Part shown: piece after piece, positions 1 to 64,000 of the stretch
Position numbering within the stretch: position 1 is the stretch's first letter
How the letters are laid out: the number at the start of each line of letters is the position of its first letter
Source of the DNA: Oceaniglobus roseus
Lineage (GTDB): Bacteria; Pseudomonadota; Alphaproteobacteria; Rhodobacterales; Rhodobacteraceae
Assembly: GCF_002869745.1 (NCBI RefSeq)
Contig: NZ_PNOS01000015.1
Span: 1 to 64,000 of the forward strand
DNA length: 64,000 nt
Direction of reading: 5' to 3'
Notes under the pieces: generated by a model
Told to the model about the DNA's origin: nothing
The model's database searches: none
Seen by the model: the letters and a program-made list of their open reading frames with translations, nothing else
Program-made: the position numbers and the translations under genes

Positions 1-957
1 CCAGCGCTCGACCACCGCGCCGCCGCGCCCGCCCGCCGCGGTCCAGCGCGCGCCCGCCGCCGCCACGGCCAGTTCCAAGGCACGCCACAGCGCCAGCGTC
101 GCCACCACCAGCCCGAGTTGCAGCATCGCCCCCGCCGCCGCGCGGAACCGCAGCGCGAGGTCGGGGTCGTGCATCCACCGCACCACCTGCACCGACAGCG
201 ACGGCGGCGTGTTCGGCCCGAGGATGATGGCGACGTCCACCACCGACATGGAATAGGCGAGCACGGCATAGACCGGCAGGCGGATCTGGCGATACACGGC
301 GGGAAACACCGTCTTCAGCCATCCCGTGACGCGGCCGTAGCCAAGCGCGCGCGCCACCGTCAGGCTTTGCGCCGGGCGCGCCTGGGTCAGCGCGGCCAGC
401 GTCATCAGCATCAGGAACGGCATCTCCTTTGCGACCAGCCCGAGGATCAGCGCGATCCCGACCGGATCCTGCACGATCAGCAGGTCCGGCGGCCTGTCCC
501 ACCCCGTCGCCCAGGGCGAGAGTGCCCGGGCGATCCAGCCCGAGGGCGCGATCAGGAAGGCCAGCCCGAAGGCCGCGGCGGCATGGGGAACGGAAAGGAG
601 CGGCGACAGCACCCGCTCGACCGTGCGGAAGGCCCGGGTGCCGGCCCAGCCGGCGGCGATCAGCATGACAAGGCCCAGGGACAGCGCCGTGGCGGCCAGC
701 CCGACGCCGACGCTCAGCGCCGAGGCGGCGCGCAAGCCGGGCCAGGCGAGAAGGTCGGCGAAGGGCGCCAGAGTCAGTTCCGCGCCGCCGAGCGCGGGCA
801 TGTAGCCGAGCGCCGGGGCGAGCGTGCCCAGCAACCCCGCCCCGATCGGCCCGATCAGCGCGGCCAGCGTCAGCGCCGGGGCCCAGGGCAGAAGCCGCGG
901 ACGCCCGGGCACGGGGCGCACAAGCCCCGAAAGCCCTGCGTCGCGGACGCCCGTCAC
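1..957 (-). CDS. ynjC: ABC transporter permease, YnjC-like (3' end off window)
   Basis: Inner-membrane permease of a YnjBCD-type binding-protein-dependent importer. The frame is open from a GTG at 957 to the window edge (319 codons), so the C-terminus is missing. YnjC proteins are about 500 residues with two fused permease halves, and only the first part is visible. The translation is a run of hydrophobic segments rich in Ala, Leu and Gly. A loop with ...GYGRVTGWLKTVFPAVYRQ lies between two hydrophobic stretches and looks like the EAA-type coupling loop. The start lies one base after the stop of the binding-protein gene, so the two are translationally coupled. The substrate of the YnjBCD family is not firmly established, and no ATPase (YnjD) lies inside the window. 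Confidence 0.7.
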   Translation of the reverse strand, partial: MTGVRDAGLSGLVRPVPGRPRLLPWAPALTLAALIGPIGAGLLGTLAPALGYMPALGGAELTLAPFADLLAWPGLRAASALSVGVGLAATALSLGLVMLIAAGWAGTRAFRTVERVLSPLLSVPHAAAAFGLAFLIAPSGWIARALSPWATGWDRPPDLLIVQDPVGIALILGLVAKEMPFLMLMTLAALTQARPAQSLTVARALGYGRVTGWLKTVFPAVYRQIRLPVYAVLAYSMSVVDVAIILGPNTPPSLSVQVVRWMHDPDLALRFRAAAGAMLQLGLVVATLALWRALELAVAAAGARWTAAGGRGGAVVERW

Positions 958-958
958 C

Positions 959-2179
959 TTACTCCGCCACGCCGTAGCGGCGGGTCCAGTCCTCTTCCAG
1001 ACGGGTCATCCAGCTTGGATGCGGCTCGGGCAGCGTCTCGCCCAGGTCGGCCGGGGACAAGGTCGCGACGCCCAGTTCGATGCCGTCGAACAGCGCCCGG
1101 CCCGCGTCGTCCAGCCGATCCATGGCCAGGATCGTGCCGCTGCCCCAGACCGCCGGGTCCTGCTTGCGCGCCTGCGCCTCAGGCGACATCAGGAAGTTCG
1201 CCACGACCATGGCCCCCGCCGCCGCGTTGGCGTTGTAGGGAATGGCGAGGAAGCTCGCGTTGCCGATGGTGCCGCCGTCCAGAACATAGGTGCGCACCGT
1301 GTCCTGAAGCTCGAAATTGGCGATCGCGTTCGAGGCTTCGTTGGGGTTGAAGCTCGGCGCGATGTCGATCTCGCCGTCCGCCATCAGCTGGATCAGCCGC
1401 GGCCCGCTCTGCGGATAGGCCTTGCCGGAGCGCCAGAGGTTCGGCGTCAGCGCGTCGAGATAGGACCAGAGCGGCGCAGTCGCCGCCTCGTAATCCGCAT
1501 CCTCCACCGGCTTCTGCAGCACGGCGGGATCCGGAGTCAGCCCCATCAGCGCCTGTTTCAGGAAGGTCGAGCCCAGGAAATCCGGCGGCTGCGGAAAGGC
1601 GAAGCGACCCGGATGGGCCGCCGCCCAGTCGCCGAGGGCTGCGATGCTCTTCGGCGGAGCGTCGACCCGGTCGGTATCGTGGAAGAACACGACCTGCGCC
1701 ATGCCCCAAGGCGCCTCCAGCCCGTCGGTCGGGATGGTGAAATCGGTATCGACCGCGGGATTGGCGGCGGGATCGACGTACTGCCAGTTCGGCAGGTCCG
1801 TGACCCAGGGGCCGAACAGCAGGTCCTGCGCCTTCATCGCCGCGAAGTTCTCGCCGTTGATCCAGATCAGGTCCACCGCGCCGCCCGTGTCCTGCCCGGC
1901 CGCGCGTTCCGCGATCACCCGGCTGACCGCCTCGGCGGTGTCCGACAGCTTCACATGCTCCAGCGTCACGCCGAAGCGGTCCTGCACCTGTTCCGCGGTC
2001 CAGGCGATATAGTCGTTCACCGTGTTCGACCCGCCCCAGGCGTTGAAATACACGGTCTGCCCCCGCGCCGCCTCCAGCACCGCATCCCAGTCGGCGGGAT
2101 CGGGCGACTGCGCCCCCGCGCCCGTCGCCAGCGCCGCCGCGGCCAGAAGCCCCCGCACCATGTTTCCGATCATCCGCAC
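959..2179 (-). CDS. ynjB: Periplasmic substrate-binding protein, YnjB-like
   Basis: Solute-binding component for the adjacent permease, about 406 residues. It has an N-terminal hydrophobic signal ending near ...GAGAQ (residue 23). The mature part begins with VYFNAWGGSNTVNDYI and has LIWINGENF, both characteristic of YnjB proteins. The length matches the family (about 390 residues). The frame opens with GTG at 2179; an in-frame ATG lies at 2173, and the purine-rich GGAAGG upstream could serve either. It follows the radical SAM gene by 74 bp on the same strand, so it could belong to the long minus-strand array that begins with the DeoR gene, or have its own promoter. The substrate is unknown. 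Confidence 0.8.
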   Translation of the reverse strand: MRMIGNMVRGLLAAAALATGAGAQSPDPADWDAVLEAARGQTVYFNAWGGSNTVNDYIAWTAEQVQDRFGVTLEHVKLSDTAEAVSRVIAERAAGQDTGGAVDLIWINGENFAAMKAQDLLFGPWVTDLPNWQYVDPAANPAVDTDFTIPTDGLEAPWGMAQVVFFHDTDRVDAPPKSIAALGDWAAAHPGRFAFPQPPDFLGSTFLKQALMGLTPDPAVLQKPVEDADYEAATAPLWSYLDALTPNLWRSGKAYPQSGPRLIQLMADGEIDIAPSFNPNEASNAIANFELQDTVRTYVLDGGTIGNASFLAIPYNANAAAGAMVVANFLMSPEAQARKQDPAVWGSGTILAMDRLDDAGRALFDGIELGVATLSPADLGETLPEPHPSWMTRLEEDWTRRYGVAE

Positions 2180-2253
2180 CGTCCGCCTTCCATCCTGAAA
2201 TTGACCCCACGTACCGGACCGCCCGGCCGGGCGCCAGCGCGACGCGCCAAGGG

Positions 2254-3324
2254 CTACTCGGCCGCCTGCAAGGCGGCCAGCCGTTCGCTGCGCAGCCGCT
2301 CGATCTCCGGGCCCAGCACCTTGCGGTGGAAGCTGTCGCAGCCGATGCAGAGGTTGCGGTAGGGCTCGCCGTTCGGCTTCACCGTCCGCGACTCCTCCAG
2401 GAACCGCGCCAGGTCCCAGCCGTGGGAGGTGCCCATCCGCTCGGGATGGCCGGCCGCGATGGCCTCGAACGCCGGATGACCAACGAGACTGTCCAGAATG
2501 GCTTCCAGCCGCTCTTCCCGCAGGTTGCCGAGGGGCACCGCCGTCTTCAGGCAGCAGGGAAACACGTCGCCGTTCGGATCGATCGACACTTCCGAGCCCG
2601 AGAAGCCGCGGTTGAGGAAGTTCAGCCCCCCAGACCAGGCGTTGCAGAAGTTGTCCAGGATCGTCGCCTTCGACAGCGAGTTCTCCCAGGCCCGGCCCCG
2701 CGGCCAGATCTTTCCGATCCAGGCATCCTCGGTCGCGCCGAAGAAGGAATAGACCGGGGTGTCGCGCGCCTGGTCCGACCAGTCGCGCACGGTGACGCCC
2801 AAAACGCTGTCGCGCATCCCCGCCGCCTCGAACATTTCGCGCAGCCGCTCCTGCAGCGGCACCCGCTTCTCGCCTTCCATGCCGACGTGGAAATCGTCCA
2901 TCCCCGCGCAGGAGATCATCCAGACCCCGCGCGCCAGCAGGTCATCGACGATGGCGGGCGTCACCAGATCGCCGGTCGTCTGCACGATCACCCGCACCCC
3001 CTGCCCCGCATATTTCGCCTGCATCGCCTCCAGCGCGGGATAGAGCACCTCCTCGCGCACCGGATCGACCAGAACCTCGCCCCCTGCGACGATGATCCGC
3101 CCGGGCCGCGCGACATAGCCGCCGGGCTCGGTCTCCGACGGGGCGGACAGGTCGAGGTAACGCAGCTCGTCGGGAAGGTTGGCGATCACCCGGGGGAAGG
3201 TCGCCTTCGCCTCGTCGACGACACCGCGCAGGGCGCCGCGCACGTAGGGGCGGAACCGGGATTCGTAGCAGTGCTTGCACTTGCGGTGACAGGCCCAGCT
3301 GAGGACGTAATATATGCTCTCCAT
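2254..3324 (-). CDS. Radical SAM/SPASM-like protein
   Basis: Predicted radical S-adenosylmethionine enzyme of 356 residues. The cluster motif is CHRKCKHC (Cys12, Cys16, Cys19, the CxxxCxxC pattern). Further cysteines occur late: FPCC near residue 280 and LCIGC near residue 330, with spacing resembling SPASM/twitch auxiliary-cluster domains. The start is the ATG at 3324, because residues upstream of it in the same frame are an out-of-frame reading of the HAD gene and lack family character. It lies 89 bp after the HAD phosphatase stop, same strand. No substrate peptide gene was seen nearby. The reaction is unknown; the neighbours suggest, but do not show, a link to phosphorus metabolism. Confidence 0.75.
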   Translation of the reverse strand: MESIYYVLSWACHRKCKHCYESRFRPYVRGALRGVVDEAKATFPRVIANLPDELRYLDLSAPSETEPGGYVARPGRIIVAGGEVLVDPVREEVLYPALEAMQAKYAGQGVRVIVQTTGDLVTPAIVDDLLARGVWMISCAGMDDFHVGMEGEKRVPLQERLREMFEAAGMRDSVLGVTVRDWSDQARDTPVYSFFGATEDAWIGKIWPRGRAWENSLSKATILDNFCNAWSGGLNFLNRGFSGSEVSIDPNGDVFPCCLKTAVPLGNLREERLEAILDSLVGHPAFEAIAAGHPERMGTSHGWDLARFLEESRTVKPNGEPYRNLCIGCDSFHRKVLGPEIERLRSERLAALQAAE

Positions 3325-3413
3325 GCCCCGGACCCTAGACGTTTCGCGGACCGAGGCAAGGCTGGCGCCGCCTGTGTGACGGTGCTTCACGTCTTCGTCA
3401 GGCCGCACCTTTC

Positions 3414-4319
3414 TCAGGGACGGTCGACCACGAAGTCCGGGACGATTCCCGTGGTCTCGATGGCCCTTGCCACGTCCTGCCCGGCGAAGAAGCCGTAATC
3501 GGCCACGAGGGCAGAGGCGACGCCCGCCGTCTGCGCGCCGAGGATATCGGTGTGCAGGCTGTCGCCCACCATCAGCACCCGCCCCCGGTCCACCGGCCCG
3601 AGCCGCGCGAAGGCGATGTCGAAGATGTTGCCGAAGGGCTTGCCGAAGAACCGGGGGCTCACCCCCGTCCGGTCGGCGAGGCGGTGCGCGAAATGCCCGG
3701 GCTCGGTCGAGAATCCGACCTCGCGCGGGGCCACGATGTCGGGGTTGCCGACCAGCACCGGGCGGGGCCTCTCGGCCAGCGCGGACTCGAGCAGCGCCTG
3801 CCGTTCCTCGGTCCACGCCGCGCTGCCGATCATCAGGAACCCGTCGACCGAACCATAGGTCTCCGGATCCTCCTCCAGGTAAGTCAGGCGCAGCCCCTCC
3901 AGGTCGCGCAGCCCGGTGCTGCGCGTCGCCATCAGCCCCCAGTGGATGTCCCGCTGCCCGTCCAGCCCGGCCAGCAGCGTCACCCGGCTGGTGATGACGT
4001 CCTCGGGCAGGAAGTCGAAGCCCAGCCGGTGGTATTTCTCCATCAGCGCGGCATGGGGATAGCCCGCGGCATTGGACACCACCAGCACCCGCTTGCCCGC
4101 GGCCTTCAGTCCCGCGATCCGCTCGCGCGTGCCGGGGATCGCCGTCTCTCCGATGTTCAGCACCCCGAAGGCGTCCAGAAGGAACACGTCGAAGGCCTCG
4201 GCCACGTCGTCGAGGGTGGCGATGCGACGGAACGTCCGGTGCGGCGGCACGGCCACCGGCAGCCGGTGGCGCACCCCCTCGTAGGCGGCCAGCGCCTGCT
4301 CTGCTGTCAGCGCGTTCAG
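3414..4319 (-). CDS. HAD-superfamily (class IIA) hydrolase
   Basis: Probable cytoplasmic phosphatase, about 300 residues, of the HAD class IIA type (NagD/TIGR01459-like). Visible motifs are VFLLDAFGVL (nucleophile Asp, motif I), VLVVSNAAGY (motif II), GKPFGNIFD (Lys motif III) and MVGDSLHTDILGA (motif IV). The start is uncertain. A CTG at 4319 overlaps the permease stop in the manner of a coupled start and gives 301 residues; the first conventional start is GTG at 4274 (286 residues). It directly follows two phnE genes, so it may dephosphorylate an imported organophosphate, but this is inference. Confidence 0.8.
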   Translation of the reverse strand: MNALTAEQALAAYEGVRHRLPVAVPPHRTFRRIATLDDVAEAFDVFLLDAFGVLNIGETAIPGTRERIAGLKAAGKRVLVVSNAAGYPHAALMEKYHRLGFDFLPEDVITSRVTLLAGLDGQRDIHWGLMATRSTGLRDLEGLRLTYLEEDPETYGSVDGFLMIGSAAWTEERQALLESALAERPRPVLVGNPDIVAPREVGFSTEPGHFAHRLADRTGVSPRFFGKPFGNIFDIAFARLGPVDRGRVLMVGDSLHTDILGAQTAGVASALVADYGFFAGQDVARAIETTGIVPDFVVDRP

Positions 4320-5131
4320 ATGATCGCCCCCCGGACCTTGGCCGAGACCCATTCGCTGATGACGACGGCGGCGAGGATCACCAGCAGGATCAGGCTGACC
4401 TGCGGCCAGGCCAGCACGTTCAGCGAGGACGACAGCTGCAACCCGATGCCCCCGGCCCCGACCAGCCCCAGCACGGTGGATTCCCGAATGTTGATGTCCC
4501 AGCGGAACACGGCGATCCCGGCGAAGGCGGGCAGGATCTGCGGCACGATGCCATAGGCCATGACCTGCCAGCGGCTTGCCCCGGTGGCCGAGATCGCCTC
4601 GACCTGGGTCGCGTCGATCTCCTCGATCGCCTCGTAGAGCAGTTTCGCGCAGAAGCCGATCGAGCGGATCGCGATGGCGACCACCCCGGCGAAGACCCCG
4701 GGCCCGATGATCGCGATCAGCAGCAGCGCCCAGATCAGCGAGTTGATCGACCGCGTCGCCACGATGATAAGCAGCGCCACCGGCCGCACGAACAGCGCCG
4801 AGGGCGTGGTGTTGCGCGCGGCGAGGAACGCCACCGGCACGGCGAGGCAGAGCGAGATCATGGTGCCGAGCGTGGCGATGTTCAACGTGTCCCAGATCGG
4901 CCGTCCGAGCCGCGCGATGTATTCCCACTTCGGCGGCGTCGCCCGGTCCCAGATGTCGCCCGCGATCCGCGGCGCGTCCCAGACGAAGAACCATGTCGTC
5001 GACTCGCTGATCTTCTGCCAGCAGACGGCGAAGACGACGAGCCCGATCAGCCAGCCGATCCAGCGCACCAGCCTTTCGCCCATGGTGCGGCGCTGCCAGA
5101 CCTGTGCGCCCCCGCGTTCCAGCACCGGCAT
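4316..5131 (-). CDS. phnE: Phosphonate/phosphate ABC transporter permease PhnE (second copy)
   Basis: Inner-membrane permease of 271 residues with about six hydrophobic segments. The EAA loop is AISATGASRWQVMAYGIVPQ, and the PhnE signature [15 protein letters not shown] follows near residue 230. The start ATG at 5131 overlaps the preceding permease stop (TAATG). It pairs with the next PhnE to form a heterodimeric channel for the PhnC ATPase and PhnD binding protein. Tandem phnE genes are common in alphaproteobacteria. Confidence 0.9.
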   Translation of the reverse strand: MPVLERGGAQVWQRRTMGERLVRWIGWLIGLVVFAVCWQKISESTTWFFVWDAPRIAGDIWDRATPPKWEYIARLGRPIWDTLNIATLGTMISLCLAVPVAFLAARNTTPSALFVRPVALLIIVATRSINSLIWALLLIAIIGPGVFAGVVAIAIRSIGFCAKLLYEAIEEIDATQVEAISATGASRWQVMAYGIVPQILPAFAGIAVFRWDINIRESTVLGLVGAGGIGLQLSSSLNVLAWPQVSLILLVILAAVVISEWVSAKVRGAII

Positions 5132-5946
5132 TACTGCACCCTCGCCCGGATGACGCCCGAGAGGTACTCCAGCGCCATCACGATGCCGATGATCAGGATC
5201 AGGATCGCCGCCGCGGTGTCGTATTCGTAGCGGTCGAAGGCGGTGTTCAGCGTCGCCCCGATCCCCCCGGCGCCGACCAGCCCGAGGATCGCGCTTTCGC
5301 GGAAGTTGATGTCGATGCGGTACATGGAAAGCCCGACGAGCCGCGGCATCACCTGCGGCTGGACGCCGTAGTTGATCCATTGCAGCCACTTGGCACCGCT
5401 CGCCCTGATCGCCTCGGCCTGGGAGCGGTCCATCGCCTCGATATCCTCGGCCAGCAGCTTCGACAGGAAGCCGATGGTCGCGAAGGACAGGGTCAGGAAG
5501 CCGGCCAGCGGGCCGAAGCCGAAGATCGCCACCAGCAGGATCGCGACGATGATCTCCTGAAGTGCCCGGCTGATGGCGACCAGCCCGCGGCAGATCACGT
5601 AGACCGGCAGCGGCGCGATGTTGCGTGCCGCGCCAAGGCCGATGGGAATGGAGATCGCGATGCCCACGACAGAGGCGGCGACGGTCATCACGATGCTCTC
5701 CAGGAGCCCGCTCCAGATGTCGCTCCAGCGCGAGACGAAATCGGGCCGGGTGAAGGACATCACGAAGGCCCAGCCCCGGTCCAGCCCCTCGTAGACCCGG
5801 CCCCAGTCGACGTCGATGGTGGCGAAGGCGGCGACGAGATAGACCGCGAAGCCGAGAAGCAGCGTCCAGCGCAGCCAGGCCCGCCGGACCAGCGGCGGCT
5901 TGCGCCAGGCGGTGCCCAGCATGTCGTCCAGCTCCCGGTGGCTCAT
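5131..5946 (-). CDS. phnE: Phosphonate/phosphate ABC transporter permease PhnE (first copy)
   Basis: Inner-membrane permease, 271 residues. It carries the EAA-type loop [20 protein letters not shown] and the PhnE signature [15 protein letters not shown] near residue 220. The ATG at 5946 overlaps the phnC stop by four bases (ATGA), so phnC and this gene are coupled. The two PhnE proteins share the signature region but are otherwise clearly diverged, consistent with an old duplication rather than a recent one. Confidence 0.9.
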
Positions 5947-6737
5947 TCCGCGGCCTCGATCTCTTCCTCGTCCTCGACCTTGCGGATCGTAGCCTCCCAG
6001 TCCTCGGCGCCGTAGATCTCGGTCAGCTTGTCCGGCGTCAGCCCGTTCGGCCCGCCGTCATAGACGATCTCGCCGAAACGCAGCCCCACCACCCGCGGCA
6101 CGAACATCTGTGCCAGCGCGACGTCGTGGATGTTGATGATCGCGGCCAGCCCCCGCTCGGCGCAAAGCTCGGTGATCAGCCGCATGATCTGGCGGCTGGT
6201 CTTCGGGTCGAGCGAGGCCGTGGGCTCGTCCACCAGCAGAAGCTTCGGATTCTGGATCAGCGCCCGGCAGATCCCGACCCGCTGTCGCTGCCCGCCCGAC
6301 AGCTCGTCCGCCCGCTTGTCGGCCATGTGCAGAAGGCCCACCCGGTCGAGCAGGCGGAACGCCTCGTCCACGTCGCTTTGCGGAAACCGCCGCAGGAAGC
6401 TGCGCCAGAATCCGACATAGCCCAGCCGCCCCGAAAGCACGTTCTCCATCACCGTCAGCCGCTCGACCAGCGCGTATTCCTGGAAGATCATCCCCATCTC
6501 GCGCCGCGCCTTCCTCAGCGCACCGGCGCCCAGATGCGTCAACTCGGTGTCGTCCAGCCAGACCTCGCCGCCCGTCGGCTCGACCAGCCGGTTGATGCAG
6601 CGGATCAGGGTGGACTTGCCCGCGCCCGACGGCCCGATCAGCGCCAGCACCTGGCCCTTGGGCACGTCGAGGCCGATGCCCTTCAGCGCCTGGTCGCCGG
6701 TCCTGTAGGTCTTGGTGAGGTTCTTCAGACGCAGCAT
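5943..6737 (-). CDS. phnC: Phosphonate/phosphate ABC transporter ATPase PhnC
   Basis: Cytoplasmic ATPase of 264 residues that powers the PhnDEE importer. Motifs in order are Walker [10 protein letters not shown] near residue 35, a Q-loop in MIFQEY, signature LSGGQRQRV and Walker [13 protein letters not shown], with an H-loop His in NIHDVALA. The start chosen is ATG at 6737 ([11 protein letters not shown]), preceded by AAGGGCC at good distance; upstream in-frame residues look non-coding. It lies 60 bp after phnD, same strand. Confidence 0.92.
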
Positions 6738-6797
6738 GAAAGGCCCTTCGCAAGGGTGCAGGCGGGGCCGGTCCGGCCCCGCACGGTCAACCAAAGG

Positions 6798-7772
6798 TTA
6801 CTGGCAGGCGTAGGAAACGCCGTTCGCCGCGTCGATCTTGCGGATCACGTCCCAGAAATCCTTGTAGTTCATCTCGATGAACTGCTCCTCGCCGGATTTC
6901 TTGAACTCCTCCTGGAGCGAGCTGCCTTCCCAGTCGAAGGTGAAGAACGCATCCTTGATCTGCTCCTGAAGCTCGGGCTTCAGGTTGTAGACCACGCCGA
7001 AGCCGGTCGTCGGGAAGGTCTGCGACTTGTAGATCGACTTCACCTGCTCGGGCTGGATCACGTCCCGCTCGATCATCCGCTGCATGACAGAGTTGGCGAC
7101 GGCCCCGGCGGGATAGTCCTTGTTCGCCACGCCCAGCACCGTGTTGTCGTGCTTGCCCGAGAACACCGGTTCGAAATCCCGGCCCGCTTCCATGTCGTAG
7201 TCGCTCTTCAGGATCGCCGAGGGCGCCTTGAAGCCCGAGTTCGAGGTTTCGGACGAGAAGGCCAGCTGCTTGCCCTTGATGTCCTCGACCTTCTCGATGC
7301 CCGAGCCCGGATAGGTGATCAGTTCCATCTCGTAACCGAAATGGCCGTCCTTCGACGCCATGATCGTGAAGGGCCGGAAGCCCGCGCAGTTGACAGCCAG
7401 CGGGTTCGAGCCGGTGTTGAAGCCCGAGATGTGCAGCCGGCCCGAACGCATCGCCTCGATCTGCGCCGCGTTGCTCTGGACCGGGAAGAAGACGATCTCC
7501 TTGCCCGTCTTCTCGGCCAGGTAGTCGAGGAAATCGGACCAGGCCGTCTTGTAGACCGCGGGATCCTCGACCGGGGTGTAGGCGAAGATCAGCGTGTCGG
7601 GATCCAGCAGCTGGCTTTCGTCGGTGGGGATGTCGGCGACCATGTCGCCGTCGGCGTCGCAGTAGCGGTCGTCGAGGTCGCCGTGCGGGCAGTCCTGCGC
7701 GACGGCGCCGCCCGCCAGCGACATGAGGGCGACGGCGGACGCGCCGAACAGCAGTTTCAGATCGTGTTTCAT
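6798..7772 (-). CDS. phnD: Phosphonate/phosphate-binding protein PhnD
   Basis: Periplasmic solute-binding protein of 324 residues. A signal peptide ends at GGAVAQ (about residue 25). The mature N-terminus contains CDADGDMVADIP, an EF-hand-like Asp/Gly loop seen in this PhnD subgroup. The core has SGKHDNTVLGVAN and FPTTGFGVVYNLKPEL, typical of periplasmic phosphate/phosphonate-binding proteins. The start ATG at 7772 has a strong ribosome binding site (GGGAGGAAAGA). The gene stands between the DeoR regulator and phnC and is probably the first transporter gene of the operon. The ligand could be phosphonate, phosphite, phosphate or an organophosphate; sequence alone does not decide. Confidence 0.9.
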   Translation of the reverse strand: MKHDLKLLFGASAVALMSLAGGAVAQDCPHGDLDDRYCDADGDMVADIPTDESQLLDPDTLIFAYTPVEDPAVYKTAWSDFLDYLAEKTGKEIVFFPVQSNAAQIEAMRSGRLHISGFNTGSNPLAVNCAGFRPFTIMASKDGHFGYEMELITYPGSGIEKVEDIKGKQLAFSSETSNSGFKAPSAILKSDYDMEAGRDFEPVFSGKHDNTVLGVANKDYPAGAVANSVMQRMIERDVIQPEQVKSIYKSQTFPTTGFGVVYNLKPELQEQIKDAFFTFDWEGSSLQEEFKKSGEEQFIEMNYKDFWDVIRKIDAANGVSYACQ

Positions 7773-7821
7773 TCTTTCCTCCCTTGGGTGCGGCTTTTCC
7801 GCCGCGTCTGGTTTTCGCCTA

Positions 7822-8628
7822 TCAGGAGCCGGGACAGACGAGGATGTCCACCCCCGCGCCCTCGATCGCACTCAGAAGTTCGCCCCGCGGCTTCCGGTCG
7901 GTCACGATCGAGGTCAGCTCTTCCATGTCGCCGACACGGGAAAACCCCTTGCGGTCGAACTTGTCGGAGTCGATCAGCAGGTGACGCTCGCGCGCCCGGG
8001 CGATCATCACCCGCTTGACCGCCGCGAAGCCGCGCACGGTTTCCGACGGCCCCTCGGCCGAGAAGCCCGAGGCGCCGATCAGGCAGCGGTCGACGCTGAA
8101 GCGCGCCAGGAACTCCAGCGTCTCGGTGCCGATCAGCGCGGATTCCGGCGGCAGGTATTCGCCCGGGCAAAGCAGCACCTGCGGCGTGCCGTGGCCGATG
8201 GTCATGGCGACGGGGATCGAGTTGGTGATGACGGTGCAGGGCGTGCCCAGCCAGGCCAGCGCGCGCGCCGCCTCGATCGTGGTCGAGCCCGAGTCGATCA
8301 TCACCGTCTCGCCTTCCCGCACCAGCTCGGCCGCGCGCTTCCCGATCCGCTCGCGCTCGGCGCCGCGGGCATTCGAGCGTTCGCTCAGTCCCGGGTAATG
8401 CCCCTGCACCGGCGCCGAGGCGCCCCCGTGGGCGCGGGAGATCAGCCCGTTCTGGGCCAGCGAGTCGAGGTCGCGACGCACCGTCTCGGTCGAGACGTCG
8501 AAGCGCTGCGCCAGCTCGCTGATCCGGACGTGGGGACGCAGCTTCAGTTCCAGCAGGATCTGGCGCCGCCGCTCGGATTTCCGGAGCTTCGCCCCGGTCT
8601 CCTTCCTGCCTGTGTCCACGTCCGCCAT
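7822..8628 (-). CDS. DeoR/GlpR-family transcriptional regulator
   Basis: Repressor-type regulator of 268 residues. The N-terminal DeoR helix-turn-helix (residues about 22-75) contains RISELAQRFDVSTETVRRDL and ends in the family marker RAHGGA. The C-terminal sugar-phosphate sensor (DeoRC) domain has the DSGST loop and a late motif RHLLIDSDKF, where this family usually has a similar Asp/His segment. Members sense phosphorylated metabolites. It is first in the minus-strand array and lies 49 bp before phnD, so it probably regulates the importer and itself. The divergent symporter gene starts 169 bp away and shares the intergenic region. Confidence 0.88.
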   Translation of the reverse strand: MADVDTGRKETGAKLRKSERRRQILLELKLRPHVRISELAQRFDVSTETVRRDLDSLAQNGLISRAHGGASAPVQGHYPGLSERSNARGAERERIGKRAAELVREGETVMIDSGSTTIEAARALAWLGTPCTVITNSIPVAMTIGHGTPQVLLCPGEYLPPESALIGTETLEFLARFSVDRCLIGASGFSAEGPSETVRGFAAVKRVMIARARERHLLIDSDKFDRKGFSRVGDMEELTSIVTDRKPRGELLSAIEGAGVDILVCPGS

Positions 8629-8679
8629 GGAGGTTCCCTCGGATTCCGGTCAAGTTTTGTGGTGTTTCACATTTAATTT

Positions 8680-8693
8680 CAACAATTTTGTTG
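8680..8693. promoter_or_regulatory. Candidate DeoR operator in divergent promoter
   Basis: Inverted repeat CAACAA-TT-TTGTTG inside an AT-rich island (8650-8710) that contrasts with the GC-rich surroundings. It sits between the divergent DeoR gene and the Na+/phosphate symporter gene, about 50 bp upstream of the DeoR start. A second weaker symmetry, GTG-N6-CAC at 8660-8671, is next to it. Symmetry and location support an operator; no binding data exist. Confidence 0.45.
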
Positions 8694-8796
8694 CAGTTGC
8701 CAATGTTCGGTGTTCAACTCGGGCAAACAAGGAAATTTTGCGGGCATTCGTCCGCGCGGCCATGCCGAAGCCGAAATTACACCGGGATAACGCCGA

Positions 8797-10458
8797 ATGA
8801 TCGTGCTTGCTGCACATCTGGCGGCAGCCGTCGCGCTCCTGCTCTGGGCGGTGCGCCTGATCCGGACCGGGGTCGAGCGCGCCTTCATGCCCGAGCTGAA
8901 GCGCCTGCTCAGGACACTGTCGTCGAACCGCCTGTCCGCCGCCGCCAGCGGCGGTGCCGCAGCCATGCTGTTTCAGAGCTCGACCGCCGTGGCGCTGATC
9001 GGCGCGGGCTTCGCGGTCTCCGGCATGCTCGCCGCGCCCGCGGCCCTGGCCCTGATCCTCGGCGCCGACCTCGGCTCGGCGCTGCTGACCCAGATCCTCG
9101 TCCTGCCGATCGACGACATCGTGCCCTTCGCGCTGATCCTGGGCGTCGCCGCCTTCTTCCGCGCGCAAAGCCGCAAGGCCAAGCAGGCCGGGCGCATCGT
9201 CATCGGCTTCGCGCTGGTGCTGATCGCCCTCGGCATGATCGGCGAGGCCACCGCCCCCATCGGCGAGAATCCCATCGTACAGTCGATCGCCGCCTACTTC
9301 CGCACCGACCTGCTCAGCGCCTTCGTCATCGGCGCGCTGCTGGCCTGGGCGATGCATTCGACCATCGCCGCGGTGCTGACCTTCGCCACGTTCGCCGCGG
9401 GCGGGCTGATCGCCGCGCCGGTGGCCTTCGCGCTGGTCATCGGCGCAAACCTCGGCGGCGCGCTGATCCCGCTCGCCCTGCTCTGGCAGTCCGAACGCCC
9501 CGCGCGCCTGGTCCTCGCGGGCAACCTCGTCGCGCGCGGCACCACGACGCTGCTGTTCCTCGCGCTGTTCCTCGAAGGCGTTCTCGGCCCCGACCTCATC
9601 GGCGGCAGTCCCGGCCAGCAGGCCGTCACCCTACACATCGCGCTGAACGCCGCGATGGTCGCCCTCGCCCTGCCCTTCACCACCCCGCTGGTCGCCCTGG
9701 CCGACCGCGTGCTGCCCCGCGACGCGCGCCCCACGGCCGCCGCCGTCTCGGCCCTCGACCCCGAGGCGCTGGACACCCCCGGCCTCGCCCTGGCCTGCGG
9801 GCAGCGGGAACTGCTGCGCATGGCCGAGACCGTGCAGGCCATTCTCGTGCCCGCGATGCAACTTTTCCGCAGCTGGGATCCCGAACTCGCCCGTGCCATC
9901 GACCTGCGCGAGAACGCCATCGACCGGATGCATTTCGACACCAAGATCTACATCTCGCGCCTGCGCCAGACCGGACTCGCGCCCGAGGACGAGAAGCGCA
10001 CGCTCGACATCGTGGCCCTGGCCAACAACCTGGAGGAGGCCGCCGACCGCGTCGCCGTGAACCTCACCGCGCTGGCCCGCAAGATGCACGACCAGGCGCT
10101 CACCTTCTCGCCCGAGGGACTGGCCGAGCTCGAGGATTTCCACGACCAGATCGTGACCAACGGCCAGCTGGCCCTCAGCGTCCTGACCACCGGCGATGCC
10201 GAGGCCGCGCGCCAGCTCGTCGCCGAGAAGGACCGCATCCGCGGCGAGGAGCAGGCGTTGCAGGAGCGTCACCTGCGCCGCCTCCAGCAGGGCAGCACCG
10301 CCAGCATCGAGACCTCGAACATCCACCAGGAGGTGTTGCGCCTGCTGAAGCAGATCAACGCCGCGTTGACCTATGTCGCCTATCCCATCGCGGAGGAGAC
10401 CGGCGACCTGCTGTCGACCCGTCTCGCCCGACGCACCGACGCAAGGCAGCCCGCATGA
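8797..10458 (+). CDS. Na+/phosphate cotransporter family protein with PhoU-like domain
   Basis: Inner-membrane symporter of 553 residues related to NptA/YjbB. The N-terminal half (about 1-300) has eight or so hydrophobic segments and the family repeats: MLFQSSTAVALIGAG in the first inverted half and MHSTIAAVLTFATF in the second (the usual QSS is HS-like here). The C-terminal 200 residues are soluble and helical (LRENAIDRMHFDTK, ANNLEEAADRVAVNL), as in PhoU-like regulatory domains. The family moves phosphate with Na+, in either direction depending on member. It is divergent from the DeoR/phn array and overlaps the NUDIX gene by four bases. Confidence 0.88.
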   Translation: MIVLAAHLAAAVALLLWAVRLIRTGVERAFMPELKRLLRTLSSNRLSAAASGGAAAMLFQSSTAVALIGAGFAVSGMLAAPAALALILGADLGSALLTQILVLPIDDIVPFALILGVAAFFRAQSRKAKQAGRIVIGFALVLIALGMIGEATAPIGENPIVQSIAAYFRTDLLSAFVIGALLAWAMHSTIAAVLTFATFAAGGLIAAPVAFALVIGANLGGALIPLALLWQSERPARLVLAGNLVARGTTTLLFLALFLEGVLGPDLIGGSPGQQAVTLHIALNAAMVALALPFTTPLVALADRVLPRDARPTAAAVSALDPEALDTPGLALACGQRELLRMAETVQAILVPAMQLFRSWDPELARAIDLRENAIDRMHFDTKIYISRLRQTGLAPEDEKRTLDIVALANNLEEAADRVAVNLTALARKMHDQALTFSPEGLAELEDFHDQIVTNGQLALSVLTTGDAEAARQLVAEKDRIRGEEQALQERHLRRLQQGSTASIETSNIHQEVLRLLKQINAALTYVAYPIAEETGDLLSTRLARRTDARQPA

Positions 10459-10913
10459 AGACCCCCGCCGACCAGATCGCCGCCCTGCCCGTCCACTGGG
10501 ACAAGTCCGGCAAGCTGCGCGTGCTCATGGTCACGTCGCGCGACACCGGCCGTTGGGTGATGCCGAAGGGCTGGTTGATGGACGGCAAGAAGCCCTGGCA
10601 GGCCGCGAAGATCGAGGCGCTCGAGGAAGCGGGCGCCACCGGCTTCATCTCCGACGAACCGCTCGGCACCTACGATTACGTCAAGGACGCGGGCCGCCGC
10701 GGAAGCGTGCTGTGCCGCGTCACGGTCTATCCGATGATGGTCGACCGGCTGAAGCCGCGCTGGAAGGAGCGGAAGGAAAGGAAGCGGCACTGGTTCTCGA
10801 TCAAGAAAGCCGCGAAGCTCGTGAACGAGAAGGACCTGACCGAGCTGCTGAAGGACCTGGCGAAGAACCCCGAGAAGTTGCGCCACATCGAGGAGAAGCG
10901 CCGCGCCTCCTGA
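10455..10913 (+). CDS. NUDIX hydrolase (DIPP-like)
   Basis: Cytoplasmic pyrophosphohydrolase of 152 residues. The fold is marked by WVMPKGWLMDGK and the NUDIX box ending IEALEEAGATG. Against the consensus GX5EX7REUXEEXGU the first Glu is Lys and the Arg is Ile, but the metal-binding Glu cluster is retained. The WVMPKGW lead-in is typical of diphosphoinositol-polyphosphate-type NUDIX proteins. The ATG overlaps the symporter stop (ATGA), so the two are co-translated. A role in (poly)phosphate-containing metabolite turnover fits the context. Confidence 0.85.
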   Translation: MKTPADQIAALPVHWDKSGKLRVLMVTSRDTGRWVMPKGWLMDGKKPWQAAKIEALEEAGATGFISDEPLGTYDYVKDAGRRGSVLCRVTVYPMMVDRLKPRWKERKERKRHWFSIKKAAKLVNEKDLTELLKDLAKNPEKLRHIEEKRRAS

Positions 10914-10922
10914 CACGGCCGC

Positions 10923-11318
10923 TCAGGCGAAGGGATCAACAAGCCTCAGCCTCCCTTCGACCAGGAGCCCGCCGTGCATGTCCTCGCTCCAGAGCGTCGT
11001 GCAGCCCGCCAGCAGCGCCGCCGCGACGATCATCCCGTCATAGACCGCGAAGCCGTAGCGTTCCGCCAGCGCGCGCCCCACGTCGTGGGTCTCGGCCGTC
11101 AGCGGCTCGACCGGGCAGAGCGCACGGACCCCGGCCAGGAACGCTGCCGTCTCGGTCCAGTCCATCCCCGCCTTGCGCCGACAGTTCACCGCCGCCTCGT
11201 TCAGCACCTGCACGCTGATCCGCGGCCGCCGCGCCAGCACCGCTTCGGCCCGGTCCGCCTTCGCGCCCTCGCCCAGCAGGTACAGCACCACGTTGGTGTC
11301 CGCGAACTCATCGCTCAT
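10923..11318 (-). CDS. vapC: VapC-family PIN-domain toxin
   Basis: PIN-domain ribonuclease toxin of 131 residues. Conserved acidic residues are visible: Asp in FADTNVVLYLL (residue 7), Glu in LNEAAVN (about 40) and Asp in VYDGMIVAAALL (about 95). The start overlaps the antitoxin end by 11 bp, the normal antitoxin-first arrangement. It is convergent with the NUDIX gene, with nine bases between stops. The likely role is plasmid or island maintenance. Confidence 0.85.
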   Translation of the reverse strand: MSDEFADTNVVLYLLGEGAKADRAEAVLARRPRISVQVLNEAAVNCRRKAGMDWTETAAFLAGVRALCPVEPLTAETHDVGRALAERYGFAVYDGMIVAAALLAGCTTLWSEDMHGGLLVEGRLRLVDPFA

Positions 11319-11535
11319 GGGCGGCGTCGCGGCTCAGCTGCCCACCTTCGGGCAGCCGCCCGCGGAACCGGCGCAGCCCGGCCAGAACCTCCTCGGCCGC
11401 GGGGGCCCGGCGCACGGTCAACGCGCCCTCGCCCGCCACCAGCTCCACCTGGTCGCCCTCCTTCAGCCCCAGCTCGCGCGCCAGCGCCGCGGGCAGGCGC
11501 ACCGCCAGCGAATTGCCCCACTTCGCCACCTGCAT
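11308..11535 (-). CDS. vapB: VapB-type AbrB-fold antitoxin
   Basis: DNA-binding antitoxin of 75 residues with a SpoVT/AbrB swapped-hairpin domain: MQVAKWGNSLAVRLPAAL followed by LGLKEGDQVEL. The ATG at 11535 is preceded by GGAGGATCC, so upstream in-frame residues are excluded. The C-terminal 25 residues (VLAGLRRFRGRLPEG) would bind the toxin. It overlaps vapC by 11 bp. Confidence 0.85.
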   Translation of the reverse strand: MQVAKWGNSLAVRLPAALARELGLKEGDQVELVAGEGALTVRRAPAAEEVLAGLRRFRGRLPEGGQLSRDAAHER

Positions 11536-11627
11536 CCCGGATCCTCCGCCACGGATAGACATCGCAGGAAATGTATATCCAAAGCCGTCGCGGAACAAGG
11601 CGGCGCGCATTCGGCGTCAGGGATCGT

Positions 11628-12626
11628 TCAGACCGACTCCCGATCCAGCAGCGTGCACTCGACCTTGATCTGGTCATGCCCGTTCTGCAGCCCGCCCGCC
11701 ATGTCCAGCAGCATCTCGGCCGCCATGGCGCCCATCTCGTAATGCGGCAGGATCAGCGTCGTCAGCGGCGGGCGCATGAACTGCGCGATCTCGCGGTTGT
11801 CGAAGCCGACCACCGAGACGTCCTCCGGGATCCGCTTGCCCATCTCCTTCAACGCGTCATAGCAGCCGACCGCCATCATGTCGTTGGCGCAGAAGAAGGC
11901 GTCGGGCGGATCGGCCAGCGCCATCATCTGCCGCGTCCCCTCGTACCCCGCCGACGGCTCCCAGTTGCCGGGGAACACCAGCGCGGGGTCGAAGGGCAGA
12001 TCGTTGCTGGCCAGCGCCTGGCGATAGCCGCGCAGGCGGTCGCGGGTCGCGTCCAGACCGTCCTGCCCGTTGATCAGCCCGATCCGCCTGCGCCCGGCGT
12101 CGATCAGCCGCTGCGTGGCCGTCCGCCCGCCCACAAGCTCTCCGGGCAGGATCGAGGGCAGCTTGCGCCCAGGATCGTAGCAGTTGACCAGCACCGCGGG
12201 CAGATCGAAGACCAGCGGCGGCGGGTCCAGCCGTCGGGTCAGCATCGTGCCGAGGATCAGGCCCAGCACCGACTGGCGGCCCAGCTGCTCCAGCGCCTGG
12301 CGTTCCAGATCGTCGTCGCCGCGCAGCACCGCGAGGGTCATCGTGACGCCGTGTTCCAGCGCCTTCTCGCGCGCGCCCTCGAAGGCCATGGGCATCCAGG
12401 GATCGGTGGTCAGCTCGTCGACGACGAAACCGATGGTCTTGCTCTCGGCCGGGCTGCGCTTCGTGGTCCGGCGCACCAGGCGATAGCCCAGCTCCTCGGC
12501 CGCCTCGCGCACCTTCTTGCGTGTGGATGCGCTCAGCCGGGCGCGGGCGCTGCTGTTCAGGACCAACGAAACGGTCGCCTGCGAGACCCCTGCCCGCGCG
12601 GCCACGTCCATCATCGTCGGTTTCAC
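11628..12626 (-). CDS. LacI-family transcriptional regulator
   Basis: Sugar-responsive repressor of 332 residues. The helix-turn-helix and hinge are in residues 4-60 (MMDVAARAGVSQATVSLVLN). A periplasmic-binding-protein-like effector domain follows (IGFVVDELTTDPWMP, DAFFCANDMMAVGCYDAL, VSVVGFDN). The start is GTG at 12626 with the ribosome binding site GGGAGAGGAAC; an upstream in-frame ATG is less likely. It lies 58 bp after the sugar permease on the same strand, so it may be the last gene of the transporter operon and probably controls it. Confidence 0.9.
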   Translation of the reverse strand: MKPTMMDVAARAGVSQATVSLVLNSSARARLSASTRKKVREAAEELGYRLVRRTTKRSPAESKTIGFVVDELTTDPWMPMAFEGAREKALEHGVTMTLAVLRGDDDLERQALEQLGRQSVLGLILGTMLTRRLDPPPLVFDLPAVLVNCYDPGRKLPSILPGELVGGRTATQRLIDAGRRRIGLINGQDGLDATRDRLRGYRQALASNDLPFDPALVFPGNWEPSAGYEGTRQMMALADPPDAFFCANDMMAVGCYDALKEMGKRIPEDVSVVGFDNREIAQFMRPPLTTLILPHYEMGAMAAEMLLDMAGGLQNGHDQIKVECTLLDRESV

Positions 12627-12684
12627 GCGTTCCTCTCCCTGCGACACGCGGCGGGCATATCCGCTTGCCCGGGCGGCGTCCATA

Positions 12685-13677
12685 TCAGCGTTGCATGTGC
12701 CGGATGCGGTCGAAGGCCACGGCGATCAGGATGAAGGTGCCGATGAACATGCCCTGCCAGAAGGTCGAGATCCCGAGCAGGATCAGCGAGTTCCGGATCA
12801 CCTCGATCAGCAGCGCGCCGACGACCGCGCCCAGCACCGTCCCCTCGCCGCCGTTCAGGTTGGCGCCGCCGATGACGGCGGCCGCGATCACCGTCAGCTC
12901 CATCGCGGTGCCGAGGTTCGTCGTCACGCTGCCGAGCCACCCGGCCATCAGGATTCCCGCGAGCCCCGCGGTGAAGGCCGAGAACATGTAGATCGACACC
13001 TTGATCGGGCGCACGGAAATGCCCGTGAGCACCGCCGCCTGCTCGTTCGAGCCGATGGCGAAGACGTATTGGCCCCACCGCGCCCAGCGGAAGACGAAGG
13101 CCATGACCAGCGTCAGCGCCAGCAGGGCGAACAGCGGATGCGGCAAGCCCAGGGTCGATCCGCCGCCGACCCAGAGCAGAAGGTCGTGGTCGGGCCCGAA
13201 GCTCCAGATCATCTTGTTGTCGGACAGCACCATCGCGGCCGACCGCGCCGCCGACAGCATCCCGAGCGTGACCACGAACGACGGCATCCCGGCATAGGCG
13301 ATCAGCACGCCGTTGATCAGCCCGATCGCCAGCGAGGCTCCGATCGCCGCCGCCGCGCCGATCCAGAACGGCCAGCCCGCCGCCATGACGACGCTGATCA
13401 CCATGGCCGACATGACCACGGTCGAGCCCACGGACAGGTCGATTCCGCCCGAGGCGATCACCGCCGTCATGCCGATGGCGATGATCGCGACGAAGGCGAA
13501 GTTCCGCGAGACGTTGAACAGGTTCCGCTGGGTCGCAAAGGCATCGGTCATGACGCTGAGCGCGAGGCAGGCCAGAAGCGCCGCCAGGAAGACCCAGAAG
13601 ACCTGGTGGTTGATCAGATGCGACAGGGGGCCGCGGTTCCGGCTCTGGGCGATGGCGGAGTCGAGGGTGGATGTCAT
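12685..13677 (-). CDS. Sugar ABC transporter permease (RbsC/FrcC type)
   Basis: Inner-membrane permease, 330 residues, about nine hydrophobic segments. The family signature IAIGMTAVIASGGIDLSVGS is near residue 70, and VIAAAVIGGANLNGGEGTVLG is near residue 265; both are hallmarks of the RbsC/XylH/FrcC class. It follows the ATPase gene by 10 bp. It imports a monosaccharide or sugar alcohol of unknown identity. Confidence 0.9.
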   Translation of the reverse strand: MTSTLDSAIAQSRNRGPLSHLINHQVFWVFLAALLACLALSVMTDAFATQRNLFNVSRNFAFVAIIAIGMTAVIASGGIDLSVGSTVVMSAMVISVVMAAGWPFWIGAAAAIGASLAIGLINGVLIAYAGMPSFVVTLGMLSAARSAAMVLSDNKMIWSFGPDHDLLLWVGGGSTLGLPHPLFALLALTLVMAFVFRWARWGQYVFAIGSNEQAAVLTGISVRPIKVSIYMFSAFTAGLAGILMAGWLGSVTTNLGTAMELTVIAAAVIGGANLNGGEGTVLGAVVGALLIEVIRNSLILLGISTFWQGMFIGTFILIAVAFDRIRHMQR

Positions 13678-13687
13678 GGCGTCCTCC

Positions 13688-14428
13688 TCAGGCGTATTCG
13701 ATGGCGCCGGTGATGAGGCCCGTGACCTCCTCGGGCGAACTCTGGCGGACCGGCTTGCTGGCGACGAGGCTGCCGCGCCGCAGCACCGCGATCCGGTCGG
13801 CGACGGAGAAGACGTCGGGCATCCGGTGGCTGATCAGCACGACGCTGATCCCCTCGTCGCGCAGGTGCCGGATAAGGTCCAGCACCTCGGCCACCTGCCG
13901 GACCGAGATCGCGGCGGTCGGCTCGTCCAGCAGCACGATCCGCGCCTTCGACAGCAGCGTGCGGGCGATGGCGACCGCCTGCCGCTGCCCGCCCGACATC
14001 CGCCGCACCACGTCGCGGGGGCGGGTCTCGGACTTCAGCTGGGCGAACAGCTGCCCCGCCTGCCGGTGCATTGCGGGATAGTCGATCAGCCGCAGCGGCC
14101 CGAGCTTGCGCACCGGCTCGCGCCCCAGGAACACGTTCGAGGCCGCGGTCAGGTGATCGCACAGGGCCAGGTCCTGATACACCACCTCGATCCCCGCGCG
14201 CTGCGCGTCGATGGGGCGGTGGAAGTCGATCTTCCTGCCGTCGATCCGGATCTCGCCCGACGAGGGGCGGAAGTTGCCGGCGATGATCTTCACCAGCGTC
14301 GACTTGCCCGCCCCGTTGTCGCCCATCAGGCCCATGACCTCGCCCGCGCCAAGCTCCAGCGAGACGTTCTCCAGCGCGCGGATGGCGCCGAAGTTGCGGG
14401 AAATGCCTTTCAGACTCAGCCGCTCCAT
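13688..14428 (-). CDS. Sugar ABC transporter ATPase (single-domain, FrcA type)
   Basis: Cytoplasmic ATPase of 246 residues with one nucleotide-binding domain, unlike the fused two-domain RbsA. Motifs are Walker A GDNGAGKST, signature MSGGQRQAVAIAR and Walker B IVLLDEPTAA, with H-loop SHRMPDVF. The ATG at 14428 has GGAGGGG just upstream; a GTG at 14434 is possible. The gene is divergent from the binding-protein gene, so the transporter is split into two transcription units. Confidence 0.88.
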   Translation of the reverse strand: MERLSLKGISRNFGAIRALENVSLELGAGEVMGLMGDNGAGKSTLVKIIAGNFRPSSGEIRIDGRKIDFHRPIDAQRAGIEVVYQDLALCDHLTAASNVFLGREPVRKLGPLRLIDYPAMHRQAGQLFAQLKSETRPRDVVRRMSGGQRQAVAIARTLLSKARIVLLDEPTAAISVRQVAEVLDLIRHLRDEGISVVLISHRMPDVFSVADRIAVLRRGSLVASKPVRQSSPEEVTGLITGAIEYA

Positions 14429-14491
14429 GCGCACCCCTCCCCGGATGGCCCTGCTCCGGTCGGCGCCGGATTCGGGCCCGAGTTTATCGGC

Positions 14492-14539
14492 TTGCTAATC
14501 AAATTCCAGACTTGACCGATTAATATTAGCAAATATGCT
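14492..14539. promoter_or_regulatory. Sugar-transporter divergent promoter with inverted repeat
   Basis: A plus-strand sigma70-like promoter is visible: TTGACC at 14512-14517, 16-bp spacer, TATGCT at 14534-14539. It drives the binding-protein gene. It is bracketed by the inverted repeat TTGCTAAT (14492-14499) and ATTAGCAA (14525-14532), and a second small symmetry AGCA-AATA-TGCT covers the -10. On the minus strand CTGGAA-N17-TAAACT could serve the ATPase-permease unit. The linked LacI regulator is the obvious candidate to bind here. The region from 14540 to 14760 is an untranslated leader of about 215 bases with no gene. Confidence 0.55.
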
Positions 14540-14760
14540 GCCCTTCATTAGCGCATTGTTTGTACCGTCGCCGGGAAGGACGTCGCGTACCGGAATCCCG
14601 GTCGCGCCCCTTCGGCCACGACGTGCAGTCGGACGGGAGGTCGGTTTTCGAGCGGGCGTGGCAGCTTCGGCAATCGGGGGGCGCCACGCATAACCGAAGG
14701 TCCGGGCCGAACCCGGGCCGGGCCCCAACGCGGGCGGATCTTTCACTGGGAGGAGAGAAA

Positions 14761-15753
14761 TTGAAACGCAAGATAAGCATGTTGGCGGCCGCTGGCGTCG
14801 CCGCCCTGGCCGCGGGGTCCGCCCTGGCGCAGGATTCGAAGACCTTGGCCATCGTGGTCAAGGGGCTCGACAACCCGTTCTTCGAGCAGATCAACCTCGG
14901 CTGCAAGAAGTGGATGGAGGAGCACGCGGACAGCGAGTACAAGTGCCTCTACACCGGCCCCGCCTCCTCCGCCGACGAGGCGGGCGAGGTGCAGATCGTC
15001 GATGACCTGCTGTCCAAGGGCGTCGCGGCCATCGCCATTTCGCCCTCGAACGCGCCGGCCATGGCGAACCGCATCCGCGACATCGCCCCCTCGGTGCCGG
15101 TGATGACGGTGGACGCCGATTTCCTCGAGCAGGACCGCGACCTGCGCAAGACCTACCTCGGCACCGACAACTACCTCATGGGCGTCAAGATGGCCGAGGA
15201 GGCGGCGAAGCTGAAGCCCGAGGGCGGGACGGTCTGCCTGCAGCTCGGCAACGTCGCCGCCGACAACATCAACGCCCGCGCCCAGGGTTTCCGCGACACG
15301 GCGGGGGGCGAGAAGGGCATCGACCGGCTGACCGGACAGGGCGGCTGGACCGAGATCGAGGGCTGCCCGGTCTTCACCAACGACCAGGCCGACCTCGCCA
15401 ACCAGCAGATGTCCGACGTTTTCACCGCGAACCCGGACCTCGACGCCTTCGTGCTCGTCGGCGGATGGGCGCAGTTCGCGCCGCAGGCCTATGCGCAGGT
15501 GACGGATCAGGTGATGGACAAGCTCAACGCGAAGGAGCTTGTCATCATCGCCGGCGACACGCTGCCGCCGCAGACCAAGGCCTTCCGCGAAGGGCGCAGC
15601 CACGCCCAGGTCGGCCAGCGGCCGTTCGAGATGGGTCTGCGCGCGCCCGACGTGATGATCCAGCTCATCAACGGCGAAAGCGTGGAAGATCCGCTGTTCA
15701 CCGGCCTCGACGTCTGCAATGGCGACGATCCGGGCTTCTGCAAGGACAACTGA
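14761..15753 (+). CDS. Periplasmic sugar-binding protein
   Basis: Type I periplasmic-binding protein (RbsB-like), 330 residues. The start is TTG at 14761 after a very strong ribosome binding site (GGGAGGAGAG). This initiation gives a clean signal peptide MKRKISMLAAAGVAALAAG ending ALAQ near residue 24. The core has GLDNPFFEQINLGCKKW, IAISPSNAPAM and TYLGTDNYLMGVKMAEEA. The protein has four Cys (GCKKW, YKCLY, VCLQL, GCPVF) plus CNGDDPGFC at the C-terminus, suggesting disulfides in the periplasm. It works with the divergent permease and ATPase. Ligand unknown. Confidence 0.9.
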   Translation: MKRKISMLAAAGVAALAAGSALAQDSKTLAIVVKGLDNPFFEQINLGCKKWMEEHADSEYKCLYTGPASSADEAGEVQIVDDLLSKGVAAIAISPSNAPAMANRIRDIAPSVPVMTVDADFLEQDRDLRKTYLGTDNYLMGVKMAEEAAKLKPEGGTVCLQLGNVAADNINARAQGFRDTAGGEKGIDRLTGQGGWTEIEGCPVFTNDQADLANQQMSDVFTANPDLDAFVLVGGWAQFAPQAYAQVTDQVMDKLNAKELVIIAGDTLPPQTKAFREGRSHAQVGQRPFEMGLRAPDVMIQLINGESVEDPLFTGLDVCNGDDPGFCKDN

Positions 15754-15788
15754 CGCCCGCGTCTCGCGGGCCCGGACAAGGCCCCCGC

Positions 15789-15814
15789 CTGCGCCCCGCC
15801 CCGGCGGGGCGCAG
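15789..15814 (+). terminator. GC-rich hairpin without U tract
   Basis: Perfect 12-bp inverted repeat (CTGCGCCCCGCC / GGCGGGGCGCAG) with a two-base centre, 35 bp after the sugar-binding-protein stop. No T run follows, so it may protect the 3' end of the mRNA or pause transcription rather than terminate it. A better terminator follows at 15917. Confidence 0.4.
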
Positions 15815-15916
15815 TGCGTTCGACCCCGGGGCATCTGTCGCACGTCCGGAGTCCCGCATCCGGGCGGGGCGCACCCCGGCCACAGCCACGCTGGACCTTT
15901 CCCCGCTCCGCCAAAG

Positions 15917-15960
15917 GCCGCCGCCCGGTGCATCGACCGGCCCGGCGGCATGTTTTTTTT
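15917..15960 (+). terminator. Intrinsic terminator of the sugar-binding-protein unit
   Basis: Hairpin with outer stem GCCGCCG/CGGCGGC, internal loop, inner stem CGGT/ACCG and a GCATCG loop, followed after two bases and a G by eight consecutive T residues (15953-15960). It ends just before the EcfG-like promoter of the next gene and so insulates the stress block from the sugar locus. Confidence 0.75.
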
Positions 15961-15962
15961 CT

Positions 15963-15987
15963 GGAACGTTCCCGTGATGAGCCTGTT
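15963..15987 (+). promoter_or_regulatory. EcfG-like general-stress promoter
   Basis: GGAAC (15963-15967), 17-bp spacer, GTT (15985-15987), about 46 bp upstream of the ATG of the exported repeat protein. This fits the alphaproteobacterial EcfG/RpoE2 consensus (GGAAC, N16-17, GTT). It immediately follows a T-tract terminator, a position expected of a new transcription start. Confidence 0.65.
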
Positions 15988-16032
15988 CGAGGGGCCAGAC
16001 AGAACTTCTACACGGAAGAAAGGCATACCATC

Positions 16033-17448
16033 ATGGCTTTGACAAAGCTGACAGTTTTCCCCTCCGTCCGCAGCGCCCTGCTGTGCGGCGCAATGGCGGC
16101 CCCGGCCTTCGTTCCGGGCCTCGCGATGGCCCAGGATCAGGCCGACCCCTGCGCGGAACTCGAGCAGGCGGCCGCGGACGTCGACTTTGAGAACTCCGAC
16201 ATCTCGCGCGACGAATTCGACCGGGTGGTCCAGGGCGACGACGCCCAGCAGTGCGAGGCGTGGCTGGTGCAGGTCAGCGCCGAGGGCGTCGTACGCGACA
16301 CCGAGCGGGCGCGTGTCCGGCTCGAGGACGAGGTGGTGATCGAGGGCCGCGTGATCGTCGATCAGCAGTCGCCCAAGGTCGACGTGCAGGAGCAGGCGGC
16401 CGAGGTCTCCGTCTCCGGCGCGACCCCCGGCGTGAACGTCTCGCAGGGGCCCATCGACATCGTGGTGCGCCAGGCCGCGCCGCGCGTGACGCTCGACATC
16501 CCGCAGCCGACCGTCACCATTGACCAGCCCGCCCCCGAGATCATCGTGACGATGCCCGACCCGAACGTGGATGTCGCGGACGCGCGCCCCAAGATCGAGG
16601 TGCGCCAGGCCGAGCCGCGGGTGCAGGTCACGGTCCCGAAGCCCGAGGTCGAGCTTGACCTGTACCAGGCGGAAGACCCCGAGAACTCGCCCGGCATCGC
16701 GGTGGAGCAGCGCCAGGCGCAGGCCGGTGCCGAGGGTGCCGCCAAGGAGGCCGACGTGACCATGAACCGCGCCGAGCCGAAGATCATCTTCCAGGACTCG
16801 GAGCAGCAGGCGAACGTGCAGATGTCGCGCAGCGAACCGAAGGTCCGCTTCGAACAGGCCGAGGCCGAGGTCAAGGTGAACTCGTCGGGTGAGCCGAAGG
16901 TGAACTGGACGCAGTCGGGCGAGCCCACCGTCCGCTTCGCCGACAATGCGGGCAATGCCGACGATGCCGACGCCCGGCAGGCCACCGGGCAGAACCGCCA
17001 GGCCGACGCAAGCGCCAACGCAAACGGCGGGACCGACGCCTCGAACGACACGGCGCAGGCGCAGGCGGATGCCGGGCAGGCCACGCTGACCGGGGACACC
17101 CCTGGCCAGAACGACGGCCAGGACATGGCCCGGAACAGCGGGCCCAACGTGCGGCGCGACGGTTACGAGCGGGTGGACCTGCAGAACCTGGAAACGGCCG
17201 ATCTGGAAGGCACGACCGTCTATGGCGTGCGCGGACAGGACGTCAGCGAGATCGGCGAACTCTCCATGGCCGAGGATCAGCCGGAGACCGTCATCGTCGA
17301 TGTCGGCGCCCTGACCGGGGCGGATTCGCAGCGGGTCGAGATCCCGTTCACGGATCTGACGGTCCTGCGGGCGCAGGGCAACGATGACCTGCGGGTCTAC
17401 ATCGACGCCAGCCAGGAACGGCTGACGGGCTATCCCGAAGCGGGCTGA
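16033..17448 (+). CDS. Exported beta-repeat protein with PRC-barrel-like C-terminus
   Basis: Envelope protein of 471 residues, function unknown. A signal peptide ends at LAMAQ (about residue 33). Residues about 40-110 hold two Cys (40 and 74) and an acidic region. Residues 112-210 are a run of short alternating-valine repeats of the form P-x-V-x-V-x-x (SPKVDVQ, APRVTLDIPQPTVTID, RPKIEVRQAEPRVQV), continuing as diverged E-P-K-V units to about residue 310. A linker rich in Gln, Asn, Asp and Ala spans about 315-375. The C-terminal segment GTTVYGVRGQDVSEIGEL resembles a PRC-barrel strand pattern. Its EcfG-like promoter suggests stress induction. Confidence 0.75.
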   Translation: MALTKLTVFPSVRSALLCGAMAAPAFVPGLAMAQDQADPCAELEQAAADVDFENSDISRDEFDRVVQGDDAQQCEAWLVQVSAEGVVRDTERARVRLEDEVVIEGRVIVDQQSPKVDVQEQAAEVSVSGATPGVNVSQGPIDIVVRQAAPRVTLDIPQPTVTIDQPAPEIIVTMPDPNVDVADARPKIEVRQAEPRVQVTVPKPEVELDLYQAEDPENSPGIAVEQRQAQAGAEGAAKEADVTMNRAEPKIIFQDSEQQANVQMSRSEPKVRFEQAEAEVKVNSSGEPKVNWTQSGEPTVRFADNAGNADDADARQATGQNRQADASANANGGTDASNDTAQAQADAGQATLTGDTPGQNDGQDMARNSGPNVRRDGYERVDLQNLETADLEGTTVYGVRGQDVSEIGELSMAEDQPETVIVDVGALTGADSQRVEIPFTDLTVLRAQGNDDLRVYIDASQERLTGYPEAG

Positions 17449-17534
17449 CCCCCGCCTTCTTCCCCTGTCGCGGGGCCGCCCCAAGGGCAGCCCGGCGGGG
17501 AGCCGCCAGACCGCGCCTCCCCGCCGACCGGACC

Positions 17535-17580
17535 GCCCGCGGCCTTCCGCCGCGGGCCAATCGGACCGCGACAGGGTCCG
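17535..17580 (+). other. Two hairpins upstream of the membrane-protein gene
   Basis: A 9-bp stem (GCCCGCGGC/GCCGCGGGC, loop CTTCC, 17535-17557) is followed by CGGACC-N7-GGTCCG (17562-17580). They lie in the 153-bp gap between the repeat-protein gene and the small membrane-protein gene. Neither has a U tract, so they may modulate read-through or stabilise RNA. Confidence 0.4.
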
Positions 17581-17601
17581 ACCAGAAAAGGAATACCAAC
17601 C

Positions 17602-18057
17602 ATGGCCAGTCCACCACCCACCGACAGGCGCGCATCGACATCCTCGGGAACACGCTGGGGCGTGATCGTCGCGGGGGTCGTCGTCGTCCTGCTGATCCTC
17701 TACCTGCTGTTCGGAAACGCCTGGCGCGGCGACCCCGTGGCCGAGCAGGTGCCCGCCGACGAGACTTCGTCGCAGTACACCGATTCTGCGTCCGACTCCG
17801 CCACGACCGGCACCGCTGACGAGGCGACTCCGGCCGAGACCGGAACCGCATCCAACACGCCGGCCGCCGAAACCGGAACCGCATCAACCGCGCCGGCCGC
17901 CGAGCCGGAAACGGCCGCCGACACTTCCGGGACCGACAGCGCCGCCGCGAACCCGGACGCCGACACCGGCTCCACCGCCCAGGACGATGGGGCGAGCGAC
18001 GAGACCGTCATCGACGTCGAGGGCGATGCAAAGGTGGACGTCCTGGACGACTCCTGA
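17602..18057 (+). CDS. Single-pass membrane protein with acidic low-complexity tail
   Basis: Hypothetical protein of 151 residues. A short positively charged N-terminus precedes one membrane segment (about residues 19-39, WGVIVAGVVVVLLILYLLFG). About 110 residues rich in Thr, Ala, Glu, Asp and Ser follow, with near-repeats such as ETGTASNTPAA and ETGTASTAPAA. The tail has no fold signal and would face the periplasm. AAGGAA precedes the ATG. It may be co-transcribed with the preceding repeat protein. Function unknown. Confidence 0.7.
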   Translation: MASPPPTDRRASTSSGTRWGVIVAGVVVVLLILYLLFGNAWRGDPVAEQVPADETSSQYTDSASDSATTGTADEATPAETGTASNTPAAETGTASTAPAAEPETAADTSGTDSAAANPDADTGSTAQDDGASDETVIDVEGDAKVDVLDDS

Positions 18058-18201
18058 GTCGCGCAGGCCCCGCGCCGCGTCCCCGCGCCTCGCGCCCGGC
18101 CACTGAAGGGACAGAGGCCCGACCGGCCCGGAAGACCGCTTTCCGCCCGGACGATCCAGACCAAACCCCAGACCCGCCCCGCGACAATCTGAACCGGTTC
18201 C

Positions 18202-18226
18202 GGAACCAGACGCGGCGGGTCTGGTT
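18202..18226 (+). promoter_or_regulatory. EcfG-like general-stress promoter
   Basis: GGAAC (18202-18206), 17-bp spacer, GTT (18224-18226), 28 bp upstream of the oxidoreductase ATG. A palindrome GAACCGGTTC lies immediately upstream (18191-18200). It fits the EcfG consensus and probably drives the oxidoreductase, dehydrogenase and hydrolase genes. Confidence 0.65.
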
Positions 18227-18254
18227 GCCTTCCTGCGACTGGGCGGGGACGGCA

Positions 18255-19577
18255 ATGGACGATACGACATTCGATGCAATCGTGATCGGCGGCGGCTCCG
18301 CCGGTTTGTCCTTCGCCCGCACAGCCTCGGACCGCGGCGCAAAGATCGCCCTTGTCGAGCGGGACACCCTGGGCGGCACCTGCGTCAACCGCGGCTGCGT
18401 GCCGAAGAAGATGCTGTGGACCGTCGCGCGCACCCTGCGCGAGATGTCCGGACTGGCCGGAACGGGCATCGTGAACAGTGTACCCGCCGTCGACCTGCAC
18501 ACCCTGAAAAAGCGGCGCGACAGCAAGATCGGCGAGATCGTCGACTCCTATGCCGGAAAGCTGGAGAGCTGCGGCGTCGCCCGGGTGCAGGGTACTGCGC
18601 GACTGGAACGGCACGGCGACGCCACCTCCGTCTCGGTCGGCGACACGACCCTGCGCGCACCGCACGTCGTTCTGGCCACCGGCGGTCGGCCCGCGCGCCC
18701 GGCGTTCGACGGTGCCGGTCTCTGCGATGTCAGCGACGACGTCTTCGGCTGGACGGCGGTGCCGCCGCGGCTCGTCGTCGTCGGCGCAGGCTACATCGGC
18801 TGCGAATTCGCCGCGATCCACGCCGCGCTCGGGTCCGAGGTCACGCTGGTCTCGGATGTCGAGACAGTTCTGACCGAGTTCTCGGACCCGCTGCGATCCG
18901 TCGCCGCCGACAACCTGCGCGCCCAGGGCGTGACGCTGCATCTCGGCCGCGAACCCCGCTCGGTCGTCCGCGATGGCGAGGGCTTCCGCATCACGCTCGA
19001 CAACGGCGGGATCCTGGACGCCGACAAGGTGCTGCTCGCCACCGGGCGCGACACCAACCTCGACGTCCTCGGCGACCTCCGGGACCGGATCGACATCACC
19101 GAAGGTGGTCACATCGCGACCGATTGCCTGACCACCTCCCGTCCCGGCCTGCACGCCATCGGCGACTGCGCCGACCGCCTGCCGCTGACGCCGGTCGCCA
19201 TCGACGACGGCCGCGTGCTGGCCGAGCGGCTGTTCGGCGACGGCGCGGCACGGCCCTGCGACCTCGACCGCGTCGCGACCACCGCCTTCCTGCTGCCGCC
19301 CGTGGCCGAGGTCGGGCGCAAGGACACGCTGAAGCGGAAGGACACCAGCACGCCGCTGGAGAACACTGTCTTCGGCGGCACGGCCTGCGATTTCTGGGCC
19401 TACGGCACCGACAGGGGCGGGCTGTCCGCCGTCGCCCTCGTCGGAGACGGCGTGGCCGAGGCCATCGGCATCGCCGCGCAACTGATCGCCGCCGGTCATC
19501 CGACCTCGCATTTCGACCGCGCCCTGCCGGTGCACCCGACCATGGCCGAAGGCCTGCTGACCGCTCCCTACTGCTGA
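18255..19577 (+). CDS. FAD/NAD(P) disulfide oxidoreductase (glutathione-reductase-like)
   Basis: Cytoplasmic class I pyridine nucleotide-disulfide oxidoreductase, 440 residues. The FAD dinucleotide motif IGGGSAG is at residues 11-17, and the redox disulfide CVNRGC is at 43-48, followed by VPKK. The NAD(P)-binding motif VGAGYIGCEFA is near 177, the second FAD motif GLHAIGDCAD near 300. The C-terminal dimer-interface motif HPTMAEGL supplies the active-site His. The closest general resemblance is to glutathione reductase and mercuric-reductase-like proteins. The start ATG at 18255 is preferred to an ATG 30 bp upstream because it keeps the promoter at the right distance. A role in redox stress is inferred. 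Confidence 0.85.
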   Translation: MDDTTFDAIVIGGGSAGLSFARTASDRGAKIALVERDTLGGTCVNRGCVPKKMLWTVARTLREMSGLAGTGIVNSVPAVDLHTLKKRRDSKIGEIVDSYAGKLESCGVARVQGTARLERHGDATSVSVGDTTLRAPHVVLATGGRPARPAFDGAGLCDVSDDVFGWTAVPPRLVVVGAGYIGCEFAAIHAALGSEVTLVSDVETVLTEFSDPLRSVAADNLRAQGVTLHLGREPRSVVRDGEGFRITLDNGGILDADKVLLATGRDTNLDVLGDLRDRIDITEGGHIATDCLTTSRPGLHAIGDCADRLPLTPVAIDDGRVLAERLFGDGAARPCDLDRVATTAFLLPPVAEVGRKDTLKRKDTSTPLENTVFGGTACDFWAYGTDRGGLSAVALVGDGVAEAIGIAAQLIAAGHPTSHFDRALPVHPTMAEGLLTAPYC

Positions 19578-19599
19578 ACACCCCACACCGGAGACGAAA

Positions 19600-20382
19600 A
19601 TGGACCTGAAGATCGAAGGAAAACGCGCGCTCATCACCGGCGCGACAGGCGGGCTGGGGCTGGAAACCGCCCGCGTCCTGCACCGCGAGGGGGTGAAGCT
19701 GTTCCTCTCCGACCTCGACGCCGACAAGCTGGCCGAAGCGGCGTCGGAACTGGGCGCCGATTTCGCGGCCGCCGACGTGTCGTCGCAGGAAGGCTGCGAG
19801 AAGCTGGTCGCCGAGGCCGGCACCGGCTTCGACATCTGGTTCCACGCCACCGGCGTCACCGGCGGCAAGGGCGATCCGCTCCGGATGTCCGAGGAGGACT
19901 GGAAGGACGCGCTCGACATCGACTTCCTGTCCGCGGTGCGGCTGGCCCGCCACCTCTGCCCCCCGATGATCGACCGCGGGTGGGGTCGTGTCGTCTTCGT
20001 GACGTCCGAGAACGTGGCCCAGCCCTATCCCGACGAAACGGTCTACAACTCGGCCAAATCGGCGCTTCTGAGCTTCGCCAAGTCGGTCGCCATGCAGCAC
20101 TCGAAATCCGGACTGCTGGTGAACTGCGTCGCCCCGGCCTTCATCGAGACGCCGATGACCGACGGCATGATGGAGAAGCGGGCGAAGGAGATGGGCACCT
20201 CGATCGAGGAGGCGGTGGAAAGCTTCCTGAAGGAACAGCGACCCTATCTCGTCCTGGAACGCCGCGGCCGACCCGAGGAGGTCGCGCCGGTGGTCGCCCT
20301 GCTCTGCTCCGAGCTCGCCTCCTTCGTCACCGGCGCGAACTGGCGGGTGGACGGCGGCGCGGTCGGCTCGATCAACATATGA
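19600..20382 (+). CDS. Short-chain dehydrogenase/reductase
   Basis: NAD(P)-dependent SDR, 260 residues. The cofactor motif TGATGGLG is at 13-20, catalytic Ser136 and the Tyr149/Lys153 pair (YNSAK), with a conserved C-terminal FVTGANWRVDGG. The usual NAG motif is HATG. It lies 22 bp after the oxidoreductase and overlaps the next gene by four bases, so it is internal to an operon. Substrate unknown. Confidence 0.88.
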   Translation: MDLKIEGKRALITGATGGLGLETARVLHREGVKLFLSDLDADKLAEAASELGADFAAADVSSQEGCEKLVAEAGTGFDIWFHATGVTGGKGDPLRMSEEDWKDALDIDFLSAVRLARHLCPPMIDRGWGRVVFVTSENVAQPYPDETVYNSAKSALLSFAKSVAMQHSKSGLLVNCVAPAFIETPMTDGMMEKRAKEMGTSIEEAVESFLKEQRPYLVLERRGRPEEVAPVVALLCSELASFVTGANWRVDGGAVGSINI

Positions 20383-21209
20383 GCGGGCCGCGCGGCTGGT
20401 CGGCGCTGCAACGCCACATCGCCGACCACCCGGTCGAAGGCAGCCCCGAGGAGATGCGGGCGGCCTTCGCTTCCCTTGCGCCGAAGGGTCCCGACGGGCG
20501 GGCGGAGACCATCGGCGGCGTGCGCTGCACCGTGTTCGGCAACGACGGCCCGGCGCCCCTGCTCTGGGCCCACGGCGGCGGTCTGGTCTTCGGCTCTCCC
20601 GCCACCCATGCTGCGCTGGCCGACCGCCTGGCCGGGGTGCTGAACCGCCCGGTGATCCTGCCCGACTACCGCCTCGCGCCCGAACACCCTTGGCCCGCGT
20701 CGCTGGAGGACATGCTGGCGGTGCTCGACGCCCTGCCCGGCACCACGGACCTTGGCGGCGACAGCGCGGGCGGGCAGCTGGCGCTTCTTTCGGCGCTGCG
20801 CCGTCCCGGCAAGGCCGGTCGCCTGATCCTGATCTCCCCCAACACCGACCGCAGCGGCCAGAGCACCACGCGGCAGAGGAACAGCGCCCGCGACGCGATG
20901 AACGACGACGCGCAGGACCTGGCCCTCGCGCGTCTCTCTTTCGGCGAAAGCGTCGCCGACCACCCCGACGGCTCGCCCCTCAACGCCGACCTCTCGGCCC
21001 TGCCCCCGGTCTGGATCACCGCCTGCACGGACGAGGTGCTGCTTGACGACACGCTCCTGCTGATCCCGGCCCTCGGCCGGGCGGGCGTGCCGGTGCAGGC
21101 GGACATACGGCAGGGCCTCTGCCATCTCTGGCCGCTCTGGCCCGATGCCCTGCCCGACGGGGCCGCGACCTTCGACGCGCTCGCCGCCTTCGCGGCTGCG
21201 CCCGGATGA
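20379..21209 (+). CDS. Alpha/beta hydrolase (hormone-sensitive-lipase family)
   Basis: Esterase-like hydrolase of 276 residues. The oxyanion motif HGGG is at residues 65-68, nucleophile Ser129 in GDSAGG, catalytic Asp in ACTDEVLLDD and His in GLCHLWPL. The sequence PDYRLAPEHPWP is typical of family IV (HSL) esterases. The ATG overlaps the SDR stop. It ends the operon that starts at 18255. No signal peptide is seen. Substrate unknown. Confidence 0.88.
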   Translation: MSGPRGWSALQRHIADHPVEGSPEEMRAAFASLAPKGPDGRAETIGGVRCTVFGNDGPAPLLWAHGGGLVFGSPATHAALADRLAGVLNRPVILPDYRLAPEHPWPASLEDMLAVLDALPGTTDLGGDSAGGQLALLSALRRPGKAGRLILISPNTDRSGQSTTRQRNSARDAMNDDAQDLALARLSFGESVADHPDGSPLNADLSALPPVWITACTDEVLLDDTLLLIPALGRAGVPVQADIRQGLCHLWPLWPDALPDGAATFDALAAFAAAPG

Positions 21210-21223
21210 CGCGGGGGCGGCAA

Positions 21224-21248
21224 GGAACATCGCCCGGCCCGGCACGTT
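21224..21248 (+). promoter_or_regulatory. EcfG-like general-stress promoter
   Basis: GGAAC (21224-21228), 16-bp spacer, CGTT (21245-21248): an exact match to the EcfG consensus GGAAC-N16-CGTT, 43 bp before the SDR ATG at 21292. It lies in the short gap after the hydrolase gene, so the SDR-GH13 pair has its own stress promoter. Confidence 0.72.
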
Positions 21249-21291
21249 GCCGCCACGACTTCGAAAACAGTCCCCGAAAAGGACCGATCCC

Positions 21292-22146
21292 ATGAACGAC
21301 AACGTCAAGATTCCGGCCCAGAGCCAAGGCAACATGCCTGCGGACGAACACAGGATGCACCCCGCCCCCGACTACCTGCCGCGCCACCCCGGCGTCGGCA
21401 AGCTGACGGACAAGGTGGCCCTTGTCACCGGCGGCGACAGCGGCATCGGCCGCGCGGTGGCCGTGCTGTTCGCCCGCGAAGGCGCGAAGGTCGCCATCGC
21501 CTACCTGGAAGAGGACGAGGACGCCAACGAGACGAAGCGCCTGGTCGAGAACGAGGGCAGCGAGGCGCTGCTGCTGCGCGGCGACCTCGGGAGGAAGGAC
21601 CACGCCACCCACGTCGTCGAGGAGACGGTGAAGCGGTTCGGCAAGCTCGACATCCTGATCAACAACGCCGCGATGCAGTGGCTCGACGAGGAGCTGACCG
21701 AGCTTTCCGAGGAAACCCTGCGCCGCACCTTCGATTCCAACGTGATGAGCTATTTCTTCTGCACCCAGGCCGCGCTGCCGCACCTGAAGGAAGGGGCGCG
21801 GATCGTGAACACGACCTCGGTCAACGCCTTCAAGGGCAACAGCTCGCTCATCGCCTATTCCACCACCCGCGGCGCCACGCTCGCCTTCACGCGGTCCCTG
21901 GCCGAGAACCTCGTCGACAGGGGCATCCAGGTGAACGCCGTGGCCCCGGGGCCGATCTGGACGCCCTTCATCCCCGGCTCCATGCCCGAGGACATGGTCG
22001 AGGACTTCGGATCCGGCACACCCCTCGGGCGCGCCGGGCAGCCGTGGGAGGTCGCCACGGCCTACCTGTTCCTCTGCTCCTCCGACGGCAGCTACTACAA
22101 CGGGCAGACGCTTCACCCGAACGGCGGCAAGATCGTTGGCGCCTGA
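21292..22146 (+). CDS. YdaD/YghA-type short-chain dehydrogenase with Lys-to-Arg active site
   Basis: SDR of 284 residues with the N-terminal extension typical of the YdaD/YghA stress group (MPADEHRMHPAPDYLP). The cofactor motif is TGGDSGIG (46-53), NNAA follows (about 125), catalytic Ser176 and Tyr189. The catalytic Lys of YxxxK is Arg193 (codon CGC), which is unusual and may alter or abolish catalysis. In Bacillus the YdaD relative belongs to the general stress regulon, consistent with the EcfG-like promoter here. Its end overlaps the GH13 gene by 11 bp. Confidence 0.88.
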   Translation: MNDNVKIPAQSQGNMPADEHRMHPAPDYLPRHPGVGKLTDKVALVTGGDSGIGRAVAVLFAREGAKVAIAYLEEDEDANETKRLVENEGSEALLLRGDLGRKDHATHVVEETVKRFGKLDILINNAAMQWLDEELTELSEETLRRTFDSNVMSYFFCTQAALPHLKEGARIVNTTSVNAFKGNSSLIAYSTTRGATLAFTRSLAENLVDRGIQVNAVAPGPIWTPFIPGSMPEDMVEDFGSGTPLGRAGQPWEVATAYLFLCSSDGSYYNGQTLHPNGGKIVGA

Positions 22147-23677
22147 GCGTCCGTGGCCGAAGGCGCCCACCGTCTACCAGATCTACCCGCGCTCCTTCCG
22201 GGACACGACCGGAAGCGGCGTGGGCGATCTGAACGGCGTGACCGAGCAGCTGGACCACGTCGCAAGCCTCGGCGTCGATGCCATCTGGCTGGCCCCGCAT
22301 TACGTCTCGCCCTGGGCGGACGGCGGCTATGACGTCGCCGATCACCGGGCGGTCGAACCCCGTCTCGGCACGCTCGCGGATTTCGACCGGCTGGTCGCGC
22401 GGGCGCACGAGCTGGGGCTGAGGGTGATCGTCGACCAGGTGCTGAACCACACAAGCTGCGAACACCCGTGGTTCGTGGCGGCCCTCGATGGCGACGACGC
22501 GATGGCCGAACGCTATCTCTTCCTCGACCCGAAACCCGACGGAACGCCGCCAAACAACTGGCTGTCCTTCTTCGGCACCCCGGGCTGGACCTGGAGCCAC
22601 CGGCGGCGGCAGTATTTCTTCCACCAGTTCCTTGCCTGCCAGCCCTCGCTGGACCTGCGCCATCCGCAGGTGCAGGAGGCGCACCGGGACCAGATCCGCT
22701 ACTGGCGCGACCGGGGCGTTGACGGCTTTCGCTTCGATGCCGTCACCTCCTATCTCTGGGACGAGAGCCTGGCCGACAATCCCCCCGCGACGCCCGAGGT
22801 GAAGGCCAGGGTGCAGGGCCCGGATTTCAGCCCCTACACCTGGCAGGACCACGTCCATGACATGCTGCCCGGCGACGGCGCCGACTATGCCCAGAAGCTG
22901 CGCGACTGGGCCGGAGAGGACGCCTGGCTTCTGGGCGAGATCGGCACCGGCAACAAGTCGTTCGAGATCTGCATGTCCTTCAGCGCCCCGGGCCGCTTGG
23001 ACGCCGCCTATTCCACCGACCTGCCGGAAAGCCACGGCGCCCCGGCGGTGGTGGCGCGGGCGGTGGACCAGACCGACCTGCAACGCTTCGCGCACTGGAT
23101 GTCCTGCCACGACCAGCCCCGCCACAACCGCAGCGGCACCCCCGAGGAGGCGCGGTTCTTCGCCCTGCTCATGGCGGTGCTGCCCGGCCCCTGGATCCTC
23201 TACCAGGGCGAGGAATGGGGATTGCCGCAGCCCGAGCTTCTGAAGGAGGAGATCACCGATCCCTACGACCTTCTCTACTGGCCCAACCACCCGGGCCGCG
23301 AAGGTCCGCGCGTGCCGATGCCCTGGGACCCCGACGCCGGGAACTTCGGCTTCACCGATGGCACGCCGTGGCTGCCGATGCGCTGGCAGCCCGGACCGCT
23401 GCGGCAGGCGCAGCAGGAGGACGGCGTCGCCGCGACATATCGCAGGCTGATCGCGCTGCGCCGCGAGATGGGCTGGGCCGCGGCGGCGATGGAGAAGTGC
23501 GACCACGGCGAGGACTGGCTGGAATTGTGCCTTCTCGGAGAGCAGGGACGCTTCCGCGCCTGGTTCGGTTACGGCCCCGAAGCCGATGCGCCCGCCATCG
23601 ACGACGACGCCCTCTGCTTCGCCCTGAAGGGCAACGGCGACGCCGAGTGGCGCGCCGCCGTCTGGAAGCTGGACTGA
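22136..23677 (+). CDS. Glycoside hydrolase family 13 enzyme (alpha-glucosidase-like)
   Basis: Cytoplasmic GH13 enzyme of 513 residues. Conserved regions are VIVDQVLNHTS, GFRFDAV with nucleophile Asp201, LLGEIG with acid/base Glu268, and SCHDQPRH with His325/Asp326. YQIYPRSFRDTTGSGVGDLNG at the N-terminus is the oligo-1,6-glucosidase/alpha-glucosidase pattern (written here as adjoining motifs YQIYPRSF and GVGDLNG). The start is TTG at 22136 inside the end of the SDR gene; no ATG or GTG gives the conserved N-terminus. It may act on maltooligosaccharides alongside TreY/TreZ or on sucrose-type solutes. Confidence 0.85.
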   Translation: MAPERPWPKAPTVYQIYPRSFRDTTGSGVGDLNGVTEQLDHVASLGVDAIWLAPHYVSPWADGGYDVADHRAVEPRLGTLADFDRLVARAHELGLRVIVDQVLNHTSCEHPWFVAALDGDDAMAERYLFLDPKPDGTPPNNWLSFFGTPGWTWSHRRRQYFFHQFLACQPSLDLRHPQVQEAHRDQIRYWRDRGVDGFRFDAVTSYLWDESLADNPPATPEVKARVQGPDFSPYTWQDHVHDMLPGDGADYAQKLRDWAGEDAWLLGEIGTGNKSFEICMSFSAPGRLDAAYSTDLPESHGAPAVVARAVDQTDLQRFAHWMSCHDQPRHNRSGTPEEARFFALLMAVLPGPWILYQGEEWGLPQPELLKEEITDPYDLLYWPNHPGREGPRVPMPWDPDAGNFGFTDGTPWLPMRWQPGPLRQAQQEDGVAATYRRLIALRREMGWAAAAMEKCDHGEDWLELCLLGEQGRFRAWFGYGPEADAPAIDDDALCFALKGNGDAEWRAAVWKLD

Positions 23678-23695
23678 TCCTCAGTCGAGGATCAG
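23674..23695. terminator. Convergent hairpin terminator
   Basis: Perfect 9-bp stem CTGATCCTC/GAGGATCAG with loop AGTC, spanning the stop codons of the converging GH13 and SDR genes. It can fold in both transcripts. No U tract follows on either side, so termination efficiency is uncertain. Confidence 0.5.
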
Positions 23696-24658
23696 CCCCG
23701 CCAGGAAGCCGACGACCAGCCCCGCCCCCACCGCGCCGCCAAGCAGCAGCTTGCGCGCCCGGTCGCCGTCCACGATCACCCCGCTCTCCGACGCGCGGTC
23801 CCCGAAGTCGCCCGCGGCGCTGGCGGGGTGGTCCACCGGCTGGAACAGGTTGTCGGGCCGCCCGCCCGGTTCGGGCATGTCCGAATGCTGGCTTTCGACA
23901 CCGTCCCTGCTCATCCGCCGGTCGATGTAGTCCGGCAGCAGCATGTCGCCGAACACCAGCTTCAGCACCGACTTGCCCACCAGCAGCTCCCGCGCGCCGG
24001 TCTTCGCCGCCTGCACCACCGCCTTCGCGGCAAGCTCGGGCGCGAAGATCGGCGGGGCGGGTTGCGGCTTGTGGGCCAGACGGTTCTTCGCCCAGGTGAA
24101 CTGCGGCGTGTTGATCGCGGGCAGCTGCACCAGCGACAGCTGGATCGGCCGCTTCTCGGCGATCAGCTCGGACCTGAGCGCACCGGTGAACCCGTTGATC
24201 GCGTGCTTCGCCGCGACATAGGCCGCCTGCAACGGCACCGGGCGATAGCCGAGCCCCGAGCCCACGTTGACGATGTTGCCGCGCTCCATAAGCTTCAGCG
24301 CGATGCGCGTGCCGTTGACCTGGCCCAGGAAGGTCACCCGCACGATCCGGTCGAACTCCTCGGGCGTGACCTCGGCAAAGGGCGAGAAGCTGGTCGCCAT
24401 GGCGCAGTTGACCCACACGCGCAGCGCGTCCCCCGATCCGACGATCCCGCGCACCGCCGCCTCCAGCGCCTCGGCGTCGGCCACGTCGGCGCTGGCCACG
24501 GCGACGCGGTCGCCGTGGGCCGCCGCGATCTCGTCCAGCCGCGCCTGCCCGCGGGCGATCACGCCCACCCGGTGCCCCTCGTCCAGCAGGGCCGAGACCA
24601 CGGCGCGGCCCACTCCGGCGCTGCCGCCAAGGACGATGGCGGTGACGGGGCCGCTCAT
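23681..24658 (-). CDS. Short-chain dehydrogenase with C-terminal membrane anchor
   Basis: SDR of 325 residues. The cofactor motif is LGGSAGVG (10-17), catalytic Ser134, Tyr147 and Lys151 (YVAAK). After the catalytic domain (about 250 residues) a polar linker leads to one hydrophobic segment at the C-terminus (LLLGGAVGAGLVVGFLAGLI), suggesting membrane attachment. It is oriented with treZ-treY but separated by 191 bp (24659-24849) that holds no gene. Such proteins recur in bacterial stress and desiccation loci. Substrate unknown. Confidence 0.85.
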   Translation of the reverse strand: MSGPVTAIVLGGSAGVGRAVVSALLDEGHRVGVIARGQARLDEIAAAHGDRVAVASADVADAEALEAAVRGIVGSGDALRVWVNCAMATSFSPFAEVTPEEFDRIVRVTFLGQVNGTRIALKLMERGNIVNVGSGLGYRPVPLQAAYVAAKHAINGFTGALRSELIAEKRPIQLSLVQLPAINTPQFTWAKNRLAHKPQPAPPIFAPELAAKAVVQAAKTGARELLVGKSVLKLVFGDMLLPDYIDRRMSRDGVESQHSDMPEPGGRPDNLFQPVDHPASAAGDFGDRASESGVIVDGDRARKLLLGGAVGAGLVVGFLAGLILD

Positions 24659-24849
24659 CGCCGCGCCTCCCCTGCGGAACGGCGATGCAAGGTAGGGTCA
24701 GATCGAGATGTCATGGAAAGCTCCGAAGCTGCTGGGCCGGGCGGGTTGCGCCGGAAGAGTGACTGCCGGCGCCCGTGGCGGGCCGCCGACCGTTCCAGTT
24801 CAAGCCCCGGACATGCAGAGGGTTCCGTGCCCGGCCGCGGCCATTTCGC

Positions 24850-27114
24850 TCAGGCCTGCGCGGTTGCGGCCTCCATCTCGACCAGCGTCAGGAAGCCCGG
24901 GTCGCGCCCCGGATCCTGCGGCCAGAGCTGCCGCCCGCCGCGCCCCGGCCAGCAGGGCGATCCGTCCAGTGCCACGCGCAGCGCCAGCCCCCCTGCCCCG
25001 TCGCCACGCCGGAGTTCCAGCGTCCCGGCGGCAGGCGAGGACACCGAAAGCGCCCCCGCGAACAGCTCGGGCCGCTCGCGCTTCAGGTGCAGCATCATCG
25101 TCAGCAGCCGCGTCTTCTGCCCCGAAAGTCCCGGCGCATCCGACAGGCGCCGCAGCGCGGCAAGGTCCACGGGGCTGCGGTTGTCGGGATCGGTCAGCGC
25201 CAAGAACTGCCCCTCGCAGCCGCGATAGATGTCGGGGATCCCCGGCAGCATCAGCTTGACGCCCAGCTGCACCAGCGCCAGCCGGTCGCCAAGCGCCACC
25301 AGATCGCCCAGCCCCGGCGGCGGCGCCGCGCGCCAGGCGGCCGTCAGCGCCCCGAGGAAGCGGTGCACCGATGCCTCCGCCTCCGCGTCGGGATGGGTCC
25401 AGCTGGTGATCTCGTCGCCCTCGCGCAGCGCCTTGGTCGCGTGCTCTGCCAGGCGGCGGTCCAGCTCGGGGTCCTCGGCGTCCCAGATCGCGAGCACCGC
25501 CTGCACCATGTACCACAGCACGTTGCCCGGCACCTCCCGCGCCTCGGGCAGGGCCCGCGCGGCCGCGACCAGCGCCAGCGACGCCTCGGGCCGACGGGTC
25601 CAGGCCACCAGCCGCATCCGCGCATCCTCGCTCCGCTTGGTGTCGTGGGAAGAGGTCAGGATCAGCCCCGTGCCCGGCTGCGCCGCCGCCCAGGCCTCCA
25701 GCTCCGCCGCGTCGGCAGAGGGCGCGTCGGGGTCGGCTCCCACCTCGCAGGCGGCGAGAAGCGGGGTGAAGCGGAACTCGGCCGTGTCCTCGTGGGCCTT
25801 GGCCAGCATCGCGCCCGTCACCTGCTGGAAGCGCACCCGCAGCTTCTGCTCGGCCGGGGTCCGGTCGTCGGTGATCATCCGCACGACCATGTTCACCACG
25901 TCGGGGCTGCGCAGGGGCTCCGCCGCCTCCTCGGCCACCTGCGCCATCAGGCGCAGGTCGGCCTCGGGCGCACCGTTGTCCGAGAAATAGGTGCGATAGC
26001 GCGGAAACGCGGTCAGCAGCGCCAGGAACGCCTCGCGCAGGGCCTCGTCGCCCGGGTCGACGGTGTCGATCCCGTCCGTCGCCTGCCGGGCGAGCGAGAT
26101 CAGCCGCCGCAACTCCGCCGCCAGGTCGCGGCGGATCACGTCACCCTTGGCGATGGCCAGCGTCTCGTGGAAGCTTCCGGGCTTCTCCGTCTGCGCCACC
26201 CATTCCCGGCGCAGCCGCTCGGCCCCTTCCCCGTCCGACAGCACCCGCGCGATCATCGTCGCGGCCTCGTAACCCGTCGTACCCTCGATCGGCCAGTCCG
26301 CCAGCCGCTCGTCCCCGGTCAGGATCTTCTCGACCCAGATCGGCACGTCCCCGACCGCAAGCCGCAGCAAGGAGAGGTAGGCGGCCGGATCGGCGAGCCC
26401 GTCGATGTGATCCAGACGCAACCCCTGCACCTGCCCTGCCTCGACCAGCTCGACAACCAGCCGGTGCATGTCGGCGAAGACCTCCGGATCCTCGACCCGC
26501 ATCCCGATCAGGCCCGTGACGTTGAAGAACCGCCGGTGCGTCACCCCGTCCCGCTCGCGCAGCCAGTGCACCGCGCGCCAGTGCTGCGCCTCGTGCAGTT
26601 CGGCCAGATCCTTGCCTTCCGCATCGGCGCGCAGCGGCACGGTGAGGCCGCCGATCCGCAGCCCGTCACCGTCGCGCGCCACCTCGCCCGCGGCCAGCAG
26701 CGCCTCGAAGGACTGCTCGAGCCAGGGCAGCACCAGCGGCCCCTCGTCCCAGTCGATGTCGAAATACTTCGCGTGGCGGCTGTCCCGCCCCTCGCGCAGC
26801 ACGTCGATCAGCCAGGGATTGTCCAGCGAGAAGGCCGTGTGGTTCGGCACCAGGTCGAGGATCAACCCGATCCCCGCCGCCTGCGCCGCCTCGGACAGCC
26901 GGTCGAAGCCCACCCGCCCGCCAAGCGCCGGGTCGATCTCGGTCGGGTCGGTCACGTCGTAGCCGTGGGTGGATCCCGGCGTCGCGGTGAAGATCGGCGA
27001 CAGGTACAGATCGGTGATCCCGAGGTCCGTCAGGTGCGGCAGGAAGGCGATGGCGGCGTCGAAATCGACGCCATCCCTCAGTTGCAGACGATAGGTGGCG
27101 AGGGGCAGCTTCAT
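24850..27114 (-). CDS. treY: Maltooligosyltrehalose synthase TreY
   Basis: GH13 intramolecular transglucosidase, 754 residues, converting the reducing-end alpha-1,4 bond of maltooligosaccharides to a trehalose-type alpha-1,1 bond. Family markers are ATYRLQLRDGVDFDAA at the N-terminus, YLSPIFTATPGSTHGYDV, LVPNHTAFS, GLRLDHIDGLADP (nucleophile Asp) and VEKILTGDE (acid/base Glu). The length is normal. The start overlaps the treZ stop by four bases. Together with TreZ it makes trehalose from glycogen-type glucans, a compatible solute. The debranching enzyme TreX is not in the window. Confidence 0.95.
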   Translation of the reverse strand: MKLPLATYRLQLRDGVDFDAAIAFLPHLTDLGITDLYLSPIFTATPGSTHGYDVTDPTEIDPALGGRVGFDRLSEAAQAAGIGLILDLVPNHTAFSLDNPWLIDVLREGRDSRHAKYFDIDWDEGPLVLPWLEQSFEALLAAGEVARDGDGLRIGGLTVPLRADAEGKDLAELHEAQHWRAVHWLRERDGVTHRRFFNVTGLIGMRVEDPEVFADMHRLVVELVEAGQVQGLRLDHIDGLADPAAYLSLLRLAVGDVPIWVEKILTGDERLADWPIEGTTGYEAATMIARVLSDGEGAERLRREWVAQTEKPGSFHETLAIAKGDVIRRDLAAELRRLISLARQATDGIDTVDPGDEALREAFLALLTAFPRYRTYFSDNGAPEADLRLMAQVAEEAAEPLRSPDVVNMVVRMITDDRTPAEQKLRVRFQQVTGAMLAKAHEDTAEFRFTPLLAACEVGADPDAPSADAAELEAWAAAQPGTGLILTSSHDTKRSEDARMRLVAWTRRPEASLALVAAARALPEAREVPGNVLWYMVQAVLAIWDAEDPELDRRLAEHATKALREGDEITSWTHPDAEAEASVHRFLGALTAAWRAAPPPGLGDLVALGDRLALVQLGVKLMLPGIPDIYRGCEGQFLALTDPDNRSPVDLAALRRLSDAPGLSGQKTRLLTMMLHLKRERPELFAGALSVSSPAAGTLELRRGDGAGGLALRVALDGSPCWPGRGGRQLWPQDPGRDPGFLTLVEMEAATAQA

Positions 27115-28871
27115 CGGGGTGTGACCTTCACGGCGAGATGACAGGGATCCTCCGGCGTGCCGAGGGCGAAGCCGGGGTCTTCGAGGACGACGGGGCGCTC
27201 GGGCAGCGCGCCGAGATGGGCGACGATCCGAAGCACTCCGGCATGGAACGGCCAGCGGCCATGGAGCGATCGCGGCCCGGTTCGCGCCACCTCCGCCGCG
27301 CCGGCCTCGCCGGATTTCAGCAGAGGAACCAGGGCGCGCGCCCGGTGTGTCAGGGCGTGGCGCGTCAACTCGCGCCAGTCGTCCGCATCCGCGGCGGGCC
27401 GGTCATAGGGGCGCGAGGCCGCGAAGGTCGATGGCGCTAGGGAGTCGGGCACGTCGCCGCCGAACTGCGAGAAGGCGGCGAACTCCGCCGCCCGGCCCTT
27501 GCGCACGCCCTCGCCCAGCTCGCCTCCGAAATCGGCGAAGAACAGGAACGGCGCCCGCGCGCCCTCCTCCTCGCCCATGAACAGCATCGGGATCGCCGGC
27601 GCGCTCAGCAGCAGCGCATGGGCGATCCTCATCGCGCCAAGCTCGCCCCGCGCCTCGGCCAGGGCGATCAGCCGCTCGCCCGCGGCGCGGTTGCCGATCT
27701 GGTCGTGGGTCTGGTTGGCGTTGACGAAGGCCCAGGGCGGCAGGTGCCCCACCGGCGCCCCCCTGCCCCGGTCGTTCGGCTGCCGCGTCTGCCCCTGCTC
27801 CACATGTCCCTGCTCCAGCGCGCAGGCGAGGTCGCGCAGGGGATCGACGGCAAAGTTTGCGTAATAGCTCTCGTCCTCGCCGGTCAGCAGGCAGTGCACC
27901 GAATGGTGGTAATCGTCGTTCCAGTTCGCGGTGATCGTCCCGCGGTCCCGCGCGTCCGGCAGGTTGCGGTCGTCCTCGGCGATCAGGTGGACCTTGCGCC
28001 CCGGCACCTCGGCCTCCAGCGTCTCGGCCAGCTCCCGCAGCAGATGCACCGGGCTGCCGTCGCGGATCTGGTGCACGGCGTCCAGCCTGAGCCCGTCGAA
28101 GCCGTAGTCGCGCACCCACATCACCGCATTGCCGATGAAATAGTCCCGAACATGGCGGTTGCCGTAGTCGATCCCCTGTCCCCAGGGCGTCTCGCGCCCG
28201 GAGTCGAAGAAGTCGGGGGCCAGCCGGGTCAGGGTGCCGCCCTCGGGTCCGAAATGGTTGTAGACCACGTCGAGGATCGCCAGCATCCCGGCGGCATGGA
28301 TCGCGTCCACCAGCTCGCCCAGCTCCTGCGGCGTGCCGTAGGCCGGGTGCGGCGCGAAGGGCAGCACGCCGTCATAGCCCCAGCCCCGGCTCCCCCCGAA
28401 GGCGCCGACCGGCATCAGCTCGACCGCCGTCAGCCCCAGCTCGGCCAACCCGGCCATCCGCGCGGCGGCGGCGGCGAAGGTGCCCTCGGGCGTGAAGGTG
28501 CCGACATGGAGCTCGAGGATCGACACCTCGCGCCAGTCCCGGTCCGGCGAAGGGACGCGCGGCCCTGCAAGGCGGCTCAGCCGGGCGGGCCCGTGGACGT
28601 CCTGCGCCAGCCAGCGGGCGGCGGGATCGGTCACGCGCTCCCCGTCCGCGATCATCTCGTAGACGGCGCCGTCCGGACCCCGGAAATCCACCATGTGCAG
28701 ACCGTCCGAGCCCCGGGTCGCGGGGATCTCTTGCCCGTCCAAGACCAGCGTCACCTCCCGCGCGGCAGGCGCCCAGAGCCGAAACCGCCAGCGGTCGTCG
28801 TCGAGCGGCGAGACGCCCCAGAGGGGCGCGCGGTGGTCGGAAATCATGGCGGGGCGATCTTGCTGGGACAT
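27111..28871 (-). CDS. treZ: Maltooligosyltrehalose trehalohydrolase TreZ
   Basis: GH13 enzyme, about 586 residues, releasing trehalose from maltooligosyltrehalose. An N-terminal beta-sandwich domain (WGVSPLDDDRWRFRLWAP) precedes the barrel. Markers are VVYNHFGPEG, GLRLDAVHQI (nucleophile), HLIAEDDRN (acid/base) and THDQIGNRA. Possible starts are GTG 28874, ATG 28871 and ATG 28847; none has a good ribosome binding site. The upstream EcfG-like promoter would start RNA almost at 28874, so a leaderless or near-leaderless mRNA is possible. It is coupled to treY. Confidence 0.93.
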   Translation of the reverse strand: MSQQDRPAMISDHRAPLWGVSPLDDDRWRFRLWAPAAREVTLVLDGQEIPATRGSDGLHMVDFRGPDGAVYEMIADGERVTDPAARWLAQDVHGPARLSRLAGPRVPSPDRDWREVSILELHVGTFTPEGTFAAAAARMAGLAELGLTAVELMPVGAFGGSRGWGYDGVLPFAPHPAYGTPQELGELVDAIHAAGMLAILDVVYNHFGPEGGTLTRLAPDFFDSGRETPWGQGIDYGNRHVRDYFIGNAVMWVRDYGFDGLRLDAVHQIRDGSPVHLLRELAETLEAEVPGRKVHLIAEDDRNLPDARDRGTITANWNDDYHHSVHCLLTGEDESYYANFAVDPLRDLACALEQGHVEQGQTRQPNDRGRGAPVGHLPPWAFVNANQTHDQIGNRAAGERLIALAEARGELGAMRIAHALLLSAPAIPMLFMGEEEGARAPFLFFADFGGELGEGVRKGRAAEFAAFSQFGGDVPDSLAPSTFAASRPYDRPAADADDWRELTRHALTHRARALVPLLKSGEAGAAEVARTGPRSLHGRWPFHAGVLRIVAHLGALPERPVVLEDPGFALGTPEDPCHLAVKVTPR

Positions 28872-28880
28872 CACGAGCCA

Positions 28881-28905
28881 AACCGCCGAACCTCCGGGGA
28901 GTTCC
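28881..28905 (-). promoter_or_regulatory. EcfG-like promoter upstream of treZ
   Basis: On the minus strand GGAAC (28905-28901), a 17-bp spacer and GTT (28883-28881). The transcription start would lie close to 28874, at the first start codons of treZ. It matches the three plus-strand sites at 15963, 18202 and 21224, but its closeness to the coding start lowers confidence. Confidence 0.5.
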
Positions 28906-29000
28906 TGAAGAACGCTCCCCAGGCGCCCGAAGCCGCGATGCGCTGAAAACTTGGGATGGGTGATATCACCAATCCTGCCCGAACCGCACTGCGCGAACGA

Positions 29001-29030
29001 CAGGGGGCGCGGCCTGCGCCGCGCCCCCTG
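29001..29030. terminator. Strong hairpin downstream of glpV
   Basis: Perfect 13-bp stem CAGGGGGCGCGGC/GCCGCGCCCCCTG with a CTGC loop, 20 bp after the glpV stop. A TTTT run follows on the plus strand (29034-29037), not on the minus-strand side of the glp transcript. It probably ends or protects the 3' end of the glp operon and separates it from treZ. Confidence 0.6.
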
Positions 29031-29049
29031 CCCTTTTCGTCTTGAAGGC

Positions 29050-30771
<1,722 letters not shown>

Positions 30772-30856
30772 TTGGTCCTCCCTATGGGCAGTTTCTGTTG
30801 TGAAGCACGCCGCGTCCCCGCCCCTGCCCGGGACGGCGCCGCGGCCTTGTCCGGTC

Positions 30857-31129
30857 TCAGACCCAGCGGAACACCGCTGCGGCATAGACCAGGCAGACGA
30901 GCAGGGCATACGGCTGGTACGCCCCGACAATTCCGAGCCAGGCCAGGTTGATGAAGGCCGAGCCGAGAAGGGTGATGAACAGCCGGTCGCCCCGGGTGGT
31001 CTCGATCCCCAGCACACCGGTGCGCGGCGTCTCGGGGAAGCGGATCGCGAGGATCGTGAAGGCGATCAGCAGGCAGGCGATTACCGCGAAGAAGGCCGCC
31101 GTCGGCCAGGTCCATGCCATCCAGTCCAT
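30857..31129 (-). CDS. glpU: Small membrane protein GlpU (DUF2160)
   Basis: Membrane protein of 90 residues with three hydrophobic segments (WTWPTAAFFAVIACLLIAF, FITLLGSAFINLAWLGIVG, ALLVCLVYAAAVF). The segment FPETPRTGVLGIETTRGDRL between the first two is characteristic of DUF2160 proteins found in glycerol ABC operons. The ATG at 31129 follows GGAGGTTCAC. The precise role is not established; it probably assists or stabilises the permease pair. Confidence 0.88.
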   Translation of the reverse strand: MDWMAWTWPTAAFFAVIACLLIAFTILAIRFPETPRTGVLGIETTRGDRLFITLLGSAFINLAWLGIVGAYQPYALLVCLVYAAAVFRWV

Positions 31130-31169
31130 CAGTGAACCTCCATTCCGGCGCGCAGGTGGCGAACCTCCA

Positions 31170-32050
<881 letters not shown>

Positions 32051-32054
<4 letters not shown>

Positions 32055-32926
32055 GACGTCGCATCCCTTTTGTCGAGGTTGGTCATCACGGTGTAGAACA
32101 CCCACGAGATCAGCAGGATGACGAGGAAGTACATCAGGCTGAACGCCGCCGCCGGGCCGAGGTCGAACTGGCCGAGCGCCATCTTCACGAGGTCGATCGA
32201 CAGGAAGGTGGTCGCGTTGCCCGGACCGCCGCCGGTGACGACGAAGGGCTCGGTATAGATCATGAAGCTGTCCATGAACCGCAGCAGGATCGCGATCATC
32301 AGGACGCCAGTCATCTTCGGCAGCTCGATGTAGCGGAAAACCTTCCAGCGGCTCGCCTGGTCGATCTTCGCCGCCTGGTAATAGGCATCGGGGATCGACT
32401 GGAGACCGGCATAGGCCAGCAGCGCGACGAGCGAGGTCCAGTGCCACACGTCCATCACGATCACCGTCACCCAGGCCGCGAAGATGTCCTGCGTATAGTT
32501 ATACGAAATACCCAATTTCGACAGCGTGTATCCCAGAAGCCCGATGTCCACCCGGCCGAAGATCTGCCAGATCGTGCCGACCACGTTCCACGGGATCAGC
32601 AGCGGCAGGGACATCAGGACGAGACAGACCGAGGCCCAGAACCCCTTCTTCGGCATGTTCAGCGCCACGAAGATGCCAAGCGGCACCTCGATCGCCAGGA
32701 TGATCGCCGAGAAGGTCAGCTGCCGCCACAGCGCGTCCCACATCCGCTGGGATTCCAGCATCTCGGAGAACCACTCGAGCCCGGCCCAGAAGAACTGGTT
32801 GTTCCCGAACGTGTCCTGCACCGAGTAGTTGACCACCGTCATCAGCGGGATCACCGCCGAGAAGGCGACGAGCACCAGCACCGGCAGCACCAGGAACCAC
32901 GCCTTCTGGTTCACCGTCTTGTCCAT
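32051..32926 (-). CDS. glpP: Glycerol ABC transporter permease GlpP
   Basis: Inner-membrane permease of 291 residues (MalF/UgpA-like), six hydrophobic segments. The EAA-type loop lies in YYQAAKIDQASRWKVFRYIEL (near residue 190; AAKIDQASRW is the core). FVVTGGGPGNATTFLSI near the C-terminus is typical of this permease class. It is separated from glpT by 67 bp and coupled to glpQ. Confidence 0.88.
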
Positions 32927-32993
32927 CAGCGATCTCCCTTCGTGCCGCAGCCTCTGCGACGGACGTCACCGCGGGGGGGTGCAGGCGTCACGC

Positions 32994-34070
32994 TCATGCC
33001 GCCTGCCCCACGACGCGCCAGTCGTCGGAATACACGTTCACCCGCTCCGGCTCGAACTCCACCCGCGCACCGTCCGCGGGGACCTGCTGGTCCTCGCCCG
33101 CCACCAGGTTGATGTCATGGCCGAAGAAGGTCGCGCGGATGATCTTGTGCCGCCCCACGTCCTCGACCCGGTTCACCGTCACCGGCAGGCCGCCCTGCGT
33201 CACAAGCCGCCCGTATTCGGGCCGGACGCCGATCTCGACCTTGCCCTTCAGCGCGCCGTAGCCGCGCGCCAGCGGGATCGACCCGTCGCCCACCATCGCC
33301 CGGTCGCCCTCGATCCGGGCGGGCAGGACGTTCATCCCCGGCGAGCCGATGAAGTAGCCGACGAAGGTGTGTTCGGGCGTCTCGAACAGCTCTTCCGGGG
33401 TGCCGATCTGCACCACCCGCCCGTCGTACATCACCACCACCTTGTCGGCGAAGGTCAGCGCCTCGGTCTGGTCGTGGGTGACGTAGATCATCGTGTGGCC
33501 GAAATCGTGGTGCAGCTTCTTCAGCTGGGTCCGAAGCTCCCACTTCATGTGCGGGTCGATCACCGTCAGCGGCTCGTCGAACAGGAGCGCGTTCACGTCC
33601 TCGCGGACCATGCCGCGCCCCAGCGAGATCTTCTGCTTCGCATCCGCGGTCAGCCCCCGCGCCTTGCGGTTCAGCTCGGCCTCCATGCCGATCATCGCGC
33701 CGACCTTCTGCACCCGCCGCGCGATCTCGTCCGCGGGCAGGCCGCGGTTCTTCAGCGGGAAGGCCAGGTTCTCCTTCACCGTCATCGTGTCGTAGACCAC
33801 GGGAAACTGGAACACCTGCGCGATGTTGCGCGCCGCCGTCGGCTGGTCGGTCACGTCGACGCCGTCGAACAGGATCCGCCCCTGCGACGGGATCAGCAGC
33901 CCCGAGATGATGTTCAGCAGCGTGGACTTGCCGCACCCCGACGACCCGAGCAGCGCATAGGCCTCGCCGTCGGCCCAGTCGTGGGTCATCTGCTTCAGGG
34001 CGAAGTCGTCCTCGGACTTCGGGTTCGGCAGGTAGGAATGTGCCAGGTTGTCGAGCGTGATCTTTGCCAT
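32994..34070 (-). CDS. glpT: Glycerol ABC transporter ATPase GlpT
   Basis: Cytoplasmic ATPase of 358 residues, MalK-like. Walker A GSSGCGKST is at 42-50; the signature region is degenerate (KQKISLGRGMVRED instead of LSGGQ). Walker B lies in ALLFDEPLTVID, and the switch His is present in YVTHDQTEAL. A C-terminal beta domain (TOBE-like, about 240-358) follows. It pairs with GlpS to form a heteromeric ATPase whose two sites have complementary defects. The gene follows glpS by nine bp. Confidence 0.88.
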   Translation of the reverse strand: MAKITLDNLAHSYLPNPKSEDDFALKQMTHDWADGEAYALLGSSGCGKSTLLNIISGLLIPSQGRILFDGVDVTDQPTAARNIAQVFQFPVVYDTMTVKENLAFPLKNRGLPADEIARRVQKVGAMIGMEAELNRKARGLTADAKQKISLGRGMVREDVNALLFDEPLTVIDPHMKWELRTQLKKLHHDFGHTMIYVTHDQTEALTFADKVVVMYDGRVVQIGTPEELFETPEHTFVGYFIGSPGMNVLPARIEGDRAMVGDGSIPLARGYGALKGKVEIGVRPEYGRLVTQGGLPVTVNRVEDVGRHKIIRATFFGHDINLVAGEDQQVPADGARVEFEPERVNVYSDDWRVVGQAA

Positions 34071-34079
34071 GTCCCCTCC

Positions 34080-35168
34080 TCAGGCCGCCTGCGCATAGGG
34101 CGCGGGCAGCACCAGCCGACCGTCGCTGTCGAAAAGATAGACATGGCGCGGCGCCAGGTAGACGCGGATCCCCTGCCCCGGAGTCAGCTTGTGGATGCCG
34201 TGGACCAGCCCCACCCAGGTCTCGTTCTGGAACGCGAGGTGCAGGAAGGTCTCGGCCCCCGTCAGCTCGGTGACGGACAGCGTCGCGTCGAAGGCGATGG
34301 CATCGGCGTCGTGACTCTGGATCTCCAGGTGGCTCGGGCGGAACCCGGCGATGTACCGGCCGTCCGCGATGTCCCGCATCGACGGCGGCACCGCACCGGT
34401 CTGCCCCTCGCCGAAGCGCAGGGTCTCGCCGCTCTTGGTGACCGCGACGAAGTTCATCGGCGGATCGGAGAACACCCGCGCCGTCGTCGCATCCACCGGC
34501 TGGCGATAGACCTTGGGCGTCGGGCCGAACTGCGTCACCCGGCCTTCCCACAGCGTCGCGGTGTTGCCGCCGAGAAGAAGCGCCTCCTCCGGCTCGGTCG
34601 TGGCATAGACGAAGATCGCGCCGGATTCCTCGAAGATCCGCGGGATCTCCACCCGCAACTCCTCGCGCAGCTTGTAGTCGAGGTTGGCCAGCGGTTCGTC
34701 CAGCAGCACCAGCCCCGCGTCCTTCACCAGCGCCCGCGCCAGCGCGCAACGCTGCTGCTGACCGCCCGACAGCTCCAGGGGCTTCCGCTGGAGCATCGGA
34801 CCCAGCTTCATCAGGTCCGCCGTCGCGCGGACGCGCCGGTCGATCTCGGCCTTGTCGACCCCCATCAGCCGCAGCGGCGAGGCGATATTGTCGTAGACCG
34901 TCATCGAGGGGTAGTTGATGAACTGCTGGTATACCATTGCGACCTTGCGGTCCTGCACCCGCTGGCCGGTCACGTCCTCGCCCTGCCACAGGATCCGCCC
35001 CGTGGCCGGCTGGTCGAGCCCCGCCATCAGCCGCATCAGCGATGTCTTGCCCGACAGCGTCGGGCCCAGCAGCACGTTCATCGTGCCCTTCTGGAGGGTC
35101 AGGTCGGTCGGATGGATGTGGACGGACGCGCCGACGGTCTTGGACACGTTTTCCAGCTGCAACGTCAC
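34080..35168 (-). CDS. glpS: Glycerol ABC transporter ATPase GlpS
   Basis: Cytoplasmic ATPase of 362 residues. The P-loop GPTLSGKT has Leu where the usual third Gly stands, and the H-loop reads YATTEPEEAL, with Thr replacing the switch His. The signature LSGGQQQR and Walker B LVLLDEPLANLD are intact. This complements GlpT, whose signature is poor but P-loop and His are normal. The start is GTG at 35168 with GAGGAGATT upstream. It is the first gene of the glycerol operon, divergent from glpR. Confidence 0.88.
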   Translation of the reverse strand: MTLQLENVSKTVGASVHIHPTDLTLQKGTMNVLLGPTLSGKTSLMRLMAGLDQPATGRILWQGEDVTGQRVQDRKVAMVYQQFINYPSMTVYDNIASPLRLMGVDKAEIDRRVRATADLMKLGPMLQRKPLELSGGQQQRCALARALVKDAGLVLLDEPLANLDYKLREELRVEIPRIFEESGAIFVYATTEPEEALLLGGNTATLWEGRVTQFGPTPKVYRQPVDATTARVFSDPPMNFVAVTKSGETLRFGEGQTGAVPPSMRDIADGRYIAGFRPSHLEIQSHDADAIAFDATLSVTELTGAETFLHLAFQNETWVGLVHGIHKLTPGQGIRVYLAPRHVYLFDSDGRLVLPAPYAQAA

Positions 35169-35255
35169 GCCAATCTCCTCCCCTTCCCTGCCGCCGATTC
35201 GCGGCTGCCGACGGTTTCGCCTGGCATGGTCCCGGCGGCCGGTTGCGGCCTGCCG

Positions 35256-35284
35256 ATGCTGCTCCCGGAGAAGGCGCGGGTCAA
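35256..35284 (-). promoter_or_regulatory. Candidate glpS promoter
   Basis: On the minus strand TTGACC (35284-35279), 17-bp spacer, CAGCAT (35261-35256), 88 bp upstream of the glpS start. The -35 is good and the -10 weak, as expected of an activated or repressed promoter. It lies in the 320-bp glpS-glpR intergenic region. Confidence 0.4.
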
Positions 35285-35345
35285 CGCCGTAACCCCTCCG
35301 GTCCGCATTCGAGCCGGACGTTATCGCAGCGCGTTGGAACATAAA

Positions 35346-35405
35346 AGCCCAAAAAGGAACTTTTTCGTTTTCGTTTGGGTTCGCTTTGTGGCATCAAGCC
35401 CAAAA
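35346..35405. promoter_or_regulatory. Candidate GlpR operator region
   Basis: An AT-rich island in the glpS-glpR gap carries three TTCG units at 35364-35367, 35370-35373 and 35380-35383 (CGAA on the other strand), resembling half-sites of GlpR-type DeoR operators. It is flanked by the direct repeat AGCCCAAAA at 35346 and 35397. The rest of the 35169-35488 gap holds no gene. Confidence 0.45.
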
Positions 35406-35488
35406 CATGATCACACGGACGCCGCCCCGGGGGTGCCCTGCCCGCGTCCTGCCGCGGCAAGCGTTCCGTTCGACCAGAGGGCCGATCC

Positions 35489-36256
35489 ATGGCACAGTCC
35501 TTCCGCCATCCCGAGATCATGGACATCGTGCGCCGCGACGGCATGGTGACGGTCGAAGACCTTGCGGGCCATTTTAACGTCACCCACCAGACCATCCGCC
35601 GCGACCTGAGCGACCTTGCGGAATCCGGCAAGCTGGAGCGGGTCCACGGCGGCGCGATCCTGCCCCCGGTCACCGGCAACATCGGCTACGAGGACCGGCG
35701 CAGCATCAACCACGCGGGCAAGATCGACATCGCCCGAGCCTGCGTCGCCGACCTGCCGGAGGAGTGCTCGATCTTCCTCAACATCGGAACGACGACCGAG
35801 GCGGTGGCGACCGCCCTGCTCTCCCGGCGCAACATCATGGTGGTGACGAACAACCTGAACGTGGCGAACATCCTCGCCGCTGCGGACGGCGCGCAGGTCG
35901 TGGTCGCGGGCGGTGCGCTTCGCCGGTCGGACGGCGGCCTGGTGGGCACCCTGACCAGCCAGACCATCTCGCAGTTCAAGTTCGACTTCGCCGTGATCGG
36001 CTGCTCGGCGCTCGATTTCGACGGCGACCTCCTGGACTTCGACATCCTCGAAGTCGGTGTCAGCCAGACGATCATCCGCCAGGCCCGCAAGGTCTTCCTG
36101 GTCGCCGACCACACCAAGTTCCAGCGCCACGCGCCTGTCCGGATCGGATCGCTGTCCGAGGTCGACAGCTTCTACACCGACCGGCCCGTTCCCGCTGCCC
36201 TGCAGGACATGTGCGACGAATGGCAGACCAAGGTCGTCGTCGCGGACGGAGATTGA
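35489..36256 (+). CDS. glpR: Glycerol operon repressor GlpR (DeoR family)
   Basis: DeoR-family regulator of 255 residues. Helix-turn-helix TVEDLAGHFNVTHQTIRRDL at 20-40, with HGGAILPP closing the DNA-binding domain. The effector domain contains LNIGTTTEAVA and VADHTKFQR, the sugar-phosphate (glycerol-3-phosphate) sensor motifs. Divergent from glpS, it most probably represses the glycerol transporter. It converges on repC, and two parS sites lie between them. glpK and glpD are not in the window. Confidence 0.9.
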   Translation: MAQSFRHPEIMDIVRRDGMVTVEDLAGHFNVTHQTIRRDLSDLAESGKLERVHGGAILPPVTGNIGYEDRRSINHAGKIDIARACVADLPEECSIFLNIGTTTEAVATALLSRRNIMVVTNNLNVANILAAADGAQVVVAGGALRRSDGGLVGTLTSQTISQFKFDFAVIGCSALDFDGDLLDFDILEVGVSQTIIRQARKVFLVADHTKFQRHAPVRIGSLSEVDSFYTDRPVPAALQDMCDEWQTKVVVADGD

Positions 36257-36262
36257 AGAGAA

Positions 36263-36278
36263 GTTCACAGCTGTGAAC
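36263..36278. other. parS centromere-like site 1 (repABC)
   Basis: Perfect palindrome GTTCACAGCTGTGAAC, matching the repABC parS pattern GTTNNCNNNNGNNAAC. The perfect symmetry extends to 22 bp (36260-36281). It lies just after glpR and 43 bp before the repC stop side. RepB would bind here for partition. Confidence 0.8.
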
Positions 36279-36304
36279 TTCGCCGTGCGGCGTGGCAGGA
36301 AAAA

Positions 36305-36320
36305 GTTCACAACTGTGAAC
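36305..36320. other. parS centromere-like site 2 (repABC)
   Basis: GTTCACAACTGTGAAC, the same parS pattern with an asymmetric centre (AC). It abuts the repC stop codon. The start-to-start distance from site 1 is 42 bp, four helical turns, so two RepB dimers would sit on the same face. Confidence 0.8.
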
Positions 36321-37505
36321 TCAGGCCGCGCGGGAGCGATGGCGCGGGCGGATCATGTCGGTGCAGGAGAACATGCCGTTTTCACCCCTGCGGATGAGGC
36401 TGTGGAGGTAGGCACCCGGCACGCGGATGTCGTCCAGGCGCTCCAGCATGGCCGCCACGACCACCGCGGCTTCTGCCCGGCCCATGCAAAGCATTGCCTT
36501 TTCCCAGACCGATAATGTTATCCCCAGCATCGGGGCCACAGACAATGCCGTGCGCAGCATGTCGTCCCAGTCGCGTATCCCGTCCGGTGCGTAGCTCAAT
36601 ATTTCCGGACAGGCGTCCAGCACCTCGCGCAGCGTGAGCTTCGCCGCGTCTCGCGCCACATTTGCCGGTATCACAGCGCGGAGCGTTGGGGTTTCGTGAA
36701 CCTCTTCGTGGCCATGGTCTTCATCAATGGATTCTTCATTTGATCTCTGAAGGTGCTGCTCGATTTCGCCGTCGCTGGTGCTCATTTCACCGGATTGATC
36801 GGGCGCGAGGACCGCGCCCGCCTCTTCGATCAGCGCGGCATGGTCGTCCCGCAGACGGATGAGCGCCTCGCGGTCGAGCTTCCGGCGGAGCGTGCGGCAC
36901 GTCAGCCGGGCCGCGTCGCGCATCCGGTCCCAGAGCCCGAGGCCCGGGTGCGTCTCCGCGCCCAGGTCCGCCAGTCCGAAGAGATCGCGGTGCATCAGGC
37001 TGACGGTCTCGCGCAGCGCGGCGATCTCTGCGGCCAGCTGTTCGGCGGCGGCGGCATGGGCTTCTATTTCACCGGCGCGGGCGGCAAGTGGGGTGAGGTC
37101 GAAGCCGTAGGCCACCGGAGCGGCTCCGGTGCGGCGCACGTAGCGCTTCCCGTTGGGGCTGTCGCGCCGCATCACGAGGCCGCTGTCGACGAGGCGGGCC
37201 AAGTGGCGGCGCATGGTCGAACAGGGCATGCCGTGAAGCCGCGCGCAGAGCGTGGCGTTGGACGGATAGACGATCAGGGCCCGGCCCGGCCGCAGCACGG
37301 TCTCGGGATGGAAGCTGACCAGCGCCTGCATCACGGCGAGATCGCGGTCGGACAGGCCATAGGCGCCCCGCGCCGTGGCCAGCCTGCGCAGAACGGCCCA
37401 TTTGTCGACGCCGTCGGCCGCAGGAGCCGCCGCCGCGCGGGCACGATGTTCCAGCACGGCAGCCGTCATCGGCCGCCGGAAAGGCGTTACGGGGGTGTAG
37501 CCCAT
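36321..37505 (-). CDS. repC: Replication initiator RepC
   Basis: repABC-type initiator, 394 residues from ATG 37505 (GTG at 37517 would add four residues). The N-terminus YTPVTPFRRP is the standard RepC opening. Winged-helix DNA-binding region at about 45-135 (LSDRDLAVMQALVSFHPE, CSTMRRHLARLVDSGLV). An acidic linker at about 245-275 corresponds to an AT-rich stretch of DNA. The C-terminus ILSYAPDGIRDWDDML and VPGAYLHSLI is conserved in the family. In this family the origin lies inside repC, making RepC act in cis. It is separated from repB by a gap expected to encode the antisense RNA. Confidence 0.95.
   Translation of the reverse strand: MGYTPVTPFRRPMTAAVLEHRARAAAAPAADGVDKWAVLRRLATARGAYGLSDRDLAVMQALVSFHPETVLRPGRALIVYPSNATLCARLHGMPCSTMRRHLARLVDSGLVMRRDSPNGKRYVRRTGAAPVAYGFDLTPLAARAGEIEAHAAAAEQLAAEIAALRETVSLMHRDLFGLADLGAETHPGLGLWDRMRDAARLTCRTLRRKLDREALIRLRDDHAALIEEAGAVLAPDQSGEMSTSDGEIEQHLQRSNEESIDEDHGHEEVHETPTLRAVIPANVARDAAKLTLREVLDACPEILSYAPDGIRDWDDMLRTALSVAPMLGITLSVWEKAMLCMGRAEAAVVVAAMLERLDDIRVPGAYLHSLIRRGENGMFSCTDMIRPRHRSRAA
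36717..36752. other. AT-rich segment in repC, candidate oriV
   Basis: The lowest-GC stretch within repC (CTTCATCAATGG, ATTCTTCATTTGATC and neighbours), in a gene otherwise strongly GC-rich. In studied repABC plasmids the origin maps to an AT-rich part of repC. No iterons were seen. Position by analogy only. Confidence 0.45.
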
Positions 37506-37577
37506 CTTTTCTGTCACGAAGGCAATAAAAGAGCGGCCCGCGAATCACATAGGACTTGCGGAAATCTGCCACGGCCA

Positions 37578-37644
37578 CTAGCTTGAAGGTGCTAGAAACA
37601 AGTCAGGGTCTCGTGGGGCGTCGTCCTTGCGGGACCTTTTCTTT
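37578..37644 (+). ncRNA. Candidate antisense ctRNA of the repB-repC intergenic region
   Basis: The 177-bp repB-repC gap is expected in repABC replicons to encode a small RNA antisense to the repC leader. On the plus strand (opposite to repC) it contains the inverted repeat CTAGC-N8-GCTAG (37578-37595) and, further on, a small hairpin GTCC-TTGCG-GGAC (37623-37635) followed by CTTTTCTTT, a plausible terminator. Exact ends and promoter are not determined; the call rests mainly on location. Confidence 0.5.
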
Positions 37645-37682
37645 GCCTGTCTCGTGCCTCCTTTGTTGGTTTCTGCTCGGTC

Positions 37683-38684
37683 TCAGTCTTCCGCCTGCTT
37701 CAACCAGCGGGCGTGAAGGTCTTCGATCAGGTCCTGCGCCCGGGCTTCCACCCAGTCGGCGAAGGGCCCCTCGTCCAGTTCCAGCGCGATCCCCTTGCCC
37801 GACCGGCGCAGAACGCCCCCGGGCGCGCCGCCGACGGTCAGCCTGCGTTTCGGCCGGCGCGCCGGGGCAGGGCGGGGAGCGGCTTGGCCGACCGCCTTCA
37901 GCACGGCTTCGAAGGCCGCGACCGACACCTCGCCCGGCTCGCTTTCCGTGCCGTGCAGCACATAGGCGTCGCGGGCCTTCGCATGCACGTCCTCGGCCAC
38001 CGCGATCAGGCGGGCGGGGTCGGGTTTGGCCTCGGCCATGGCCTGGGCCAGCGCTTCCCACCGGGGGCGACCGATGCCGGGGGCGGGGCCGATGGCCTGC
38101 GCGAGGTCGCGGCCGATGGCCTCGGCCACCTTGATCGCCATGGAGACGGAGGATTTCGTGACGGTCAGAACCTCGGCCACCCGGTTCTGGGTGCCGAAGC
38201 CGCTTTCGACCAGTTCCTGCGCGAACAGCGCCTTCTCGATGAACGAGAGGTCGCGGCGCGCCATGTTCTCGGAAATCTGGGTCTGGAGCGCGGCGCCGTC
38301 GTCGAGCGTGGCGACCAGCGCGCGGACCTTGGCGACCTTGTCCGAAAGGCGGATCGCCTCGAGCCTGCGCCGCCCGTAGACGAGGAGATAGCGCCCCTCG
38401 ACGCTGGGATGGCGGCGCACGAGGATCGGCACCGCCTGTCCGTTGACCTCGATCGCCTCGCGCAGGTCGGCCACGTCGGAGGGGTCAAGCCGGTCGGCAA
38501 GGCGGCCGTCCTCGATGGTGTCGGGGTCCAGCTCCCAGACGTGATGGGCGTCGACGGCATCGCGGGCCGAGCGCAGCGCGCGGTTGCTGGTCATCATCGG
38601 CGCCGCGCCGGAGGCCGGGGCAGGGCCCCCCGCCGCCGCGAGCCCGTCGAGGATCGACATGCGCTTCTTCTTGCCGCTGGTCAT
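37683..38684 (-). CDS. repB: Partition protein RepB (ParB family)
   Basis: Centromere-binding ParB-type protein, 333 residues. The N-terminal box YGRRRLEAIR is near 103-112, preceded by the NGQAVPILVRRH strand. The conserved ISENMARRDLSFIEKA is near 137-152. A helix-turn-helix lies at about 163-190 (QNRVAEVLTVTKSSVSMAIK). The C-terminal part serves dimerisation. It overlaps repA by four bases and acts with RepA on the parS sites at 36263 and 36305. Confidence 0.95.
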   Translation of the reverse strand: MTSGKKKRMSILDGLAAAGGPAPASGAAPMMTSNRALRSARDAVDAHHVWELDPDTIEDGRLADRLDPSDVADLREAIEVNGQAVPILVRRHPSVEGRYLLVYGRRRLEAIRLSDKVAKVRALVATLDDGAALQTQISENMARRDLSFIEKALFAQELVESGFGTQNRVAEVLTVTKSSVSMAIKVAEAIGRDLAQAIGPAPGIGRPRWEALAQAMAEAKPDPARLIAVAEDVHAKARDAYVLHGTESEPGEVSVAAFEAVLKAVGQAAPRPAPARRPKRRLTVGGAPGGVLRRSGKGIALELDEGPFADWVEARAQDLIEDLHARWLKQAED

Positions 38685-39868
38685 GTGCGCCCCCAGGTCT
38701 GCCGGATCAGTGCCGCAATCTCGTCGTTCACCGCGTTCAGGCTTTCGATGGCCCGGTCGTAGGTCGACCGCGTGAAGGCGCTGCGCTCGACCTCGTAGAG
38801 CGTCTGCTTGGTCAGCCCGGCGTCCGAGATCGCGGTCGATTTCAGCATCGGCGCGTTCAGCACCTTGTCGCCGTACATCGTGCGCAGGAAGGCGACGATG
38901 CGGTTCTGCGGCGCGTCCGAGGTCTCGTACCGGGTCAGCAGGTAGCGCATCCAGTCGTGGGACATGTCGGCGCCGCTTTCGGCGATGACGTCCATCAGGT
39001 CGGCGGTCATCCTCAGGAACTGGCTCATCGACATGACGTCCAGCATCTCGGGGTGGATCGTGACCAGCACGCCCGTGGCGGCCGACAGGGCCGACATGGT
39101 GAGGAAGCCCAGCTGCGGCGGGCAGTCGATCACCACCACGTCGTAGTCGGAATCGACCTGCGACAGAGCCTCCTTCACCCGGAAGAAGAACAGACCGGCA
39201 TTTCCCTGCGACAGGGCGCGGGGCGTTTCATGCTCGAACTCCATCAGCTCGAGGTTGCCGGGAATCAGGTCGAGGTTCGGGATGTAGGTCTTGCGGATCA
39301 CGGTCGAGATCGGCGCCGGATCCTCGTAGCGGATCGCGTCGTAGAGGGTGCCGCCGTCCTGCAGGTCGAACTCGGGCTGGACACCGTGAAGCGCGGTCAT
39401 CGAGGCCTGCGGGTCGAGGTCGATGGCCAGCACGCGGTAGCCGGTCAGCGCCAGGCGCTGCGCGAGGTGGGCGGAGGTCGTCGTCTTGCCCGAACCGCCC
39501 TTGAAGTTCATCACGCCGATGATCTGGAGGTGGTCGCCCTCGCGCCGGCCGGGCAGGTAATCGCCGGGCTTTCGGGCGGTTTTCTCAAGCAATATCCGAA
39601 GGTTGTGGATATCCTCGACGGAGTAGAGGCGGCGGTTGCCCGGCGTCAGCTCGGGCGAGGGGCCCTTGCCGTCGAGGTGCAGCTTGCGCAGGTAGGAGTC
39701 GTTGACGCCAAGCAGCGCCGCGGCCTCGCCCGAGGTGAAGCGGCGCATCTGCTTGGTGGCGTTCGGGGGAAACAAATTTTCCCGCTGCGAATGCAGCTGC
39801 CCCGCCAGCCATTCGGCGTGTTGGCGGATGACCGCGTTCAGGTCATCCTGCGCAAAGTTCCTGTCCAT
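38681..39868 (-). CDS. repA: Partition ATPase RepA (ParA family)
   Basis: ParA-type Walker ATPase, 395 residues. An N-terminal helix-turn-helix region (about 43-85, SGEAAALLGVNDSYLRKL) allows autorepression. Deviant Walker A KGGSGKTT is at 123-130, with ALDLDPQASM-like switch (AIDLDPQASMTAL) and Walker B VVVIDCPPQLG. First gene of the repABC operon. The 208-bp upstream region holds its promoter; the small inverted repeat GGCG-TTAAT-CGCC at 39919-39931 is a possible operator. Confidence 0.95.
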   Translation of the reverse strand: MDRNFAQDDLNAVIRQHAEWLAGQLHSQRENLFPPNATKQMRRFTSGEAAALLGVNDSYLRKLHLDGKGPSPELTPGNRRLYSVEDIHNLRILLEKTARKPGDYLPGRREGDHLQIIGVMNFKGGSGKTTTSAHLAQRLALTGYRVLAIDLDPQASMTALHGVQPEFDLQDGGTLYDAIRYEDPAPISTVIRKTYIPNLDLIPGNLELMEFEHETPRALSQGNAGLFFFRVKEALSQVDSDYDVVVIDCPPQLGFLTMSALSAATGVLVTIHPEMLDVMSMSQFLRMTADLMDVIAESGADMSHDWMRYLLTRYETSDAPQNRIVAFLRTMYGDKVLNAPMLKSTAISDAGLTKQTLYEVERSAFTRSTYDRAIESLNAVNDEIAALIRQTWGRT

Positions 39869-39998
39869 CTGCCCTCGTGCCGCTGCCTGCTTGCATCCGC
39901 GTCGTGTTCACGGAATATGGCGTTAATCGCCGCTTTTTCGTGACCTTGAAGAAAGCGTCGGATTCGCGCAAGGGTTTTCTACATGTGGTATGCCCCGC

Positions 39999-40070
39999 AA
40001 GCCCGCAGAAGTGCAGGGAAAAGACACTGATCTGGCTGAAACAGAGCCGATCTGGGCAATTTGCGGGCTT
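39999..40070. repeat. Spaced inverted repeat between repA and the amino-acid transporter
   Basis: AAGCCCGCA (39999-40007) and TGCGGGCTT (40062-40070) are exact inverted repeats 54 bp apart. Between them GATCTGG occurs twice. The segment follows the ATPase stop on the minus strand and may form a 3' hairpin or be a protein-binding region. Meaning unknown. Confidence 0.35.
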
Positions 40071-40076
40071 CGGAGC

Positions 40077-40865
40077 CTACCGCAACATCTGCGCGCCGCG
40101 ATCCAGGTAGGTGTCCAGGAACTGCTCCAGCCGCGGCTCGCGCGGGGCGGCGAAGACCTTTTCCGGCGTGTCGTGGAACAGCAGGCGGCCATGATCGAGG
40201 AAGCAGACGGTGTGGGCGACGGAGGCGGCGAAGCCGATCTCGTGGGTGACGACGACCATGGTCATGCCCTCGTCGGCCAGCGCGCGCATCACCGTCAGCA
40301 CCTCGCCGGTGAGTTCCGGGTCCAGAGCCGAGGTCGGCTCGTCGAAGAGCATGATCGTGGGGTCGAGCGCCAGCGCGCGGGCGATGGCGACGCGCTGCTG
40401 CTGGCCGCCGGAGAGCTGCGCGGGGTAGTGGCCCGCGCGTTCCTTCAGGCCGACCTTGTCGAGCTGCGCCATGCCGCGCGCCTCGGCCTCGGCGCGCGGC
40501 AGGCCGCGGACGCGGCGCAGCGCGGCCGAGACGTTGCCGAGCGCGGTCATGTGGGGCCAGAGGTTGAACTGCTGGAACACCATGCCGATCTTGCCGCGCA
40601 CCCGGCGCAGTTCGGCCGGACTCTGGCGGCGTCGCGCGCTGCCGGTGCCGGTGAAGCCCAGCGGTTCGCCCTCGATCTCGATGCTGCCGCTCGTCGGCTC
40701 CTCAAGGAAGGCCATGCAGCGCAGGAGGGTGGACTTGCCCGAACCGGAGGGGCCGATCAGGCAGGTGACCTGGCCGCGGGGCACCTCGAGGGAGATGTCG
40801 CGCAGGACCAGCGTGTCGCCGAACTTCTTCGACAGGGTGGCGATGCGGATGGCGGGATCGGTCAT
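40077..40865 (-). CDS. Polar amino-acid ABC transporter ATPase
   Basis: GlnQ/HisP-type ATPase, 262 residues. Walker [11 protein letters not shown]-loop VFQQFNLWPHM (a hallmark of the polar amino-acid class), signature [15 protein letters not shown], Walker [16 protein letters not shown] and H-loop VTHEIGFA. The ATG at 40865 has AAGGAC upstream; a GTG at 40880 overlapping the permease stop is an alternative. Last gene of a four-gene importer operon. Confidence 0.9.
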   Translation of the reverse strand: MTDPAIRIATLSKKFGDTLVLRDISLEVPRGQVTCLIGPSGSGKSTLLRCMAFLEEPTSGSIEIEGEPLGFTGTGSARRRQSPAELRRVRGKIGMVFQQFNLWPHMTALGNVSAALRRVRGLPRAEAEARGMAQLDKVGLKERAGHYPAQLSGGQQQRVAIARALALDPTIMLFDEPTSALDPELTGEVLTVMRALADEGMTMVVVTHEIGFAASVAHTVCFLDHGRLLFHDTPEKVFAAPREPRLEQFLDTYLDRGAQMLR

Positions 40866-40876
40866 GGCGCGGTCCT

Positions 40877-41539
40877 TCACGGGGTGCCGAAGGTCGAGAG
40901 GCGGCGTTCGGCGAGGCGGCCGAGGAGGTTCGCAAGCTCGACCAGCGCCCAGTAGACGAGGGCGAGCACGACGAGGGATTCGACGAAGGCGTATTGCTGC
41001 GAGCCGATGGCGCTGACGGTCATCGTCATCTCGGGCACGGTGATGAGCGACAGAAGCGCGGTTTCCTTCAGGAGGATCACCGCCATGTTCATCGCGGGGG
41101 GCAGCACCAGCAGGGCCATTTCCGGCAGCAGGATGAAGCGGATCGTCTGGCCGCGGCTGAAGCCCGCGCAGGCCGCGGCCTCGACATGGCCGGTGGGGAC
41201 GGACTGGTAACCGGCGCGGAAGATCTCGGCATAATAGGCGGCGCCGTAGACCGAGAGGCCGATGAGTCCCGCCGGGATCGGGTCGAGACGCAGGCCGATG
41301 TAGGGGCCGCCGAAGTAGAGCAGGAAGATCTGCACCAGGAAGGGCGTGCCGCGCAGGATCTCGACCGGGAGGGACAGGGCGAGGTCGACGAACCGTCCAC
41401 CGAAGCGGCGGGCGGTGGCGACGAGGAAGCCGAGGGCGGCGGCCAGCAGGGTGCCGGCGATCCAGATCAGGATCGTGACGCCCAGCCCGGCGAGGATCTG
41501 CGGCCCCCTGGCGAGGATGACGGCGAAATCGAAGCTCAT
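40877..41539 (-). CDS. Polar amino-acid ABC transporter permease
   Basis: HisM/GlnP-type permease of 220 residues, about five hydrophobic segments. SLPVEILRGTPFLVQIFLLYF and AYYAEIFRAGYQSVPTGH (EIFRAG motif) mark the class; the EAA loop is EAAACAGFSRGQTIRFILLP. The ATG at 41539 overlaps the preceding permease stop. It forms a heterodimer with that permease. Confidence 0.9.
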   Translation of the reverse strand: MSFDFAVILARGPQILAGLGVTILIWIAGTLLAAALGFLVATARRFGGRFVDLALSLPVEILRGTPFLVQIFLLYFGGPYIGLRLDPIPAGLIGLSVYGAAYYAEIFRAGYQSVPTGHVEAAACAGFSRGQTIRFILLPEMALLVLPPAMNMAVILLKETALLSLITVPEMTMTVSAIGSQQYAFVESLVVLALVYWALVELANLLGRLAERRLSTFGTP

Positions 41540-42180
41540 GCCGAGGGCAGTCCGGGCAGGGCGCGTTCGGCGCGGCGTCCGAGGAAGGCGACGACGACGT
41601 TGATCGCGAGATAGATCAGCCCGGCGGAGGCGAAGATCGGCAGCGGCTGGTAGGTGGAGGCGGCGAGGTTCTGGGCCATCTTCGTCAGTTCGATCAGGCC
41701 GACGACCGAGACCAGCGACGACGCCTTGAGGATCAGGATCGCCTCGTTCACCAGCGCCGGGAAGGTCATGCGGAGCGCGATCGGGGTGCGGATCCAGAAG
41801 AAGCTCTGGGCGCGGGTGAACCCCGCCATCTCGGCGCTTTCGATCAGGCCGGGGGCGACGCCCTCGAACCCGCCGCGCAGGTTCTCCGCCTGGTAGGCGG
41901 CGGTGCAAAGGGAAAGGCCGATCAACGCCGTCGCGAGGCTCGGGAGGGTGATGCCGAGGGAGGGCAGGAGGTTGAAGATCAGCAGGAGCTGCACCAGCAG
42001 CGGCACGCCCCGGAAGAACGAGATGAAGACGACCGCGAAGCCCTTCAGCGCGGCATTGCCCGACATCCGCATGGCCGAGAGGACGATGGCGATGGCGAGG
42101 CCCGCGAGGATCGACACCGCGCTGACGAGGATCGTCATCAGCGAGGCCTGCAACAGCAGCTCGAACAGGGTCCAGGTCAT
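41536..42180 (-). CDS. Polar amino-acid ABC transporter permease
   Basis: Permease of 214 residues with the class motif FISFFRGVPLLVQLLLIF and the EAA loop ESAEMAGFTRAQSFFWIRTP. The relation to the next permease is that of the usual tandem pair. It follows the binding-protein gene after 56 bp containing a GC-rich hairpin. Confidence 0.9.
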   Translation of the reverse strand: MTWTLFELLLQASLMTILVSAVSILAGLAIAIVLSAMRMSGNAALKGFAVVFISFFRGVPLLVQLLLIFNLLPSLGITLPSLATALIGLSLCTAAYQAENLRGGFEGVAPGLIESAEMAGFTRAQSFFWIRTPIALRMTFPALVNEAILILKASSLVSVVGLIELTKMAQNLAASTYQPLPIFASAGLIYLAINVVVAFLGRRAERALPGLPSA

Positions 42181-42201
42181 CGGGGGGTCCGGAGGTCAGG
42201 G

Positions 42202-42226
42202 GCGGCGGGGCAGGGGGCCCCGCCGC
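42202..42226 (-). other. Intercistronic hairpin after the binding-protein gene
   Basis: Stem GCGGCGGGG/CCCCGCCGC (extendable by one G-C pair) in the gap between binding protein and permease. Such hairpins commonly stabilise the highly expressed binding-protein message relative to the permease message. Confidence 0.5.
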
Positions 42227-42236
42227 GAAGGTCAGG

Positions 42237-43061
42237 TCAGATGGCGGGCTCGGTCACCTTCTCGGGCATGTCGAAGGTGGTGCCGAACCATTTCTGCTGG
42301 AGCTTCTCCATCCGCCCGTCGGCGCGCATCTTCAGCAGGATCTCGTCGATCTTGTCCATGAGGCTCGCATATTCGTCCTCGATCCGGCCGGGATAGCCGA
42401 AATAGGTGGGCGTGCCGAAGGCGGGGGTCACGACCTTGAACACCTCGGGACGCTGCGAGGCGACAAAGGCGATGTTCGGAAGGGAGTTCGCCACCGCCTC
42501 GATCCGGCCCGCGGCGAGGTCGGCGTAGGCCTCGTTGAACGAGACGTATTCGCGGATTTCCGAGGCGGGGGTGTCGAGCGATTCGGAGAAGGCCTTGAGC
42601 TGCGCCAGTTGCGCGGTGCCGGTACCTGCGCCCACCGGCTTGCCCGAGATGTCCTCGGGCTTGGCGATGTCGCTGTTCGCGCCGACCAGCAGTGCCACGG
42701 TGGCCTCGGCGATCGGAGAGGAGAAGCGATAGCGCTTCATCCGCTCGGCGGTGATTGTGGCGGGGCCGGCGACCATGTCGAAGCGGCCCGCTTCCAGACC
42801 GGGCAGGACGCCGGTCCAGTCCAGCGTGATCCATTCGATCTTCACGCCCATGTCCTTGCCGATCTCGTCGAAGACGTCGACGTTCAGGCCGGTGTGGGTG
42901 CCCGCGTCGACGAAATCGAAGGGGGCGAAGGCGGTTTCGGTGCCGACTTTCAGCACCCCGGCCTCCATCACGCGGGCCAGCGCATCCTGGGCCTGCACGG
43001 GCAGGACGGCGCTGAGGCTGAGCGCCACCCCGGCGAGGGCGGCAAGAAGTTTCCGTTTCAT
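42237..43061 (-). CDS. Polar amino-acid-binding periplasmic protein
   Basis: Type II periplasmic-binding protein of 274 residues (family 3, SBP_bac_3). Signal peptide ends at LPVQAQ (about 25). The mature start VLKVGTETAFAPFDFVD and GLNVDVFDEIGKDMGV are class-typical; GRFDMVAGPATITAERM forms the ligand hinge. The ATG at 43061 is chosen for the clean signal. First gene of the operon under a good promoter. The exact amino acid is unknown. Confidence 0.9.
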   Translation of the reverse strand: MKRKLLAALAGVALSLSAVLPVQAQDALARVMEAGVLKVGTETAFAPFDFVDAGTHTGLNVDVFDEIGKDMGVKIEWITLDWTGVLPGLEAGRFDMVAGPATITAERMKRYRFSSPIAEATVALLVGANSDIAKPEDISGKPVGAGTGTAQLAQLKAFSESLDTPASEIREYVSFNEAYADLAAGRIEAVANSLPNIAFVASQRPEVFKVVTPAFGTPTYFGYPGRIEDEYASLMDKIDEILLKMRADGRMEKLQQKWFGTTFDMPEKVTEPAI

Positions 43062-43139
43062 GGTCGTCTCCCTGGATGGCCCTTCCTCGGGCCTGCTGGT
43101 TCGTGTCCGGTGCGGGTCCTGCGACTCCGCCCTGTCTTT

Positions 43140-43168
43140 TGAATAGACAATACCGAGGCTGACGCCAA
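43140..43168 (-). promoter_or_regulatory. Promoter of the amino-acid importer operon
   Basis: Minus strand TTGGCG (43168-43163), 17-bp spacer, TATTCA (43145-43140), about 80 bp upstream of the binding-protein ATG. The -10 overlaps the inverted repeat TGTCT-N7-AGACA (43133-43149), a possible operator. Confidence 0.6.
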
Positions 43169-43262
43169 AATCGCCGTCGTGCAATGGTGGAGGCCGCACC
43201 GGGATGCCTTTTCGGGGGCGCTCTGCCGCGGATGTGCCCGAGAAACGGGCATCTGCCGGGCG

Positions 43263-43988
43263 CTATTCCCTGCCGTCGAGCCAGGCGCGGATGATCGCCC
43301 TGTGGCGTTGGCCATCGTAGCTGGGGAAGTGGCCGCCGTGGACGACGCGCACGGGCAGGTCGAAAAGGCGCACCATCGAGCGGTGATAATCGGCGGCGTC
43401 CGCGTGGTAGGTATCCTCGATCAGCGGGCCGTCATAGACGATGTCGCCCGAGAACAGGATGCCCGTCGCCGCTTCCCACAGCGCGATGCCGCCGGGGGAA
43501 TGGCCGGGGGTGTGGATCCCCTCGAACCGCCGGTCGCCGAGGTCCACCGTGTCGCCGTCCTCCAGCAGCCGCGTCGCGGGGGCGGCCCGGTTGGCGTAGG
43601 TCTCCGAGCTGTAGGGCAGGGGGGGCAGGCGGTCGAAGATGTCGTCGGTGACATAAGGGTCGGCGAGGGTCGCGGCGCGGGTGGGGTGGGCGAGGATGTC
43701 GGCCTCCAGCCGGTGCACCGCGCGGTCCTCGAACTCGTGATGGCAGCCGATGTGGTCGAAATGGGTATGGCTGGCGACGGCGGTCAGGGGGCGTTCCGTC
43801 ACCAGCGGCACCCAGTCGCGCAAGGAGAGCACGCCCATGCCGCTGTCCACCAGCATGTCGCGGTCCGACCCGCGGACGTGCCAGACGTTGCAGCGGTAGA
43901 ACTCCTGGATGAACGGCTCGTCGATCAGGGTGATCGCATCGTCAATCCGGCGGATGCGATACCAGTCCTCGGGGCGGGCGCGGTCCAT
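43263..43988 (-). CDS. MBL-fold metallo-hydrolase
   Basis: Metallo-beta-lactamase-fold enzyme, 241 residues. The zinc motif HTHFDH is at 74-79; further ligands are His in IHTPGHSPGG, Asp in LFSGDIVYDG and His in VHGGHFPSY. Last gene of the Pot-like transporter operon, starting three bases after the ATPase stop. Neither signal peptide nor membrane segment is visible. It may hydrolyse a thioester, lactone or ester linked to the imported compound; substrate unknown. Confidence 0.85.
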   Translation of the reverse strand: MDRARPEDWYRIRRIDDAITLIDEPFIQEFYRCNVWHVRGSDRDMLVDSGMGVLSLRDWVPLVTERPLTAVASHTHFDHIGCHHEFEDRAVHRLEADILAHPTRAATLADPYVTDDIFDRLPPLPYSSETYANRAAPATRLLEDGDTVDLGDRRFEGIHTPGHSPGGIALWEAATGILFSGDIVYDGPLIEDTYHADAADYHRSMVRLFDLPVRVVHGGHFPSYDGQRHRAIIRAWLDGRE

Positions 43989-43991
43989 GGC

Positions 43992-45023
43992 TCAGGTCTC
44001 CTTCGGAAAGACGCGGAGGGCGGCGGGATCGGCGGAAAGATCCAGCGTGTCGCCCGGGGCGGGGACCTTGCCGGGGGGCAGGTGGACCGTCAGCACGAGG
44101 TCCGGCGCCGCCTCGGGCACGACATGGGCGCGGCAGTGGGTGCCGAAGAAGGCGGCATCCTGCACCTTCGCCGGGCCGATCCGGAACGTCCCGCCGGTGA
44201 AATCCTCGGGCCGCAGGCAGGCGACGACTGCGCCGCGGTGCGGCGTGTGGGGCAGGGTGCCGAAGGGGGTTTCCACCCCTGTCGCCGTGACCTTCGCGGG
44301 GATGCGGTTGGTTTCGCCCATGAACTCGGCCGCGAAGAGGGTCGCGGGCGCGCGGTAGATGAGGGAGGGCGCGCCTTCGTCCTCGATCCGCCCCGCGTTC
44401 ATCACGACGATGCGGTCGGCGATGGCCATGGCCTCTTCCTGGTCGTGGGTGACGTGCACGAAGGTGGTGCCCACCTGCCGCTGGATCCCCTTCAGCTCGT
44501 CCTGCATGGAACGGCGCAGCTTCAGGTCGAGCGCGCCGAGCGGTTCGTCGAGGAGCAGCACGTCGGGCTCGACCGCCAGCGCGCGGGCGAGGGCGACGCG
44601 CTGGCGCTGCCCGCCCGACAGCTCGTGGGGCCGCTTGCCCGCGGCGTGGTCGAGGCCGACCATGGCAAGCAGCTTCTCCGCCCGCCCGTGCCTCTCGCGC
44701 CGCCCCATCCCGGCCATCCTGAGGCCGAAGGCCACGTTGTCGCGCAGGGTCATGTGCGGGAACAGGGCGTAGTCCTGGAACATCGTCGTGGTGGGCCGCT
44801 TTGCCGGGGGCACGCGGGTCATGTCCCTGCCGCCGATGGTCACGGTGCCGTCCGTCGGCTCGATGAAGCCGCCGAGCACGGACAGCAGAGTGGTCTTGCC
44901 GCAGCCCGAGGGGCCGAGGAGGGTGACGTATTCCCCGGCGGCGATCGAGAGGTCGATGTCCTTCAGGGCGTGGAACGAGCCGAACCAGTGGTTCAGCCCC
45001 GAAAGCGTGACGGGGGCGGTCAT
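43992..45023 (-). CDS. PotA-like ABC transporter ATPase
   Basis: ATPase of 343 residues of the spermidine/putrescine/Fe type. Walker A GPSGCGKTT near 37-45, TTMFQDYALFPHM Q-loop, signature [15 protein letters not shown], Walker B VLLLDEPLGALDLKLR and H-loop VTHDQEEAM. C-terminal TOBE-like domain from about 250. Start overlaps the permease stop (ATGA). Confidence 0.88.
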   Translation of the reverse strand: MTAPVTLSGLNHWFGSFHALKDIDLSIAAGEYVTLLGPSGCGKTTLLSVLGGFIEPTDGTVTIGGRDMTRVPPAKRPTTTMFQDYALFPHMTLRDNVAFGLRMAGMGRRERHGRAEKLLAMVGLDHAAGKRPHELSGGQRQRVALARALAVEPDVLLLDEPLGALDLKLRRSMQDELKGIQRQVGTTFVHVTHDQEEAMAIADRIVVMNAGRIEDEGAPSLIYRAPATLFAAEFMGETNRIPAKVTATGVETPFGTLPHTPHRGAVVACLRPEDFTGGTFRIGPAKVQDAAFFGTHCRAHVVPEAAPDLVLTVHLPPGKVPAPGDTLDLSADPAALRVFPKET

Positions 45024-45787
45024 GGGCGTTTCCGGAAGACGAGGAGTTCGAGGATCAGCACCACCGTCACCGAGACGAGGAAGACGAGCGATCCGATGGC
45101 GTTGAGGCGCGGCGAGAGGCCCGAGCGGAGCATGGACCAGATCTCGACCGGCAGGGTGACGTCGAAGCGGGTGAGCAGGAAGGCGATGATGAACTCGTCC
45201 CAGCTGAGCGTCACCGACAGGAAGAAGGCGGCGGCAAGCGCGGGGGCCAGCATCGGCACGGTGACGAGCAGGATCACCTTCGCCTCGGAGGCGCCCAGAT
45301 CGCGGGCGGCGCGTTCGGCGTTCTGCTGCTGCGCGCCCATGGAGGCATAGACGATGGCGAAGGCGAGCGGCAGGTTGATGACGACATGGCCGATCCCGGC
45401 GGTCATCAGCGACAGCGGTGCGCCGAGGCGGGTCAGCACGATGAGAAGGCCGAGGCCGACGATCAGGTAGCTGACGGTGAGCGGTGCAATCAGCAGGCCC
45501 CGCACGAGCGTCGCGCCGGGCAGGACGTGGCGGGCGAGGCCGTAGGCGGCGAGGAAACCCAGCGTCACCGCCACCGCCGAGGATCCGAAGGCGACGGCGA
45601 GGGAGTGGCCGAGGGCGGAGGTCAGGTCGCGGTCGGCCAGGATCTCGCCGTACCAGCGCAGCGACGGGCCGTCGAAGGGCGGCACGGGCAGGGCGCCGCC
45701 CTGGAACGAGAACAGCACCAGCGCGCCCACCGGCAGGTAGATGAACACGAAGGCGGCGGCGAGGTAGAGCCAGGGCAGCGCGCGCAT
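45020..45787 (-). CDS. PotC-like ABC transporter permease
   Basis: Inner-membrane permease of 255 residues, six hydrophobic segments. EAA loop in ERAARDLGASEAKVILLVTVP near residue 175 (core AARDLGASEAKV). LSWDEFIIAFLL near residue 210 is typical of PotC-type permeases. ATG at 45787 overlaps the stop of the partner permease (TGATG). Confidence 0.88.
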   Translation of the reverse strand: MRALPWLYLAAAFVFIYLPVGALVLFSFQGGALPVPPFDGPSLRWYGEILADRDLTSALGHSLAVAFGSSAVAVTLGFLAAYGLARHVLPGATLVRGLLIAPLTVSYLIVGLGLLIVLTRLGAPLSLMTAGIGHVVINLPLAFAIVYASMGAQQQNAERAARDLGASEAKVILLVTVPMLAPALAAAFFLSVTLSWDEFIIAFLLTRFDVTLPVEIWSMLRSGLSPRLNAIGSLVFLVSVTVVLILELLVFRKRP

Positions 45788-46662
45788 CAGAGGCGATCCA
45801 GCCTTAGCCACCGTGCCGAGGCGAGATAGGCCAGAGTCACGATGCCCATGAGGACGATGGCGAGCGCCGAGGCCAGCGGGAAATCGGCACGGCGCCCCAG
45901 CTGCACCATGATGATCTGCGGCACCGTCAGCTCGGTGTTGCCTCCGAGGATCTGCGGCGTGACGTAGTCGCCGATGCACAGCACGAAGGTCAGGAAGGCG
46001 CCGGTGACGATGCCGGGGAGCGTCAGCGGCAGGATCACGTGGCGGAAGGTCTGGAAGGCGTTCGCGCCAAGGTCCATCGCGGCGCGGCGGTAGTTCGGGG
46101 AAAGCTGGATCAGGTTGGCGAAGATCGTCAGCGTCAGCAGCATGACGAAGAAGTGGACGAAGCCCGTCACCGTGGCCAGCCGTGTGTTGGCGAGGGTCAG
46201 GGGTTCGGCGATGATCCCGAGCCCCATCAGCGTCCGGTTGACGACACCTTCCCGCGCCAGCACCAGGAGCCAGGCGTAGGAACGCACGACGTAGGAGGTC
46301 CAGAACGGCAGGATCGCCAGCAGAAGCGCCAGCCGCTGCCAGCGGGCGGGGACGCGGAAGGCGATGATCCAGGCCAGCGGATAGGCCAGCAGGACCGAGA
46401 CGACGGTGACGGTCAGCGTGATCTCCAGCGACACGAGGATGCCGCGCCAGAGATAGGCCTTTTCCGCCAGCTCGGCGTAGTTGGCGGGCGACAGGCCCCA
46501 GACCAGCGTGCGGCCTTCCAGCGTGGCGAGGCTCATGGCGCCCATGACGACGAAGGGCAGGACGAAGAAGGCCAGCGTCCAGAGCAGGGCGGGGGCGACG
46601 AAGCCCCAGCCGCGCAGTCCCTCGCGGTCGAGGGTGCGCTGCGTGTTCGCCGCGTCGGACAT
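45787..46662 (-). CDS. PotB-like ABC transporter permease
   Basis: Inner-membrane permease of 291 residues, six hydrophobic segments. FWTSYVVRSYAWLLVL is the PotB-class motif near residue 125, EAA-type loop in RRAAMDLGANAFQTFRHVILP (core AAMDLGANAFQTF), and GDYVTPQILGG in the last third. Its start overlaps the stop of the DHFR-family gene (TGATG). Confidence 0.88.
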   Translation of the reverse strand: MSDAANTQRTLDREGLRGWGFVAPALLWTLAFFVLPFVVMGAMSLATLEGRTLVWGLSPANYAELAEKAYLWRGILVSLEITLTVTVVSVLLAYPLAWIIAFRVPARWQRLALLLAILPFWTSYVVRSYAWLLVLAREGVVNRTLMGLGIIAEPLTLANTRLATVTGFVHFFVMLLTLTIFANLIQLSPNYRRAAMDLGANAFQTFRHVILPLTLPGIVTGAFLTFVLCIGDYVTPQILGGNTELTVPQIIMVQLGRRADFPLASALAIVLMGIVTLAYLASARWLRLDRL

Positions 46663-47192
46663 CAGACCGGCACGAAGGTCAGCCGGATCGCCTCGCCGCC
46701 GATCCGCGCGTGGTCCGTCAGGCGCAGGGGCGGCCGCGGTCCGGCGAAGAAGGGCACGCCCGAGCCAAGGACGACCGGGTGGTAGTACATGCGGTATTCG
46801 TCGATCAGGCCCATGTCGGTGACGCTTTGGGCCAGTTTCGTGCCGCAGATGGCGACCTCGCCTTCGGTGGTGTCCCTGATGGCGCGGATCTGCCCTTCCA
46901 CGTCATCGCCGATCAGGGTGGCGTTCGGGCCGACCTCGTCCAGCGTCCGCGACACGACCCATTTGCGCTGCGCCCGCCACACGGACGCAAACTCGCGCAG
47001 ATCGGCGTCCCATTCCGGGTGGTCCTCGTCCCAGTAGCGCATCACCTCGTACATCCTGCGGCCGTATATGCTGCCCGAGACGGCACGCACCGCCTCGATC
47101 CAGTGGCGGAACAGGGCGGCGTCGGGTGCGAACCTGTCATGGTCGACGTATCCGTCTAGCGAGACGTTCATAGAGAAGGTGAAGCGGGCCAT
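46662..47192 (-). CDS. Dihydrofolate reductase family protein (RibD C-terminal type)
   Basis: NAD(P)H-dependent reductase-fold protein of 176 residues. MNVSLDGYVD near the start, GSIYGRRMYEVM (about 40-52), KWVVSRTLDEV and GEVAICGTKLAQSV are hallmarks of the RibD_C/DHFR-like family. It is embedded in the Pot-like operon between binding protein and permeases, an unusual place. Substrate unknown; a link to the transported compound is possible. Confidence 0.85.
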   Translation of the reverse strand: MARFTFSMNVSLDGYVDHDRFAPDAALFRHWIEAVRAVSGSIYGRRMYEVMRYWDEDHPEWDADLREFASVWRAQRKWVVSRTLDEVGPNATLIGDDVEGQIRAIRDTTEGEVAICGTKLAQSVTDMGLIDEYRMYYHPVVLGSGVPFFAGPRPPLRLTDHARIGGEAIRLTFVPV

Positions 47193-47225
47193 GCGCCGGT
47201 CTCCCTGCCGTTCCCTGCTAAGGAT

Positions 47226-47252
47226 CGGCGGGCGCCGCGCGGGCGCCCGCCG
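47226..47252 (-). other. Intercistronic hairpin after the Pot-like binding protein
   Basis: Perfect 11-bp stem CGGCGGGCGCC/GGCGCCCGCCG with a five-base loop in the 66-bp gap after the binding-protein stop. No U tract. It likely stabilises the upstream message or attenuates downstream expression. Confidence 0.5.
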
Positions 47253-47258
47253 GAAGCG

Positions 47259-48311
47259 TCACTGTTGCAGCGTCTCGAGCCAGAGATCCTGCATCTCGAT
47301 GTCGAGATCGGACGACGGCGCGGGATAGAGCTGGGTGCGGGCCAGGTAGTCGGGCTGGTCGTCCCACCGCAGCACCTTCTTCTGGTCGTCCGTCAGCATC
47401 TCGCCCGCCTTGGCGTTCGCGGGCATCCCCCAGAAGCACGAGGAGGTGGCGAGGCGGCTCTGCCCCTCGGGGCTGACGATGTACTTCACGAACTCGGTGG
47501 CGAGGTCCTTCTTTTCGCTCGTCTCCAGCACGCCGATCGACTGGGTCCAGCGCACCGCGCCTTCCTTCGGGATTGTCCAGGTCAGGTCGGGCTGCTCGGC
47601 CGCCAGAACCGCGGTCAGCCACTCGCCGCCGCCGACCACGATATCGACCTCGCCCGTCGCCAGCGCCGTCTGCGCGGCGACGACGCCCGCCACCGACACG
47701 GCGCGGGAGCGCATGGTGGAGAGCGTGGAGCCGATGGTCTCCAGATCGCCCTCGCCGATCTTCGCGGTCTCGATCCCGTCCGCCAGCGCGGCCAGGCCCA
47801 TCACCGGCAGGTAGTAGTCGTAGATCGAGATCCTGCCGTTGTACTTCTCGCCCCAGACGGTCGAAAGGCTTTCCATGTCCGCCGGATCGACCTTGGCCGC
47901 GTTGTAGGAGATGGTGTTGTAGCCGAACTTCTCGGTCACGGCATAGGTCTTGCCGTCGGCCCCGTTGTTCTCGGCCATCACGACCTCGGGGAAGAAGTCG
48001 GCCGTGGGCAGTTCGTCTGCCGGAAGCTCGGCCAGGATGCCCGCCTCGACCGCGCGGAACACATCGATGCCGTCGATCACCAGCACGTCCCAGTCGCCCG
48101 GGCGGGACTGTTCCAGCAGGGCGAGCGCGGCGCCGGTGCCTTCGTATTCGCGCAGGTTCACCTTGACGTCGTGCGCCTTCTCGAAGGGCTCGATCAGGGC
48201 GGGGTCGGTGTGGTCGCACCAGACGAGGGCGTTCAGTTCCTCCTGCGCGCTGGCTTGGGTGGCAAGCGTCAGGGCGGTGGTGGCGAGAAGCAGCGAAGGC
48301 AGGCGGGTCAT
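47259..48311 (-). CDS. PotD-like substrate-binding protein
   Basis: Periplasmic binding protein of 350 residues. Signal peptide ends at TQASAQ (about 22). Mature motifs are LNALVWCDHTDPALIEPFE, WDVLVIDGIDVFRA and VTEKFGYNTISYN, the SBP_bac_8/PotD pattern. One extra Cys pair is present (VWCDH, SSCFWG). ATG at 48311 with GGGAGATC. First gene of the operon, divergent from the TetR gene. The ligand could be a polyamine or another small cationic compound; not determined. Confidence 0.88.
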   Translation of the reverse strand: MTRLPSLLLATTALTLATQASAQEELNALVWCDHTDPALIEPFEKAHDVKVNLREYEGTGAALALLEQSRPGDWDVLVIDGIDVFRAVEAGILAELPADELPTADFFPEVVMAENNGADGKTYAVTEKFGYNTISYNAAKVDPADMESLSTVWGEKYNGRISIYDYYLPVMGLAALADGIETAKIGEGDLETIGSTLSTMRSRAVSVAGVVAAQTALATGEVDIVVGGGEWLTAVLAAEQPDLTWTIPKEGAVRWTQSIGVLETSEKKDLATEFVKYIVSPEGQSRLATSSCFWGMPANAKAGEMLTDDQKKVLRWDDQPDYLARTQLYPAPSSDLDIEMQDLWLETLQQ

Positions 48312-48361
48312 GCGGATCTCCCTGGGATTGGCGGCCTTGGTCGGCTCTTTCGGAAAAAACT

Positions 48362-48385
48362 TGAAGTCATTCATATTTGCAGTCA
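48362..48385. promoter_or_regulatory. Direct repeat in the TetR/transporter divergent promoter
   Basis: TGAAGTCA (48362-48369) and TGCAGTCA (48378-48385) form a 7/8 direct repeat with 16-bp periodicity in the AT-rich 117-bp gap between binding protein and TetR gene. Likely regulatory, possibly TetR-bound, though TetR sites are usually inverted repeats. Confidence 0.35.
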
Positions 48386-48428
48386 ACTTTATTTTCCGAT
48401 CCCTCCACCACGGCTTCGGGCCATCGCC

Positions 48429-49055
48429 ATGACCGGACTGCGCGCACGACAGAAGGCTGACCGCGAAAGGCGCATCCTTTCGGCGGCGGTGACGCAATTT
48501 CGGGCAGACGGGTATCGCGCCGTGCGAATCGAGGACTTGGCCGAGGCGGCGCAGGTCTCGGTCGGGACCGTCTACAACTACTACTCGACCAAGGGCGACA
48601 TCCTGATCGCCACCGTGGCGATGGAGGTGGAGGAGGTGCTGGCCTCGGGCGCCGCGCTGGTGGCCGATCCGCCTTCGGGGGTGGAACGGGCGCTGCTGGC
48701 GCTGATCTTCTCCTATTACGACCATTCGCTCGAATACCTGTCGAAGGAGATGTGGCGCACGGCCATGGCGCTGGCCATCGAGGCGCCGGGCACGCCGAAC
48801 GGACGGCGCTACAGCGACCTCGACCGGCGGCTGGCGGACCAGGTGACCGCGCTTGTCGCGGCGCTGCAGGGGCGGGGGGAGGTGCGGACGGAGCTGGACG
48901 CGGGGGCGCTTGGCGAGGTGCTGTTCAACAACCTGAACCAGATGTTCCTCGAGTTCGTGAAGGATGACGCGATGACGCTGGAGGCGCTGAAGGCGCGGGT
49001 GACGGCGCAGACAGGACCGATCGCCCGGCTGATCGCGACGCAAGGCGAAACTTGA
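48429..49055 (+). CDS. TetR-family transcriptional regulator
   Basis: Regulator of 208 residues. The N-terminal helix-turn-helix spans about 12-55 (RILSAAVTQFRADGYRAVRI, AAQVSVGTVYNYYSTKGDIL). The C-terminal helical ligand domain is typical in size. Start ATG 48429; in-frame sequence upstream is non-coding. It diverges from the Pot-like operon and probably represses it in response to the imported compound or a metabolite. Confidence 0.88.
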   Translation: MTGLRARQKADRERRILSAAVTQFRADGYRAVRIEDLAEAAQVSVGTVYNYYSTKGDILIATVAMEVEEVLASGAALVADPPSGVERALLALIFSYYDHSLEYLSKEMWRTAMALAIEAPGTPNGRRYSDLDRRLADQVTALVAALQGRGEVRTELDAGALGEVLFNNLNQMFLEFVKDDAMTLEALKARVTAQTGPIARLIATQGET

Positions 49056-49108
49056 AAAAGTAAGGCGCGGGGCGCATATTCACGGCATCCGCAGCCGGGG
49101 AAGGCGCC

Positions 49109-49348
49109 ATGCAGGAGTCGACGATCACCTCGAAGGGCCAGACGACCCTGCCGAAAGCCGTGCGCGAGGCGCTGAAGCTTCGGCCCGGGGACAAGCTGCG
49201 CTATCTCATCCTCGACAACGGCGAGGTGCGGCTTCTGCGCACCCGGCCGTTGGCCTCGCTTGCCGGGGCGCTCCGGCACGAGGGCGGCGCGGTGTCGCTT
49301 CATGCGATGGAAGAGGCCATCGCGGACGGCGCTGCCGGGCAGGGATGA
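49109..49348 (+). CDS. vapB: AbrB-fold antitoxin
   Basis: Antitoxin of 79 residues with an AbrB/MazE-like N-terminus: STITSKGQTTLPKAVREAL and LRPGDKLRYLILDNGEVRLL. The C-terminal segment would neutralise the PIN toxin. Overlaps vapC by four bases. GGGGAAGGCGCC precedes the ATG. Distinct in sequence from the antitoxin at 11308. Confidence 0.85.
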   Translation: MQESTITSKGQTTLPKAVREALKLRPGDKLRYLILDNGEVRLLRTRPLASLAGALRHEGGAVSLHAMEEAIADGAAGQG

Positions 49349-49740
49349 CCGGGCTCGACACCAACGTGATCGTCCGGTTCCTGACCCAGGACGACCCGGC
49401 GCAGTCGGCGCTGGCGAACGGGCTGATCGGCTCTCTCACCGCGGAAAACCCCGGATTCCTGTCGCGCGAGGCGATGGTCGAGACGGTGTGGGTGCTGGAG
49501 CGCGCCTATGGCATGGCCCGCCCGCGCATCGCCGCCGCGCTGGAGCGGTTGCTGGAGGCGGAGGAGCTGGTGATCGAGGCCGCCGACGACGTGGGGCTGG
49601 CGCTGCACCGCTACGGCCGGGGCGGGGCGGGATTTGCCGACCACATGATCCTGATCGCGGGGGCGCGGGCGGGCTGCGGGAAGACCTTCACCTTCGATCG
49701 CAAGGCCGCCGCCGCGCCGGGGCGCGCGCTGCTGGCCTGA
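49345..49740 (+). CDS. vapC: VapC-family PIN-domain toxin
   Basis: PIN ribonuclease toxin of 131 residues. Acidic active-site residues are Asp5 (LDTNVIVRFL), Glu in SREAMVETVWVLER and Asp in GFADHMILIAGA. ATG overlaps the antitoxin stop. Second TA pair of the window; with the pair at 10923 it brackets the repABC unit at a distance of about 26 and 10 kb. Confidence 0.85.
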   Translation: MTGLDTNVIVRFLTQDDPAQSALANGLIGSLTAENPGFLSREAMVETVWVLERAYGMARPRIAAALERLLEAEELVIEAADDVGLALHRYGRGGAGFADHMILIAGARAGCGKTFTFDRKAAAAPGRALLA

Positions 49741-49796
49741 GGGGCGTTGCACCCGGCACCGCGCTGCCGCAGACTGAACCCTGAAAGGAGCCGCCG

Positions 49797-50732
49797 ATGC
49801 CCGAGGCCATCGTCACCCCCCTGACCCAGGCCCTGTCCGAAGGGAAGCTGACCCGCGCCGAGCTGCGCGCGTTCATGCGGCGCAGCAACGGCCCCGCCTT
49901 CCGCCACCTTGCGCTCTGGATCGTCTTGCTGGCGCTGACGGCGACCGGCGTGGCGCTGGCCTGGGACAGCTGGCTGATCTGGCCCGCGATGTTCGTGCAT
50001 GGCGTCGTGCTGGTGCATCACTTCTCGCTCCAGCACGAGTGCGTGCATTACACGGTGTTCCGCACCCGCTGGCTGAACGATCTCGTCGGCAACATCTGCG
50101 GGGCGATCATCATCCTGCCGCACCAGTTCTTCCGCTACGAACACTGCGACCACCACACCCACACCCAGATCGACGGCGACGATCCCGAGCTGGTGCCGAT
50201 GCCGCGGACGTTCGGGCAATACCTTCTCTATCTCAGCGCGATCCCCTACTGGCGGACCAAGATCCGCGAGCTGGTCCGCCATGCCGCGGGCAGGATCGAC
50301 CTGCACGAGAAACGGTTCCTGCCGAAGGTGGCCGAGCGGACGGTGATCCGCGAGGCGCGGATCATGCTGGCGCTTTACACCGCGCTCGCGCTCACGATGC
50401 TGGCCACCGGCTGGACCGCGCCCCTGTGGTTCTGGTTCATCCCGCTGGTGCTGGGAGAGCCGGTGATGCGCTTCATCCGCATGACCGAGCATGTGGGCCG
50501 GCCCATGGTGGCGCAGATGCACGACAACACCCGCACCAACCTCGTCTCGTGGCCCTGGCGGTTCCTGTCCTGGAACATGAACTACCACGCCGAGCATCAC
50601 TATGTCGCGTCGGTCCCGTTCCACGCGCTGCCGCGGCTGCACCGGAAGCTGAAGGATCACGTCCATGTCGAGCCGGGCGGATACCTGGGCGCGCACCGGG
50701 ACATCCTGCGCCAGCTGCGCCATGGAGGATGA
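49797..50732 (+). CDS. Membrane di-iron oxygenase/fatty-acid desaturase-type protein (MocD-like)
   Basis: Integral membrane di-iron enzyme of 311 residues. Histidine boxes are HECVH (80-84), HCDHH (116-120) and HAEHH (264-268), with hydrophobic segments at about 40-75 and 190-222. It is directly followed by a Rieske ferredoxin that overlaps it, the same pairing as MocD/MocE of rhizopine-catabolism loci. The pair probably hydroxylates or demethylates a small organic compound. Fatty-acid desaturation is an alternative. AAGGAG precedes the ATG. Confidence 0.82.
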   Translation: MPEAIVTPLTQALSEGKLTRAELRAFMRRSNGPAFRHLALWIVLLALTATGVALAWDSWLIWPAMFVHGVVLVHHFSLQHECVHYTVFRTRWLNDLVGNICGAIIILPHQFFRYEHCDHHTHTQIDGDDPELVPMPRTFGQYLLYLSAIPYWRTKIRELVRHAAGRIDLHEKRFLPKVAERTVIREARIMLALYTALALTMLATGWTAPLWFWFIPLVLGEPVMRFIRMTEHVGRPMVAQMHDNTRTNLVSWPWRFLSWNMNYHAEHHYVASVPFHALPRLHRKLKDHVHVEPGGYLGAHRDILRQLRHGG

Positions 50733-51042
50733 CGGCTGGCGCGACCTGATCGCGCTGTCCGGGATCGAGCGCGGCTGGGTCACGCGGGTGGATCTGGAGG
50801 GCCGGCCGCTGGCCGTCTATGACACGCCCACGGGCATCTTCGTGTCGCTCGCGCTCTGCAACCACGGCGGGGCGGACCTGTGCGACGGCTACTTCGACGG
50901 CCACGTGATCGAGTGCCCGCTGCACCAGGGGGCCTTCGACGTGCGCGACGGCCGCCCCGTCTCGGCCCCGGTCACGCGGCCCATGCGGACCTTTCCGGCG
51001 CGGGTGCGGGACGGCCGGGTTCAGGTCCGGCTGCGGGGCTAG
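50722..51042 (+). CDS. Rieske [2Fe-2S] ferredoxin (MocE-like)
   Basis: Soluble electron-transfer protein of 106 residues. Cluster ligands are Cys46/His48 (CNH) and Cys65/His68 (CPLH), the Rieske CxH...CxxH pattern. The ATG at 50722 lies inside the end of the oxygenase gene, so the two are coupled and it is the likely electron donor to that enzyme. Its stop overlaps that of the converging permease (shared CTAG). Confidence 0.87.
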   Translation: MEDDGWRDLIALSGIERGWVTRVDLEGRPLAVYDTPTGIFVSLALCNHGGADLCDGYFDGHVIECPLHQGAFDVRDGRPVSAPVTRPMRTFPARVRDGRVQVRLRG

Positions 51043-51911
51043 CGGGCGCGTTCAAGCCTGCGGAACAGCATCGACAGGCCGAAGCAGAGCACGAAGTAGA
51101 AGGCGGCGGTGGTGATCCAGGCCTCGAAGATCAGCCGGGTGGAGGCGACGAGCTCGACCGTCTTGTAGGTCAGTTCCTGCACCGAGATCAGCGAGATGAT
51201 CGAGCTGTCCTTGATCAGCGTGATGAACTGGTTGGCGAGCGGCGGCACCACCTTCTTCAGCGCTTGCGGCAGCACGATGTATCGCATCTCCTGCCAGCGG
51301 CTCATTCCGATGGATCGCGCCGCCTCGCGCTGGCCCCTGGGTATGGATTCGATCCCGGCGCGCACGATCTCGCCCACGAAGGCGGATTCGAACAGCGCCA
51401 GCACGATCACCCCGGCGACCATCGACGGGAAGCGCCGCATGTCGCCGAAGAAGAACTCCCAGACCGCCGTGTTCTCGCCCCGCGCTATGTCGCGCGCCCA
51501 TGCGTTGAGGTTCAGCGCCTCGATCAGCTGGGCGGAGAGGAAGAAGTAGAAGATGAAGACGATGACGACGGGGGGGATGTTCCGCAGCAGCTCCAGGTAG
51601 GTGCGCGCCAGGAGCCGCACCGTCAGGTTCTCGGCGGTGCGCGCGAGCCCGAGGATCGTGCCGAGGATCAGGGCAAGGACGCTGGAATAGAGACTGATGC
51701 GGATGGTGGCGAAGAGACCCTGCAACAGCAGGTTGGCGAACCAGCTTTCGGTGTCTGTGCGGTAGCGCAGGATGTAGTTCGGGATCAGCTCCCACCGCCA
51801 GTCGTAGTTCAGCTTGCCCTCGACCGTCAGCGCGACATAGCCGAAGACCCCCGCGAGAACCGCGAGGATCACGAGGTCGGGCCACTTCAGCTTTCGCAGG
51901 AACGAGGGCAA
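51039..51911 (-). CDS. Amino-acid-type ABC transporter permease
   Basis: Permease of 290 residues with a long N-terminal part (about 75 residues, one membrane segment) before the conserved core, as in GltJ/GltK or AapQ/M relatives. Motifs are YLELLRNIPPVVIVFIFYFF, GEIVRAGIESIPRGQREAA and EAARSIGMSRWQEMRYIVLP. Last gene of the transporter run. No TGA-type overlap with the binding-protein gene (9-bp gap). Confidence 0.88.
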   Translation of the reverse strand: MPSFLRKLKWPDLVILAVLAGVFGYVALTVEGKLNYDWRWELIPNYILRYRTDTESWFANLLLQGLFATIRISLYSSVLALILGTILGLARTAENLTVRLLARTYLELLRNIPPVVIVFIFYFFLSAQLIEALNLNAWARDIARGENTAVWEFFFGDMRRFPSMVAGVIVLALFESAFVGEIVRAGIESIPRGQREAARSIGMSRWQEMRYIVLPQALKKVVPPLANQFITLIKDSSIISLISVQELTYKTVELVASTRLIFEAWITTAAFYFVLCFGLSMLFRRLERAR

Positions 51912-51920
51912 GCCGGGGCC

Positions 51921-52748
51921 TTACTTCTGCGCGACCTGGTCGGCCCAGTCGTCGCCCTTGAACCAGTAGTCGTTACGCTCCTTCAGCCAGCCGGTGGCGG
52001 TGCGGATGCCGATCCAGTTGTTGAAGAAGTTCAGCGCGTCAGGGTCGCCCTTGCGCACGGCGAAGGCTTCGCCCGTGGCAAGGAAGTTCTCGTCGAAGGG
52101 CACGGTCAACGTGTCGGGATAACGCCGCGCCTCGGTCGAGGGGGTGGGCTCGGAGGCCATGGTCGCGTGGGCGTTGCCGTTCAGCACCTCCTGCGTCGCC
52201 GCGCCGTCCTCGTCGAAGAGCAGCAGCTTCGCCTCGGGAAACATCTCGGCGATGACGTTGGCGGGGGTGGCGCCGCGGCGGGCGGCGAAGGTCACGTCGG
52301 GCGAGTTGTAATCTTCGAGCGTGAAGCCTTCGGTCATGGACTTGTTGGCGAGGATCGTGACGCCGGAATAGGCGTAGGGCGTGGTGAAGTTCACCGTCAG
52401 GTTCCGCTGCGGGGTGATCGACATGCCCGAGATGATGACGTCGAAGTTGCCCGAGACCAGCGCCGGGATGATCCCGTCCCATGCGGTCGGAACGAACTCC
52501 ACGTCCACGCCCATGTCCTCGGCCAGGGCGCGGCCGACGTCGAGTTCGAAGCCGATCAGCTCGCCGTTGAGGTCGCGCATGGACCAGGGGGTGAACAGCG
52601 ACAGGCCGATTCGGATGACGCCCGCCTTCTTGATGCTCTCGATGACGCTTTCCGAGGACAGCGCCTGGGTCGCGCTCTGGGCGAAGGCCGGGCCGGTGGC
52701 GAGCAGCGCCGCGAGGGCCAGGCCGAGGGTTCTGCGTGTCAGTGACAT
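51921..52748 (-). CDS. Amino-acid-type periplasmic binding protein
   Basis: SBP family 3 protein of 275 residues. Signal peptide ends at GPAFAQ (about 24). Core motifs are VIRIGLSLFTPWSMRDLNGE, GFELDVGRALAEDMGV and GNFDVIISGMSITPQR. It stands between the two permease genes (order ATPase, permease, binding protein, permease on the minus strand), a less usual order. Ligand unknown; the neighbouring oxygenases suggest a nitrogenous or aromatic substrate. Confidence 0.88.
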   Translation of the reverse strand: MSLTRRTLGLALAALLATGPAFAQSATQALSSESVIESIKKAGVIRIGLSLFTPWSMRDLNGELIGFELDVGRALAEDMGVDVEFVPTAWDGIIPALVSGNFDVIISGMSITPQRNLTVNFTTPYAYSGVTILANKSMTEGFTLEDYNSPDVTFAARRGATPANVIAEMFPEAKLLLFDEDGAATQEVLNGNAHATMASEPTPSTEARRYPDTLTVPFDENFLATGEAFAVRKGDPDALNFFNNWIGIRTATGWLKERNDYWFKGDDWADQVAQK

Positions 52749-52766
52749 TTGAAGTCTCCCTGTGGG

Positions 52767-53603
52767 TTATTGACGGGTGGCGAGGCGCCTCTCCAGGGCG
52801 CTGACGCCGAAGGACAGGACCAGCGTCAGGATCAGGTAGACGCCGGCGATGGTGAACCAGATCTCGAAACTCATGAACGTGTCGGAGATGATGTTGCGCC
52901 CGATGGTCGTCAGCTCGGCCACCGCGATGACGCTGACGATGGCCGAGGACTTGATCAGCGCGATGAACTCTCCCGTCATCGGCGGCAGCAAGAAGCGCAC
53001 CGACTGGGGCAGGATGATCCAGCGATAGGCCTGGGCGCGGCTCATCCCGATGGCCGACGCCGCCTCCCACTGGCCCTGCGCCACGGCGTTGATCGCGGCG
53101 CGCAGGATTTCCGAGATCAGCGCGGCGTGGAACACGGCAAGCGTCAGGATCGAGGCCCACCAGCGGTCCAGCCCGAAGATCGGCCCGAGGACGTAGTAGA
53201 ACAGGTAGAGCAGCACGAGGAGCGGGATGTTGCGGATCAGCTCGAGATAGCCGACGGCGACCGCCCGGCCGACGACGAGGCCCGAGAGGCGCAGCAAAGC
53301 GACCAGCAGGCCGAGCGCGACGGCCAGCAGGAAGGACAGGCCCGAGAGCAGCACCGTGGCGCCGAGGCCGAAGAGGATCTCGCCCGGCTGGAAGCCGTCG
53401 TCGGTGAAGCTGCCGAAGTATTTCGGCACCTGATACCATTGCCAGTTGTAGCCCATCCGCTGCGCCCCGGCGTAGGAGGCCCAGACGATCGCCGCGACGA
53501 TGACGAGGTAGAGCGCGACGGCCACGGGCCGCGCGTTCAGCACGCGCTTCGCCGTCCAGGGGCGCTGCGGCGCGGCCGGGCGCCCGGTGTCGGCAAGCGT
53601 CAC
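52767..53603 (-). CDS. Amino-acid-type ABC transporter permease
   Basis: Permease of 278 residues with an N-terminal extension and extra membrane segment (about 30-50). Conserved YLELIRNIPLLVLLYLFYY, SEILRAAINAVAQGQWEAA and ASAIGMSRAQAYRWIILPQ. Start is GTG at 53603, one base after the ATPase stop. Confidence 0.88.
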   Translation of the reverse strand: MTLADTGRPAAPQRPWTAKRVLNARPVAVALYLVIVAAIVWASYAGAQRMGYNWQWYQVPKYFGSFTDDGFQPGEILFGLGATVLLSGLSFLLAVALGLLVALLRLSGLVVGRAVAVGYLELIRNIPLLVLLYLFYYVLGPIFGLDRWWASILTLAVFHAALISEILRAAINAVAQGQWEAASAIGMSRAQAYRWIILPQSVRFLLPPMTGEFIALIKSSAIVSVIAVAELTTIGRNIISDTFMSFEIWFTIAGVYLILTLVLSFGVSALERRLATRQ

Positions 53604-53604
53604 C

Positions 53605-54348
53605 TCAGTGCTCCAGGATCTGGTCGAGGAACAGCTTCGCGCGGGCGCTTTCGGGGGCCGAGAAGAACTTCTCGGGCGGCGCGACTTCCACGATCCGGCC
53701 CTGTTCCATGAACACCATGCGGTCCGCGACCTTCCTCGCGAAGCCCATCTCGTGGGTGACGACGACCATGGTCATGCCGGTCCCCGCAAGCTCCACCATC
53801 ACGTCCAGCACTTCGCCGATCATCTCGGGGTCCAGCGCCGAGGTCGGCTCGTCGAACAGCATCACGCGGGGCTCCATGCAGAGCGCGCGGGCGATGGCGA
53901 CGCGCTGCTGCTGGCCGCCCGACAGCTGCGAGGGGTACTTCCCGGCCTGCTCGGGGATGTGCACGCGGTCGAGGTACTTCCGCGCCGTCGCCTCGGCCTC
54001 GGCCTTCGGCAGCTTCCTGACCTTCATCGGCCCGATGGTCAGGTTCTCCAGCACCGAGAGATGGGGAAACAGGTTGAACTGCTGAAAGACCATCCCGACG
54101 TCCTGGCGCAGCTGGCGGATCTTCGGGCTGTCCGGCACCAGCTCCACCCCCTCGACCGTGAGCCGCCCGGCATCGTGGCTTTCCAACCCGTTGAAGCAGC
54201 GGATCAGCGTCGACTTGCCCGAACCGGAGGGCCCGCAGACCACCACCCGCTCGCCCTGGTGGACCGTCAGGCTGACGTCGCTCAGCGCCTGGAAATCGCC
54301 GAAGAACTTGTCCAGATGCTCGGCCACGATGATCGGCGCCTTCGTCAT
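53605..54348 (-). CDS. Amino-acid-type ABC transporter ATPase
   Basis: GlnQ-type ATPase of 247 residues. Walker [22 protein letters not shown]-loop, [15 protein letters not shown] signature, [15 protein letters not shown] Walker [13 protein letters not shown]-loop. First gene of this transporter; the 126 bp upstream (54349-54474) contain no gene and could hold a promoter. Confidence 0.9.
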
Positions 54349-54474
54349 GTCGTGGTGTCGTCCCCCGCGTTGCCCCGAGCATGATAGGTCGAAGCTGCAG
54401 GATGCAAGGATTTCCGGGGGCGGCGGCTGCCGGGACTGCCGGAAAACCGTCGCGCTGCCCGCATTTCCGGCGTC

Positions 54475-55062
54475 TCAGGCGCCATCGCCCGAGGCATAGT
54501 ATCCGACGACGTCGCCGTCCGTCGTCACCCCGAGCCCGTTCAGCAAGCGGTTGACATAATTGAAGTATCCGGTGATCTGGTTGATCTCCAGGATCTCCCC
54601 GTCGCTCCAGCCCGCCTCGCGCAGCGCCTCGACATCCGCGCGCACCATCGGCCCCGGCGTCAGCGTCAGCTTCGCGGCATAGGCCAGCGCCGCCAGTTCG
54701 GCTCCGGCGAAGGCGTCTTCGGGGCGGCGGGCGGCCAGAGCGGCCTCGACCGCGTCGGCGCGGGCGTCGTCGCCGATCAGGTGGCGGGCGTTGGCCCAGT
54801 GGTTGGCGTGGGAATAGGTGCAGTCGTTCAGCACCGAGACCCAGGAGGCGATGACCTCCTGGAACCACATCGGGATCGTGTTGGCGTCGTCGTGCAGGCA
54901 GGCGCGGTAGAGCTTCACATGGCCGACCATGGTCGAGGGGCGCAGCGAATGGACCCGCATCACGTTGTCGACCGTGCCGTGGGGGGTGCGGGCCAGGTCC
55001 AGCGCGGCGCGCAAGGCGTCGTCGGCCTCGTCGTCCGGGATCATCCGTATCCAGGCAGCCAT
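54475..55062 (-). CDS. Carboxymuconolactone decarboxylase/AhpD-like protein with CxxS
   Basis: Helical AhpD-fold protein of 195 residues similar to 'peroxidase-related' enzymes. The active-site segment reads CTYSH (81-85): the first Cys and the His are kept but the second Cys is Ser. That removes the disulfide-forming pair of true AhpD-type peroxidases. AAGGAC precedes the ATG. It lies between the M29-like gene and the transporter, all on the minus strand. A redox or lactone role in the local pathway is possible. Confidence 0.8.
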   Translation of the reverse strand: MAAWIRMIPDDEADDALRAALDLARTPHGTVDNVMRVHSLRPSTMVGHVKLYRACLHDDANTIPMWFQEVIASWVSVLNDCTYSHANHWANARHLIGDDARADAVEAALAARRPEDAFAGAELAALAYAAKLTLTPGPMVRADVEALREAGWSDGEILEINQITGYFNYVNRLLNGLGVTTDGDVVGYYASGDGA

Positions 55063-55142
55063 GTCGTTCGTCCTTTCGGGAGGGGAGGCGCCGTCATCTC
55101 AGCAGGTTTCGCCGCGGCGGGGAAGGGGGGCGGCGGCGCGCG

Positions 55143-56273
55143 TCACCAGGCCCTTGCGACCGCGTGGGCCGGCTGCATCCTTTCGCCGCGCCGGTCCAGC
55201 CCGATCCGGAAATCGGGCCTGCGGAACAGCGCCGCCATGTCCGGGCAGCGCTCCAGCAGCTCGGCGCCGCCGGGCAGGCGGGCGGGGTGCAGCACGCCGT
55301 CCTCCCAGACCGGAACGCCGTCTATCCACACCGTCGGGTCGATGACGTTCAGGCAGATTTCCCCCGGCGCCTCCGCCCCGCAACTGTGGAAGTGCAGCAC
55401 GCGCGGATTGCCGAAGGCGGATCCGCTCCACTGCTCCATGCGCCCCCGCGCAGGCCAGGGAAAGGCGCAGGCGGGGTGGATGCCCGCGTGCCAGGAGTGG
55501 ATGGCGTTCCGGTCGAGGCCGTAGAGCGCGGCGATCCGGTCGTACTGCCGTTCGGCCCGGTCGACGTCGCCGGGCGTGCCTTCGAACCCGGTCAGCCGCC
55601 CGGCGAGGAACCGCGCGGCGAGGGGGCCTTCGAACCTCACCGTCTGGCGGGGGTAGTACCGCGAGCCGGTGCCGCACAGGAAGCCCGGCAGCGCGATCCG
55701 GCCCGAGAAGCCCGCGGCCGGCACGGGCGAGAAGACCGAGACCGGGAAGCGCCGACAACGCACGTCGCTGGCCGCTGTCGTGGTCGGCGTCGTGTCGGGT
55801 CGGCCGCTGAAATCGGTGCCGCGCGGGCAGGTCACGCGGACCGACCGCGCGGCGCCGAGGTGGCGGTCGATCAGCCTCTTGAGGGCGGAGAAGGCCCGCG
55901 GATCGGCGGTGCCGAAGGCCGAGCCCAGCATGGCCTCGGACAGTGCGAAGCAGACGACGATCCGGCCCTCGGGCAGACCGGCGAAGCGCAGCTGGTCGCC
56001 GAGCCGCGACAGGAACACCGTGATGTCCGCCGCGCGCATCCTGTCGGCAAGCGCCGGGGGCAGGCGGCGGATCTCCGGTGCGAAGCCGGTGTCGAACAGG
56101 TCGACCGTCGCGCCGAGGTCGCGGGCGGCCTTCGCGACGCGGGCGGTGACGCCCGGTTCGAAATAGCCGTGTTCGGGTGGCTCGAAGGCGATCAGCAGCC
56201 GCTCGCCCCGCCGCAGGCCCGCCGCGTGGCGCAGGAGGTTCAGGGCGCCCCTGTCCGCCGGGTCAGATTTCAT
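55143..56273 (-). CDS. Putative M29 aminopeptidase/NicX-like protein
   Basis: Protein of 376 residues, function not recognised with certainty. N-terminal ALNLLRHAAGLRRGERLLIA, DLFDTGFAPE and a central RVTCPRGTDFSGRP resemble the fold of M29 aminopeptidases and the 2,5-dihydroxypyridine dioxygenase NicX. The C-terminal segment has SWHAGIHPACAF and LHFHSCG, but the His-x-Asp metal pair expected near the C-terminus of NicX is not evident. ATG 56273 is preceded by GGAAGG; ATG 56291 is an alternative. Divergent from the LysR gene across a palindromic operator, so probably co-regulated with the oxygenase. Confidence 0.6.
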   Translation of the reverse strand: MKSDPADRGALNLLRHAAGLRRGERLLIAFEPPEHGYFEPGVTARVAKAARDLGATVDLFDTGFAPEIRRLPPALADRMRAADITVFLSRLGDQLRFAGLPEGRIVVCFALSEAMLGSAFGTADPRAFSALKRLIDRHLGAARSVRVTCPRGTDFSGRPDTTPTTTAASDVRCRRFPVSVFSPVPAAGFSGRIALPGFLCGTGSRYYPRQTVRFEGPLAARFLAGRLTGFEGTPGDVDRAERQYDRIAALYGLDRNAIHSWHAGIHPACAFPWPARGRMEQWSGSAFGNPRVLHFHSCGAEAPGEICLNVIDPTVWIDGVPVWEDGVLHPARLPGGAELLERCPDMAALFRRPDFRIGLDRRGERMQPAHAVARAW

Positions 56274-56380
56274 GCCGCGCCTTCCGCCCATGCCGAAAGA
56301 TGCACCCGCCGTGCATCTCATCCCTGTTCAGGGTGCCGCGCCGGATCGCGTCAAACCATTTGAAACCGCTCATGTGCTGC

Positions 56381-56395
56381 ATTAGCCTGGCTAAT
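56381..56395. promoter_or_regulatory. LysR-type operator, perfect inverted repeat
   Basis: ATTAGCC-T-GGCTAAT, a perfect 7+1+7 palindrome fitting the LysR T-N11-A box, ending exactly one base before the lysR ATG. Located in the divergent lysR/M29-like promoter region. Probably the autoregulatory site. Confidence 0.65.
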
Positions 56396-57325
56396 ATGAT
56401 CCGCTCGCTTCCCTTCTCGGCCCTGCGCGCCTTCGAGGTCGTCGTGCGCCTTGGCGGCTTCAGCGCCGCGGCCGACGAGCTCGGCATCAGCCAGAGCGCG
56501 GTGAGCCAGCACGTGAAGGCGCTGGAGGAGTGGCTGGGCCAGGCCCTGCTGACCCGCGGCGCCCGCACCTCGATCCCGACGCGGGAGGGCGAACAGCTGG
56601 CCCGCGCGGTGGCCGAGGGGCTGGGGCGGATCTCGGACACCTGCACCGAGTTGCAGGACCGCCGCCGCGCCGACGACACCGTCACCATCAGCTGCCTGCC
56701 CGGTTTCGCATTCACCTGGCTGTTTCCGCGGCTGCTGCGGTTCGACCTGAACCACCCCGAGGTCATCATCTCGATCACCACCGACACGGGCCGCGCGCCG
56801 TTCTCGCCCGCACAGGCCGACATCGGCATCCGTTACGGGTTCGGCCAGAATCCCGGACTGCATGTCGAGCACCTGATGGGCGAGCAGATCTTCCCGGTCT
56901 GCGCGCCGCATCTGCTCGACGGGCCGCTGCCGGATATCGAGACTTTCCTGGCGGAACACCCGCTGCTTCAGGACGAGCACGGCGATTTCGGCGGCTCGAA
57001 GCCCGACTGGGCCTTCTTTGCCCGCGAATGCGGCATCTCCCTGCCGCCAAGGCTGGCGACGCGGCGCTTCGGTCAGGCGAACATGGTGGTTCAGGCGGCG
57101 GCCGAAGGGCTGGGGATCGCTCTTGGCCGCGGGCCGCTGGTGATCGACGCGCTGACCGACGGGCGGCTGGTGCGCCCCTATCCCCATGTCGTCGCCTCGC
57201 CGCTGTCCTACTGGCTGGTTTGCCAGCCGCTGGCCCAGGACATTCCGAAGTTCCGTCTGTTCATGGACTGGATCAAGCGGGAAGCCCGAAATCAACCCGC
57301 ATTGCCCGAAACCGCGCCGACTTAG
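56396..57325 (+). CDS. LysR-family transcriptional regulator (GcvA-like)
   Basis: Regulator of 309 residues. N-terminal winged helix (about 5-62): LPFSALRAFEVVVRLGGFSA, ADELGISQSAVSQHVKALE. The opening and the VSQHVKALEEWLG helix are of the GcvA/AmpR group. Effector-binding domain from about 95 (TVTISCLPGFAFTWLFPRL). The ATG at 56396 abuts its presumed operator, leaving little room for a ribosome binding site, so translation may be regulated by or weakly started at this ATG. Controls the oxygenase downstream and probably the divergent operon. Confidence 0.88.
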   Translation: MIRSLPFSALRAFEVVVRLGGFSAAADELGISQSAVSQHVKALEEWLGQALLTRGARTSIPTREGEQLARAVAEGLGRISDTCTELQDRRRADDTVTISCLPGFAFTWLFPRLLRFDLNHPEVIISITTDTGRAPFSPAQADIGIRYGFGQNPGLHVEHLMGEQIFPVCAPHLLDGPLPDIETFLAEHPLLQDEHGDFGGSKPDWAFFARECGISLPPRLATRRFGQANMVVQAAAEGLGIALGRGPLVIDALTDGRLVRPYPHVVASPLSYWLVCQPLAQDIPKFRLFMDWIKREARNQPALPETAPT

Positions 57326-57326
57326 T

Positions 57327-57341
57327 ATTAGCTGAGCTTCT
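57327..57341. promoter_or_regulatory. Second LysR half-operator before the oxygenase gene
   Basis: ATTAGC-TGA-GCTTCT shares the left half ATTAGC and the inner GCT of the operator at 56381. It begins two bases after the lysR stop and 27 bp before the oxygenase ATG. Suggests that the oxygenase has its own LysR-responsive promoter. Confidence 0.45.
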
Positions 57342-57367
57342 ACATCTCATAACCGAAGGACTGTGCC

Positions 57368-58402
57368 ATGTTCCTCAGAAACTGCTGGTACGCCGCCGCC
57401 TGGAGCCGCGACATCACCCGTGCCCTGTCGCCCCAGACCTACCTTGGCGAGCGGGTGGTGCTGTTCCGCCGCGAAGACGGCACCCCGGTCGCGCTGGAGG
57501 ATGCCTGCCCGCACCGCAAGCTGCCGCTGTCCGAGGGGCGGCTGATCGGGGACACCGTCGAATGCGGCTATCACGGGCTGACCTTCGACGGCTCCGGCAC
57601 CTGCGTCGCCGCCCCGACCCAGCCCGACGCGATCCCGCGACGGGCGCGTGTGAAGTCCTATCCGGTCGCCGACCGCTACCGGCTGCTCTGGATCTGGATG
57701 GGAGAGCCGGAGCTGGCCGACGAAAGCCTGATCTTCCCGATCGAGAACTTCGACAACCCCGCCTGGGGCTATACCGACGGCGGGGTGATGGACCTGGCCT
57801 GCCACTATCTCTGGGTCTGCGACAACCTGCTGGACCCGAGTCACGTCGCCTGGGTGCACGTCAGCTCGTTCAAGGGGGCCGGGACGGACAATGCGCCGCT
57901 GTCGGTGGAAAGGACCGACCGCGGGGTGATCGTGGGGCGCTGGATCTACGGCCAGCCGCCGTCGCCCTACTATGCGGACCTGCTGAAGTTCGACGGGCCC
58001 TGCGACCGGCTCCAGCACTACGAGATGTGCCTGCCGGGGATCGGGCTGAACAAGTCGGTCTGTACGCCTCCGGGCACCGGCGGGCCGGACATGACGCCGG
58101 TGGCGGAGACCTATGTCAACATCTCCTACAACTTCATGACGCCACTGGACGGGGACAACACCCGGTATTTCTGGTTCCAGCACCGCAACACCGATCCGGA
58201 CGACCGGGCGATTTCCGAGCGGATGAACGCCGGCGCGCGGATGGCCTTCGAGGAGGACCGCGCGGTGCTGGAGAAGGTGCACCAGGGAATGAAGAACCCG
58301 GCGACGCCCGCGCTGGACCTCGGGCTTGACGCGGGGGCGAAGCAGTTCCGCCTGATGCTCGACCGCGCCATCGCGGCGGAGCGGACCAGCACGGTGGTCT
58401 GA
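57368..58402 (+). CDS. Rieske non-heme iron oxygenase (VanA/dicamba-demethylase type)
   Basis: Oxygenase component of 344 residues. Rieske ligands are Cys47/His49 (CPHR) and Cys66/His69 (CGYH). The mononuclear iron site is in DNLLDPSHVAWVH (Asp156 bridging, His159 and His164). Size and the NCWYAAAWS opening match the VanA/DdmC/phthalate type, which demethylates or hydroxylates aromatic or heteroaromatic substrates. No reductase (VanB) lies nearby; the Rieske ferredoxin at 50722 could donate electrons. GAAGGA precedes the ATG. Confidence 0.88.
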   Translation: MFLRNCWYAAAWSRDITRALSPQTYLGERVVLFRREDGTPVALEDACPHRKLPLSEGRLIGDTVECGYHGLTFDGSGTCVAAPTQPDAIPRRARVKSYPVADRYRLLWIWMGEPELADESLIFPIENFDNPAWGYTDGGVMDLACHYLWVCDNLLDPSHVAWVHVSSFKGAGTDNAPLSVERTDRGVIVGRWIYGQPPSPYYADLLKFDGPCDRLQHYEMCLPGIGLNKSVCTPPGTGGPDMTPVAETYVNISYNFMTPLDGDNTRYFWFQHRNTDPDDRAISERMNAGARMAFEEDRAVLEKVHQGMKNPATPALDLGLDAGAKQFRLMLDRAIAAERTSTVV

Positions 58403-58406
58403 GCGG

Positions 58407-59552
58407 TCAGGCCACCTGCACGCCCGCGCACCAGGCGCAGTTCAGCACCGGCAGACCCTCGGCCGTCGAGAAGCGGATGACGTCGGCGCGCAGGCCCACC
58501 TCCAGCCGCCCGCGGTCGGCAAGGCCCGCGGCACGGGCCGGTGTGTCGGTGACGGTGGCCATGCCCTGCGCGAGGTTGCCCCATTCCTCGCCCAGCCGGA
58601 CGGCGGCCAGCAGCAGCCCCGCCGGCACATAGTCGGACGACAGGATGTCGAGCCGCCCCGCCTGCGCGAGTTCCAGCGCCGCGACGTTGCCGGAGTGCGA
58701 GCCGCCGCGGATCAGGTTCGGCGCGCCCATGACGGTCACGATTCCGGCGCCATGGCAGGCCTCGGCCGCGGCGAGGGTGGTCGGAAACTCTGCGATGCTG
58801 ACGCCGTGGCGGTGGCTGGCGGCCACCTGCTCGGGCGTCGTGTCGTCGTGGCTGGCCAGCGCCGCCCCATAGCGCTGCGCCGCCTGCACCACCGCTGCCT
58901 CGTGCGTCGCGCCGAACCGCGACTGGAGCCCGCGCAGGAAGTCGACGTAGGCCTCGAACCCCGCGGGATCGAGCCCGTGCTTGCCGCAGACATAGTCGCG
59001 GTACTTGTCCATGTCGCTGAACTGCCGCTGCCCCGGCGTGTGGTCCATCATCGACACGATGCCGACCCGGTCCTCCGGCCCGAACTCGGCCAGCTCCTCC
59101 TCCAGCGTTTCCGAGCAGATCTCGGCCCGGAGATGGATGTGGTGGCTGATCTTCAGCGCCCCCGCGTCGCGCATCCCCAGGATCTCGTCCGCCATCTGCC
59201 GCGCGTACTTGCCGTAGCGCTTGCCGCTGTCCGAGACGATGGAGCCGACGCGGATCGCGTCGAAGACGGTGGTGATGCCGGTCCCCGCAAGCTCGCGGTC
59301 GTGGGCGACGATGGCGGCGCGGTGGGGCCAGTCCACCTTGGGGCGGGGGGCGAGGTGGCGTTCGAGGTTGTCGGTGTGCAGCTCGACCAGACCCGGCGAC
59401 AGGTAGTCGCCGCCAAGATCCGTCGCACCCTTCGGCACGGCGCCGCCCTGCTCGATCCCGGCGATGCGACCCGCTTTCAGCCGCAGCGCGCCCGTGATCA
59501 CCTCGTCCCTCAGGATCAGGCGGGCGTTGGCGAGGATGGTCTCTTCTGTCAT
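58407..59552 (-). CDS. phnM: PhnM, ribose 1-methylphosphonate 5-triphosphate diphosphatase
   Basis: Amidohydrolase-fold enzyme of the carbon-phosphorus lyase pathway, 381 residues. It removes pyrophosphate from alpha-D-ribose 1-methylphosphonate 5-triphosphate. The metal motif is HTDN (59-62), followed by ISHHIHLRAEI, SMMDHTPGQRQF and ASHDD, all PhnM-specific. Start ATG 59552. It converges on the oxygenase gene (four bases apart) and is divergent from the DUF1045 gene with 34 bp between starts. Confidence 0.95.
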   Translation of the reverse strand: MTEETILANARLILRDEVITGALRLKAGRIAGIEQGGAVPKGATDLGGDYLSPGLVELHTDNLERHLAPRPKVDWPHRAAIVAHDRELAGTGITTVFDAIRVGSIVSDSGKRYGKYARQMADEILGMRDAGALKISHHIHLRAEICSETLEEELAEFGPEDRVGIVSMMDHTPGQRQFSDMDKYRDYVCGKHGLDPAGFEAYVDFLRGLQSRFGATHEAAVVQAAQRYGAALASHDDTTPEQVAASHRHGVSIAEFPTTLAAAEACHGAGIVTVMGAPNLIRGGSHSGNVAALELAQAGRLDILSSDYVPAGLLLAAVRLGEEWGNLAQGMATVTDTPARAAGLADRGRLEVGLRADVIRFSTAEGLPVLNCAWCAGVQVA

Positions 59553-59586
59553 GTCGGTGTCACCGTGTCCGTGCAAGGAAGGGCAG

Positions 59587-60264
59587 ATGTTCAAGCGTTA
59601 CGCGATCTTCTACACCCCGCCCCCGGGGCCCGCCGCCGAATTCGGAGCGGCCTGGCTGGGGTGGGACAGTGCCACGGGACGGCGCGTGGCGCATCCCGAA
59701 ATCCCGGGGCTCGACGTGGCGGCGCTGACCGAGGTGCCGCGCCGCTACGGCTTCCACGGCACGCTGAAGGCGCCGTTCCGGCTGGCCGAGGGGGCGCGCG
59801 AGGCGGAGCTGGTCGAGGCGGTCGCGCGGTTTGCCGAGGCTCATGCCGCCGTCACCCTCGATGGACTGGCCGTTGGTCACGGGCATCGTTTCGTTGCGAT
59901 GCGCCCAGTCGGCGATACAGGCGCGCTGAACCGCCTCGAGGCCGCCATCGTCCGCGCCTTCGATCCCTTCCGCGCGCCCCTCGGCGAGGCCGACATCGCC
60001 CGCCGCCGCCGGGCGGGGCTGAGCGAACGGCAGGACCGGCAGATGCTGGAGTGGGGGTATCCCTACGTCTTCGACGACTTCCACTTCCACCTGACGCTCA
60101 GCGGTCCGGTGGAGGAGGGCGAGGGACGGCACATCGTCGCGGCGCTGGAGCCGCGCCTTCCCGAGACCCTTCGCGGCCCCTTCACGCTCGACGCGATCAC
60201 GCTGATGGGCGAGGACGCGGAGGGGATGTTCCACCAGATCCACCGTCATGCCCTGACCGGGTAG
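59587..60264 (+). CDS. DUF1045 phosphonate-cluster protein (2H phosphoesterase-like)
   Basis: Protein of 225 residues found with phn genes in many alphaproteobacteria. Two HxT motifs, HGT at 57-59 and HLT at 168-170, mark the 2H phosphoesterase fold, suggesting cyclic phosphate or phosphodiester chemistry such as opening of ribose cyclic phosphate. Single gene on the plus strand; its last 19 bp overlap the end of phnN on the other strand. Confidence 0.85.
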   Translation: MFKRYAIFYTPPPGPAAEFGAAWLGWDSATGRRVAHPEIPGLDVAALTEVPRRYGFHGTLKAPFRLAEGAREAELVEAVARFAEAHAAVTLDGLAVGHGHRFVAMRPVGDTGALNRLEAAIVRAFDPFRAPLGEADIARRRRAGLSERQDRQMLEWGYPYVFDDFHFHLTLSGPVEEGEGRHIVAALEPRLPETLRGPFTLDAITLMGEDAEGMFHQIHRHALTG

Positions 60265-60788
60265 AGGCAACGCAGGACCGCCTGCACCGTAGTTTCGATC
60301 GGCCCGCTGTTGTCGATCCGGTGCGCCGCGATGCCCTCGGGAAGGTCCAGCGCGGCCCGGCCAAGCCGCCGCTCGATATCTTCCGCGCATTCGCGGCCGC
60401 GCGCGGAGAGGCGGCGGGCAAGCACCGTGCGGTCCGCCGTCAGCAGGATGACGTCGAGCCGCGGAAACCGCGCCTGCGCCTCGGGCAGCACACGGCGCGA
60501 AAGGTTGACCAGCACGTCGCAGCCCTCGTCCAGCGCATCGGAGATCCCCGCCGGGATGCCGTAGCTCAGACCGTGGGCCTGCCAGGACAGCGCGAAGGCC
60601 CCGGCCTCGGCCCGGCGCCTGAACTCGGCCTCGCCGACCCCCTCGAACATCTCTCCGCCCGCCTCGGCGGGCCGGGTGATGACCCGGCGGGCAAGCCGGA
60701 ACCGGGAATCGCGGGCGGCCAGCGCCTGCATCACCGTGTCCTTGCCGACGCCCGAGGGGCCGACGACGGCGATCACCCGACCGCTCAT
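60246..60788 (-). CDS. phnN: PhnN, ribose 1,5-bisphosphokinase
   Basis: Guanylate-kinase-like enzyme, 180 residues, phosphorylating ribose 1,5-bisphosphate to PRPP. The P-loop GPSGVGKDT is at 10-18; RRVITRPAEAGGE and LSWQAHGLSYGIP are family marks. The start overlaps the phnL stop (ATGA). Convergent and overlapping with the DUF1045 gene. Confidence 0.93.
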   Translation of the reverse strand: MSGRVIAVVGPSGVGKDTVMQALAARDSRFRLARRVITRPAEAGGEMFEGVGEAEFRRRAEAGAFALSWQAHGLSYGIPAGISDALDEGCDVLVNLSRRVLPEAQARFPRLDVILLTADRTVLARRLSARGRECAEDIERRLGRAALDLPEGIAAHRIDNSGPIETTVQAVLRCLYPVRA

Positions 60789-61468
60789 GCCGCGGCCCCG
60801 GGGGTGAAGGTGGTCACGTCGACCTCGCGGTCGCAGATCGCCTCCCGCGCCTCGGCGTCGTGGAAGATGCCGACGATCGCCGCGCCCCGCGCCTTCGCCT
60901 CGCCGATCATCGCCAGCACCGTGGCGCGGTTCAGGGGATCGAGGCTTGCCGTCGGCTCGTCCAGCAGCAGCGCGGGGTAGGGGTGGGCGAAGCCGCGGGC
61001 GATGTTGACCCGCTGCTGCTCGCCCCCCGAGAAGGTCGTGGGACTGAGAGACCAGAGCCGTTCCGGGATGTTCAGCCGGGCCAGCAGCGCCTCGGCCCGC
61101 GCGAGCGCCGCGTCGCGCGCGCTGCCCGTGGCCAGCAGCGGCTCGGCCACCACCTCGCGCGTCGGCACGCGGGGGACGACCCGCAGGAACTGGCTGACAT
61201 AGCCGAGCGTGTGGCGGCGCAGGCGGATGATCTCGCGCGGGGCGGCGGCGGCCACGTCGGTACCGCCGACGAGGATACGGCCCGCGCCCGTCAGGTAGTT
61301 GCCGTAGATCATGCGCATCAACGTCGACTTGCCCGCGCCCGAGGCGCCGACCAGCGCCACGCATTCCCCGGGCGCGACCGAGAGCGAAGCCTCCGCCATC
61401 ACCGGGATCCGCGCCGCGCCCTGGTTGTGCAGCACGAAGGATTTCGAGACGTTTTCGACCGATATCAT
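60785..61468 (-). CDS. phnL: PhnL, carbon-phosphorus lyase ABC-type subunit
   Basis: ABC-ATPase-like protein, 227 residues, part of the C-P lyase machinery rather than a transporter. Walker A GASGAGKST, TLGYVSQFLRVVPRV, signature FSGGEQQRVNIARG and Walker [15 protein letters not shown]. Follows phnK by four bases. Confidence 0.94.
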   Translation of the reverse strand: MISVENVSKSFVLHNQGAARIPVMAEASLSVAPGECVALVGASGAGKSTLMRMIYGNYLTGAGRILVGGTDVAAAAPREIIRLRRHTLGYVSQFLRVVPRVPTREVVAEPLLATGSARDAALARAEALLARLNIPERLWSLSPTTFSGGEQQRVNIARGFAHPYPALLLDEPTASLDPLNRATVLAMIGEAKARGAAIVGIFHDAEAREAICDREVDVTTFTPGAAA

Positions 61469-61472
61469 GGGC

Positions 61473-62288
61473 TCAGACCTGCAGCACGGAGGAGACGAGA
61501 AGCTGGGTATAGGCGTGCTGCGGATCGTCGAGCACCTGGTCGGTCAGCCCGGACTCCACCACATGGCCGTCCTTCATCACCATCAGCCGGTCGGCCAGCA
61601 GCCGCACCACGGCAAGGTCGTGGGTGACGATGATCGCCGAAAGCCCCATCTCGCGCACCAGCCCGCGCAGGAGGTCCAGAAGCCGCGCCTGCACGCTGAC
61701 GTCGAGGCCGCCGGTGGGTTCGTCCATGAACACCAGCCTCGGACCCGTCACGAGGTTCCGCGCGATCTGGAGCCGCTGTTGCATGCCGCCCGAGAAGGCC
61801 GTGGGCCGGTCGTCGATCCGGTCGGCGGCGATCTCGACCCGGCCCAGCCAGTCCGTCGCCTTCGCCCGGATCCGCCCGTAGTGGCGGGCGTTGACGGCCA
61901 TCAGCCGCTCGCCCACGTTGCCGCCCGCGCTGACGTTCATCCGCAGCCCGTCGCGGGCGTGCTGGTGGACGAAGGCCCAGTCGGTGCGCGAGAGCATCCG
62001 CCGCTCGGACTCGCGCATGGTCAGGGTATCCCGCAGCCCGCCGTCGCGGGTGTCGAACAGGACGGCGCCGCTGTCCGGCGGGACATGTCCGGCAAGGCAG
62101 TTCAGCAGCGTCGACTTTCCCGAGCCGGATTCGCCGACAATGCCCATGACCTCCCCCGGCCAGAGGTCGAAGGAGACATCGGCGCAGCCGATCCGCGCGC
62201 CGTAGCGCTTCGTCACGCCCTCGACCCGGAGGAGGGGCGTCGTCCCGGCCGTCGCTCCGATGGCGGCGTCCATGGCGAGCTCCATCAT
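61473..62288 (-). CDS. phnK: PhnK, carbon-phosphorus lyase ABC-type subunit
   Basis: ABC-ATPase-like protein, about 271 residues, that docks on the PhnGHIJ core. Walker A GESGSGKST, WAFVHQHARDGLRM, signature FSGGMQQRLQIARNL, Walker B LVFMDEPTGGLDVSVQ. Two adjacent ATG codons (62288, 62285); the first overlaps the phnJ stop. An N-terminal extension of about 17 residues precedes the usual start. Confidence 0.94.
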   Translation of the reverse strand: MMELAMDAAIGATAGTTPLLRVEGVTKRYGARIGCADVSFDLWPGEVMGIVGESGSGKSTLLNCLAGHVPPDSGAVLFDTRDGGLRDTLTMRESERRMLSRTDWAFVHQHARDGLRMNVSAGGNVGERLMAVNARHYGRIRAKATDWLGRVEIAADRIDDRPTAFSGGMQQRLQIARNLVTGPRLVFMDEPTGGLDVSVQARLLDLLRGLVREMGLSAIIVTHDLAVVRLLADRLMVMKDGHVVESGLTDQVLDDPQHAYTQLLVSSVLQV

Positions 62289-63154
62289 GCGGCATCCTCC
62301 TCGAAAGGCGCAGCCTCGGCACCCGCGTGGCCTGCCCGGCGGCGTCCGGCGCAGTAATCGGTGTCGGAACACAGAAACATCCGACCGCCCTCGTCATCGA
62401 CGATCAGCTCGTCGAGATAGCTGTCGGTCGCGCCGCAGAGGCCGCAGGCGTGGTCGGCCTTGCTCGCCTCGAAGGGGTGGTCCTCGAAGTCGAGGCTGAC
62501 GACGCGGGTGTGCGGCGGAATGGCGTAGATCCGCTGCTCGCGCCCGGCGCCGAACAGCTGGATCGCCGCCATCTCGAGCTTGGGATTGTCGAACTTCGGG
62601 ATCGGCGAAGGATCCATCACATAGCGCCCCTCGACCTTCACCGGATAGGCATAGGAGGTGGAGATCGCGCCGTGGCGGCTGATGTCCTCGTAGAGCTTCA
62701 CATGCATCAGCCCGTAGTCCTCCAGCGCGTGCATCTTCCGCGTCTCGACCTCGGAGGGTTCGAGGAAGCGCAGGGGCTCGGGGATCGGCACCTGATAGAC
62801 GAGGATCTGGTCGGCGCGCAGGGGCGCCTCGGGGATGCGGTGACGGGTCTGGATCACGCTCGCCTCCGCCGTCGCCTCGGTCACCGCGACCCCGGCGGTG
62901 CGTTCGAAGAAGCGGCGGATCGAGACGGCGTTGGTCGTGTCGTCGGCGCCCTGGTCGATGACCTTCAGCGTATCCTCGGGGACCAGAACCGCGGCCGAGA
63001 CCTGGACCCCGCCGGTGCCCCAGCCATAGGGCATCGGCATCTCTCGGCTGGCGAAGGGCACCTGGTAGCCGGGGATGGCCAGCGCCTTCAGGATCGCGCG
63101 GCGGATCATCCGCTTCGTCTGCTCGTCGAGATAGGCGAAGTTGTACTCGTTCAT
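62285..63154 (-). CDS. phnJ: PhnJ, carbon-phosphorus lyase catalytic subunit
   Basis: Radical SAM enzyme cleaving the C-P bond of ribose 1-methylphosphonate 5-phosphate, 289 residues. The cluster cysteines are Cys237, Cys240 and Cys262 (CGLCGATDSYLDE and LCSDTDYC), with Cys268 as the thiyl-radical residue; the spacing equals that of the E. coli enzyme (241, 244, 266, 272). The glycyl-radical candidate is Gly29 in IPGYQVPF. The DUF559 gene overlaps its start by four bases, so a translated insert lies directly upstream. Confidence 0.96.
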   Translation of the reverse strand: MNEYNFAYLDEQTKRMIRRAILKALAIPGYQVPFASREMPMPYGWGTGGVQVSAAVLVPEDTLKVIDQGADDTTNAVSIRRFFERTAGVAVTEATAEASVIQTRHRIPEAPLRADQILVYQVPIPEPLRFLEPSEVETRKMHALEDYGLMHVKLYEDISRHGAISTSYAYPVKVEGRYVMDPSPIPKFDNPKLEMAAIQLFGAGREQRIYAIPPHTRVVSLDFEDHPFEASKADHACGLCGATDSYLDELIVDDEGGRMFLCSDTDYCAGRRRAGHAGAEAAPFEEDAA

Positions 63155-63474
63155 CCTGCGGTCCTTTCGATCAGCGCGAGGACGCCGGCAAGATCGACCT
63201 CCACCGCGGCGGGGGCGATGCGGAGCGTGCGGATGTCGCGCGCGGCGCGGGCGCGGTCGCGGAACGGGTCGGGCGGACCGTCCTCCACCTCCACGGCAAG
63301 CCGGGCGGCCGGGCAGTAGAACTGCGCGACGCCGTCTCCGAGCGGCACCTGGCGGCGGAACTTCAGCCCGGCAAGGCGGCGGGCCCGCAGGGCCTCCCAG
63401 AGCAGGCGCTCCGCCGGGGTCGGCACCTGGCGGAGGATCCGCGCATGGTGCGTCCGCATCGTGGTCCGGCGCAT
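63151..63474 (-). CDS. DUF559 (Vsr/restriction-like endonuclease fold) protein
   Basis: Small protein, 107 residues. RILRQVPTPAERLLWEALRA, FRRQVPLGDGVAQFYCP and LAVEVEDGP correspond to the DUF559 endonuclease-like domain, where Q/P-G-x-Y-x-V-D normally carries the acidic residues; here the AVEVED Asp/Glu remain. The ATG at 63474 uses the purine-rich edge of a 36-bp repeat as ribosome binding site (GGGAGAGGGGAC). It lies between phnI and phnJ, where no extra gene is normally found, with an inverted repeat pair between it and phnI. Confidence 0.75.
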   Translation of the reverse strand: MRRTTMRTHHARILRQVPTPAERLLWEALRARRLAGLKFRRQVPLGDGVAQFYCPAARLAVEVEDGPPDPFRDRARAARDIRTLRIAPAAVEVDLAGVLALIERTAG

Positions 63475-63479
63475 GGCGT

Positions 63480-63515
63480 CCCCTCTCCCTGACCCTCTCC
63501 CCAGGGGGGAGAGGG
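63480..63515 (-). repeat. 36-bp REP-like element, copy A
   Basis: On the minus strand: CCCTCTCCCC, three bases, GGGGAGAGGG, two bases, AGGG, one base, GAGGGG. A hairpin plus a G-rich tail. Copy B (63592-63627) is the same element in opposite orientation. The copy supplies the ribosome binding site of the DUF559 gene. Confidence 0.8.
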
Positions 63516-63563
63516 CATGTCGCCCGGCGGAAAGCCTTGCGACAAGAGGTGACCGGGTGGTTA

Positions 63564-63579
63564 ACGGACCACGGTCCGT
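63564..63579. repeat. Short palindrome between the two 36-bp elements
   Basis: ACGGACC-AC-GGTCCGT, 7-bp arms, near the centre of the 76-bp spacer between the inverted copies. It would extend a cruciform or stem-loop formed by the pair. Confidence 0.5.
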
Positions 63580-63591
63580 CCGGGCGGGCTT

Positions 63592-63627
63592 CCCTCTCCC
63601 CGACGGGGAGAGGGCCAGGGTGAGGGG
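63592..63627 (+). repeat. 36-bp REP-like element, copy B
   Basis: CCCTCTCCCC-GAC-GGGGAGAGGG, CC, AGGG, T, GAGGGG. It matches the reverse complement of copy A at 30 of 36 positions, all differences lying in the hairpin loop and tail spacers. It sits just after the phnI stop (minus-strand sense). Confidence 0.8.
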
Positions 63628-63638
63628 CTCTCGGGCGC

Positions 63639-64000
63639 TCATTCCGCGGCCTCCCCCGATGCCGAAGACGCCGCCGCGGCCTCCCGGCGCAGCTTGCGGA
63701 TCAGCTCGAGCTCGGACTGGAAATCGACGTAGTGGGGCAGCTTGATGTGCTCGAGGAACCCCGTCGCCTGGATGTTGTCGGAATGGTAGAGTACGAATTC
63801 CTCGTCCTGCGCCGGGGCGCCCACGTCGTCCTCGCCCAGCTCCTTCCAGCGCAGCGCCCGGTCCACCAGCGCCATCGAGATCGCCTTCCGCTCGGTCATC
63901 CCGAAGACCAGGCCATAGCCGCGGGTGAACTGCGGCGGCTCGGTCCGGCTGCCGCGGAACTGGTTCACCGTCTCGCATTCCGTCACCGTGATCTCGCCGA
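63639..64000 (-). CDS. phnI: PhnI, carbon-phosphorus lyase subunit (C-terminal part)
   Basis: The C-terminal 119 residues of PhnI are visible; the rest lies beyond the window. TECETVNQFRGSRTEPPQFT, RGYGLVFGMTERKAISMALV and DFQSELELIRKL are strongly characteristic. PhnI is the nucleosidase that attaches methylphosphonate to ribose within the PhnGHIJ complex. phnG and phnH are expected upstream, outside the window. The C-terminus ends in an Ala-rich tail. Confidence 0.94.
   Translation of the reverse strand, partial: GEITVTECETVNQFRGSRTEPPQFTRGYGLVFGMTERKAISMALVDRALRWKELGEDDVGAPAQDEEFVLYHSDNIQATGFLEHIKLPHYVDFQSELELIRKLRREAAAASSASGEAAE

Follow-up and report, generated by a model that had tools for sequence, protein, structure and literature searches.

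The window analysed here, a stretch of 64,000 nucleotides, carries on its minus strand and in this order phnI, a gene of the DUF559 family and phnJ, identified by profile matches to PF05861, PF04480 and PF06007 (Table 1). The original prediction placed a DUF559 gene and two inverted copies of a hairpin element between phnI and phnJ, and this arrangement is borne out by the profile matches and by the coordinates of the repeats, as is the proposed fusion of the gene's end to phnJ through an ATGA: the DUF559 reading frame opens with the ATG at 63474 and closes with a TGA (63151-63153) that shares two letters with the phnJ ATG (63152-63154). The copy on the phnI side directs its tail away from the DUF559 gene and forms the outer half of an inverted doublet. 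The repeat arms of this doublet span 48 nt each (63480-63527 and 63580-63627), are 81% complementary and are separated by 52 nt. A search with CCCCTCACCCTGNCCCTCTCCCC, allowing up to three mismatches, gave two matches in the window and none in 100 shuffles, so the copies lie far beyond chance. The tail of the inner copy, GAGAGGGG, is purine-rich and lies shortly 5' of the DUF559 ATG, where it can act as a putative ribosome-binding site of that gene. An Rfam search at the insert returned nothing useful, its single match, to an IRES, being below threshold.

Table 1. Features of the phnI-phnJ junction in the window.
Feature	Coordinates	Strand	Remarks
phnI, 3' part	63639..64000	-	PF05861, E 7e-50; ends with TGA, 63639-63641; gene extends past the window
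Element copy A, phnI side	63592..63627	+	hairpin 63592-63614 plus third arm/tail to 63627
Element copy B, gene side	63480..63515	-	hairpin 63493-63515; tail 63480-63492 toward the DUF559 start
DUF559 gene	63151..63474	-	PF04480, 58.9 bits; 107 codons plus stop
ATGA overlap, DUF559 stop / phnJ start	63151..63154	-	read from the sequence
phnJ	62285..63154	-	PF06007, E 8e-144

Each copy in the window has three arms: the first is made of pyrimidines, the second is its purine complement, and the third, again of purines, is a mirror image of the second. Judged by this arrangement of arms, the window repeats are the known BoxC / PIT / TMECO intrastrand-triplex motif. According to the report on this motif (PMC4666352), such repeats were already known from E. 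coli in the 1990s, the E. coli motif folds into a triplex in vitro, and E. coli K-12 has 23 copies, including five inverted pairs. Of the new type of cassette that had been proposed, the repeat itself is therefore not new, and what stands is its association with DUF559 described below.

The exact hairpin (CCCTCTCCCCN{0,8}GGGGAGAGGG) occurs at three places in the 4.4 Mb genome. Two are at the window insert, adjoining the sole PF04480 match of the genome, and the other (C9:17824) lies between two genes that were assigned by eye to tpiA and aroQ. That so rare an element adjoins the genome's single DUF559 gene gave the first indication that the two travel together. Looser hairpin patterns gave 5 and 12 places in this genome, against 1 and 4 for the reversed controls. 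The hairpin pattern detects elements of the CTCTCCC and CCCTCCC types only. In four genomes of the same genus (G390, G423, G447 and G480) the reversed control pattern was itself frequent, with 58, 29, 27 and 17 places versus 0-1 for the forward pattern; since it is the control and not the element that abounds there, a different repeat family, with the shape of the reversed pattern, is present in these four genomes.

The third arm was analysed in 349 readings of hairpins around DUF559 genes, each hairpin being readable on both strands. A mirror third arm (at least 8 of 9 positions) followed the hairpin in 152 readings and preceded it in 25, and among the 285 asymmetric readings the mirror repeat beat the direct repeat in 118 and lost to it in 46. 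An A in the second arm was answered in the third by A (154) or T (116). Third arms faced the DUF559 gene in 102 of the 152 readings and pointed away in 50.

We compared the window with 24 phnI-phnJ junctions from 60 other genomes of the same family. Empty sites were found: 9 of the 24 junctions are tight, with gaps of -4 to +5 nt, and these likewise end in AATGA. The assumption that phnI and phnJ are normally adjacent needs correction: it holds for these nine, and the other 15 junctions hold genes or spacers. A HAD-like phosphatase gene lies between phnI and phnJ in eight (L134-L136, L143, L146, L147, L149 and L150), where L143 was profile-scanned and matches HAD families and the other seven were assigned by eye from similar translations. 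The HAD-like gene of those eight junctions is always joined by ATGA-type overlaps, and in the P. yeei plasmid copy (L163) it is much shortened. Six further junctions have other spacers, of 47-372 nt. The remaining one, in genome G166, has another DUF559 gene, preceded by an inverted doublet that differs in sequence. An insert of the window's type is missing from 23 of the 24 junctions, so that the gene is not common to all relatives; counting our own, DUF559 occupies 2 of 25, and conservation of DUF559 at this position is ruled out.

With a gap of 484 nt, versus -4 in the tightest relatives, the window junction has 488 bp extra. The sequences to the left (GGAATGAGC) and right (AGGATGAAC) of the insert, compared in a check for target-site duplication, are similar, but both are fixed by the stop/start overlap. 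Among the proteins compared, the closest to the window's DUF559 protein are L125 (50% identity) and L131 (47%), and the G166 protein falls outside the top eight. From the sequences, the two DUF559 genes at this junction are possibly separate arrivals at one site; possibly they descend instead from one old, fast-diverging insertion.

In order to analyse the association gene by gene, we used two sets of loci. Set 1 comprised the 69 DUF559 genes (E <= 1e-20) listed for 142 genomes of Alphaproteobacteria, of which two near contig ends were dropped to leave 67. Set 2 comprised 80 named loci from several phyla, which leans to canonical DUF559 genes because they are the top 80 among the 508 relatives of a single query protein; three duplicates of set 1 and seven loci near contig ends were dropped to leave 70. 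Inverted flanks scored above the 99th percentile of arbitrary placements in the same loci for 56/67 (set 1) and 48/70 (set 2) genes, and a triad lay within 200 nt of 63/67 and 68/70 genes versus 61/3623 and 51/3250 arbitrary placements. Since such placements fall mostly in coding DNA, this null is flattering, and we replaced it by the ends of other ORFs of at least 120 codons in the same loci, chosen by a longest-ORF rule. Against this control, triads within 200 nt on both sides were found for 49/67 DUF559 genes versus 0/332 other ORFs in set 1 and for 51/70 versus 1/336 in set 2, although genes from one genome are not independent. For triads on either side the counts were 63/67 versus 20/332 and 68/70 versus 11/336, and for inverted flanks scoring above 15 they were 55/67 versus 2/332 and 44/70 versus 3/336. 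The partnership of repeat and nuclease gene that had been proposed is thus supported at the level of single genes. Four of the 67 and two of the 70 DUF559 genes had no triad within 200 nt, which counts against it. Direct-repeat scores also passed the threshold, at 31 of the 67 loci, because the elements are often clustered.

Several individual loci depart from the common pattern or lie in distinctive places. The inverted flanks of the DUF559 genes L127 and L207 are long (aligned over 102 and 90 nt) and look different from the usual triplex type. In L124, L130 and L131, all from one genome, the flanking element is a variant in which a second hairpin separates the second arm from the third, and the DUF559 proteins are without the usual RFWN motif. 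DUF559 cassettes lie just before carB in L070, L072 and L074, which belong to three different families of genomes, and just before ruvA in L063. From such positions, essential operons seem to be repeated hosts of DUF559 cassettes.

The association was then counted genome by genome, calling a genome hairpin-rich if it held at least 5 hairpins above its reversed-pattern control; the analysis was also run with 10. In the alphaproteobacterial set of 142 genomes, 33 of the 36 with DUF559 were hairpin-rich versus 10 of the 106 others (p 5e-20). Among 299 Pseudomonadota genomes, a set that shares some genomes with the first and is not fully independent of it, the counts were 76/82 with DUF559 and 21/217 without (p 9e-44). 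The window's own genome is tallied as negative, because its DUF559 match is weaker than 1e-20. When the counts were stratified by family (12 informative families), the odds ratio was 229 (p 4e-15). The repeats are therefore associated with DUF559 by genome as well as by gene, as the original prediction required, and also within families.

As a specificity control we used PF01797 (Y1_Tnp), the family with the IS200-type and RAYT transposases. Across the 299 genomes Y1_Tnp had no positive link to the hairpins (37/139 with it versus 60/160 without, odds ratio 0.60, p 0.048), and the link to DUF559 held both where Y1_Tnp was present (29/33 versus 8/106) and where it was absent (47/49 versus 13/111). 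No PF01797 match was found in the window's own genome at E <= 1e-5. The Y1_Tnp control rules out an enzyme of the REP/RAYT type as the partner in this association. Two groups of genomes count against a strict partnership: 6 of the 82 DUF559 genomes are hairpin-poor, and 12 of the 217 negatives have at least 10 excess hairpins. A looser search of those 12 (E <= 0.01) found some DUF559 match in six and none in the other six; the matches comprise a gene split by a stop (G287), a remnant (G437) and four matches in longer frames (E 2e-4 to 1.4e-3), at least three of them weak.

The two elements around a DUF559 gene resemble each other more than they resemble those of other DUF559 genes in the same genome. 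In 17 genomes with at least two usable DUF559 genes, the gene's own downstream end was the strict best partner of its upstream end in 34 of 48 cases, versus 17 expected (permutation p 5e-5). In G036, which has eight DUF559 genes and several variants of the element, the own pair scores best in 7 of 8 rows. The DUF559 loci thus have the matched inverted ends of a transposable element with terminal inverted repeats. Protein similarity and element similarity were compared across 119 loci, those that have both an inward-facing triad and an open reading frame; the correlation is weak (r 0.11, p 0.011), which counts against the partnership and rules out strong co-evolution of protein and element, and the element of the nearest protein was closer than average in 81 of the 119.

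Copies of the element also pair up as doublets. The 36 copies in G038 form 11 neighbour pairs less than 500 nt apart, versus 0.16 expected; in eight pairs the copies are 87-140 nt apart, and the three pairs 295-417 nt apart bracket DUF559 matches. In E. coli, which carries BoxC plus the DUF559 gene ycjD, the element was detected in 5351 of 5426 genomes, with a median of 15 places per genome with any. In K-12 the neighbours of ycjD are sapF and fabI; BoxC occurs downstream of ycjD and, in eroded form, at its 3' end, and no copy was seen upstream of it, which counts against the partnership.

Between ugpB and ugpA, about 306 of 5373 E. coli genomes (those covering at least 80% of the query) carry a BoxC-doublet allele. 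We aligned two doublet alleles (L252 and L258) against two others (L256 and L257), whose palindrome we take to be classical REP. Depending on the E. coli strain, this spot thus holds either a BoxC doublet or REP, as though a single niche were used by palindromes of two unrelated families. A clean empty site for the ugpB-ugpA doublet was not found, both other aligned alleles carrying REP, and this too counts against the partnership.

The match of the window's DUF559 protein, far above the curated cut-off of 20.6 bits, covers only positions 3-64 of the 109 of the profile. Four residues of the family (D49, D62, G63 and H66 in YcjD numbering) are each kept in 67 or 68 of 68 members, and in the window's protein they are replaced by Q, E, D and a gap, which makes it a degenerate member. 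Because these four near-invariant residues are lost, the copy is probably inactive as a nuclease, another point against the partnership. A single-sequence AlphaFold2 model of it was poor (pLDDT 65).

The DUF559 protein of G166 keeps all four residues, and its model, built with 66 relatives, reached a pLDDT of 89.3. The best structural match of this model is 3hrl, a member of the family (Z 15.9), and the nearest fold outside the family is the catalytic domain of I-Bth0305I (Z 12.5, Foldseek E 8.5e-5), followed by Vsr (Z 10.0 and 9.6). Mitochondrial-ribosome and FASTKD4 domains (Z 8.8-10.2) and TnsA (6.8) score as well, so the fold alone proves no function. Intact DUF559 proteins model as a Vsr / I-Bth0305I homing-endonuclease fold, and nuclease activity is predicted for them. 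PMC1189080 had already tied YcjD to Vsr through profile comparison, and the Caulobacter DUF559 protein VsrA is proposed, in PMC12907096, to be a mismatch-repair nuclease able to cause DNA damage.

The explanation that we favour, with a probability of roughly 60%, is that DUF559 proteins are nucleases of the Vsr/homing fold and the predicted mobility partner of BoxC-type elements, the copy in the window being a relic or kept for coupling only. The widespread association suggests that DUF559 nucleases spread the repeats, and from it we infer both this causal direction and the route of dispersal. A full cassette would comprise two matched elements in inverted orientation and, enclosed by them, a DUF559 gene that most of their third arms face, and the shorter inverted doublets would be its non-autonomous form. 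The nuclease would recognise the hairpin or triplex and nick or cut in or beside the element, and repair or strand transfer would then copy the doublet or cassette to a new intergenic site. In the window, a doublet with its DUF559 gene would have been placed in the phnI-phnJ junction, leaving the operon unbroken because the tail of the element may supply a ribosome-binding site and the stop of the gene overlaps the phnJ start. The gene would later have lost its active-site residues, to remain as a relic or to be kept just for translational coupling.

The strongest rival makes the nuclease a caretaker, which resolves or repairs BoxC hairpins or triplexes so that BoxC-rich genomes retain the gene. 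The co-occurrence by genome fits this equally well, and the Vsr-like fold and the role proposed for Caulobacter VsrA (PMC12907096) agree with it; taken alone, it leaves unexplained why the element brackets the nuclease gene and why each gene has a matched pair of ends, and we hold it to be unlikely. The bracketing also bears on the possibility that small DUF559 genes are passengers captured between BoxC elements, which another enzyme spreads and which recombine together. Motif-bearing loci are rearranged more often, according to PMC4666352, and six of the 12 hairpin-rich genomes counted as DUF559-negative lack any match at E <= 0.01, as this would have it; yet hardly any other ORF at these loci is bracketed (0/332 and 1/336), the DUF559 link holds within families, and the obvious alternative enzyme family, Y1_Tnp, is not positively linked, so that capture appears improbable.

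Two readings of narrower reach start from the window itself. Its element tail gives a purine-rich stretch before the start codon, as expected if the elements were a terminator, attenuator or ribosome-binding site of the DUF559 gene and the dispersed copies by-products, but copies stand on both sides of DUF559 genes, dozens to hundreds more lie elsewhere in DUF559 genomes, and PMC4666352 gives no sign that the motif regulates genes in general; we see hardly any chance for a regulatory origin. That the reading frame has stayed open and overlaps phnJ despite changes at four near-invariant residues would suit domestication of the gene within the phosphonate operon, where it would serve to keep phnI and phnJ translationally coupled. 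Junctions of relatives nevertheless tolerate tight contact, HAD-like genes and unrelated spacers, and nothing indicates purifying selection on the window copy, which makes domestication alone very improbable as an explanation.

The mobility reading can be extended beyond the window. DUF559 proteins may supply the missing mobility enzyme for a widespread class of mobile DNA with triplex- or hairpin-forming ends, spreading cassettes with the gene as well as doublets without it; BoxC/PIT/TMECO, from E. coli to Chloroflexota, would be the footprints of this class, which would stand parallel to REP/RAYT but independent of it, and to this wider claim we give an even chance. DUF559 (YcjD) has no settled role, and the link to BoxC gives both partners a function that can be tested in the laboratory. 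That link might also explain the genome instability reported at BoxC repeats, and proof of movement of the element by the nuclease would establish a mobile element of a new class. The element and the DUF559 family are each already known, and their pairing, as read from sequence comparison, appears to be the new part: in the open-licence PMC literature that the search covered, we found no paper joining DUF559, COG2852 or ycjD with BoxC / intrastrand-triplex repeats.

Comparison with known systems places this pairing among several relatives. The BoxC / PIT / TMECO motif of Holder et al. (2015, PMC4666352) has the same pyrimidine arm, purine arm and mirrored third arm, is intergenic and in part forms inverted pairs; that report found no mobility genes near it, whereas here a DUF559 gene is bracketed, and the triplex is here read from the sequence. 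I-Bth0305I shares about 20% identity with DUF559, which stands alone here and has flanking palindromes. The very-short-patch repair endonuclease Vsr has the same fold, and the feature linked to DUF559 here is the BoxC-type repeat. REP/RAYT systems are similar in that palindromic repeats are scattered through the genome, form inverted doublets and flank a gene of nuclease type. A GTAG-type tag beside the hairpin is a feature of REP/RAYT, and it is absent from both elements of the window (63480-63515 and 63592-63627); such a tag appears in the title of PMC3733652. The partner here is predicted to have the Vsr / PD-(D/E)XK fold rather than to be a Y1 HUH tyrosine transposase, and Y1_Tnp genes are without a positive link to these hairpins. 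The resemblance to a REP-element/nuclease partnership that was originally proposed is therefore supported, with a different class of enzyme. Lacking the enzyme and tag of REP/RAYT yet working alike, the DUF559-BoxC system would be a variant of the REP/RAYT kind and, if true, would add an unrelated class of enzyme to that idea.
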